Source of the DNA: a virus
Reading direction: 5' to 3' (one strand)
DNA length: 28,419 nt
IMG/VR virus record: IMGVR_UViG_3300042691_006088
Location: 1 to 28,419 of that record
Of this stretch, positions 1 to 28,419 are shown one piece after another. Positions within the stretch are counted from its first letter, which is position 1. The number at the start of each line of letters is the position of its first letter. The position numbers were made by a program, and so were the translations under genes. The notes below the pieces were generated by a model. It did not search any database. It saw only the letters and a list, made by a program, of their open reading frames with translations, and was not told the DNA's origin.

Positions 1-299
1 ATCGCCCCGAACTTGCTTCGGCTGACACCCTTGCTTCTAAAGATATGTACTATATCTGGCAAGAAATCTACGCAAAGCGTGGTGACGGTGGCGTGAAAAT
101 TGGTTACCCACACTGGCTGTCAAAGCATAACCAAATCCAACGTGGTCTTTTATATTTCCCTGGACCCAACTCTACTGGGGAAACCACTGCTCTTGAGAAG
201 TCTAAACTACAAAAGATTCTCAACGAAAGCGATCCTGTTGAGGAAGCAAACGAAGAAGAGTTCCTCGCAGAGTTGCGTGAAAACGGTATTCAAGTTTAA
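1..299 (+). CDS. Hypothetical protein, 5' end outside the window
   Basis: The reading frame is open from the window edge (first full codon at base 3) to a TAA, so the 5' end lies upstream. The visible C-terminal 98 residues are soluble and mixed-charge. They contain a Trp/Tyr-rich stretch (YYIWQEIYAKRGDGG, KIGYPHWLSKHN) and an acidic tail (EEANEEEFLAEL). The internal ATG at 45 has no Shine-Dalgarno sequence and the frame continues upstream of it, so it is not taken as the start. I do not recognise the family. A strong intrinsic terminator follows within 20 bases, so this is the last gene of its transcription unit. Confidence 0.75.
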   Translation, partial: RPELASADTLASKDMYYIWQEIYAKRGDGGVKIGYPHWLSKHNQIQRGLLYFPGPNSTGETTALEKSKLQKILNESDPVEEANEEEFLAELRENGIQV

Positions 300-315
300 T
301 CGAACTTGAGTTTTT

Positions 316-356
316 AGTTGGGGCGATTATCTGCCATCGTCGCCCCAGCTTTTTTT
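316..356 (+). terminator. Intrinsic terminator
   Basis: An 11-bp stem (316-326 with 340-350; core GGGGCGA/TCGCCCC, one G-U pair) closes a 13-nt loop and runs directly into seven T (350-356). It separates the partial upstream gene from the HTH gene at 384. Confidence 0.9.
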
Positions 357-383
357 ATGATGGCTTTATTATGGAGACTTAAT

Positions 384-641
384 ATGTCTAAACAAGATCT
401 GTTGCTAACCCATCTTGAAAAGGGTAAGGCATTTACTGCTAAGCAAATCTCTGCTTCTTTCGGTATTGCTCACCCAGCTTCTGCTATCCGTAACTTGCGT
501 GAGCAAGGTTATTGCGTGTATGGCAACCGTGCTAAACTCAGCACTGGTAGCGAAGTAGTTAAGTACCGTCTCGGTAAACCAAATCGCCGTATGGTTGCTT
601 TGGCTAACCGTGTTTTCGGTGCTGCGATTTTCACTCGATAA
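384..641 (+). CDS. Small helix-turn-helix (winged-helix-like) protein
   Basis: This 85-aa basic protein has a clear HTH segment at about residues 18-42 (AKQISASFGIAHPASAIRNL). A wing-like segment follows (REQGYCVYGNRAKL, then EVVKYRLG). This is the layout of a small winged-helix DNA-binding protein. It probably binds DNA as a phage regulator; the target is unknown. The ATG at 384 is chosen because GGAG lies 7 bases upstream. A longer frame opening at TTG 318 would begin inside the preceding terminator hairpin. The gene stands alone between two strong terminators, so it is its own small transcription unit. Confidence 0.8.
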   Translation: MSKQDLLLTHLEKGKAFTAKQISASFGIAHPASAIRNLREQGYCVYGNRAKLSTGSEVVKYRLGKPNRRMVALANRVFGAAIFTR

Positions 642-650
642 GTGAGATAC

Positions 651-684
651 GTCTGGATATTCTTCGGAGTATCCAGACTTATTT
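651..684 (+). terminator. Intrinsic terminator with UUCG tetraloop
   Basis: A 12-bp stem (651-662 with 667-678) is closed by a C(UUCG)G tetraloop at 663-666 and followed by TTATTTT. This loop is typical of T4-like phage terminators. It ends the HTH gene. Confidence 0.9.
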
Positions 685-704
685 TCATTTTGAGGATGTG
701 ATGA

Positions 705-920
705 TTGTTTGCTCGATGGTGCAGTACATGGCTTTACATAATTGGTGGGTTAATCTTAATATCAACTAACAGTCCAATGTGGATATGGGCATTTTTAAGT
801 GCTCATACCATACTGTTAATTCTCTCAGCTGAGATGAAAGACTTTAGGTTAAAACTCCAATACTCATTTATGATAGTTGTAGATTATTTTGTTATCATTC
901 ATTTGTTTTTGTTGAGGTAA
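705..920 (+). CDS. Small membrane protein (TTG start)
   Basis: This 71-aa protein is very hydrophobic, with probable membrane helices around residues 9-22 (LYIIGGLILIS) and 26-42 (WIWAFLSAHTILLILSA), and a hydrophobic C-terminus (MIVVDYFVIIHLFLL). The start is TTG at 705, with AGGA 8 bases upstream. The next codon upstream is a stop, and no later ATG keeps the first helix. The ATG at 701 is in another frame, ends after 22 codons and is too close to the Shine-Dalgarno sequence. The stop lies one base before the ATG of the next gene. Function unknown. Confidence 0.6.
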   Translation: MFARWCSTWLYIIGGLILISTNSPMWIWAFLSAHTILLILSAEMKDFRLKLQYSFMIVVDYFVIIHLFLLR

Positions 921-921
921 T

Positions 922-1260
922 ATGGCTACTAAAGAAGAAGTTAAAAAATCGCAAAACGCAACAACAGGTGGTCGCAAGTTTGACGGTGGTAAACTCCAAT
1001 ATGGTTTAGTCCCTCCGCTTGCATTAAAAGCCACTGTAGAGATTCTAACATTTGGTGCGGAGAAATATGAACCAGATAACTGGAAGCATGTTCCTGATTC
1101 CAAGCGTAGGTACTTTGACGCAATGCAAAGACACCTTTGGGCATGGAAAGAAGGCGAGCAAAATGATCCAGAAACTGGAAAGAACCACTTGGCTCATGCA
1201 ATGTGTTGCTTAATGTTCTTATATGAGCACGATGTCAAATATTCAAAGGATTCAAAATGA
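922..1260 (+). CDS. DUF5664-type dATP/dGTP diphosphohydrolase-like (MazG-like) protein
   Basis: This 112-aa protein has the signature of the phage family called dATP/dGTP diphosphohydrolase N-terminal or DUF5664: GGRKFDGGKLQYGLVPPLAL, then EILTFGAEKYEPDNWKHV, then RHLWAWKEGEQNDPETGKNH followed by LAHAMCCLMFL. Members are all-alpha NTP pyrophosphohydrolase relatives thought to hydrolyse dNTPs or modified dNTPs, and so would shape the nucleotide pool during phage replication. The conserved E and H residues of that core are present (E47, H75, E82, H88). GAGG lies 5 bases before the ATG. The next gene overlaps its stop (ATGA), indicating translational coupling. Substrate specificity cannot be read from the sequence. 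Confidence 0.75.
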   Translation: MATKEEVKKSQNATTGGRKFDGGKLQYGLVPPLALKATVEILTFGAEKYEPDNWKHVPDSKRRYFDAMQRHLWAWKEGEQNDPETGKNHLAHAMCCLMFLYEHDVKYSKDSK

Positions 1261-1433
1261 TTAAAATGATTCTGGCTTTTATTTCTCTCTTTGTTATTTT
1301 CTTTATCAGTATAGATCTATTCAGAAAGTTTACAAAGAAAGAACAATGGAAGGTAGTTAAGATGGCAGCATATAGTGTTGGCATTTCCCTTCTTGTTATT
1401 ATTTTTCTCACCACCCTCGTTGTTTTATTTTAA
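1257..1433 (+). CDS. Small two-helix membrane protein
   Basis: This 58-aa gene starts with the ATGA overlap of the previous stop and has AAAGGA about 6 bases upstream of the ATG. The product has one hydrophobic segment at about residues 3-20 (KMILAFISLFVIFFISIDLF), a short basic loop (RKFTKKEQWKVVK) and a second hydrophobic segment to the C-terminus (GISLLVIIFLTTLVVLF). It is most likely an inner-membrane hairpin. I do not recognise the family. It lies between the nucleotide-pool gene and the SPFH lipoprotein, so the latter two may act together at the membrane. Confidence 0.7.
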   Translation: MIKMILAFISLFVIFFISIDLFRKFTKKEQWKVVKMAAYSVGISLLVIIFLTTLVVLF

Positions 1434-1445
1434 AGGAAATTGATT

Positions 1446-2240
1446 ATGAAAAGCGTATTGAAAATCTCTGCTCTGGTTGCTGCTGTTGCTTTGGCAACTG
1501 GCTGTACTCGTATTGAGACAGGTGAAGTTGGTGTTCGTGTTGGCTTTGATAAACAAGTCAAACCTGGAGAATTGCTTCCTGGATCTTTCAACCAAACACT
1601 AATCGGCGACGTTCTTACTTTCCCTGTGAAAGATGTTAACGTAGTTCTTAACGATATGACACCTGTCGCAAAAGACAATAGCACTATGAAAGAACTTGAT
1701 GCTGTGGTTGTCTATAACATTAATCCTCAGAATGTTGCTGAACTGTATTCAACAAAGAACAAAGCATTCCATGCTGAGTTTAAAGGTGATACCTTCGTAA
1801 TGTATAACTACGTTGTTCAGAATGCACGTAATGCTATTTACAAAGCTGCTCGCAAATATGAAGCGTTAGATATGGCAGATAATCGTGAGAACATGGAGAA
1901 CATGATTCGTGAAGAGATTCAAAAGAATCTTGCTGAAGAAAAACTTGATGGTTCTATCACCATTAGTCAAGTGTTGATTCGTAACGTAGTCCCAGCTGAC
2001 AGCGTTGTTGAATCTGCTAATGCTTTGGTTCGTTCTAAGAATGAATACAAACAAAAGGAAGTAGAAGTGCAGACTGCTAAGAAAGAAGCAGAACGTATGG
2101 CTGCTCTAGCAAACAACTCTGCTAGTTCTATTGCGTTTATGAATGCTCAGGCTGCATTGAATATTTCAGAAGGTATTAAGAACGGTAAGGTGCAAACTAT
2201 TGTAGTTCCTGCAAACTTTAATGCTCTGATGCTGAAATGA
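1446..2240 (+). CDS. SPFH/band-7 (prohibitin-like) lipoprotein
   Basis: This 264-aa protein begins with a lipoprotein signal (MKSVLKISALVAAVALATGC), with the lipobox cysteine at C20. An SPFH/band-7-type beta domain follows (ETGEVGVRVGFDKQVKPGEL, then FPVKDVNVVLND, then TMKELDAVVVYNI). Next comes a helical segment (YEALDMADNRENMENMIREE) and a charged coiled coil (NEYKQKEVEVQTAKKEAERM). Prohibitin/stomatin-like proteins of this kind occur in marine T4-like phages; their phage role is not established and may be membrane scaffolding or host membrane control. The ATG at 1446 is chosen because AGGA lies 8 bases upstream; a TTG at 1440 is too close. The lipid anchor instead of a transmembrane helix is notable. 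Confidence 0.8.
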   Translation: MKSVLKISALVAAVALATGCTRIETGEVGVRVGFDKQVKPGELLPGSFNQTLIGDVLTFPVKDVNVVLNDMTPVAKDNSTMKELDAVVVYNINPQNVAELYSTKNKAFHAEFKGDTFVMYNYVVQNARNAIYKAARKYEALDMADNRENMENMIREEIQKNLAEEKLDGSITISQVLIRNVVPADSVVESANALVRSKNEYKQKEVEVQTAKKEAERMAALANNSASSIAFMNAQAALNISEGIKNGKVQTIVVPANFNALMLK

Positions 2241-2374
2241 TTGCGGAAGTCATTCTTTGGGGATTCTTTAGTGCGTTTGGATGGTGGGGTGCTCAACATT
2301 ACATAATTGAACCCTACTTTCCACCACCTATCGAACGTAAGCAAGAAAAAAATTTGACAAGTGAGTCAAAATGA
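2237..2374 (+). CDS. Small membrane-associated protein
   Basis: This 45-aa gene begins with the ATGA overlap of the SPFH stop, so translation is probably coupled. The N-terminal half is one hydrophobic, Trp-rich helix (AEVILWGFFSAFGWWGAQHY). A proline-rich turn (EPYFPPPIERK) and a charged tail follow. Similar tiny proteins occur in T4-like phages, but no function is known to me. The 3' end of the gene contains the gp45 promoter. Confidence 0.6.
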   Translation: MIAEVILWGFFSAFGWWGAQHYIIEPYFPPPIERKQEKNLTSESK

Positions 2375-2382
2375 GGTATAAT
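2354..2382 (+). promoter_or_regulatory. Consensus sigma70 promoter for gp45
   Basis: A perfect TTGACA (2354-2359) and a perfect TATAAT (2377-2382) are separated by 17 bp, with predicted start near 2389. The -35 lies inside the inverted repeat TTTGAC-N6-GTCAAA (2353-2370). The gp45 gene has AGGAG about 6 bases before its ATG. Confidence 0.9.
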
Positions 2383-2422
2383 TTTATATACATAGTTATG
2401 AGTTTATTGACAGGAGAAACAA

Positions 2423-3085
2423 ATGAAAATTAGTAAAAAGACGATTGAGTTGCTAAAGAACTTCGCAAATATCAATCCAAACTTGATGATTAAGCAAGGC
2501 AATCGACTTGCAACTATCACTGCCCATAAGAATGTTATGGCAAGTGTAACTGTTGACGAATCATTCCCAAATGACTTTGGTATCTATGATTTGAATGAGT
2601 TCCTTGGTGCAGTATCATTATTTGAGGATCCAGATTTTGCGTTCAGTGGCTCTGATGTTAAAATCAAGCAGGATAAAAACAGTATCAAGTTTGGCGCAGC
2701 AGATGCTTCAGTTTTGACAACACCGCAAAAGGAAATCGTTTTTCCTGACAGCGACATTGACTTTAATGTAAGTGCATCTAACCTTGCGATGATTCAGAAG
2801 ACATCTTCTATTCTTCGTGGTAGCGACTTATCTATTTCTGGTGATGGTTCAAAGATCACCGCAACTGTTCTTGATAAAAAGAACCCAGCATTGAACACCT
2901 ATTCTCTTGAACTTGGCGCAACTGATAAAACATTCAACGTGTTCTTGAAAGTTGAAAACCTAAAAATGTTGCCAGGAGATTATTCGGTGTCTGTATCTAA
3001 GAAGAAAATCTCTCGCTTCAAAGCAGCAGGTGGTGACCTTGTTTACTACGTAGCAGTTGAAGCAGATACTACATTCGACTTCTAA
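2423..3085 (+). CDS. 45: Sliding clamp (gp45)
   Basis: This 220-aa protein is close to T4 gp45 (228 aa) and lies in the conserved order clamp, clamp loader, regA, polymerase. Recognisable clamp segments are ISKKTIELLKNFANINPNLM, FGIYDLNEFLGAVSLFEDPD, LTTPQKEIVFPDSDIDFNVS and the C-terminal KKKISRFKAAGGDLVYYVAV. It forms a trimeric ring on DNA that tethers gp43 and, in T4, the late transcription factors gp33 and gp55. It has its own consensus promoter and a good ribosome binding site. A GAAA-loop hairpin follows the stop. Several proteins in this window end in peptides that look like clamp-binding tails. Confidence 0.93.
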   Translation: MKISKKTIELLKNFANINPNLMIKQGNRLATITAHKNVMASVTVDESFPNDFGIYDLNEFLGAVSLFEDPDFAFSGSDVKIKQDKNSIKFGAADASVLTTPQKEIVFPDSDIDFNVSASNLAMIQKTSSILRGSDLSISGDGSKITATVLDKKNPALNTYSLELGATDKTFNVFLKVENLKMLPGDYSVSVSKKKISRFKAAGGDLVYYVAVEADTTFDF

Positions 3086-3090
3086 AAACA

Positions 3091-3112
3091 GGGGAGGAAA
3101 CTCCCCTTACTT
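3091..3112 (+). terminator. GAAA-tetraloop hairpin after gp45 (weak terminator or attenuator)
   Basis: GGGGAG (3091-3096) pairs with CTCCCC (3101-3106) across a GAAA loop, followed by an imperfect T-rich stretch. The next gene starts 11 bases downstream, and the only GGAGG-like sequence near it is in the 5' arm. The hairpin may therefore reduce both read-through and translation of the nuclease-like gene. Confidence 0.5.
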
Positions 3113-3116
3113 TATT

Positions 3117-3686
3117 ATGAATTCTGATGAAGTCGCACACCTACTAAACATTTTAGAATCAATTGATGATTTTAAAGGTAAGTATGGATATAATCCATTT
3201 GACAATTATGCTTGGCGTGAGGTCTTAACATTTGACTACCTTAAAGCACATTACCCTTCAATCAAAAAGTTGGCTGGTAGATATGGCGCTGATGGTGTAT
3301 GTCCTGAATTAAATCTCGTACATATAGAACAGAAATCTGTTAAGACACGGAAGCGTAAGAAGACAAACGATTACAATGTATATGGTAGTAAGTATCAAAT
3401 CGACTTGTCTAAGAAATTAGATAAACTACTATCTGCAGATGCTTTTGTGTTTTCTTTATTTGATGCCAACACTAGTAGCCATCCTGTCAATGTTCTTTTT
3501 ATTCACCAGCCTGAAAATGTTTCTAAAGTGAAAGATTTGATACTTCAGAAACAAAAAGACTTTGATAAAATGGAAGCAGAGAAAAAGACACACGAGCATA
3601 TTGATTTGATATATAGTGAAATAGAATTACTTGGTGAACAATTTGGCGATTACAAGCCATCTAATCTTATGGAGTTTTTATTATGA
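3117..3686 (+). CDS. Predicted PD-(D/E)XK-type nuclease in the clamp/clamp-loader operon
   Basis: This 189-aa protein has no counterpart at this position in T4. Residues 57-76 (GADGVCPELNLVHIEQKSVK) fit the PD-(D/E)XK nuclease core: D59, then a strand ending in E71-Q-K73. An upstream helix carries E35, and a downstream hydrophobic strand is DAFVFSLFDA. The fold assignment is inference from this motif order. The C-terminus (NLMEFLL) resembles the hydrophobic-acidic clamp-binding tails of T4-like phages and the gp43 tail here (NLEEFFG). The ATG at 3117 is chosen over an upstream TTG that would overlap gp45. The stop overlaps the gp44 start (ATGA). It may be a replication-associated endonuclease held at the clamp. 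Confidence 0.6.
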   Translation: MNSDEVAHLLNILESIDDFKGKYGYNPFDNYAWREVLTFDYLKAHYPSIKKLAGRYGADGVCPELNLVHIEQKSVKTRKRKKTNDYNVYGSKYQIDLSKKLDKLLSADAFVFSLFDANTSSHPVNVLFIHQPENVSKVKDLILQKQKDFDKMEAEKKTHEHIDLIYSEIELLGEQFGDYKPSNLMEFLL

Positions 3687-4630
3687 GTGAACGTGAGCAG
3701 TATCTATGGGTTGAGAAATATCGCCCACAAAAAATTGATGATTGTATTTTGCCTGAAGGTTTGAAAAATACATTCAAAGAGTTTATCCAATCTGGTGAAC
3801 TTCCAAACTTCCTGTTCTGCGGTTCAGCAGGTACAGGTAAAACGACAGCAGCGAAGGCACTATGTAATGAAGTTGGTGCTGAGTATATTGTGATCAATGG
3901 TTCAGATGAAGGTCGTAAGATTGACACTCTGCGAACTACAATCACTTCTTTCGCAGCAGCAGTTTCTCTTGACGCAAGAAAGCGTGTTGTTATTATTGAT
4001 GAAGCAGACTATATGAATGCTGATTCTGTTCAACCTGCGTTGCGTGCATTTATCGAAGAGTTTTCTAATAACTGCCGATTCATCTTTACATGTAACTTTA
4101 AGAATCGAATCATTGAACCACTCCACAGTCGTTGTGCTGTTGTAGAGTTTAAGATTGACGCAAAAGAAAAGCAAGAGATCGCTGGTAAATTCTTCAAGAG
4201 AGTTTCTGCTATCCTTACGGAAGAGAAAGTTGCTTTTGATTCTAAGGTAGTTGCTGAATTGATTATGAAGCACTTCCCTGACTATCGTCGCATTCTTAAT
4301 GAACTACAACGATACAGTGTTAGCGGAACTATCGATGCAGATATTCTGTCAAGTGTTTCTGAAGAATCATTCAAAGATCTAATTGCCAATCTTAAGGGTA
4401 TGAACTTCAACGAAGTGCGCAAATGGGTCGCACGTAATTCTGATATGGATACAGCTGGTTTATTTGACCAACTATATACTACTGCGTCAGAATATGTTGA
4501 ACCAAAAAGTATCCCCCAACTTGTTGTTATTCTTGCGGACTATCAATACAAGTCTGCTTTTGTTGCCAACCAAGAACTTAATACCATGGCAGCGATGACG
4601 GAGATTATGACATCATGTAAGTTTAAGTGA
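3683..4630 (+). CDS. 44: Clamp loader ATPase large subunit (gp44)
   Basis: This 315-aa AAA+ protein (T4 gp44 is 319 aa) has the N-terminal clamp-loader signature LWVEKYRPQKIDD, Walker A GSAGTGKT at residues 47-54, Walker B IIDEAD ending at residue 109, and the trans-acting SRC motif at 149-151. It is the ATPase that, with gp62, opens and loads the gp45 ring at primer-template junctions. Translation is coupled to the preceding nuclease-like gene through an ATGA overlap. The C-terminal helical collar domain is intact (LVVILADYQYKSAFVANQEL). Confidence 0.95.
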   Translation: MSEREQYLWVEKYRPQKIDDCILPEGLKNTFKEFIQSGELPNFLFCGSAGTGKTTAAKALCNEVGAEYIVINGSDEGRKIDTLRTTITSFAAAVSLDARKRVVIIDEADYMNADSVQPALRAFIEEFSNNCRFIFTCNFKNRIIEPLHSRCAVVEFKIDAKEKQEIAGKFFKRVSAILTEEKVAFDSKVVAELIMKHFPDYRRILNELQRYSVSGTIDADILSSVSEESFKDLIANLKGMNFNEVRKWVARNSDMDTAGLFDQLYTTASEYVEPKSIPQLVVILADYQYKSAFVANQELNTMAAMTEIMTSCKFK

Positions 4631-4637
4631 GGTAATC

Positions 4638-4967
4638 ATGCTTGAATTTTTTGTTATGGCTATTATTGTAGCATTGGTGTATCTTACAGGATTCAAACGT
4701 GGTTATGAAGCACGTGAACGAGAAGCCATCAAAAAACTTGATGGACTTATGGATGCCTTTGAGGAACATGAGAAAGAGAATACTATTCGTGTAAAGATTG
4801 AAAGGGTTAATGATACTTTCTTTGTTTATAACGAAGACGACTCATCATTCATGGCTCAGGGTAAGACTAAAAAAGATATCAGTAAAGTCTTAAATGACAG
4901 GTTTCCTAATAAGAAATTTTCAGCCAATGAAGAAAACCTAAGACAAGTGGGGTTTAATAATGAGTAA
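4638..4967 (+). CDS. Conserved membrane-anchored protein between gp44 and gp62
   Basis: This 109-aa protein has an N-terminal membrane anchor (residues 1-18, MLEFFVMAIIVALVYLTG). A basic, coiled-coil-like stretch follows (FKRGYEAREREAIKKLDGLM), then a small alpha/beta C-terminal region (IRVKIERVNDTFFVYNEDDS). GAGG lies 5 bases before the ATG. It overlaps the gp62 start by 8 bases. Small unknown proteins at this position occur in marine T4-like phages. The anchor would place it at the inner membrane, but no function is established. Confidence 0.7.
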   Translation: MLEFFVMAIIVALVYLTGFKRGYEAREREAIKKLDGLMDAFEEHEKENTIRVKIERVNDTFFVYNEDDSSFMAQGKTKKDISKVLNDRFPNKKFSANEENLRQVGFNNE

Positions 4968-5346
4968 ATTATCCCCATTTGACTTCCTCAACGCTATCAA
5001 TCTAACCAAAGAAGATCTACTGGAGAAAGATCCTCAGAACGTAAAAGAGTATAATGCTTTTATGGTCAATAAAGGTTTATCCTACTTTGCCGATACAGTT
5101 ATGCAGGCAAACGAGATGAACCGTCTTTACGACGCACCTAAGAAATGGCAATTTCAATATTTACTAAATAGTATTACCAAGAAAAAAAGATTCTCAAAGT
5201 GGCATAAAGCAGATGTGTCCAAAGATCTTTCCTTGGTCATGGAGTACTATGGCTACTCTAGTGAAAAAGCGACAGTGGCTTTGAGTTTACTAACTCAAGA
5301 CCAATTGAAAAATATTGAAGAACGATTAAACAAAGGTGGAAGATAA
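4960..5346 (+). CDS. 62: Clamp loader small subunit (gp62, cyanophage type)
   Basis: This 128-aa protein is shorter than T4 gp62 (187 aa) but fits the marine T4-like gp62 family. It carries the segments YNAFMVNKGLSYFADTVMQA, NEMNRLYDAPKKWQFQYLLN and KKRFSKWHKADVSKDLSLVM, and its position between gp44 and regA is conserved. It completes the gp44/gp62 clamp loader, contacting clamp and DNA without an ATPase site. A GGGG stretch 7 bases before the ATG serves as Shine-Dalgarno sequence. The stop overlaps the regA start (TAATG). Confidence 0.85.
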   Translation: MSKLSPFDFLNAINLTKEDLLEKDPQNVKEYNAFMVNKGLSYFADTVMQANEMNRLYDAPKKWQFQYLLNSITKKKRFSKWHKADVSKDLSLVMEYYGYSSEKATVALSLLTQDQLKNIEERLNKGGR

Positions 5347-5762
5347 TGACCGTTGAGATGATCTATTATGATTGGACAGCCGACTCTATGTTGGAAGTCC
5401 TATTAGACGAACCAGACAATTTCTTAAAGATTCGTGAAACTCTAACACGAATCGGAATCGCATCAAGAAAAGACAAGAAACTTTATCAATCTTGCCATAT
5501 ATTACATAAGCAAGGTAGATACTTCATTGTCCATTTCAAAGAACTCTTTGCGTTAGATGGCAAAGAATCTAATATCACATCAAACGATATTGAGCGAAGA
5601 AATACTATTGCAAAGTTGTTGGCGGATTGGGGTCTATTAAAGATTTTACATCCAGCTAAAGCTGAACCGCAAGCATCCCTTTCTCAAATTAAAGTTGTCT
5701 CTTACAAAGAAAAAGATGACTGGGAACTTGTTCCAAAGTACAATATCGGTAAGAAGAAATAA
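5346..5762 (+). CDS. regA: RegA translational repressor
   Basis: This 138-aa protein matches T4 RegA (122 aa) over most of its length: NFLKIRETLTRIGIASRKDK, LYQSCHILHKQGRYFIVHFK, NTIAKLLADWGLL and the C-terminal WELVPKYNIG. RegA binds the initiation region of early phage mRNAs and represses their translation. The first ATG (5346) has GGTGGA 5 bases upstream and overlaps the gp62 stop, giving a 14-residue extension compared with T4. An internal ATG at 5388 would give the T4-like N-terminus but has a poorer ribosome site. RegA commonly targets clamp, loader and helicase messages, all encoded nearby. Confidence 0.93.
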   Translation: MTVEMIYYDWTADSMLEVLLDEPDNFLKIRETLTRIGIASRKDKKLYQSCHILHKQGRYFIVHFKELFALDGKESNITSNDIERRNTIAKLLADWGLLKILHPAKAEPQASLSQIKVVSYKEKDDWELVPKYNIGKKK

Positions 5763-5780
5763 AGGTTTCAGTTACCTCAA

Positions 5781-5807
5781 ACTAATGATTTTCATTAGCG
5801 TGTTTTT
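5781..5807 (+). terminator. Weak terminator after regA
   Basis: A perfect 7-bp AT-rich hairpin, CTAATGA (5781-5787) with TCATTAG (5791-5797), is followed four bases later by a run of six T (5802-5807). The low-GC stem and the gap before the T run make termination partial at best. Confidence 0.5.
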
Positions 5808-5821
5808 TGTTCTTTCTTCTA

Positions 5822-5849
5822 TATAATTATACGGATAATATTTCCGTAT
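5822..5849 (+). promoter_or_regulatory. Possible promoter and 5' hairpin of the pqqA-like gene
   Basis: A perfect TATAAT lies at 5822-5827, but the -35 region at 17 bp (GTGTTT) is poor. Just downstream, ATACGGA (5829-5835) pairs with TCCGTAT (5843-5849) to form a 7-bp hairpin in the leader. A transcript starting near 5834 would have a leader of about 37 bases ending in a strong Shine-Dalgarno sequence. Confidence 0.35.
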
Positions 5850-5870
5850 CTTTAATTAAGGAGAATGATT

Positions 5871-5942
5871 ATGTGGACAAAACCAGCTGCTACTGAAATG
5901 CGTTTCGGTTTCGAAGTAACGATGTATGTTGCAAACAGATAA
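5871..5942 (+). CDS. pqqA: PqqA-like pyrroloquinoline quinone precursor peptide
   Basis: This 23-residue peptide begins MWTKPAATEM and ends RFGFEVTMYVANR. It matches the known PqqA pattern end to end, including length, the N-terminal MW-KP, and the E-x-x-x-Y core (E15, Y19) in GFEVTMY that PqqE cross-links and that becomes PQQ. The start is ATG 5871, with a full AAGGAGA sequence 6 bases upstream; the in-frame ATG at 5865 is too close to it. The gene is isolated between a weak terminator (5781-5807) and a strong UUCG terminator (6002-6023). No pqqB-F gene is in the window, so host enzymes would have to process it. The inferred role is raising PQQ supply for host quinoprotein dehydrogenases. 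The match is unusually good for so short a peptide, but function is untested. Confidence 0.85.
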   Translation: MWTKPAATEMRFGFEVTMYVANR

Positions 5943-5988
5943 GTCTGATTTGGAACGCTGGCTCGAAAGTTTGGGCGATTGCGTTTAA
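5926..5988 (+). CDS. Possible 20-aa ORF overlapping the 3' end of pqqA (doubtful)
   Basis: In the +1 frame relative to pqqA, an ATG at 5926 opens 20 codons that read MLQTDKSDLERWLESLGDCV. The composition is protein-like and amphipathic helical, and it fills most of the otherwise empty space before the terminator. It has no Shine-Dalgarno sequence, so it could only be translated by coupling to pqqA, or it may be a remnant of an older gene. I cannot assign it. Confidence 0.25.
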   Translation: MLQTDKSDLERWLESLGDCV

Positions 5989-6001
5989 AAAACATATAGA
6001 G

Positions 6002-6023
6002 AAACCCACTTCGGTGGGTTTTT
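6002..6023 (+). terminator. Intrinsic terminator with UUCG tetraloop after pqqA
   Basis: AAACCCAC (6002-6009) pairs perfectly with GTGGGTTT (6014-6021) across a TTCG loop and ends in five T (6019-6023). It insulates the pqqA-like gene from hsp20. Confidence 0.93.
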
Positions 6024-6026
6024 CAT

Positions 6027-6034
6027 TATAAATA
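6027..6034 (+). promoter_or_regulatory. T4-type late promoter upstream of hsp20
   Basis: A perfect TATAAATA octamer, the T4 late promoter consensus read by the gp55 sigma factor with the gp45 clamp, lies directly after the pqqA terminator. The predicted start is near 6041, giving a leader of about 185 nt for hsp20. Confidence 0.75.
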
Positions 6035-6038
6035 ATTT

Positions 6039-6199
6039 ATGTCCCAATCGGGATGGGAACGTAAAGACTTCACCTTAGGACCGCTATGGAACGAAGCGTG
6101 ATAAAGCGGACATGACGCACGATGTCGCTGGATCTCGTAACCAGCATTTTAAATATGGCTCTCTTCAATTTGCCTTCGGGGAATTGCTTGAGAGTTTTT
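6039..6199 (+). ncRNA. Structured leader or small RNA ending in a terminator hairpin, upstream of hsp20
   Basis: This region has no convincing gene but much pairing potential. ATGTCC (6039-6044) can pair with GGACAT (6108-6113), closing a domain with an inner hairpin CGCT/AGCG (6082-6085, 6095-6098). The same 6109-6113 segment can instead pair with ATGTC (6122-6126). A GCTGG/CCAGC hairpin follows (6127-6131, 6141-6145). It ends in an imperfect hairpin with a C(UUCG)G loop, CTCTC (6159-6163) to GAGAG (6190-6194), then TTTTT (6195-6199). Alternative pairing plus a terminator before hsp20 is riboswitch- or attenuator-like. No known riboswitch consensus was recognised. Confidence 0.4.
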
Positions 6200-6225
6200 C
6201 AACTCGCTTAATAGGAGAAAAAACT

Positions 6226-6732
6226 ATGGTACACAAATTCATTCCAACTATTTTTGGTGAACACTTCAAAGAATTTGATAAAGTCTTTGTTGGCTTTGAT
6301 GAGCAATTCTCAAAGATGCAAGCATTGCATGACGAACTCACTAAGAATATCCCTAACTATCCACCATTCAATGTTCGCAAGAACGGTAATACCTACACGA
6401 TTGAAATCGCTGTAGCAGGTTTCGCACAAAATGAAATCGACATTACTATCGATGGTGGCAAATTAGTTGTCAAGGGTAACTCTGAATCGGTAGAACCAGA
6501 GGGCACTGATTACTTGTTCAAAGGTATTGCTAATCGTTCGTTCACACGTGCGTGGGCTATCGGTGATCAGTATGAAGTTAAAGACGCTGAACTTTTCAAT
6601 GGTATTCTAAAGATCGCTCTAGATCAATTAGTACCAGAAGAAAGAAAGGCAAAGAAAGTGCCAGTAAAGACAGGTAAAGGTAAACAACTCTTACAGGAAG
6701 AAGCATATGACAAAGCTGCTGAAACTCTGTAA
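6226..6732 (+). CDS. hsp20: Hsp20 small heat shock protein
   Basis: This 168-aa protein contains an alpha-crystallin domain at about residues 45-135. The segments are PPFNVRKNGNTYTIEIAVAG, FAQNEIDITIDGGKLVVKG and RSFTRAWAIGDQYEVKDAEL, then NGILKIAL, the usual conserved strand near the end of the domain. Hsp20 genes are a hallmark of marine T4-like phages and are thought to act as holdase chaperones during head or baseplate assembly. The ATG at 6226 has AGGAG 8 bases upstream. The frame is open back to 6112, but that stretch is the structured leader. The small gene at 6707 overlaps its end by 26 bases. Confidence 0.9.
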   Translation: MVHKFIPTIFGEHFKEFDKVFVGFDEQFSKMQALHDELTKNIPNYPPFNVRKNGNTYTIEIAVAGFAQNEIDITIDGGKLVVKGNSESVEPEGTDYLFKGIANRSFTRAWAIGDQYEVKDAELFNGILKIALDQLVPEERKAKKVPVKTGKGKQLLQEEAYDKAAETL

Positions 6733-6820
6733 GACATTCTTCAATGTCATGATCGAGTCAATTATCGAAGCACGCAAAGCAAAGGCTGCTGCCTATGCCA
6801 AGGGGCATAGAATTGACTAA
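6707..6820 (+). CDS. Small basic helical protein overlapping hsp20
   Basis: This 37-aa gene starts inside the last codons of hsp20, with ACAGGA 8 bases upstream of its ATG, and continues 88 bases past the hsp20 stop. The product is one amphipathic basic helix (TKLLKLCKTFFNVMIESIIE, then ARKAKAAAYAKGH). The strong ribosome site and the extension beyond hsp20 argue that it is real. No function is recognised. Confidence 0.6.
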   Translation: MTKLLKLCKTFFNVMIESIIEARKAKAAAYAKGHRID

Positions 6821-6890
6821 TTGGATCCCAATGACAGATGATGATTGGGAATGGGTAAACGGTAAAACCCAACCAACACCTAAGTCTTAA
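6795..6890 (+). CDS. Small acidic protein overlapping the previous small gene
   Basis: This 31-aa frame opens at ATG 6795, with AAAGG 9 bases upstream, and overlaps the preceding small gene by 26 bases. The product has the Trp-rich acidic segment NWIPMTDDDWEWVNGKT and a proline-rich tail. The overlap has the same length as that between hsp20 and the first small gene, suggesting a coupled chain. A shorter start at 6831 is also possible. No function is recognised. Confidence 0.45.
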   Translation: MPRGIELTNWIPMTDDDWEWVNGKTQPTPKS

Positions 6891-6893
6891 AAA

Positions 6894-6915
6894 AAGAGGG
6901 AGGAGACTCCCTCTT
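6894..6915 (+). terminator. Hairpin with GAGA loop (likely terminator)
   Basis: AGAGGGAG (6895-6902) pairs with CTCCCTCT (6907-6914) across a GAGA loop. The stem is GC-rich. The T tail on the + strand is weak, but a run of A just upstream would give a strong T tail on the - strand. Confidence 0.55.
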
Positions 6916-6918
6916 CAT

Positions 6919-6926
6919 CATAAATA
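6919..6926 (+). promoter_or_regulatory. Late-promoter-like element CATAAATA
   Basis: CATAAATA differs from the T4 late consensus only at the first base and follows a terminator hairpin. The predicted start near 6933 would fall at or just inside the ATG at 6932, so it would give a leaderless or slightly shortened message for the following gene. Confidence 0.35.
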
Positions 6927-6931
6927 AGAAT

Positions 6932-7159
6932 ATGATGAAAGCAAAAGTCTCCAAAGATATGATCTCTTTTCAAACAGTCCGTCGTAAAGACTGGTTGTTA
7001 AAGATATCTGTATTCCGTGACAAGTACGTGTTACTTGTTGCGCAACACTGCTTTTACCAAGAGCAGGTATTCTCAAGATACTTCACCGATTTTAATGAAG
7101 CATCGAGTTTTATTGATTTTTTAATTGAACAGGATAACTATGACAGTGAAAATTTTTAA
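6932..7159 (+). CDS. Hypothetical protein
   Basis: This 75-aa protein is soluble and rich in aromatic residues, with a strand-rich pattern (FQTVRRKDWLLKISVFRDKY, then VLLVAQHCFY) and a short C-terminal helix (NEASSFIDFLIEQD). It has no clear Shine-Dalgarno sequence, and a late-promoter-like element lies just upstream. The start could be either of the two adjacent ATG codons (6932, 6935). It overlaps the next gene by 20 bases. I do not recognise the family. Confidence 0.6.
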   Translation: MMKAKVSKDMISFQTVRRKDWLLKISVFRDKYVLLVAQHCFYQEQVFSRYFTDFNEASSFIDFLIEQDNYDSENF

Positions 7160-7451
7160 GTTGTTAACAGGTGAAGAAGTAATCGGCAGCGAAGAATCTT
7201 CAGATGCTACAGGCATCATTCTAAAATCCCCAGCAGTAATTCTAATGCGTCAAACACCAGACGGTAAGTTTAGTGTTGCGCTTGCTCCATATATGGCTTA
7301 CGCAGAGTTTGCAAAAGTTTATGTTTACAAGACAGCTATCGCAGCCGACTGTGAACCTGACGTACAGATGGTCAACGAATATAACCGCATCTACGGTTCT
7401 GGTATAGAAATTGCAAATACTATGCCAACCTCAAGTATCCAACTTTCTTAA
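7140..7451 (+). CDS. Sm-like (Hfq/LSm-fold) phage protein
   Basis: This 103-aa protein opens with MTVKIFKLLTGEEVIGSEES, the pattern of an Sm1-type strand-turn-strand. A strand segment follows (GIILKSPAVILMR, then SVALAPYMAY), and a helical tail ends in NEYNRIYGSGIEI. It resembles the Sm-like protein of putative cyanophage origin known from structural genomics, a guess from memory of that family. Such proteins form rings and may bind RNA. The ATG at 7140 has AGGA 5 bases upstream; an upstream TTG (7125) lacks one. A terminator hairpin follows. Confidence 0.6.
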   Translation: MTVKIFKLLTGEEVIGSEESSDATGIILKSPAVILMRQTPDGKFSVALAPYMAYAEFAKVYVYKTAIAADCEPDVQMVNEYNRIYGSGIEIANTMPTSSIQLS

Positions 7452-7453
7452 AT

Positions 7454-7482
7454 TTGCTTTTAATTAGAATCTCAGGTATAAT
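7454..7482 (+). promoter_or_regulatory. Sigma70 promoter for dexA-gp43
   Basis: TTGCTT (7454-7459) and a perfect TATAAT (7477-7482) have a 17-bp spacer, and the -10 is preceded by CTCAGG as at two other promoters in this window. The predicted start near 7489 lies within the right arm of the terminator hairpin described next. Confidence 0.75.
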
Positions 7483-7501
7483 TATTATATCTGAGATTTT
7501 T
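7468..7501 (+). terminator. Intrinsic terminator overlapping the dexA promoter
   Basis: A 13-bp stem (7468-7480 with 7486-7498; outer AATCTCAG/CTGAGATT, one G-U pair) has a 5-nt loop and ends in five T (7497-7501). The -10 hexamer of the dexA promoter is embedded in the left arm and loop. Confidence 0.8.
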
Positions 7502-7517
7502 CTATGGGTGTTTTATA

Positions 7518-8072
7518 ATGTATATGTTTGACATTGAGACTCTTGATATTGAGTCCACTTCTGTTGTTCTATCTGCTGCCATTCTCTACTTCGAAGAAGG
7601 CGACGATTATGATACCCTACTAAACAAATCTTTGTTTGTAAAGTTTGATAGTAAGGTTCAAATCGAAAAGTATGGAAGAACAGTTTCTAAAGACACACTC
7701 GAATGGTGGAGTAAAATTCACCCTCACATTCGAAAGCTGAGTTTCGATCCAGCACCCGATGACTTACATCCGATCGATGCAATCAACAAATTAAAAGACT
7801 ACATCAAGAAATATGGTCCAGCTAAAATTTGGGCACGTGGTTCTTTAGACCAAATGGTTATTGATAGTCTTTGCTTAAAACTTGACACAGAACGTCTTTT
7901 GCCTTATAATGATTGGCGAGATGTTAGAACTGGAGTTGATATTCTATGTTCTACTTCTAAGAATGGTTATGCGGATGTGAACCATCCTACATTCGGAAGA
8001 CACAATGTGATTAAACATCATCCTACGCATGACTGTGCGCTTGATGCGATGATGTTACTTTATGGGGTATAA
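7518..8072 (+). CDS. dexA: DexA-like 3'-5' exonuclease (DEDDh)
   Basis: This 184-aa protein is of the DnaQ/RNase T superfamily. Motif I is MFDIET (D5, E7), motif II includes D111 in ARGSLDQMVID, and motif III is HHPTHDCALDAMML (H171, D176). T4 DexA is larger (227 aa) but belongs to the same group, and a dexA-like gene directly before the polymerase fits a role in DNA turnover. An RNA substrate cannot be excluded. The start has only a weak Shine-Dalgarno sequence; ATG 7524 is an alternative. The polymerase ATG follows the stop without a gap. A second promoter for gp43 lies inside this gene. Confidence 0.8.
   Translation: MYMFDIETLDIESTSVVLSAAILYFEEGDDYDTLLNKSLFVKFDSKVQIEKYGRTVSKDTLEWWSKIHPHIRKLSFDPAPDDLHPIDAINKLKDYIKKYGPAKIWARGSLDQMVIDSLCLKLDTERLLPYNDWRDVRTGVDILCSTSKNGYADVNHPTFGRHNVIKHHPTHDCALDAMMLLYGV
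7882..7910 (+). promoter_or_regulatory. Consensus sigma70 promoter inside dexA, upstream of gp43
   Basis: Perfect TTGACA (7882-7887) and TATAAT (7905-7910) have a 17-bp spacer. The start near 7917 gives a leader of about 155 nt for gp43. It lies within dexA coding sequence. Confidence 0.75.
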
Positions 8073-10562
8073 ATGGAATTTTACACAAACGTAACTAAGT
8101 ATGGGAACAAGTTGCTTGTTCGTGCAGTCAAGAACGGCAACCCATACAAAACTAAAATTGATTTTTCTCCAACCCTCTATATCAAATCAAATAAACCTAG
8201 TGAGTGGCGCACCTTGTTTGGTGAACCAGTAAGCGAAGTTAAGTTTGGTGACATTAATGAAGCACGTGACTTTATTGAACGATACAAAGAGGTAGATGGA
8301 TTCAGCGTATATGGCAACGCAAACTATGCTCACCAATACATCAGCGATAGTTACTCAAATGACATTCGCTGGGATATTGAGAAGATTAAAATTTTCTCTA
8401 TTGATATTGAGGTGGGTGCTGAAAGTGGTTTCCCTAATGTTGAATCTGCTGCGGAAGAAGTTCTTCTAATCACTATACAAGATAACTTCACAAAACAAAT
8501 TACTACCTTCGGCTCACGTCCATTTGCTGGCGCAGAAGGTGTTCGTTATATTCAATGCCAAAATGAATCTTCTCTACTAAAAGAATTTCTCATCTTCTGG
8601 CAAACACAATCCCCTGACATTATCACTGGTTGGAATATCAACTTCTTTGATATCCCTTATCTTGTTCGCAGGATTGATAAAGTCCTTGGTAACAGTTTCT
8701 CTAAGAAGATGTCACCATGGGATATCGTTAATGAACGCAGAATTCATGTCAAAGGTAACGAAGAGATTTGTTATGATATGGTTGGCGTATCTACTGTTGA
8801 TTACTTAGATCTTTATAAGAAGTATACGTATACTGCACAAGAATCATATAAACTGGATCACATCGCTTTCGTTGAACTTGGCGAAAACAAATTAGAGAAT
8901 CCTGAAGATAACTTCCGTGACTTCTATGCTAAGCATTGGGATCTTTTCGTTAAGTATAACATTCATGATACACGTCTTGTTGACAGACTTGAAGATAAAA
9001 TGAAGTTGATTGAGTTGTTAATCACTATGGCTTACAACGCTAAGATTAACTACGAGGATGTTTTCTCTCAAGTACGTATGTGGGATTCTATCATCTATAA
9101 CCACCTACGTCAGAGAAACATAGTCATCCCTGAGAAGACACGAACAAATAAAACTGAAGCATTTGAAGGTGCGTTTGTTAAAGATCCAATCCTTGGTCTT
9201 CATCGTTGGGTGGCTTCCTTTGACTTGAACAGCTTGTATCCGCATTTGATTATGCAGTATAACATGAGTCCTGAAACATTGACTGATGAAAAAGTCCATG
9301 GCATCAGCGTTGAGAAACTTCTAACCAAAGAAGTTGATACTTCCTATGGTCATAGGCAAGATCTAGCAGTCAGCGCAAATGGCTGGTGCTATCGCAAAGA
9401 CGTAAGAGGTTTTATGCCAGAGTTGATGGAGCAAATGTATGTGAATCGTTCTAAGTATAAAAAGCAGATGTTGAAAGTCGAGCAAGAGTATCAGAACGAT
9501 AAGTCAAAGACTCACCTACTGAAAGAAATCTCAAGACTCAACAATCTGCAGATGGCTATGAAGATTGCTTTGAACTCAGCTTATGGTGCGATCGGTAATC
9601 AATACTTCCGTTACTTTGACGTGAGGATTGCTGAAGGTATCACAACATCTGGGCAGTTATCTATCCGTTGGATGGCTAACGAGTTTAACAAATATATGAA
9701 TAAGATTTTAAAGACTGAAGACAAAGATTATGTCATTGCTATTGATACTGATTCCATCTACCTATCGCTTGAAGATTTGGTTGAGCATACTTGCGCTGGG
9801 AAAACAGATGAACAAAAAATTAAATACATGGATAAAATCTGTGAGGATGCCTTCCAACCTTTCATAGATACAACCTATCAAAAACTTGCTGAGTATATGA
9901 ATGCTTATGCTCAGAAGATGCAAATGAAACGAGAAGTATTGGCAGACACAGCTATCTGGAATGCTAAGAAAAGATATATCTTGAATGTGCATAACTCTGA
10001 GGGTGTTCAGTATGCTCAACCCAAATTGAAAGTTATGGGTCTAGAGATGGTGAAATCTTCAACACCACAAGTTATCCGTTCTAAGATGAAGGAAGTGTTG
10101 AAAGTAATTCTTGCTGCGGATGAAAGTAAATTGCATAAGTTTATTAATGAGTTCCGCATTCAGTTTAAAGAGTTGCCTGTTGAGCAGATTGCATTCCCAC
10201 GTGGATTGAATGGTCTAAAAGAATACACAGCTTCTTCTACAATATATAAAAAGGGAACACCGATTCATGTGCGAGGTGCTCTCTTGTTTAACCACTATGT
10301 TAAACAAAATAAGTTGGATAAGAAATATCCAATGATTCGTGATGGTGATAAAATTAAGTTTGTTTACTTAAAGGTTCCAAATACCATTCAAGAAAACGTG
10401 GTTGCCTTTGCTGGTGAGTTGCCAAAAGAGCTTAACCTACATAAATACGTTGACTATGAATTGATGTTTGAGAAAGTTTTTCTTGAACAACTTGAAAGTC
10501 TTATCCAACCAATCGGTTGGTCAATCGAAGAGAAATCTAATTTAGAGGAGTTTTTTGGATGA
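8073..10562 (+). CDS. 43: Family B DNA polymerase (gp43)
   Basis: This is an 829-aa replicative polymerase (T4 gp43 is 898 aa). The proofreading domain has Exo I at FSIDIEVG (D111, E113), Exo II at NINFFDIPY (D193) and Exo III at YNIHDTRLVD (D299). The polymerase domain has motif A SFDLNSLYP (384-390), motif B KIALNSAYG (497-505) and motif C AIDTDSIYL (D558, D560). All catalytic acidic residues are present. The C-terminus, NLEEFFG, fits the clamp-binding tail of T4-like polymerases. The gene abuts dexA without a gap and overlaps the thermonuclease start (ATGA). No clear Shine-Dalgarno sequence precedes it, which fits coupled translation. Confidence 0.97.
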   Translation: MEFYTNVTKYGNKLLVRAVKNGNPYKTKIDFSPTLYIKSNKPSEWRTLFGEPVSEVKFGDINEARDFIERYKEVDGFSVYGNANYAHQYISDSYSNDIRWDIEKIKIFSIDIEVGAESGFPNVESAAEEVLLITIQDNFTKQITTFGSRPFAGAEGVRYIQCQNESSLLKEFLIFWQTQSPDIITGWNINFFDIPYLVRRIDKVLGNSFSKKMSPWDIVNERRIHVKGNEEICYDMVGVSTVDYLDLYKKYTYTAQESYKLDHIAFVELGENKLENPEDNFRDFYAKHWDLFVKYNIHDTRLVDRLEDKMKLIELLITMAYNAKINYEDVFSQVRMWDSIIYNHLRQRNIVIPEKTRTNKTEAFEGAFVKDPILGLHRWVASFDLNSLYPHLIMQYNMSPETLTDEKVHGISVEKLLTKEVDTSYGHRQDLAVSANGWCYRKDVRGFMPELMEQMYVNRSKYKKQMLKVEQEYQNDKSKTHLLKEISRLNNLQMAMKIALNSAYGAIGNQYFRYFDVRIAEGITTSGQLSIRWMANEFNKYMNKILKTEDKDYVIAIDTDSIYLSLEDLVEHTCAGKTDEQKIKYMDKICEDAFQPFIDTTYQKLAEYMNAYAQKMQMKREVLADTAIWNAKKRYILNVHNSEGVQYAQPKLKVMGLEMVKSSTPQVIRSKMKEVLKVILAADESKLHKFINEFRIQFKELPVEQIAFPRGLNGLKEYTASSTIYKKGTPIHVRGALLFNHYVKQNKLDKKYPMIRDGDKIKFVYLKVPNTIQENVVAFAGELPKELNLHKYVDYELMFEKVFLEQLESLIQPIGWSIEEKSNLEEFFG

Positions 10563-11002
10563 AGAAACTATATTACGCAGTAGGATTTGTTTTCCTAGCA
10601 CTCATGCTTCCAGCGCAAGCAAAAGAACAACCAAGTGTTCAATATGACTGGAAAGTTACAAAAGTTAAAGACGGTGATACCGTTGAGTTTGAAGCAAAGT
10701 TTTTGCCACCACCACTTAAACCTGTTTTGAGTGTTCGTATCTTTGGTGTTGATACTCCAGAAAAGGGTTCACGTGCACAATGTCCAAGTGAAGCGCAGCG
10801 TGGTGAAGAAGCTACTGCTTTTACAAAGAAAGCAGTTGCAGAAGCAAAGCAAGTTAAAGTTGCTCTGATGTCATGGGATAAGTTTGGTGGTCGTGTCCTT
10901 GGAGACGTTATCCTAGATGGCAAGAGTTTACGTGCTCAACTTATTGAGAAAGGTCTTGCACGAGAATATTTTGGAGAAGCAAAACAATCTTGGTGCAAAT
11001 AA
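10559..11002 (+). CDS. Secreted staphylococcal-nuclease-like thermonuclease
   Basis: This 147-aa protein has a Sec signal peptide (KKLYYAVGFVFLALMLPAQA) with a probable cut after AQA (residue 21), followed by a complete SNase domain. The catalytic and calcium ligands of the family are present: D38/D40 in VKDGDTVEF, R60, D65, T66 and E68 in VRIFGVDTPE, and R112 in DKFGGRVLG. The enzyme would cut DNA or RNA in the periplasm or outside the cell. It starts within the gp43 stop (ATGA), so an exported nuclease is co-translated with the DNA polymerase. Possible roles are recovering extracellular or periplasmic DNA or excluding other phages; this is inference. Confidence 0.88.
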   Translation: MKKLYYAVGFVFLALMLPAQAKEQPSVQYDWKVTKVKDGDTVEFEAKFLPPPLKPVLSVRIFGVDTPEKGSRAQCPSEAQRGEEATAFTKKAVAEAKQVKVALMSWDKFGGRVLGDVILDGKSLRAQLIEKGLAREYFGEAKQSWCK

Positions 11003-11003
11003 C

Positions 11004-11032
11004 TTGACATTTAACACAAACTATTATATACT
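11004..11032 (+). promoter_or_regulatory. Sigma70 promoter for uvsX
   Basis: Perfect TTGACA (11004-11009) and TATACT (11027-11032) have a 17-bp spacer. The predicted start near 11039 gives a 22-nt leader with GGAGAAG before the uvsX ATG. Confidence 0.87.
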
Positions 11033-11060
11033 AAACATATAAACATATACGGAGAAGAAC

Positions 11061-12131
11061 ATGGATTTTTTAAAGACAATCGTAAAGGAACTTGATAATG
11101 AGTATGCTGGACTGGCTGATGATGGCATTGTGGGCGACACTGCTAGTTTCATTGACACTGGTAGTTATGCGTTCAATGCTTTACTCAGTGGTTCTATTTT
11201 TGGCGGTCTTCCTTCTAATAAGGTTACAGCACTTGCAGGAGAAAGTTCAACTGGAAAAACCTTCTACGCCCTCGGGATATGTAAGAACTTTCTACAAGCC
11301 AATCCAGAAGCAGGAGTTGTATATTTTGAAACTGAGGGAGCGTTGACACGTGATATGTTAACAGAGCGTGGTATTGATACACGTAGATTTGTTATTGTTC
11401 CTGTATCGACTGTCCAAGAGTTCCGCACTCAAGCAACAAAGATTCTTGATGCATATGAGAAACGACCAAAGAATGATCGCCCACAATTACTATTGTGTCT
11501 AGATTCATTGGGTATGCTTTCTACATCTAAAGAGATGGAAGATATTGCCGAAGGTAAAGAGACACGTGATATGACACGTGCTCAATTAGTTCGTGGCGCT
11601 TTCCGTGTTCTTTCTTTGAAACTTGCTAAACTTGATATTGCTATGATTGTTACTAATCATACCTACGCTGTAGTTGGTGCTTATGTTCCAACTAAGACTA
11701 TGGGTGGTGGTGATGGTCTTAAGTATGCTGCTTCAACTATTGTTTTCCTTTCTAAGTCTAAGGACAAAGATGGTACTGAAGTTATCGGCAACATCATTAA
11801 ATGTAAACTTGAGAAATCACGTTTTACTAAAGAGCAATCAATGGTAGAAACTAAACTATCATTCTCATCTGGTCTAGATCGTTATCATGGTCTTACTGAC
11901 TTAGCAGTTGAGGCAGGTATTTGGAAGTCACAAGGTGGACGTATCGAACTTCCTGACGGTAAGAAAGTGTTTGGTAAACATATCTCTGAAGATCCAGAAA
12001 AATATTTCACCAAAGATATCTTGCAGCAAATTAATGAGTATACTGCAAAGAAATATAAATTTGGTCATGAAACATTGGATACATCAGAAGTTGATGAGGA
12101 GTTACAAGATGACACCGTTCAAGCTGATTGA
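11061..12131 (+). CDS. uvsX: UvsX recombinase (RecA-like)
   Basis: This 356-aa protein (T4 UvsX is 391 aa) has Walker A GESSTGKT at residues 60-67, Walker [11 protein letters not shown] at about 143-152, and the downstream RecA-family segment [20 protein letters not shown]. It catalyses strand exchange in recombination-dependent replication and repair. GGAG lies 6 bases before the ATG, and it has its own promoter. The C-terminus is acidic ([10 protein letters not shown]), as in UvsX. The next gene overlaps it by 23 bases. Confidence 0.95.
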
Positions 12132-12435
12132 ACACACAAATGATACTGCAATCTATACTGTAGAGTTGACAGGTGGTCAATTTTCAGGTATAATTTATGA
12201 GTACGGTAAGGTAGAAGTATCAGAAATGCCCGATGGTTCGTCTGCAAAGTTGTCGTTTGAATATACCATGCATAATGTTATTGAAGACGAAAAGTTTGAC
12301 AAGCCAGCCTTCGAGCAAACTGTAGGTGAGATCCTTCATCATTTGATTGAAGAAGGACTAAAAAATAATTCAATTGTTTATTCAGGTGGTGTTGATGAGG
12401 ATAGAAAAAACGATTCTAGCGAATCTGGTTCATAA
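12109..12435 (+). CDS. Conserved hypothetical protein between uvsX and gp41
   Basis: This 108-aa acidic protein looks like a small beta-rich domain ([20 protein letters not shown], then [15 protein letters not shown]) followed by a helix ([20 protein letters not shown]). GAGGAG lies 7 bases upstream of the ATG. It overlaps uvsX upstream by 23 bases and gp41 downstream by 41. T4 carries gene 40 at this position, but I see no similarity that would support that name. A consensus promoter for gp41 lies within the gene. Function unknown. Confidence 0.75.
12166..12194 (+). promoter_or_regulatory. Consensus sigma70 promoter for gp41
   Basis: Perfect TTGACA (12166-12171) and TATAAT (12189-12194) have a 17-bp spacer. 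TTCAGG precedes the -10, and the -35 lies in the inverted repeat TTGAC-N5-GTCAA (12166-12180). It sits inside the gene between uvsX and gp41. Confidence 0.78.
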
Positions 12436-13798
12436 TGAAAATTTTTGTCGTAAAGTATTACCTCACATAGATCCAACATATTTCTCAGACCGCAGGGAGA
12501 AAATCCTTGCGACTGAGATTATTAAATTCTTCAGTGAGTTTAACAAACCAGCAACAAATGAAATCCTTGCTATTGAAGTTGGCAACAGAACAGATATAAA
12601 TGAAGTTGAGTCTAAAGAACTTCAACAATATATTTCAGAGTTGACGCCAACTGATACCGTACAGGATTGGTTAGAAGTTGAAACAGAATCATTCTGTAAG
12701 CAAAGGGCTGTCTATAATGCTATTATGGACTCTATTCGAATTATCGAAGGAAAAGACAAACAAAGACAACAGGATGCCATTCCTTCATTGTTGTCTGATG
12801 CTCTTGCTGTTTCTTTTGATAATCACATTGGTCACGATTATCTGGAAGACTTCGAAGCTCGATGGGACTTCTACCATAGAGTCGAAGAAAAACTTCCATT
12901 CGACCTCGACATGCTCAATACAATCACCAAAGGTGGATTGTCTAAAAAGACCCTAAACATTATCCTCGCTGGTACTGGTGTGGGTAAGTCTTTGTTTATG
13001 TGTCACGTCGCAGCGACTTCTCTAATGCAAGGTAGAAATGTTCTCTATATCACTATGGAGATGGCAGAGGAACGTATTGCTGAACGTATTGATGCGAACT
13101 TGCTTAATCTTGGTATGGATGAACTTGCAGTTGTTGATAGAGAATTATTTGAACGTCGTGTTCAAAAGGTTCAAAGCAAAACGCAAGGTAAATTGATTGT
13201 CAAAGAATATCCTACTGCTTCTGCTCACTCTGGTCACTTCAGAGCATTGCTTGAAGAATTAAAGATGAAGCGTGAATTTAAACCAGATATTGTTTTCGTT
13301 GACTACTTGAATATCTGCGCTTCATCAAGATTAAAGTTGGGTGCTAGTGTTAACTCATATACATATATTAAGTCCATCGCTGAAGAACTTCGTGGACTGG
13401 CAGGTGAATACAATGTTCCTATTGTTTCTGCTACTCAAACTACACGAAGTGGTTTTACAAATAGCGATCCTGGATTGGAAGATACTTCTGAATCGTTTGG
13501 TCTTCCAGCAACAGCAGACTTAATGCTTGCTTTAGTTTCTACTGAAGAACTAGAGGAACTTGGACAGATTATGGTTAAGCAACTCAAGAATCGTTATGCG
13601 GATCCTGGAAATTATAAAAGGTTTGTAATTGGGGTTGACAGAAGTAAAATGAAGTTATATAATGTTGAAGTGGGTGCTCAGTCTAATGTTGGAAATCAAA
13701 AGTCGAATACATATACTAAGGAAGATATCGGTGATGATACTCCACTTTTCGACAGAAGTAGAAAAACAAAAACAATAGACGCAGAGTTTAATTTTTAA
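12395..13798 (+). CDS. 41: Replicative DNA helicase (gp41)
   Basis: This 467-aa DnaB-like helicase aligns with T4 gp41 (475 aa): SFDNHIGHDYLEDFEARWDF, Walker A GTGVGKS at residues 193-199, YITMEMAEERIAERIDANLL, Walker B DIVFVDYLNI (D303), and AEELRGLAGEYNVPIVSATQ. It unwinds DNA ahead of the lagging strand as a hexamer. The start is ATG 12395 ([12 protein letters not shown]), with AGGTGG 5 bases upstream, matching the T4 N-terminus; an upstream TTG (12374) would add unmatched residues. The primase partner gene 61 is not in this window. A promoter for the hydroxylase lies near the 3' end. Confidence 0.95.
   Translation: MRIEKTILANLVHNENFCRKVLPHIDPTYFSDRREKILATEIIKFFSEFNKPATNEILAIEVGNRTDINEVESKELQQYISELTPTDTVQDWLEVETESFCKQRAVYNAIMDSIRIIEGKDKQRQQDAIPSLLSDALAVSFDNHIGHDYLEDFEARWDFYHRVEEKLPFDLDMLNTITKGGLSKKTLNIILAGTGVGKSLFMCHVAATSLMQGRNVLYITMEMAEERIAERIDANLLNLGMDELAVVDRELFERRVQKVQSKTQGKLIVKEYPTASAHSGHFRALLEELKMKREFKPDIVFVDYLNICASSRLKLGASVNSYTYIKSIAEELRGLAGEYNVPIVSATQTTRSGFTNSDPGLEDTSESFGLPATADLMLALVSTEELEELGQIMVKQLKNRYADPGNYKRFVIGVDRSKMKLYNVEVGAQSNVGNQKSNTYTKEDIGDDTPLFDRSRKTKTIDAEFNF
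13635..13663 (+). promoter_or_regulatory. Consensus sigma70 promoter at the 3' end of gp41, upstream of the hydroxylase
   Basis: Perfect TTGACA (13635-13640) and TATAAT (13658-13663) have a 17-bp spacer inside gp41 codons. The predicted start near 13670 lies 140 bases before the dioxygenase gene, so it could drive the modification operon early in infection. Confidence 0.7.
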
Positions 13799-13809
13799 AG
13801 GATACTATT

Positions 13810-15123
13810 ATGACACGAGTTATTGTAGCAGAAACTAAACATGATTGTGAAAATCTTATGGGTATGTTTCTTGATGAATCAAATTATGATATTCTAATCG
13901 AGGAAGATACTGATTGCTATTTGCCAGTTGGTTATGGTGAAGCGCCAAACGAACAGAAGATCGCTTTCAAATTCCGTAAGAACTTCTTTACTAAAGAAGA
14001 ACAAGACGCAGCATATCATGGACTAAGAGAAGCTGCTCAACGAACAGAGAATCGTGGCTTGGCTTCAGGTATTAAAGCTGGAACACAAGTTAATGGTGAA
14101 GGACGTGAGTGGGTTACTAACTATCAGGAAGAAATGATTAATGCGCTTCTTGATGGTCGCAAGGCATCTCTATTTTCTGGAGACCCAATTGAAAATGTTC
14201 GTTCAAAATATCCAACAGCAGAGTCACGTTTAAAGGCACTTGGCTCTGGCAAAAACAATGTTTGGGTTATCTCACGTTTCCGTGGTAAATTTAATTTTGA
14301 TGAGTGGGTTGATTCCATCAAAACTATGACGCCAGAAGAACGTGCTAAGTCATGTGAAGAAACCATGAAGATGATTAGCGAAACATCTTATGGCAATCCA
14401 GTTGATTCTGGTATCGCTGGTTGGTTTGATCGCTATCCACGTATCCCTTATGGTCGTGCTACAACTTATACAAGAGACAACTTTGATAAGTTTAAAATGG
14501 CATACCCATTCTTACAGCACTTGGCTAAAGGTTTTGCTGAGTTGTTGCCTTGGAGATATGGTAATCAAATGGCAGCAGCTAAGAAAATTGATTCTAGATT
14601 CCTTATCCCAGAAACACCATTTACAACAGTTACGGTGAACAAAACATTCCGTACTGCTGCTCATCGTGATGCTGGTGATTTGGATTCTGGTCTCTCAAAT
14701 CTGTTGACATTATCTAACGATGGTCGTTACTCAGGTGGGTATTTGATTTTCCCTGAGATCCGTATGGCTGTTAACGTGCGTCCAGGTGACTTGTTGTTGG
14801 TTAATAACCACGAAATCATCCATGGCAATACACCTATTGTTTGCGAAGAAGGTTCAGAGCGTGTAAGTTTGGTTGTATACTTCCGTGAAAAAATGCTAGA
14901 ACTTGGTAGCAAAGAATATGAAGATTTTCGTTTTGAATACGTTGAGCAACGTCGCTTGAATACTGAGCATCGCTTGTATAAGAAATTGTGGAATGGTGTT
15001 TCTCCAGGAATGTGGGAAGAGGAAGAATGGTATGACTTCTTGCGTGAGAAAGGTGGGGAACATATGCTTCACACTTATCATCCAAAGGCAAGTGCTGGTT
15101 CTCTCGCAGACTTTTTAGGATAA
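13810..15123 (+). CDS. TET/JBP-family 2-oxoglutarate/Fe(II) dioxygenase (DNA base hydroxylase)
   Basis: This is a 437-aa protein. Residues 271-351 carry the TET/JBP-type double-stranded beta-helix core: FTTVTVNKTFRTAAHRDAGD (metal ligands H285, D287), GRYSGGYLIFPEIRMAVNVR, then PGDLLLVNNHEIIHGNTPI (second histidine, probably H338), and R351 in ERVSLVVYF for 2-oxoglutarate. This family oxidises the methyl group of thymine (JBP) or 5-methylcytosine (TET) in DNA. No methyltransferase is seen nearby, which favours thymine or leaves the substrate open. Residues 1-260 have no recognised domain. The tail SLADFLG resembles clamp-binding peptides. A glycosyltransferase follows 6 bases later. Confidence 0.82.
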   Translation: MTRVIVAETKHDCENLMGMFLDESNYDILIEEDTDCYLPVGYGEAPNEQKIAFKFRKNFFTKEEQDAAYHGLREAAQRTENRGLASGIKAGTQVNGEGREWVTNYQEEMINALLDGRKASLFSGDPIENVRSKYPTAESRLKALGSGKNNVWVISRFRGKFNFDEWVDSIKTMTPEERAKSCEETMKMISETSYGNPVDSGIAGWFDRYPRIPYGRATTYTRDNFDKFKMAYPFLQHLAKGFAELLPWRYGNQMAAAKKIDSRFLIPETPFTTVTVNKTFRTAAHRDAGDLDSGLSNLLTLSNDGRYSGGYLIFPEIRMAVNVRPGDLLLVNNHEIIHGNTPIVCEEGSERVSLVVYFREKMLELGSKEYEDFRFEYVEQRRLNTEHRLYKKLWNGVSPGMWEEEEWYDFLREKGGEHMLHTYHPKASAGSLADFLG

Positions 15124-15129
15124 CATAAT

Positions 15130-16137
15130 ATGTCATTACATGAGTTTCTAGGTGAAGAAAAGTTACTAGAGTGGTTCTACTCAGCCAACTCTAGTAACAC
15201 AGGAAAGAAGATTGGCTATCGCAGGGTATCAGGTAAGATTGGTTTAACTAACCAAGAGAATGGTATTCGTGGTGCATGGGTAGAGAAACGTGTAGCATTT
15301 TTTAAGAACGTACTTGGCGCAGGTATGCGTATCATCCCTTTATCAGAACCAACTGAAGCAACAGCCAACGATGGCTTTGAATCTTTTGATACTTACCAAG
15401 AGTGTGATACACTTGTGCTTGAGTTTGGTGGTACTAACCTACAGTTCTATCAGAAGTATTGGGATAAAACTGTCGAGATGATCAAAGCGCACAAAGGTAA
15501 TATTGTATTTCTTAACGATGATCCAGACCTACCATTCCTTTGGGAGTTATTGCCTGATGAAGATTGGTCACGTTGGACTATCGCAGCTAATGCTGCAGTG
15601 CCATCTGAAGTTGCTACCATCCTAAAGTGTCCCGAAGGTTCAACTACTATTGACTTACCGATGGCATCAGGTATGGACTTCGCAAACTTTCATGCTGGTT
15701 CAATCGAGAAGGTAGTTTATATCGGTCGCCCAAATGGTCGCACTAAACACTTCAAAGAATATACAAAGTCATCATATCTTGAAGTAGCAGGTAAGGAAAC
15801 TGAATGGTCAGACTACGTTGGTTTGAATATCGTTGAGAATCCACAGCAAAGAGATAGACGTGCTTTCTATCAGAAGTATCATGGCTGTCTTGCTGTTTAT
15901 GACGACAAGCATAAGCGTTCAGGCTGGCGTACTGGTCGTGCTTACCATGCTGTCTATGCTGGCATTCCTGTCTGTGCGCCACAAGGTAACAACGGATTGG
16001 TTTGGTGTTTTCCTGCTGATAATGCGGAAGCGATCGAGAAGTTTGCTTCTCTCTCAGTTGAGAAACGTGAGAAGATTTGGCTGGCGCAGAAACAGTATAT
16101 TTTAAATACAGACAAGATAGATCTAAGTTTCCTATGA
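15130..16137 (+). CDS. GT-B-like glycosyltransferase, probably acting on hydroxylated DNA bases
   Basis: In this 335-aa protein the C-terminal half carries a GT-B donor-binding pattern: a strand KVVYIGRPNGRTKHF, a predicted strand GCLAVYDDKHKRSG, then WRTGRAYHAVYAGIPVCAP at about 266-284. That last segment is like the R-x(5-8)-A-G-P-V region of family B glycosyltransferases. The N-terminal half is Rossmann-like (CDTLVLEFGG, GNIVFLNDDPDLPF). It directly follows the TET/JBP-like hydroxylase, the known pairing for base-J-type and phage hypermodification, so the expected acceptor is a hydroxymethyl base; the sugar donor is unknown. The N-terminus, MSLHEFLGEE, resembles the clamp-binding motif. 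It overlaps the following HAD gene (ATGA). Confidence 0.7.
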   Translation: MSLHEFLGEEKLLEWFYSANSSNTGKKIGYRRVSGKIGLTNQENGIRGAWVEKRVAFFKNVLGAGMRIIPLSEPTEATANDGFESFDTYQECDTLVLEFGGTNLQFYQKYWDKTVEMIKAHKGNIVFLNDDPDLPFLWELLPDEDWSRWTIAANAAVPSEVATILKCPEGSTTIDLPMASGMDFANFHAGSIEKVVYIGRPNGRTKHFKEYTKSSYLEVAGKETEWSDYVGLNIVENPQQRDRRAFYQKYHGCLAVYDDKHKRSGWRTGRAYHAVYAGIPVCAPQGNNGLVWCFPADNAEAIEKFASLSVEKREKIWLAQKQYILNTDKIDLSFL

Positions 16138-16586
16138 TAGTATCTTATGATATTGACGGTGTTCTCGCTGCTCAACCACCTGCTAACGAAACAAAGTGGG
16201 GTAGGATGAATGGCGAGCAACGTCGTGCACGTAAAGATTTTCTTTATGAATGGTATGCGTCTGCGGAACGTCTTATTGAACCAGTAGAGGAAACCTTCCA
16301 TGCCATCTCAGCTAGGAAGGCTGAATCAAAAATCCACCATATCACAAAAGAATGGCTGGATAAAAACTATACTGGACGTGTCCTAAGTTTCCACTTACTT
16401 ACGGATACACGAACTGTAGAAAATGTTGTAAACTACAAGACTTCCAAAGTTTTGGAACTTGGGGTTCAACGACACTATGAGGACAACAAAAAGGTTCTTA
16501 GAGGAATGAGGAAGAAACTACCACCAGAAGTAGAGTTGTATTTCTGGGAGAAGGGTATGGAGGCTCCAGTCCTTTTTACATTGTAA
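16134..16586 (+). CDS. HAD-superfamily phosphatase-like protein
   Basis: This 150-aa protein begins MIVSYDIDGVLAAQPP, the HAD motif I with nucleophile D6 and acid/base D8. A motif II-like segment follows (VLSFHLLTDTRT), a lysine-containing helix (NYKTSKVLELG) and a motif IV-like acidic segment (QRHYEDNKKV). It may dephosphorylate a nucleotide or sugar phosphate. The ATG overlaps the glycosyltransferase stop, so it probably belongs to the modification operon, possibly to make or recycle the sugar donor. A longer frame starting inside the glycosyltransferase is not supported. The stop lies in the left arm of a long inverted repeat. Confidence 0.68.
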   Translation: MIVSYDIDGVLAAQPPANETKWGRMNGEQRRARKDFLYEWYASAERLIEPVEETFHAISARKAESKIHHITKEWLDKNYTGRVLSFHLLTDTRTVENVVNYKTSKVLELGVQRHYEDNKKVLRGMRKKLPPEVELYFWEKGMEAPVLFTL

Positions 16587-16648
16587 AATTATGCTAAACC
16601 CTAAATATGTGGTGGACTCTAACTTTGCCACGGGGAGTATAATTTTAC
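16583..16648 (+). promoter_or_regulatory. RBS-sequestering hairpin with an internal late-promoter-like element
   Basis: A perfect 10-bp inverted repeat, GTAAAATTAT (16583-16592) and ATAATTTTAC (16639-16648), encloses nested pairings: CCC (16599-16601) with GGG in 16632-16635, and GTGG (16609-16612) with CCAC (16628-16631). The right side includes GGGGAG (16632-16637), the only Shine-Dalgarno sequence for the gene at 16650. A late-promoter-like CCTAAATA (16600-16607) lies between the arms, so a late transcript would start near 16614, lack the left arm and expose the ribosome site. Confidence 0.55.
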
Positions 16649-16649
16649 C

Positions 16650-17369
16650 ATGCGCTTCCTCAAAGAACTCAACTTCGATTGGATGGAGATGCTCAATTTT
16701 TATGAGCGTCCATTTAGAGCCAAACTCATTCCTGCAAAAGTGTGGGTAGACCTAGACAAGTATCGCAACGATAAACGAGGTCTAACAAACTACTTCAAAA
16801 AATGGCGCACTAAAATAGATTGGCGACCAGAACTTTCAAAAGCCAAAGTGTATGAGAACTACATGGCTGTCGGTGGTGAATATGATGCGGAGTTTAGACA
16901 ATGTACTCTGATAATCCACGGCAAGAAAGACTACAACAAATTTCAATTTACCGATGACGCATGGGAATCTTTCAAGTATAGATTGATCCAGACACAGATG
17001 CATGAGTTGATACACTTCATGCAATATGATAGACGTGGCGATGAATGGTCTGGGTATGTTGTCCCATACAAGAAAGCCAAGACATCAAAAAAAACTGAAG
17101 AGAGAAAATACCTTTCTGAGTTTGATGAGATTCAAGCGTATGCTCATTGCGTTTATCTCGACTTTAAAATAAAACGACCCAACATCACTATCAGCGAACT
17201 GCTGACACGTTGTAAGAAGAAACGTGATTCTAAAACCCTCCACTACATCCTCAGAACATTTGACTATGACTTCCGCAACAACGAAGCCATACCAAAGATA
17301 ATTCAGCAGGTTTCTAAGTGGGATCGAAAGTACGAACGAAAACTTCGTGCATGTAAACGACCTAAATAA
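16650..17369 (+). CDS. Zincin-like (HExxH) putative metallopeptidase
   Basis: This 239-aa basic protein contains a zinc-protease-type helix QMHELIHFMQYDRR, with H118-E119 and H122. A downstream acidic helix, YLSEFDEIQAYAHCVYLD, could supply the third ligand (E157 or E160). The HELIH...E layout is that of zincin metallopeptidases; the rest, with many Lys and Arg, is not recognised. Similar HExxH proteins occur in T4-like phages with unknown targets. The ATG follows a stem that can hide its ribosome site, and a late-promoter-like element lies upstream, so late expression is likely. The stop codon lies within the next late-promoter-like element. Confidence 0.6.
   Translation: MRFLKELNFDWMEMLNFYERPFRAKLIPAKVWVDLDKYRNDKRGLTNYFKKWRTKIDWRPELSKAKVYENYMAVGGEYDAEFRQCTLIIHGKKDYNKFQFTDDAWESFKYRLIQTQMHELIHFMQYDRRGDEWSGYVVPYKKAKTSKKTEERKYLSEFDEIQAYAHCVYLDFKIKRPNITISELLTRCKKKRDSKTLHYILRTFDYDFRNNEAIPKIIQQVSKWDRKYERKLRACKRPK
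17361..17368 (+). promoter_or_regulatory. Late-promoter-like element CCTAAATA
   Basis: CCTAAATA shares the TAAATA core of the T4 late promoter and is identical to the element at 16600. It lies 35 bases before the ATG of the next gene, and a start near 17375 would leave AAGGAGA in the leader. Confidence 0.4.
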
Positions 17370-17402
17370 CTTACAGGTATCCATTATTCAAAGGAGATTA
17401 AA

Positions 17403-17720
17403 ATGAGTATCTTAGTTGATGCAACATTAGAGTATCTAAAAAACAAACCATCACTGAAAGAAACAGTTGATGTTGGCGACAGCGATGAAGCAAGCGCAGC
17501 GCATGTAAAGCACACTAAATCAAATCCACCAACGCATGAGTGGAAAGATGACAATGGTGGTCACCATAAGGTTTGGCACCATACATCACCGAAGGGTGTG
17601 AAAACTACACTATTGCACAGCTCACACGCAGGTGGCAGTAGTGCTCCAGTTATGAAACTTGCTGGGCGTGCTCACCATAGTCCAGAAGATATTAAGAAGT
17701 CGATGAAAGATTACGATTAA
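17403..17720 (+). CDS. Hypothetical His-rich protein
   Basis: This 105-aa protein has a full AAGGAGA sequence 5 bases before its ATG, predicting strong translation. An N-terminal helix (SILVDATLEYLKNKPSLKET) ends in LKE, which could be a gp21-type cleavage site. A small domain follows, rich in His and Gly (PPTHEWKDDNGGHHKVWHHT, then TTLLHSSHAGG). The many histidines could bind metal. I do not recognise the family. It lies 5 bases before a long late gene and is probably co-transcribed with it. Confidence 0.7.
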   Translation: MSILVDATLEYLKNKPSLKETVDVGDSDEASAAHVKHTKSNPPTHEWKDDNGGHHKVWHHTSPKGVKTTLLHSSHAGGSSAPVMKLAGRAHHSPEDIKKSMKDYD

Positions 17721-17725
17721 TCTAA

Positions 17726-19129
17726 ATGGCAAAGTTATATTTTCAGGGTAAGGCAGGATTTAATATGCTGGTGGATAAGAAGCCAGCATTGAAAGTCATC
17801 ATTCCTAAATTAAAAGATTTTGCTGCTGTTACCTTTCTTGAAACAGATGATGGAAAAATAACAGGTGGGGTTCCAATGCTAAAAATTGTTGACCCCAAAA
17901 GTTTTATCGCTGCTATCTCTGAGATCAGCACAATCAAAACTGCTAAGGTAACTGATCAAAAAGACAATAAGTTTTTAATTACAGTTGGCGCAGATAAAGT
18001 AAACATCTATAAATCTGGTGGTGGTTACAAGAATGTTATAGATCAGGAAGGTAATGCGCTTTCTTCTAAAACACCTACAACTGCTCAACAAGAAGATGGA
18101 ACTAGATTCTGTCTGGAGTATATCGCTAACAATGGCAAAATGCCAACCAAAGATTTAATCAATAAGACAGTTAAGTTTGATTTTGATAAAACATGGCATG
18201 AGTCCTTTGAGAAAACTATCAATGCTATTCTAACTGTTATACCAAAGTCTAGCATGAAAAGTTATGAATTCTATCGTGACAGTAATGCAAAGAAACCTGC
18301 TTTCCTGAATCAGATAACTGATCCAAAAGTTCTTCCTGATAGTAAAGATAACTGGAACCCATCAGACATATGGGCAGTTAAGAAAACAAGCATATCAAAG
18401 TTAGGAACAACTGTTGATGCGCTTTATAAAAAACTTCTCGCTGAGAGTGCTGGTATCGATGACCTAAACAAATTTGTTGAAGATAAATTTATTTCTAAAG
18501 AAATTATTGGTATCTCTCTGAAAAAGGTTGCTGGTCCAAAGGCTACAATTTCTAAGATTGAGACTGATGCAAAATACATTAAGAACATCAATTATACCAA
18601 ACCATGGAAAAAGTTCGAGTATAAAGTTTCTAATTCTTATTTCGATTTACTTCCTCAGTTTAAAGTATTTAAAGATGATGTAAATTATAGGTTCAGATTT
18701 AGACCACGTGGTAAATCTAATGAACTTAATACATATGGCGAAGGACAACCAGAGACAGCAAAAGTTTGGGATGGCGCTATTTCTAGAGACATGTTAAACA
18801 CTCAATTCCCAGGAATGATTACTGTAACTGATGATATGAAGAAAGTGTCAAAGGTAGCAGGAACTGTTGCTGTTCAAATTAAGGCTATGGGTAATCAAAA
18901 GTTCTATGAGAAATTTGCTGCCTACGTAGCTAAGGATCAATTCAAAATGGTTAAGGTTTCTGGCATGACTGATGTGATGTCAGAATATGAAGTCAAACGA
19001 GCAGTGGTTCTTTTGTATTATATTTACGCATTAGAAACAGCGTCAAACCCTGCAGCGATATACAAAAAAATGTATCTGGCAGCGAAGAAAATGAATGCCT
19101 TTTCCTCTGTCCACTACAAGGTTAGTTAA
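17726..19129 (+). CDS. Hypothetical protein, probably virion-related
   Basis: This 467-aa soluble, lysine-rich protein has no recognised domain. Visible segments are an N-terminal alpha/beta region (AKLYFQGKAGFNMLVDKKPA, then LKDFAAVTFLE), a central region with basic strands (VNYRFRFRPRGKSNEL) and a C-terminal helical region (KRAVVLLYYIYALETASNPA). There is no signal peptide or membrane segment. The Shine-Dalgarno sequence is weak; it is the second gene of a unit with 17403. Its position at the start of the late/structural block suggests a virion or assembly role, but this is inference only. Confidence 0.75.
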   Translation: MAKLYFQGKAGFNMLVDKKPALKVIIPKLKDFAAVTFLETDDGKITGGVPMLKIVDPKSFIAAISEISTIKTAKVTDQKDNKFLITVGADKVNIYKSGGGYKNVIDQEGNALSSKTPTTAQQEDGTRFCLEYIANNGKMPTKDLINKTVKFDFDKTWHESFEKTINAILTVIPKSSMKSYEFYRDSNAKKPAFLNQITDPKVLPDSKDNWNPSDIWAVKKTSISKLGTTVDALYKKLLAESAGIDDLNKFVEDKFISKEIIGISLKKVAGPKATISKIETDAKYIKNINYTKPWKKFEYKVSNSYFDLLPQFKVFKDDVNYRFRFRPRGKSNELNTYGEGQPETAKVWDGAISRDMLNTQFPGMITVTDDMKKVSKVAGTVAVQIKAMGNQKFYEKFAAYVAKDQFKMVKVSGMTDVMSEYEVKRAVVLLYYIYALETASNPAAIYKKMYLAAKKMNAFSSVHYKVS

Positions 19130-19140
19130 TAAAATAATAA

Positions 19141-19157
19141 CCCTACAAACCGTAGGG
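19141..19157 (+). terminator. Weak hairpin between transcription units
   Basis: CCCTAC (19141-19146) pairs with GTAGGG (19152-19157) across a 5-nt loop. No T run follows on the + strand, so it may be a weak terminator or an mRNA 3'-end protecting hairpin. Confidence 0.35.
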
Positions 19158-19163
19158 GAATAC

Positions 19164-19192
19164 TTTACAATAATTCAGAATTCAGGTATAAT
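19164..19192 (+). promoter_or_regulatory. Sigma70 promoter for the HAD gene, predicted leaderless
   Basis: TTTACA (19164-19169) and perfect TATAAT (19187-19192) have a 17-bp spacer, and TTCAGG precedes the -10. The usual +1 position, 7 bases after the -10, is 19199, the A of the ATG of the following gene. Confidence 0.72.
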
Positions 19193-19198
19193 AAAGGT

Positions 19199-19813
19199 AT
19201 GAGGTTTAAAGAATATCTACTAAAAGAAGAAGAAAGTCTAGGTCGTCTATCCATATTCGATATTGACGATACCCTCTTCCATACCACTGCCCAGATCGCT
19301 GTTAAAAAAGATGGCGCAGTCCTAAAGAAGCTGACCAACCAAGAGTTTAATAATTACAAACTTGGGGCTGGTGAGTCCTTCGATTTTTCTGAATTCAAAG
19401 ATGCTGCCAAGTTTTATAAAGAATCAAAGCCAATCGCTAAGATGCTAAATACAGCAAGCAAGTTGGTTTCCGCTACAGACAGAAACCCTTTGAACAAAGT
19501 TATCATTGTTACTGCTAGAGCGAACTTTGATAATCGTGACAAATTTCTAGCAACCTTCCGTAAGCATGGTTTCGATATTGACAAGGTTCGTGTTGAACGT
19601 GCTGGTAATATGGAAGACAATAATATCCCTGCTGTTAAGAAGGCGATTATTATTCGTGAGTATTTAAAGACTAAACAATTTTCAAGAGTTGCTCTGTTTG
19701 ATGACAGCATGAGCAACCTAAAAGAATTCCTAAAATTAGGTAGAGAGTTTCCGATGATTAGGTTTAATGCCTACTTCGCTTTACCTGATGGACAAATAAA
19801 GTTGGTGAAATAA
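19199..19813 (+). CDS. HAD-superfamily hydrolase with a capsid-targeting-like N-terminus
   Basis: This 204-aa protein has HAD motif I FDIDDTLFHTT (D21, D23), motif II VIIVTARANFD, a conserved lysine helix (AVKKAIIIREYL) and motif IV VALFDDSMSNLKEF. This fits a polynucleotide- or nucleotide-phosphatase-like HAD. Residues 1-12 (MRFKEYLLKEEE) resemble the T4 capsid-targeting sequence of internal head proteins (MKTYQEFIAEA type) and include LKE, a gp21 cleavage-site pattern. It may therefore be packaged and injected. The ATG is at the predicted transcription start of its promoter. TAATG joins it to the ligase-like gene, which suggests 3'-phosphate removal plus end joining as a paired function; this is inference. 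Confidence 0.78.
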   Translation: MRFKEYLLKEEESLGRLSIFDIDDTLFHTTAQIAVKKDGAVLKKLTNQEFNNYKLGAGESFDFSEFKDAAKFYKESKPIAKMLNTASKLVSATDRNPLNKVIIVTARANFDNRDKFLATFRKHGFDIDKVRVERAGNMEDNNIPAVKKAIIIREYLKTKQFSRVALFDDSMSNLKEFLKLGREFPMIRFNAYFALPDGQIKLVK

Positions 19814-21042
19814 TGTTAAACTTAAAAGAGTATATTAGAGAAGAAAAGAATACCCATATGGAACACGTTGAGGATTTAATCTTCAACGAAGGTGTTCTGG
19901 GTACACGTAAAGCAATTAACTTCCTACAAGACTTGCGTGATATGTTGGCTGGTAATAGCAAGTCAAAAATTACTACTACTGTTAAGTGGGACGGTGCGCC
20001 AGCTGTATTTGCTGGTATTGATCCACGTGATGGCAAATTCTTTGTAGCAAAGAAAGGTGTCTTCAATAAAGAACCAAAGGTTTACAAGACACCAAAAGAA
20101 ATCGATGCGGATACCGAAGGCGACTTGGCAGCTAAACTGAAAGTTGCATTGGCAGAGTTTAAGAAGTTGGGTATTAAGTCTGGTGTTTACCAAGGCGACT
20201 TGATGTTCACTAACGATTTGAAAACAGAAACGATTGATGGTAAGAAGTATGTAACCTTCCATCCTAACACTATTGTATATGCTGTTCCATATGACAGCCC
20301 TCTTGCCACTAAACTACGTGCTGCTAAGATTGGTGTTGTTTGGCATACTACATATGAAGGTAGTTCGTTTGAAACAATGAAGGCTACTTTCGGTAAAGGT
20401 ATTGTTGACAAATTTAACAAGGTTGGTTCAATCTGGATGGATGATGCCAACTACAAAGATGTTTCTGGAACTGCTACCTTTACAGAATCAGAAACTACTG
20501 AAGTAACTTCCCTATTGTCAAAAGCAGGTGTATTGTTCAAGTCTATTAATGCTAATACTCTAAACAGCATTTCTAACAATACCGAGTTGCTTACATTGGT
20601 CAAGACTTTTAATAACTCCAAGGTGCGTGCTGGAGAAACTATCTCTAATCCAAAGAAACACGTTGATGAGTTGTTTGATTATATCCATGGCAAATATCAG
20701 AAAGACATGGATAAGTTGAAGACAGAAAAAGGTAAGGCTGGTGTCAACGAAAAGCGCAAAGCTGTAATGGCTTTCTTTGCAAACAATGACAGGAAGTCTA
20801 TCGAGAGTGTATTTGAGTTGGCTAATGTTTTGACTGAAGCGAAGAAGTTGATTATCGCCAAGATGAATAAAGCTGGATCTATGAAGACTTTCCTAAAGAC
20901 TGCTAATGGATTCAAGACGACTGGCGTAGAAGGGTTTGTTGCTATTGACCACTTGCGTGGTGGTGCCGTAAAGATCGTTGATCGCTTAGAGTTTAGTAAG
21001 GCAAACTTCTCGCCAGAAATTATCAAAGGTTGGCAGCGATGA
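19813..21042 (+). CDS. DUF6267-type protein with ligase/nucleotidyltransferase motifs
   Basis: This 409-aa protein resembles the DUF6267 proteins of marine T4-like phages (NTHMEHVEDLIFNEGVLGTR). Its motifs match the covalent nucleotidyltransferase fold of DNA/RNA ligases: motif I VKWDGAPAVF with K58-W-D-G61, a motif III-like strand SGVYQGDLMFTND, motif IV EGFV (373-376) and motif V AVKIVDR with K387. It may be an ATP-dependent nucleic acid ligase or RNA-end-modifying enzyme. The N-terminus, MLNLKEYIREEKN, is capsid-targeting-like, so packaging in the head is suspected. It overlaps the HAD gene by one base and the next gene by 4. Activity is not proven. Confidence 0.68.
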   Translation: MLNLKEYIREEKNTHMEHVEDLIFNEGVLGTRKAINFLQDLRDMLAGNSKSKITTTVKWDGAPAVFAGIDPRDGKFFVAKKGVFNKEPKVYKTPKEIDADTEGDLAAKLKVALAEFKKLGIKSGVYQGDLMFTNDLKTETIDGKKYVTFHPNTIVYAVPYDSPLATKLRAAKIGVVWHTTYEGSSFETMKATFGKGIVDKFNKVGSIWMDDANYKDVSGTATFTESETTEVTSLLSKAGVLFKSINANTLNSISNNTELLTLVKTFNNSKVRAGETISNPKKHVDELFDYIHGKYQKDMDKLKTEKGKAGVNEKRKAVMAFFANNDRKSIESVFELANVLTEAKKLIIAKMNKAGSMKTFLKTANGFKTTGVEGFVAIDHLRGGAVKIVDRLEFSKANFSPEIIKGWQR

Positions 21043-21713
21043 GCAGTCTAAATGATTTAGTTAGTCTTATGCGTGAGGCTAAGGAGAAAAGTCCAGAGCA
21101 TAAGATTATCAAAGAAGTAAAAGAAAACATTCAATCTGATTTGAGTGTATTGTTTGAGGAGTTGGCTTCTCTACAAAAACATAAAGAAAAACTTGTAGAA
21201 GAAAATCCAACTCTACTAGAAGAAACACCAATACCAACTCCAGTCGGTGTTACACCAACAGAACTACAGATACCAAATATTGATAAGTATCTAAGCACTC
21301 CAGCTGGTATTGCAGCTCCAGTAGATCCATTAACAAAACAATTTAAAACTGTTGATGCTAAAATAAAATTTCTTGAGCAGTGGATCGCTAAAATACAAAA
21401 CGCTGGTCCAGGTGGTGGCGCTGGTGACGTAGTAAACCTAGATCACCCAACAACGCTAGTAACAACACCTTCATATACAGTTGGTAGAAAAGATTATTAT
21501 ATTGGCGTAAATTATGCTGGCACAGTAACATTAACTTTACCTTCTATTGTTAAGAATGGTAGATACCTTATAATCAAAGATGAATCTGGAAGATGTTCAA
21601 AATTTCCAATAATTGTTCACGGAAATGTTGATAATGATCCAAACGGATTTATCTTAAAAATAGACAACGGTGGTATACAGATGATTTATAGAGATGGTTG
21701 GAGAATAGTATGA
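21039..21713 (+). CDS. Virion structural protein (fibre-type C-terminal domain)
   Basis: This is a 224-aa protein. Residues 1-60 are helical and charged (NDLVSLMREAKEKSPEHK, then LFEELASLQKHKEKLVEE). A proline-rich linker follows (ETPIPTPVGVTPTELQIP). The C-terminal beta domain YLIIKDESGRCSKFPIIVHG ... GFILKIDNGGIQMIYRDGWR is a common ending of fibre or structural proteins in marine T4-like phages. It is therefore probably attached to the tail or fibre. The ATG at 21039 overlaps the preceding stop and has AAAGG 9 bases upstream; the upstream TTG at 21030 does not fit the ribosome site. Confidence 0.7.
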   Translation: MSSLNDLVSLMREAKEKSPEHKIIKEVKENIQSDLSVLFEELASLQKHKEKLVEENPTLLEETPIPTPVGVTPTELQIPNIDKYLSTPAGIAAPVDPLTKQFKTVDAKIKFLEQWIAKIQNAGPGGGAGDVVNLDHPTTLVTTPSYTVGRKDYYIGVNYAGTVTLTLPSIVKNGRYLIIKDESGRCSKFPIIVHGNVDNDPNGFILKIDNGGIQMIYRDGWRIV

Positions 21714-22936
21714 CGTATTTATTTCAGGAGAGTCAAAATGTTGATGCGTTTGGAAGAGGACGCACCAGCGAACCATATACGCTTGGTGATTATAAACACA
21801 TCTTTGGTTTAGATCCAAACTTTATTGATTATACTGTTAATGGTGCAACACTAACATATCAACCCAATCAAGCATGTGCAAGATTAACAACTTCAAATAA
21901 TCCAAACTCAAGACTTGTTCATCAAAGCAAATTCTATCATCACTACATGCCTGGAAAAAGTCAGGTTATCCTTTCTAGTTTTAACTTTTATACTGCAGTC
22001 CCAAACGTAACTAAACGAACAGGGTATTTTGATGACAATGATGGTATCTATTTTGAACAAACAGGTGATGGTACACTAAACATTGTTGTTAGAACTTATG
22101 TTACTGGTGCGCCAACAGAAAGAAGAATACCTCAGTCTCAATGGAATGGGGATAAATGTGATGGTACTGGATCTAGTGCTTTCAATTTAGATATAACCAA
22201 AACGCAATTATTTTGGATTGACTTTCAATGGCTTGGTGTTGGTAGAGTTCGTTGTGGTTTTGTTCATGATGGGCAATACGTAATCGCTCATGCATTTAAC
22301 AACAGTAATAATTTACCCACAGTTTATATGAGTAATCCAAACCTACCTATCCGTTGCGAACTTGTTAATGTAGGAACAACTACTGGTGGTTACTTCGATC
22401 AAATCTGTTCTACTGTTATGTCAGAGGGTGGGTATGTTGAAGCTGGAACCGATTGGGCGCAAGCAAACATTCCAAGAACTCTTACATCTGGGCAGACTCT
22501 ACCAATCATGGCGATTCGTTTAAAGAATGCCTTTAGAACCTATAAAAATAGAATGATTGTTCGTATGGGTAATTTGTCTGTTTTTAGTAGTGGTGAAAAT
22601 ATCGGTTGGAAATTGATTAAGTTACCTAACACATCTAATTTAACCGAAACAACATGGACTCCAGTCGATGATGATAGTGGAGTTGAGTATTGTGTGGATG
22701 CTACGGCATATACTGATGGTGATTGTATCGATGCAGGATGGGTCGGTGCTTCTACGCAAGGTGCTCTTAAAGCTGGTGGTGCTCCAGGAGCAGATCTACC
22801 TTCATCAGCCAAGAAAAACTATATTGTTCAGAACTATGATTCTACAGACTCAGAGATTTATGTTCTAGTAGCTACAAATCTAGGTACTCAAAGTACTACT
22901 GTTGGTGTTGGAATGCAATGGCGAGAGATATATTAA
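21710..22936 (+). CDS. Virion structural protein (T4-like marine phage type)
   Basis: This 408-aa protein opens QNVDAFGRGRTSEPYTLGDY, a start shared by a family of virion structural proteins of cyanophages and pelagiphages. It continues as a beta-rich protein without charged coiled coils (FDDNDGIYFEQTGDGTLNIV, WIDFQWLGVGRVRCGFVHDG, GTTTGGYFDQICSTVM). It is likely a fibre or capsid-decorating component. The ATG overlaps the preceding stop (ATGA); an upstream start at 21698 would add four residues without a better ribosome site. A late-promoter-like element follows. Confidence 0.8.
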   Translation: MTYLFQESQNVDAFGRGRTSEPYTLGDYKHIFGLDPNFIDYTVNGATLTYQPNQACARLTTSNNPNSRLVHQSKFYHHYMPGKSQVILSSFNFYTAVPNVTKRTGYFDDNDGIYFEQTGDGTLNIVVRTYVTGAPTERRIPQSQWNGDKCDGTGSSAFNLDITKTQLFWIDFQWLGVGRVRCGFVHDGQYVIAHAFNNSNNLPTVYMSNPNLPIRCELVNVGTTTGGYFDQICSTVMSEGGYVEAGTDWAQANIPRTLTSGQTLPIMAIRLKNAFRTYKNRMIVRMGNLSVFSSGENIGWKLIKLPNTSNLTETTWTPVDDDSGVEYCVDATAYTDGDCIDAGWVGASTQGALKAGGAPGADLPSSAKKNYIVQNYDSTDSEIYVLVATNLGTQSTTVGVGMQWREIY

Positions 22937-22947
22937 AGTCTAGATTG

Positions 22948-22955
22948 ACTAAATA
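22948..22955 (+). promoter_or_regulatory. Late-promoter-like element ACTAAATA
   Basis: ACTAAATA carries the TAAATA core and lies in the 52-base gap before the 997-aa structural gene, 34 bases upstream of its ATG. A TTGACT overlaps it but lacks a matching -10. Confidence 0.45.
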
Positions 22956-22988
22956 ATAGATAAAGTAATATTTTATAGATGGGTAAAA

Positions 22989-25982
22989 ATGAAGAAATAT
23001 AGACAACTAATTAAAGAGTTGCCTTCCAAGAAGGTTGTATTTGCGTTTGGTCGCTTCCAGCCACCAACCACAGGACATGAACTCTTAGTAAAAGCTGTTC
23101 AAAAAGTTGCGTCTGCTCAGGGAGCAGACCATGTCATTTATGCTTCTAAGACTGAAGACAAGAAGCAAAACCCACTCCCAGTTTCCCGTAAAGTATATTA
23201 CCTCCAGCGTATGTTTCCTGGAGCTAATTTTAAAGCAGCCAACGAACAAGTAAGAACATTTATCGAAGCTGCTAAAGAATTAAACAAGCGTTACAAGAAT
23301 ATTGTTATGGTTGCAGGTAGCGACCGTATCGCAGAATACAAAAAGATTTTAGAAAAGTATAACGGAACTGAATTCAACTTTGATACCGTTACTGTAGTTT
23401 CTGCTGGTGAAAGAGATCCAGATTCAGATAACGCTACAGGTATGTCAGGTACAAAGATGCGTGAAGCAGCAAAGGCTGGAAAGTTCTCTCAGTTTAAAAA
23501 GGGTGTTCCTAAAACTCTTACCGACTTAGACGCACGCAGACTGATGAATGAAATTCGCAAAGCATATGACCTTGCGCCAGTTAAAGAATCATTAAATATA
23601 ACAGTTGATGACCTACGTGAAAGATATTTCCGTGGCGAGATCTTTAATGTGGGCGACGTTGTTGTTTGCGAAAACAAACAATGCGTTGTCGTTAAACGTG
23701 GTTCAAATCATCTACTATTAACAGAAGAAGGAACAGACGTGAAATTTACTCGTTGGATTAAAGACGTGTATCTTCAAGAGGATTATGAAAATCCAGAAGA
23801 TCACAATCAAGTTAGCTGGCAAGGCTACACAACTAAACACTTCGACTTAGATACTTCAGTTGTTGATGCGTTCAACACTAGCATCCACTCAGGCGACGCA
23901 AGTGCCGTAGATATTCTACACGCAATGAAAGAAGTTGATGAGTACATGGGACATCTTAAGGCTGCAATTGCAACAAGACAAGCATCTCCTGAAGTAGTCA
24001 ACAATGTCAAAGTTCATATGGATAGAGCAAGAGAGCATCTTGCTAAGATGGGTCAAGCAGAACACCATGACAACTATTTAAAAACGCATGGCGACCATAT
24101 CGAAAAACTTGCGTCTGACTATAAAGAAGCAGGTAAAGAAGAGATGAATGATTCTGTTAAAGTAACTGGTACAGTAATTGAAAACCTAACAAACAAAACA
24201 TTAAAACCAAGTTCTGCTGATCAAATTAAAGCAGCTAGAATTATTGCTACTACACTTGGTGTTGACAATGTTGAAGCTACAACAAACCCAGAGCAGATTG
24301 TTAACATGGGATTGCGTAAGATTAAGAACAAAGCATTGAATGCAGAGTCATATGAAATCCTAAGACGTATGTTGAAGATGGCAACCGATATCGGTATTGA
24401 GTTTGATACCAACTTAATGCCACAAAAATTAAAAGAAGCATACTATAATAAGTTACTCAGCTATGATACTGAAGGTAGAATGACTGAAGTGGATACAGAC
24501 AATGATGGTATCCCAGATTGGTTAGAAAGAAACATGACGAAGGTTGGCGAAACCTTACACAATGAACCACAAAACGATCAATTAAGAAAACAAAAAATTC
24601 ACTATCACTTAGGAGAAGCCAACGGAGATCCTAAGAAACTTGCTCGTGAAGTTGCTAAGGCTGCTCTTGCTGCAAAACATGCTAGAGAAAAAGAAACACT
24701 ATCTAAAAAGCATGAGCAAGAAAAAGAAAACATAAAAGAAAACTTTAAAGACCTACATTCTGCAATGAAGTATGCGAGCGATAAAGTTAAAACGCATAGA
24801 GATCCAGATGATGGTATTGAAATTTACAAACATAAATCTGGTAGCTATGATGTAAACCACACAATGAATGCTAGTGGTCGCAACTCTTTACAAAAATTAG
24901 GTGCTAAGCATCTTGGAACTGTTCGCAGAGATAACAGTTTTAATATCAAGCATAACGTAAAAGAAGAATTTGATTTAAGTGAAACAGCTTTAAACGCAAA
25001 AGATCCACATGGTGATTACAAAGAGAAAAGTAAAGCACTACATCAATTGTCAATGAACAAAGATGTGGATCAAGAGCATGTTAAGCAACGCAAACTAGAT
25101 TTAGAAAAAGAATATTCTAAGTATCGCAAAGAAGAATTTGATTTACTAGAACAAATAGCAGAAGCAATCGACAAGGGCGAGTATGACTATGAAGGTCAAA
25201 TGGCTCGCACTCAATTACAAACTACTCTACGTAATTGTAAAGATATGATTGAAATGCTCAAAGACGATGACAACATGCCAGAGTGGGTTCAGTCTAAGAT
25301 TACATTGGCGCAAGATTATATTACAACAGTTAGAGATTATCTCCAATCAAAAGAAGAACTTGGTGAAGATTATGTCCAAGCAGCTGATCAAAAGATTGGT
25401 AAAGATGGTAAGAAACATGCAGCTCGCCTAATTAAAATTGGTTCTGATGGTCCAGGTGAAAAGAGATCTGTAGGTAACGATCGCTTCTCAGAAGAAACCG
25501 AAGAAGAGTTTACGGAAAAAGATATTGATGACATCGTCAACCAACACAAAGATTGGGAAGATATCCTTGACGGATATGACGATGAAGAGTTGGCTATTGT
25601 TGACGACGAGACAGGCGAAGAACTAGAAGACAGCCTAAAAGAAGAAGCGTTGAATGAAGTTCTTTCAAGACTAGAACGCATTAAAGCAAAGACACGTTTC
25701 GCTAGATCTAAATCTAAACGTATGGCAAAAGCGAAAGTTGCTTTAAAGAGATCTTCTCCACAATCTGTAATTAACACTCGTGCACGTAGACTTGCTATTA
25801 AAGCAATCAAGCAACGTATTGCTAAGAAACCATTGGCTTCTCTATCAGTTGCTGAGAAAGAACGTCTAGAGCAACGCATCGCTAAGATGAAACCAGTGTT
25901 AAATAGAATTGCGATGAAATTGGCTCCACGTGTTCGTCAGATCGAAAAAGCAAGACTATCTCATAGTAAGTACACAAAATGA
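22989..25982 (+). CDS. Nucleotidyltransferase-fused modular virion polyprotein
   Basis: This is a 997-aa protein. Residues 14-170 form a cytidylyltransferase/NMNAT-like domain: FGRFQPPTTGH (20-30) and the C-terminal SGTKMR (152-157). Residues about 213-260 look like a KOW/SH3-type beta domain (FNVGDVVVCENKQCVVVKRG). A calcium-binding-like loop DTDNDGIPDW begins at 502. Residues about 721-790 match a helical module of marine T4-like structural proteins (YDYEGQMARTQLQTTLRNCK, NMPEWVQSKITLAQDYI). The last 110 residues are very basic (RRLAIKAIKQRIAKK). Modules are separated by KEEFDLSE, KEEFDLLE and KEEALNE (657, 714, 884), which contain LxE-type gp21 cleavage patterns. The N-terminus (MKKYRQLIKELP) is capsid-targeting-like. 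It is probably a head-internal protein. Confidence 0.8.
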   Translation: MKKYRQLIKELPSKKVVFAFGRFQPPTTGHELLVKAVQKVASAQGADHVIYASKTEDKKQNPLPVSRKVYYLQRMFPGANFKAANEQVRTFIEAAKELNKRYKNIVMVAGSDRIAEYKKILEKYNGTEFNFDTVTVVSAGERDPDSDNATGMSGTKMREAAKAGKFSQFKKGVPKTLTDLDARRLMNEIRKAYDLAPVKESLNITVDDLRERYFRGEIFNVGDVVVCENKQCVVVKRGSNHLLLTEEGTDVKFTRWIKDVYLQEDYENPEDHNQVSWQGYTTKHFDLDTSVVDAFNTSIHSGDASAVDILHAMKEVDEYMGHLKAAIATRQASPEVVNNVKVHMDRAREHLAKMGQAEHHDNYLKTHGDHIEKLASDYKEAGKEEMNDSVKVTGTVIENLTNKTLKPSSADQIKAARIIATTLGVDNVEATTNPEQIVNMGLRKIKNKALNAESYEILRRMLKMATDIGIEFDTNLMPQKLKEAYYNKLLSYDTEGRMTEVDTDNDGIPDWLERNMTKVGETLHNEPQNDQLRKQKIHYHLGEANGDPKKLAREVAKAALAAKHAREKETLSKKHEQEKENIKENFKDLHSAMKYASDKVKTHRDPDDGIEIYKHKSGSYDVNHTMNASGRNSLQKLGAKHLGTVRRDNSFNIKHNVKEEFDLSETALNAKDPHGDYKEKSKALHQLSMNKDVDQEHVKQRKLDLEKEYSKYRKEEFDLLEQIAEAIDKGEYDYEGQMARTQLQTTLRNCKDMIEMLKDDDNMPEWVQSKITLAQDYITTVRDYLQSKEELGEDYVQAADQKIGKDGKKHAARLIKIGSDGPGEKRSVGNDRFSEETEEEFTEKDIDDIVNQHKDWEDILDGYDDEELAIVDDETGEELEDSLKEEALNEVLSRLERIKAKTRFARSKSKRMAKAKVALKRSSPQSVINTRARRLAIKAIKQRIAKKPLASLSVAEKERLEQRIAKMKPVLNRIAMKLAPRVRQIEKARLSHSKYTK

Positions 25983-26260
25983 TAACATTTAAAGAGTTCC
26001 TACTAAACGAAGCTACCTATCAAGGTAAGACTGTACCACTTAACAAACCAATGGCTGGTGATGTTAAGAAGTCGAAGGTATATGTTGATCCAGATGGCGA
26101 CGGTAAAGCGCAGAAAGTAAACTTCGGGGATAAAACTTTAAGTATTAAGAAGAATAATCCTAACCGCAAGAAATCTTATTGTGCAAGATCTTCTGGTCAG
26201 GGAAATTTAACCGATAAGACTAGCGCAAATTACTGGTCTAGAAAAGCATGGGACTGTTAA
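25979..26260 (+). CDS. DUF6321-like small protein with a capsid-targeting N-terminus
   Basis: In this 93-aa protein, residues 1-12 (MITFKEFLLNEA) are a clear match to the T4 capsid-targeting type, ending in LNE-A, an ideal gp21 cleavage site. The rest, KPMAGDVKKSKVYVDPDGDG, AQKVNFGDKTLSIKKNNPNR, then KKSYCARSSGQG and SANYWSRKAWDC, matches the phage family I know as DUF6321. It is basic and has three cysteines near the end. It is probably a DNA-associated internal head protein after cleavage. The ATG overlaps the previous stop (ATGA). Confidence 0.8.
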   Translation: MITFKEFLLNEATYQGKTVPLNKPMAGDVKKSKVYVDPDGDGKAQKVNFGDKTLSIKKNNPNRKKSYCARSSGQGNLTDKTSANYWSRKAWDC

Positions 26261-26261
26261 A

Positions 26262-26708
26262 ATGAATGAACTACAAGAACAAATGAAGGTGGTGTTGGCA
26301 GATTCTTTTATGATGTATCTAAAGGCGCAAGGCTACCACTGGAATGTAGAAGGAATTTTGTTTCCAATGTTACATGACTTCTTTGGAAAAATATACGAAG
26401 AGGTTTATGGTAGCATTGATGTAACAGCTGAAGAGATTCGTGCATTGGGTGCTGTTGCTCCACATACACTTATTGAGTTTGATAAATATAGAACGGTGAT
26501 GGATACATCAGCTACTGGTGCTCAAGGTATGATTGCTGATTTGGTTCAAGTAAACCAATCAGTTTTATCTTCATTAATGCAAGCATTCAGATTAGCTGAA
26601 GCAGCAAATGAACAAGGGTTGCTAGATTATCTAGCAGGTAGAATCGATGCTCATAAAAAACATAATTGGATGTTGACATCAACATTAAAATCTAGCGGAG
26701 AACAATAA
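26262..26708 (+). CDS. Dps/ferritin-like protein
   Basis: This 148-aa protein begins with the Dps helix A pattern YLKAQGYHWNVEG. The intersubunit ferroxidase ligands of Dps proteins occur with the usual spacing: H26, H38, D53 and E57 (LHDFFGKIYEEVYGSID, then TAEEIRALG). It would oxidise Fe(II) with peroxide and protect DNA, during infection or in the head. There is no capsid-targeting N-terminus and no basic DNA-binding tail. It lies one base after the DUF6321 gene and directly before another internal-protein-like gene, so it is expressed with the head genes. The Shine-Dalgarno sequence is weak. Confidence 0.82.
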   Translation: MNELQEQMKVVLADSFMMYLKAQGYHWNVEGILFPMLHDFFGKIYEEVYGSIDVTAEEIRALGAVAPHTLIEFDKYRTVMDTSATGAQGMIADLVQVNQSVLSSLMQAFRLAEAANEQGLLDYLAGRIDAHKKHNWMLTSTLKSSGEQ

Positions 26709-28419
26709 ATGTTATCTTTTAAAGAAGCCTTAAAAGGCAATCAACATAAGATTGATAAAAACAAAAACGGCAAAGTTGATGCGCACGACTTTCACTTGCT
26801 ACGCAAGAGCAAAAATGCTATGAAAGAAGACATTACTGAAGCTACAGTTACTACTAAAAAATATTCTTGGGGTACAATGAAGACTGTGCACCACGGTAAA
26901 GACTTCTCTATTCCTTTGCACCCAGAACATCATCAAGCAATCGCAAAATTAAAAGACGAACAAGAACATAAATTCAAAGATGAAACTGGTCGTCATTGGA
27001 CAGCACGTCGCAAAGGCGCAGATGTTCATTTTCAATCAGCAAATGATGGTCCAAAGACACAAGTAAAACATTCTACTATGTCTGAAGAAGTTGACTTAGA
27101 AGAAGAAGGTCTAAAGGATGCATGCTGGAAAGGTTACACTGCTGTTGGAATGAAGATGAAGAACGGTAAGAAAGTTCCAAATTGTGTTCCCGTAAAAGAA
27201 GATAAAGACGAAGCTGGCGAAGACGAAGACGAAACTGAAGATGAAGATGAAAAGTGCGAAGACTGCGGTATGCCAGAAGCAGAGTGTGAATGTGAAGATG
27301 AAGACGAGAAGGAAATGAAAGAAGCGAAAAAGAAATCAATGTGTGAAGGTAAGCACATTGTTTCTGTTACTATTTCAAATCCAAATCACACTATGGTTTC
27401 TCAGCGTAATGAGAAAAAGATGCGCAGAGCAAAAGTAACTGCTCCAGACAAAGATACTGCTATTAACACTGCTCTTGCATATTACAAGAAGAGTGGTTAT
27501 AAAGTTCATGACCACAACTACGTCGGTCTTCATAACGAAGAAAAAACTACAGTAGTAAGAGATAAAGAAGGTAAAATGAAAAGCTGGAGTTATGAGGGCG
27601 ATTGGAAAAAGGCGCAGAATAAAGACCCACGTGGTAAAGTCACTAACATGAGTGACAAAGCCCAACGTCAAACTGCTTCTATGAAAGAAAATGCTCCAGT
27701 TGCTCCAGTACCTGATAAGAAATATATCAAAGGTACACCAGAGAACAAAGCATACAAAGCATCTAAGAAACCAATCAATGGTCATCCAACAAATGTTAAA
27801 GAAGATGTTGAACAGATTGATGAATTGTCAAAATCAACTTTGGGTTCTTACATCAAAAAAGCTGCGCATGATGCTACTATTCAACGTAAAATCGGTGCTG
27901 ATTTTGAGAACATGGCAGACAAGGCTAGAAAACCTAGTTCGAAAGAAGCATCAACATCGCTTGCGAACAAATACAAAGCAAATTCATGGAAACGTAAAGC
28001 TGGAGTTAATAAAGCAGTTGATCGTTTAACTAAAGAAGATGTTGCTATTGATGAAGCCAGCCAAACATGGCATCATGCTGGTGTAGTAAAACATAATACT
28101 ACAGGAACATATCATTCAAAAGCAATGAACGCATACGGTAATGTTGTAGTTCATAAGAAGCCATTCAAAACTTCTGCTGAGGCTGATGATTTCGGTAAGG
28201 CAATAAACAAAAAGCGTACCAGTGCGGTTCACGACTACAACACTTCTCGTTCTACTTTCTCAAAAGAAGAATATGAAATGAACGAAATGCGCATCAATGG
28301 TCGTGAGTATGCGTCACAAGGTGTTATGCATCCAGACCACGCTAAGATGGATATTCATAAAGTATCTGGTCAATCCGTTGACTTCTATGCAAGTAAGACT
28401 GGCGACAAGATGCACGGTA
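26709..28419 (+). CDS. Modular prohead/virion protein, 3' end outside the window
   Basis: The frame starts at the ATG directly after the Dps stop and stays open to the window edge (at least 570 residues). The N-terminus MLSFKEALKG is capsid-targeting-like and is followed by an EF-hand loop, DKNKNGKVDAHD (16-27). Later come a short conserved phage segment, DACWKGYTAVGMKMKNGKKV, an acidic stretch with a CxxC pair (KCEDCGMPEAECEC), and a helical module, IDELSKSTLGSYIKKAAHDA ... KAVDRLTK. Linkers MKEDITEA, VKEDVEQIDEL and TKEDVAIDEA each contain an IxE pattern expected for gp21 protease cleavage. It is probably an internal scaffold or core polyprotein. Confidence 0.78.
   Translation, partial: MLSFKEALKGNQHKIDKNKNGKVDAHDFHLLRKSKNAMKEDITEATVTTKKYSWGTMKTVHHGKDFSIPLHPEHHQAIAKLKDEQEHKFKDETGRHWTARRKGADVHFQSANDGPKTQVKHSTMSEEVDLEEEGLKDACWKGYTAVGMKMKNGKKVPNCVPVKEDKDEAGEDEDETEDEDEKCEDCGMPEAECECEDEDEKEMKEAKKKSMCEGKHIVSVTISNPNHTMVSQRNEKKMRRAKVTAPDKDTAINTALAYYKKSGYKVHDHNYVGLHNEEKTTVVRDKEGKMKSWSYEGDWKKAQNKDPRGKVTNMSDKAQRQTASMKENAPVAPVPDKKYIKGTPENKAYKASKKPINGHPTNVKEDVEQIDELSKSTLGSYIKKAAHDATIQRKIGADFENMADKARKPSSKEASTSLANKYKANSWKRKAGVNKAVDRLTKEDVAIDEASQTWHHAGVVKHNTTGTYHSKAMNAYGNVVVHKKPFKTSAEADDFGKAINKKRTSAVHDYNTSRSTFSKEEYEMNEMRINGREYASQGVMHPDHAKMDIHKVSGQSVDFYASKTGDKMHG

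Follow-up and report, generated by a model that had tools for sequence, protein, structure and literature searches.

A pqqA gene for the PQQ precursor peptide in the replication region of a T4-like phage, very probably of methanol-eating bacteria

A viral PqqA, the peptide precursor of the cofactor PQQ, was published in 2020 for the Lake Baikal virus VP_266 (PMC7678222). In the accessible part of that paper, VP_266 is a virus of methylotrophs that encodes PqqA together with a methanol dehydrogenase of its own, and its PqqA is proposed to support methanol oxidation. VP_266 is a single metagenomic population, and the same part of the paper reports no cultured-phage survey, conserved site or selection test. 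A reservoir study of 2026 also names pqqA among virus-encoded genes (PMC13188868). The preliminary description of the DNA analysed here, which knew of no characterised phage PqqA, needs correction in this respect. PqqA is unmentioned in the paper on phage Melnitz and in that on phages MEP401 and MEP402. Within searchable open-access papers, the breadth of pqqA among phages, its fixed site in T4-like genomes and its occurrence without the pqq enzymes appear to be undescribed and new.

The window, that is, the whole stretch analysed, comprises 28,419 nucleotides of viral DNA (positions 1 to 28,419 of IMG/VR record IMGVR_UViG_3300042691_006088); the features from regA to hsp20 discussed below lie on its plus strand. 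Positions 5871–5942 form a reading frame of 23 codons followed by TAA, with the translation MWTKPAATEMRFGFEVTMYVANR. The peptide matched Pfam PF08042 with 42.4 bits (cut-off 21.1; E 6.4e-11) and NCBIfam TIGR02107 with 43 bits (cut-off 20; E 2.7e-11), in both cases at about twice the curated cut-off and over the whole profile; none of 14 control genomes was positive in the PqqA family search. Scores so far above the cut-offs exclude a chance match. Glu15 and Tyr19, the pair four residues apart that becomes PQQ, are both present, and the PqqA-like character that the preliminary description had read from the peptide is thereby borne out. Its 23 residues fall within the length of PqqA (∼22–25 residues), and the start site is proper, the Shine-Dalgarno sequence claimed earlier being a strong AAGGAG at 5858–5863, 7 nt before the ATG. 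An SD-like motif precedes all phage pqqA copies except four. On its profile matches and residues, 5871–5942 is confirmed as encoding a genuine PqqA. The peptide shares with bacterial PqqA of the Methylophilaceae type a length of 23, an MW(T/S)xP start, the core EMRFGFEVTMY, the Glu15-x3-Tyr19 arrangement and an NR or NK end, and stand-alone copies occur in those hosts as in the phage. It differs from bacterial PqqA in being encoded between regA and hsp20 of a T4-like phage of lytic type, with no adjacent pqq enzyme.

T4 core genes flank pqqA on both sides (gp45, gp44, gp62 and regA, then Hsp20, exonuclease, gp43, UvsX and gp41), which upholds the T4-like replication-region setting claimed for it. 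For the DNA polymerase of the window, identity to proteins of the phage collection does not exceed 56%. The upstream neighbour is regA (5346–5762; PHROG 242, E 4e-62) and the downstream neighbour hsp20 (6226–6732; PHROG 432, E 2e-37). After regA, an AT-rich hairpin, CTAATGA-TTT-TCATTAG, with a T-run (5782–5808) is a probable terminator; it was identified by eye, having too few G-C pairs for the terminator scanner, and is retained in relatives (L349, L350 and L351). Comparison of relatives revealed a small hairpin, ATACGGA...TCCGTAT (5829–5849), directly 5' of the pqqA ribosome-binding site, the stem of which is retained and the loop altered in L350 and L351. A strong intrinsic terminator, GAAACCCAC-TTCG-GTGGGTTTTTC with a T-run, follows pqqA at 5999–6024 (fold z = −5.0 for 5930–6035, the 106 nt around it). 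The hairpins and T-runs on either side agree with the earlier claim that the gene is isolated between two terminators. A T4-type late promoter motif, TATAAATA (6027–6034; chance expectation for the window, 1.7), lies past the pqqA terminator and ahead of the RNA element described below, and would therefore serve hsp20, not pqqA.

Comparison of relatives also brought out a micro-frame that overlaps the end of pqqA (MLQTDKSDLERWLESLGDCV, 5926–5988), a candidate open reading frame that is also a hairpin. Its C-terminus, LESL(G/S)DC(V/I), is retained 3' of pqqA in some relatives (L274, L277, L280, L290, L337 and L350), and it may specify a very small peptide that is coupled to pqqA, or may be an RNA hairpin only. 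A small reading frame of Methylopumilus (L202, 7371–7532) ends in RWLESLSDCV; a scar of pqqA capture could not be made out from it, as among eight host genomes it gave a clear match in its own genome alone. A search of the window against Rfam returned nothing at gathering score; the best weak match, rsmX (E 0.03, far under the cut-off), covers pqqA together with its terminator and was taken as chance.

Positions 6060–6225, leading into the hsp20 ribosome-binding site, form a conserved structured RNA element by covariation and covariance model. In an alignment of 20 relatives, pairing holds in 97% of cells; double changes number 58, as compared with 21 for shuffles and no more than 12 for a slid pairing. 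The covariance model found the element in 64 of 86 sources, some of them model-building or mutually overlapping, and in carriers and non-carriers of pqqA alike. It is characterized by an invariant CACCTTAGGACC, by CGCTGGA...GTAACCAG, by a UUCG-type hairpin and by a closing AAGC/GCUU stem that adjoins the ribosome-binding site, ACTCGCTTAATAGGAG. Neither Rfam, at gathering score, nor blastn against the phage collection gave a match to it. The element looks like a cis-regulatory RNA of the phage small heat-shock protein.

Elsewhere in the window, positions 13810–16137 encode a TET/JBP-type 2-oxoglutarate oxygenase (PF12851, E 2e-23) followed by a 335-aa reading frame with no Pfam match. The latter is, at a guess, a glycosyltransferase, and the two are possibly a pair for DNA base hypermodification. 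Host-like genes encode the N-terminal domain of a dATP/dGTP diphosphohydrolase (922–1260), an SPFH/Band-7 protein (1440–2240), a staphylococcal-nuclease homologue (10559–11002) and a ferritin/Dps-like protein (26262–26708).

T4-like relatives were fetched via regA and gp44, a procedure blind to pqqA. The gene lay downstream of regA in 26 of 133 distinct regA loci, and of the 104 T4-like loci in which the interval from regA to hsp20 was complete, 23 had the order regA-pqqA-hsp20. When regA was at least 80% identical, pqqA stood between regA and hsp20 in 22 of 74 loci, always intact; over all loci, the site was occupied across regA identities of 77–100%. Decayed pqqA was not found in the 81 regA-hsp20 intervals without the gene. 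In T4-like relatives pqqA is an accessory gene that is inserted at one fixed position. About 70% of close relatives are without it at this site, so either the gene is accessory or the gene-free relatives infect other hosts. In T4-like contigs found by sequence pattern, pqqA lies after hsp20 or adjoins gp45, and more distant relatives therefore vary in site.

A codon model applied to 23 distinct pqqA copies from the loci fetched with regA and gp44 gave an omega of 0.02–0.03. Fixing omega at 1 lowered lnL from −618.7 to −729.0, a cost of 110 units; with the codons constrained by the regular expression left out, the cost was 59 units (−445.7 versus −504.7). The alignment is only 69 nt long and its synonymous sites are close to saturation, which makes the estimate of omega approximate in size; its direction is beyond doubt. 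The window gene and its nearest relative are separated by two synonymous changes and no nonsynonymous ones. Glu15 and Tyr19 were both present in 121 of 121 complete copies, among the matches listed, that had been selected on codons 1–13 only; one further such copy is incomplete, ending at a contig edge. Judged by codon substitution, phage pqqA is under strong purifying selection. The window pqqA can thus be classed, from its sequence, as a phage auxiliary metabolic gene: it is of host type, lies in a genuine phage genome and is maintained by selection.

The preliminary description had surmised that other phages carry the gene without annotation, and they do. In a tblastn search of 50,697 phage records, 12 matched pqqA, 10 of them phages. 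Nine are cultured phages of Methylophilales, namely Melnitz (four variants), Venkman, P19250A, MEP301, MEP401 and MEP402; the tenth is a podovirus (MW202481) with no host stated. The named phages have the same gene as the window, in other phage types and other gene surroundings. The other two records, both labelled 'Acinetobacter phage MD-2021a' (CAKLQF020000010.1 and CAKLQH020000055.1), were taken as bacterial contigs, probably mislabelled; the one that was opened, CAKLQF020000010.1, carries a full pqqABCDE cluster, ppk and fur, which are chromosomal genes. These two aside, every matching record with a stated host infects Methylophilales, in line with the methylotrophic host that had been suggested. 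The same search did not find pqqA in the collection's many phages of Klebsiella, Pseudomonas and Acinetobacter, hosts that include PQQ makers, and was sensitive enough to detect the Acinetobacter version of PqqA at 68% identity. In the cultured-phage records inspected, pqqA is unannotated or stands under a hypothetical protein, some on the opposite strand; records without a pqqA annotation are those of Venkman, P19250A, MEP301, MEP402 and Melnitz. IMG/VR was scanned three times with degenerate DNA patterns, each yielding at least 120 stretches, and holds at least 150 loci with pqqA, mostly unannotated. The 148 matches listed from the first two scans and the phage collection all encode a PqqA of 23–25 aa, and the third scan, with a pattern for codons 1–13, gave further copies.

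In bacterial genomes the core EMRFGFEVTMY occurred, among the matches listed, almost exclusively in records of Methylophilaceae type (Methylophilaceae, Methylotenera, Methylophilus, Methylopumilus and OM43, some titles giving a higher rank only). Five phage PqqA peptides are letter-identical to host peptides, and the phage peptides lie within the host range. The near-exclusive core and these identities make a strong case that the host of the window phage is a member of the Methylophilaceae, and the phage very probably infects methanol-eating bacteria. Cultured Methylophilaceae have 3–12 pqqA copies and a single pqqBCDE set (Beck et al., PMC4109929). In eight host genomes we found one to seven pqqA matches per genome, and orphan copies away from pqqBCDE exist in hosts too. 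OM43 cultures receive added PQQ in growth, so some hosts may take up PQQ rather than make it.

No other PQQ gene was seen within the window, a 28.4-kb fragment of a genome with ∼100 kb or more outside it, which agrees with the preliminary description for this stretch. The window pqqA therefore has no pqqBCDE in a cluster with it, a usual mark of pqqA and not a strictly defining one, since hosts have orphan copies. Nor did pqqBCDE lie beside any other phage copy. PqqE was searched for in 56 virus or phage records that bear pqqA, including six whole phage genomes; nothing scored above the cut-off, and both host controls were positive in the same search. A weak match of record G028 to the PqqE profile (27.7 bits, cut-off 381) was taken as a generic radical SAM match. 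One of the 56 records (G018) has a PQQ methanol dehydrogenase; this family-matched protein of 624 aa stands with pqqA on locus L439 (IMGVR_UViG_3300025120_009955, 27000–46500), which in this coupling resembles VP_266 as presented in the accessible part of its report. Other reading frames of L439 resemble, by eye, ClpS-like, formate-dehydrogenase-like and CsgG-like secretion proteins. The T4 capsid family gave no match in G018 in a search in which the positive control was also silent, and the viral status of this record is that assigned by IMG/VR.

We propose, with a probability of roughly 0.7, that phage PqqA tops up the substrate so that host enzymes keep making PQQ for the methanol dehydrogenase XoxF. 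One PqqA molecule is consumed per PQQ made. PqqA must consequently be resupplied in quantity, and because the enzymes are catalytic and already in the host, a phage would need to bring pqqA only; the host, with many pqqA copies and one pqqBCDE set, follows the same dosage logic. The source of the gene would be a lineage of Methylophilaceae hosts, and selection would have retained it in the phage as an auxiliary metabolic gene. On infection, the 23-aa peptide would be produced from its own short transcription unit and bound by host PqqD; host PqqE would cross-link Glu15 to Tyr19, and host peptidases, PqqB and PqqC would trim and finish the peptide to PQQ, which would supply XoxF. If host genes are shut down by the T4-like phage, pqqA alone may be the cheapest way to sustain PQQ and XoxF. 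In this scheme we infer expression of the peptide, its processing by host enzymes, the extra PQQ and the benefit to the phage. Cyanophage psbA photosystem genes, which re-supply a fast-consumed part of host energy metabolism during infection, would be the functional analogue; what is consumed here differs in being a ribosomally made peptide from which a cofactor is built, rather than a protein subunit.

The precursor function could be the same and the client another: a different dehydrogenase, a redox protectant role, or PQQ left in the lysate. PQQ does serve many dehydrogenases, and methanol dehydrogenase accompanies pqqA in a single record of the 56. This reading is nevertheless unlikely, as the gene tracks phages of methylotrophs and was not found in the collection's phages of Klebsiella, Pseudomonas and Acinetobacter, and as xoxF heads the transcripts of OM43 (PMC5120137).

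A decoy role, which the preliminary description had raised, is less likely than supply of substrate, and we consider it distinctly improbable. Phage PqqA would then occupy PqqD or PqqE and lower PQQ, so that host respiration slows or PQQ is no longer released. Competition of this kind is conceivable for a short substrate analogue at high expression, and the pqq enzymes are indeed absent from the phage records. A decoy, however, need not retain the reactive pair, which is invariant in copies not selected for it, and phage peptides that fall within the host range, five of them identical to host peptides, should be processed like any normal substrate. One virus, moreover, couples pqqA with a methanol dehydrogenase gene, as does VP_266 in the accessible part of its report, and the decoy predicts nothing that the data show better.

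It is very unlikely that the peptide has a role independent of PQQ, as a signal, as a regulator or at the RNA level, that merely keeps the PqqA sequence. The conserved regulatory neighbourhood with its hairpins would suit such a role; conservation across the family, however, centres on the residues used for PQQ, and an RNA role is disfavoured because amino acids are conserved while codons change. That pqqA is a neutral passenger recently taken from a host, as identical phage and host peptides might suggest, or a chance reading frame is already contradicted by an omega of ∼0.03 with its huge likelihood difference, by the same site across the whole range of regA identity and by the lack of decayed copies in gene-free intervals.

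We lean slightly towards the view that pqqA represents a general class of auxiliary metabolic gene, the 'single-use substrate' gene. On this view, Methylophilaceae phages of several lineages (podovirus, siphovirus and myovirus types) would commonly bring along no part of a cofactor pathway other than the peptide that it uses up, and the class would have been overlooked because the gene has only 23 codons. With cultured phage-host pairs, the question of whether the PqqA peptide limits PQQ supply becomes testable. The oxidation of methanol by OM43 and Methylopumilus moves large amounts of carbon in coastal and fresh waters. If replenishment of the PQQ precursor by their phages is routine, viruses would commonly control methylotrophy, and this control would have been overlooked because annotation pipelines skip genes of 23 codons.

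Follow-up and report, generated by a model that had tools for sequence, protein, structure and literature searches.

Shared T4-type capsid-targeting-like leaders on enzymes encoded between gp41 and gp61 of a marine T4-like phage

Why do neighbouring, apparently unrelated proteins of a phage begin with a similar short leader? We addressed this question in a window of 28,419 nt (the whole stretch of DNA analysed), which covers part of the genome of a T4-like marine myovirus and whose tagged genes lie in a variable block flanked by gp41 and gp61. The sequence-only reading had noticed a loose M-x-(x)-F/L/Y-K/R-x-x-L/I start in five products (19199, 19813, 22989, 25979 and 26709) and had proposed that they are packaged and injected enzymes. 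All five ORF starts and the quoted N-termini were confirmed, and all five fit the loose pattern by eye, with L/I-x-E following it in four. The genes and leaders concerned are listed below, a slash marking the predicted cut.

15130..16137, plus strand: protein of unknown function, 335 aa, strict tag-like start MSLHEFLGE/E, kept in two close homologues
17726..19129, plus strand: phrog_1462 protein, untagged here, upstream of the cluster
19199..19813, plus strand: HAD-type phosphatase, 204 aa, resembling the phosphatase of polynucleotide kinase
19199-19228, plus strand: tag MRFKEYLLKE, predicted cut after LKE
19813..21042, plus strand: DUF6267 RNA/DNA-ligase-like protein, 409 aa (PF19782, E 1.2e-108)
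19813-19842, plus strand: tag MLNLKEYIRE
21039..21713, plus strand: protein of 224 aa whose start, MSSLNDLVSLMRE/A, is a weaker and longer variant outside the IPIII spacing
21698..22936, plus strand: virion structural protein, untagged, within the tagged cluster (phrog_1645, head and packaging, E 3.9e-115)
22989..25982, plus strand: PPAT/NMNAT-type adenylyltransferase (cytidyltransferase-like) with a long charged tail, 997 aa (phrog_3041, E 9.9e-68)
22989-23018, plus strand: tag MKKYRQLIKE
25979..26260, plus strand: HVA1/DUF6321-like protein, 93 aa (phrog_7595, E 2.1e-12), relatives tagged
25979-26011, plus strand: tag MITFKEFLLNE, then ATYQGK
26709..28419 (window end), plus strand: long charged modular protein, at least 570 aa, start MLSFKEALKGNQHK, with inner [LI]DE sites

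Mutagenesis of T4 IPIII assigned targeting to residues 4 and 7 and processing to residues 8 and 10, and gp21 cuts after L/I-x-E (PMC9026906). We expressed this spacing as a motif with a hydrophobic or aromatic residue at i and i+3, a hydrophobic residue at i+4 and Glu at i+6, or one residue later. Five of the 43 called genes in the window fit (15130, 19199, 19813, 22989 and 25979) versus a mean of 0.44 after shuffling, and five or more fits arose in 0 of 2000 shuffles. Positions i and i+3 are aromatic or hydrophobic in all five; the hydrophobic-x-Glu site is strict in 15130, 19813 and 22989 and lies one residue later in 19199 and 25979. The T4-type spacing hence extends to four of the five products singled out beforehand but not to 26709 (MLSFKEALKG), which lacks the targeting residues as well as the processing Glu, and it adds 15130, which had not been listed. 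Among 112 called ORFs in 61 kb of T4 the motif matched two, IPII and IPIII, and IPI and Alt, encoded in the same 61 kb, escaped it; because the spacing came from IPIII, this control measures specificity and not independence.

The IPIII spacing was matched by 15 of 125 block genes in six related genomes, as compared with 3 of 1120 genes elsewhere (p = 3e-13); none of the 23 genes in the HTVC008M block did. A first, looser motif (22/125 block genes, 40/1120 others) was superseded by the published spacing. All 79 of the 79 window-type loci have a tagged DUF6267 (65 at the called start and 14 at a different in-frame start), compared with 0 of 139 cyanophage-type loci, and the HAD protein carries the tag, followed by a linker of variable length, in 20/20 orthologues of window-type loci; the IMG/VR loci are related, so these counts are not independent events, and they depend on a simple start caller that agreed with 31 of 35 annotated starts. 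One tag directly abuts a complete protein (MKTFREFILE-MATANTVLSD versus untagged MATANTILSD or MTANTILSD). The Melnitz gene in the position of 17726 is tagged (MQGFKTFLSE/A), as are those of several related loci, and relatives of the 21039 protein start with MSELNDFLKLMAE/G and MSELNDFLKLISE/A.

We consider it likely that the shared N-termini are T4-type capsid-targeting sequences, that the enzymes, once cleaved, are retained in the head until they accompany the DNA into the host, and that the gp41–gp61 block is a cargo locus in which one leader fronts many unrelated proteins. The short amphipathic leader would bind the prohead core and thereby place the attached protein inside the prohead, the gp21 protease would cut after (L/I)-x-E, and the cleaved enzymes would remain in the head and pass into the host along with the DNA. 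The gp21-type protease and the gp22 scaffold lie outside the 28,419 nt of the window and were assessed in a 105-kb relative, G001, whose DUF6267 protein is 100% identical to the window copy; it encodes gp21 (54%), gp22 (46%) and gp23 (61% identity to Melnitz), i.e. protease, scaffold and head genes. Matching sites occur in the capsid proteins of phages with studied virions (GILTE/A, GLLTE/A and SFLAE/A) and of Melnitz (SAFLSE/A).

Virion detection of tagged window orthologues in the published mass spectrometry concerns the adenylyltransferase alone, found in the virions of four cyanophages: S-SM1 (tag MKKFSAFLNE/A), S-SZBM1 (MRFRQFIIE/A), S-CREM2 (MKNFSSFLTE/A) and S-SCSM1 (MKSFLQFLKE/A). In S-CREM2, 7 of 219 proteins fit the IPIII spacing, five of them in the 52-protein virion list and two among the 167 undetected proteins (Fisher 0.009; 2.9e-4 for the 26 non-structural or unknown virion proteins versus all others), and all five are non-structural or unknown; this test was not blind, since the residue sets of the motif were picked after the S-CREM2 N-termini were known, the spacing itself coming from published T4 work. 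With the T4 peptide alone as query, virion proteins made up five of the top seven S-CREM2 N-termini (hypergeometric 0.009), and 12 of 500 shuffled peptides equalled the result in the top eight. The exact pattern proposed earlier, with K/R after the aromatic residue, proved too narrow for other phages (3/219 in S-CREM2, 0 in the virion list). Two looser patterns gave a weak virion association in S-CREM2 (p = 0.11 and 0.06), and an unanchored HMM built from block N-termini did not single out the virion proteins of this phage (p = 0.38). When an anchored matrix was trained on window-type loci, it placed five virion proteins in the S-CREM2 top eight, with p = 0.23 over the whole ranking and no protein at threshold. 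For S-SCSM1, which was added once the motif had been settled, the motif did not distinguish virion proteins from undetected ones: of 282 proteins four fit, only one of them in the virion (p = 0.53), and several untagged block proteins were in the virion.

Detection in virions might instead reflect carry-over of abundant cell proteins, and recombination at gene starts might have produced the tag similarity incidentally. Two of the proteomics papers themselves raise carry-over, noting that CsCl preparations may hold abundant non-virion proteins, and the S-SCSM1 virion list contains a translational repressor. Against this, an enzyme of one kind was recovered from four separate phages and, according to the S-SZBM1 report, the tagged protein was found but its untagged neighbour was not, so that we regard carry-over as improbable. 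Still harder to believe is a role unrelated to the head, with the leader serving as a generic amphipathic helix in membrane attachment or oligomerisation: the first half of the motif does form an amphipathic helix, and the AF2 model of 22989 has a helix at residues 4-9, yet such a helix fails to explain the L/I-x-E at fixed spacing, its rarity off the block (3/1120) and the S-CREM2 virion association. Capsid targeting, as originally proposed, is well supported: the T4-type motif, its clustering in the block, the contrast between tagged and untagged copies of the same domain and the gp21 and head genes of G001 are seen in the sequences, and the presence of tagged orthologues in virions is published. 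The phage particle probably contains the tagged proteins, which may reach the bacterial cell along with the DNA; core binding, cleavage, ejection and a role in the host are what we infer from this evidence.

The enzyme labels given to the cargo beforehand held. The 19199 protein matches phrog_415 (polynucleotide kinase; E 4.5e-9, residues 16-181) and has the HAD motif FDIDDTL, by which it is a putative PNK-type 3'-phosphatase-like protein; it had no Pfam match and no usable match in a PDB sequence search. DUF6267 is RNA-ligase-like by its AF2 model (pLDDT 86.5; residues 1-15 below 50), which aligns with Naegleria RNA ligase (VIA-align Z 9.6, rmsd 3.7 over 186 residues) and with the RNA ligase 1s68 (Z 8.4); its ligase activity is putative. 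The best Foldseek hit had an E of 0.031, with none at or below 0.001, and a PDB sequence search gave no usable match. K58-W-D-G, E373-G374 and K387 are invariant in 38 DUF6267 sequences, and we take K-x-D-G, E-G and K to be ligase motifs I, IV and V. We found no paper on DUF6267 or DUF6321 in the open-licence PMC literature, where capsid targeting and cyanophages are treated jointly in a review. For the genes upstream of DUF6267, a Pfam search returned nothing convincing; by eye only, they resemble PD-(D/E)XK proteins. The 22989 protein is, by its model, a HIGH-type adenylyltransferase matched by both PPAT and NMNAT (Foldseek E 1.8e-6 to nicotinate nucleotide adenylyltransferase; VIA Z 14.8 to PPAT), with F-G-R, P-P and G-H (the GH signature) invariant in 28 sequences and no usable match in a PDB sequence search. 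Many window-type adenylyltransferases have the predicted cut before Leu-Pro (KE/LP), an unusual P1' that counts against the capsid-targeting reading. The Melnitz adenylyltransferase protein carries a 25979-type HVA1/DUF6321-like domain internally.

The tagged proteins could also join the prohead core for assembly, as gp22 and gp67 do, and be mostly lost or degraded at maturation, host delivery not being their role. The 26709 family would suit this, as its members are long, charged proteins of modular build in which internal [LI]DE-type sites are over-represented (L017 and L011; none of 1000 shuffles for [LI][DSNE]E), like core proteins cut up by gp21. The adenylyltransferase tail has no such excess, other tagged proteins have clear enzyme folds, and enzyme orthologues are reported from mature virions, which makes an assembly role unlikely. 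A polyprotein reading, with gp21 sites between tail modules, was likewise dropped for the adenylyltransferase tail, which showed no enrichment; the pattern is clear only in the 26709 family.

Two promoter-like signals precede tagged genes of the window.

19164..19192, plus strand: sigma-70-like promoter TTTACA-17-TATAAT, 11/12 match, ending 6 nt before the 19199 ATG
22949..22955, plus strand: late-promoter-like CTAAATA, 40 nt upstream of the 22989 start

[ACT]TAAATA occurs in the last 60 nt upstream of 22/22 distinct tagged adenylyltransferase genes versus 95/743 untagged genes; the window shows no enrichment of TATAAATA, the late octamer of T4 itself. A sigma-70-like match of at least 10/12 precedes 16 of 17 distinct HAD upstream regions versus 47 of 743 untagged genes, and a sigma-70-like promoter lies at 14 of 42 DUF6267 genes. 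Because of these upstream promoters, early rather than late expression is suggested for the HAD gene and part of the DUF6267 genes, which counts against the capsid-targeting reading; the late-promoter-like sites of the adenylyltransferase genes count in its favour. The early signals also bear on the idea that the cargo is a packaged DNA/RNA end-repair kit, in which ligase, phosphatase and nucleotidyltransferase mend ends after injection. The RNA-ligase-like DUF6267 and the phosphatase-like 19199 agree with it, and a P-loop kinase with a tag-like start occurs in HTVC008M and Melnitz, in the latter at a separate place; the third component, however, is an adenylyltransferase of the PPAT/NMNAT kind, DUF6267 is untagged in cyanophages, and the HAD and some DUF6267 genes look early-expressed. 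We therefore view a repair kit as conceivable but doubtful. The cargo looks rather like a mixed early-takeover set, because 22989 is an adenylyltransferase and tagged relatives include SAM lyase, kinase-like and nuclease-like proteins. Under the cargo-island reading, the modules are ligase-like, phosphatase, PPAT/NMNAT-like and nuclease-like, with SAM lyase and kinases elsewhere in the genome.

The arrangement resembles that of T4 IPI, IPII, IPIII and Alt in its targeting and processing spacing, its short, presumably removable leader on unrelated bodies, its T4-like head genes and its variable locus. It differs in that the cargo includes several enzymes of known fold, T4's being small inhibitors, in its location between gp41 and gp61, and in a leader, known here from sequence, that often reads F/L-K-E-Y/F-L/I. 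Giant-phage (phiKZ, SPN3US) ejection proteins have longer propeptides. They are described as head proteins that a gp21-related protease cleaves after Glu, as predicted for the tagged proteins, but with an S/A-x-E motif in phiKZ. P1 DarB/Dar is comparable in that an N-terminal packaging signal sits on a large protein that is believed to pass into the cell; the descriptions of it report no shared leader consensus, and P1 is without a T4-type scaffold. The virion-associated cytidylyltransferase/NMNAT of cyanophages (T4-GC190) is the orthologue of the 22989 enzyme, although a packaging signal is not proposed in its published virion descriptions.

The leader offers a reason for the recurrence of this cytidylyltransferase/NMNAT-like enzyme in cyanophage virions. 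A leader of 10 residues also makes it possible to list candidate injected proteins across a large group of marine phages; the S-CREM2 SAM lyase, which is tagged, exemplifies the enzymes on such a list that are likely to serve counter-defence. It further suggests that the DUF6267 and HVA1-like families may be active inside the host from the very start of infection. Whether marine T4-like phages load an exchangeable enzyme set into the head through a leader-swapping island between gp41 and gp61 is, in our judgement, evenly balanced; such a set would act before the phage genes are expressed.

In T4, residues 4 and 7 of internal protein IPIII serve targeting to the head, residues 8 and 10 serve processing, and gp21 cuts after L/I-x-E, according to the available part of PMC9026906. 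A motif built from the IPIII spacing, ^M-x(1-3)-[FYWL]-x-x-[FYWL]-[LIVMF]-x-E, with one extra residue allowed before E, matched five of the 43 window genes (shuffled mean 0.44; at least five matches in 0 of 2000 shuffles). The same scan of 61 kb of T4 (112 called ORFs) matched only IPII and IPIII. The matching window genes, named by start coordinate, were:

15130, strict match
19199, HAD protein, match with the extra residue
19813, DUF6267 (PF19782) protein, strict match
22989, adenylyltransferase of 997 aa, strict match
25979, HVA1/DUF6321-like protein, match with the extra residue

The sequence-only reading, whose gene starts and N-terminal sequences were correct, had named five tagged genes; four are retained here, 15130 is added, and the long charged modular protein 26709 is dropped, as its N-terminus did not match the IPIII-spacing motif.

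The 28,419-base virus record (G000) encodes a clamp, clamp loader, DNA polymerase, RecA-like protein and gp41-type helicase (named partly by sequence inspection), and, among isolates, its DUF6267 protein is closest to those of Methylophilales phage Melnitz-3 (53%) and Pelagibacter phage HTVC008M (39%). An identical DUF6267 protein is found on the 105-kb IMG/VR contig G001 (L009), together with gp20, gp21, gp22, gp23 and gp61 homologues. The tagged genes reside in the gp41–gp61 block, which is syntenic in Melnitz-3, HTVC008M, S-WAM1, P-HM1 and S-SZBM1. Across G001, two further related genomes lacking a detected gp61 (G003 and G005, block defined as the 19 genes following gp41), G002, Melnitz-3 and HTVC008M, 15 of 125 block genes matched the motif versus 3 of 1120 other genes (p = 3e-13, with orthologues shared among genomes); none of the 23 HTVC008M block genes did. 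Further tagged families among the matches start MFATFIDFLTE|E and MIKFSEFIDE|G (G003) and MQGFKTFLSE|A (Melnitz-3), where | marks the expected gp21 cut. When the bodies of 1398 proteins from related loci were clustered, with tags scored by an earlier and less strict rule, 23 clusters held one or more tagged proteins; 12 of these mixed tagged with untagged proteins, part of the untagged cases being misplaced starts. Sites of this kind also stand where expected in the capsid proteins of these phages (Melnitz-3 SAFLSE|A, S-SZBM1 GILTE|A, S-CREM2 GLLTE|A, S-SCSM1 SFLAE|A, G001 QLFE|T), with cut positions assigned by analogy with T4 FLTE|A.

Several neighbours were also recorded. The 437-aa product of window 13810–15123 contains a Tet_JBP oxygenase domain (PF12851, E = 2.3e-23), a hint of DNA base modification, and an untagged Ferritin/Dps-like protein (PF00210, window 26262–26708) lies within the tagged cluster, with a similar position in many related loci. 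Directly upstream of DUF6267, five loci (L012, L016, L052, L078, L083) encode varied proteins in which PD-(D/E)XK-like motifs can be made out by eye, Pfam returning nothing convincing for them; in L013, L018, L048 and L063 this position holds other, tagged proteins.

The DUF6267 protein was tagged in all 79 window-type loci (in 65 at the called start, in 14 via an alternative in-frame start) and in 0 of 72 S-SM1-type and 0 of 67 S-SZBM1-type cyanophage loci; its N-terminus reads MLNLKEYIREE-KNTHMEHVED in the window versus MAKNTHLEHLED in S-SZBM1. The HAD protein was tagged in 20 of 20 cases, with a linker of variable length after the tag. Among cyanophage-type loci, 78 of 80 and 77 of 77 adenylyltransferases bore the tag; among window-type loci, 31 of 48 did as called. 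Of the 17 others, six match from an alternative start; the remaining 11 fail to match, and in some of them the E comes a residue sooner (LLE|G, LVE|S, LME|G). In cyanophage-form adenylyltransferases the tag is more conserved than the linker (0.57 vs 0.38; 0.85 vs 0.75). In locus L054 a tag precedes a complete protein (MKTFREFILE-MATANTVLSD) whose homologues start MTANTILSD or MATANTILSD. The DUF6267 model has pLDDT <50 over residues 1–15, and the adenylyltransferase tag is modelled as a helix with moderate confidence. Outside the block, Melnitz-3 (MZ577098) has tag-like starts on a Zeta-toxin-like P-loop kinase (65855–66523, MKTFAELQE|G) and a RimK-like ATP-grasp protein (82–1131, MTQKFSQFITE|E). 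At its C-terminus the 997-aa protein (window 22989–25982) has a basic module that resembles, by eye, a separate Melnitz-3 gene (14525–14917) with its own tag-like start, MKKFSELTSELIE.

The available portions of published virion analyses report citidylyltransferase T4-GC190 from S-SM1 (Sullivan 2010, PMC3037559) and the same kind of enzyme from S-CREM2 (PMC10665884), S-SZBM1 (PMC9146016) and S-SCSM1 (PMC9602691 and a sequence-record note); all four adenylyltransferases bear the strict tag. The untagged S-SZBM1 DUF6267 protein (gene 141), adjoining the adenylyltransferase, is absent from the 30 detected virion proteins in the accessible part of PMC9146016. In S-CREM2 the strict motif occurs in 7 of 219 proteins, five of them in the virion list as available and all non-structural or unknown, versus 2 of 167 undetected proteins (Fisher 0.009). 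The five are:

SAM lyase (PF23780), MKDFDSFLEE
kinase-like protein, MKRFDAFLTE
protein starting MKDLHSFLTE
protein starting MQTFSMFFSE
adenylyltransferase

In the corresponding S-SCSM1 data only one of four motif matches is in the virion (48 virion proteins of 282; p = 0.53), which also yielded several block proteins without the tag; pooled with S-CREM2, the motif occurs in 6 of 100 virion versus 5 of 401 other proteins (p = 0.011). Virion detection thus neither requires the tag nor is perfectly predicted by it. Two other virion proteins carry related stretches: S-CREM2 gp12 (OR473000 7704–10313) carries FASFMAE|A internally, at residues 19–26, and its Cas9 annotation appears doubtful, Pfam giving no match; the 69-aa product of S-SCSM1 gene 93 (MK867354 91626–91835) has the tag-like C-terminal stretch RTFKEFLEYIE. 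The T4-type capsid-targeting proposal draws support from the spacing, the clustering in the block and the four virions, and is tempered by S-SCSM1; that enzymes of this marine T4-like phage bear such a tag is the best reading, and we consider it quite probable.

All 22 distinct tagged adenylyltransferase genes have a late-promoter-like [ACT]TAAATA in the 60 nt before them, versus 95 of 743 untagged genes, and a sigma-70-like promoter precedes 16 of 17 HAD genes versus 47 of 743. By these counts the adenylyltransferase looks late-expressed, as expected of head cargo, and the HAD gene and the DUF6267 gene that follows it look early-expressed, which weakens, without excluding, packaging of these two. 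The window's sigma-70-like promoter (19164–19198) has its –10 box ending 6 nt upstream of the HAD ATG, likewise in most orthologues, suggesting a nearly leaderless early transcript.

The enzymes had been proposed as a possible DNA/RNA end-repair kit. In favour, DUF6267 matches RNA ligases best in structure (Z 9.6, rmsd 3.7, 186 residues) and its catalytic-type residues do not vary across 38 sequences, although the predicted resemblance is moderate because Foldseek alone gave E = 0.031; 19199 is a HAD phosphatase near polynucleotide kinase. Against it, 22989 has the fold of PPAT/nicotinate nucleotide adenylyltransferase (E = 1.8e-6; Z 14.8). A single profile, PHROG 455, joins DUF6267 and the adenylyltransferase, suggesting a functional link. 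Given these predicted identities the enzymes are unlikely to form a pure end-repair kit; a mixed set that acts early, during the first minutes of infection, seems the more plausible guess, in agreement with T4 Ip1, Ip2 and Ip3, which counter restriction enzymes according to the available parts of PMC9391042 and PMC12373910.
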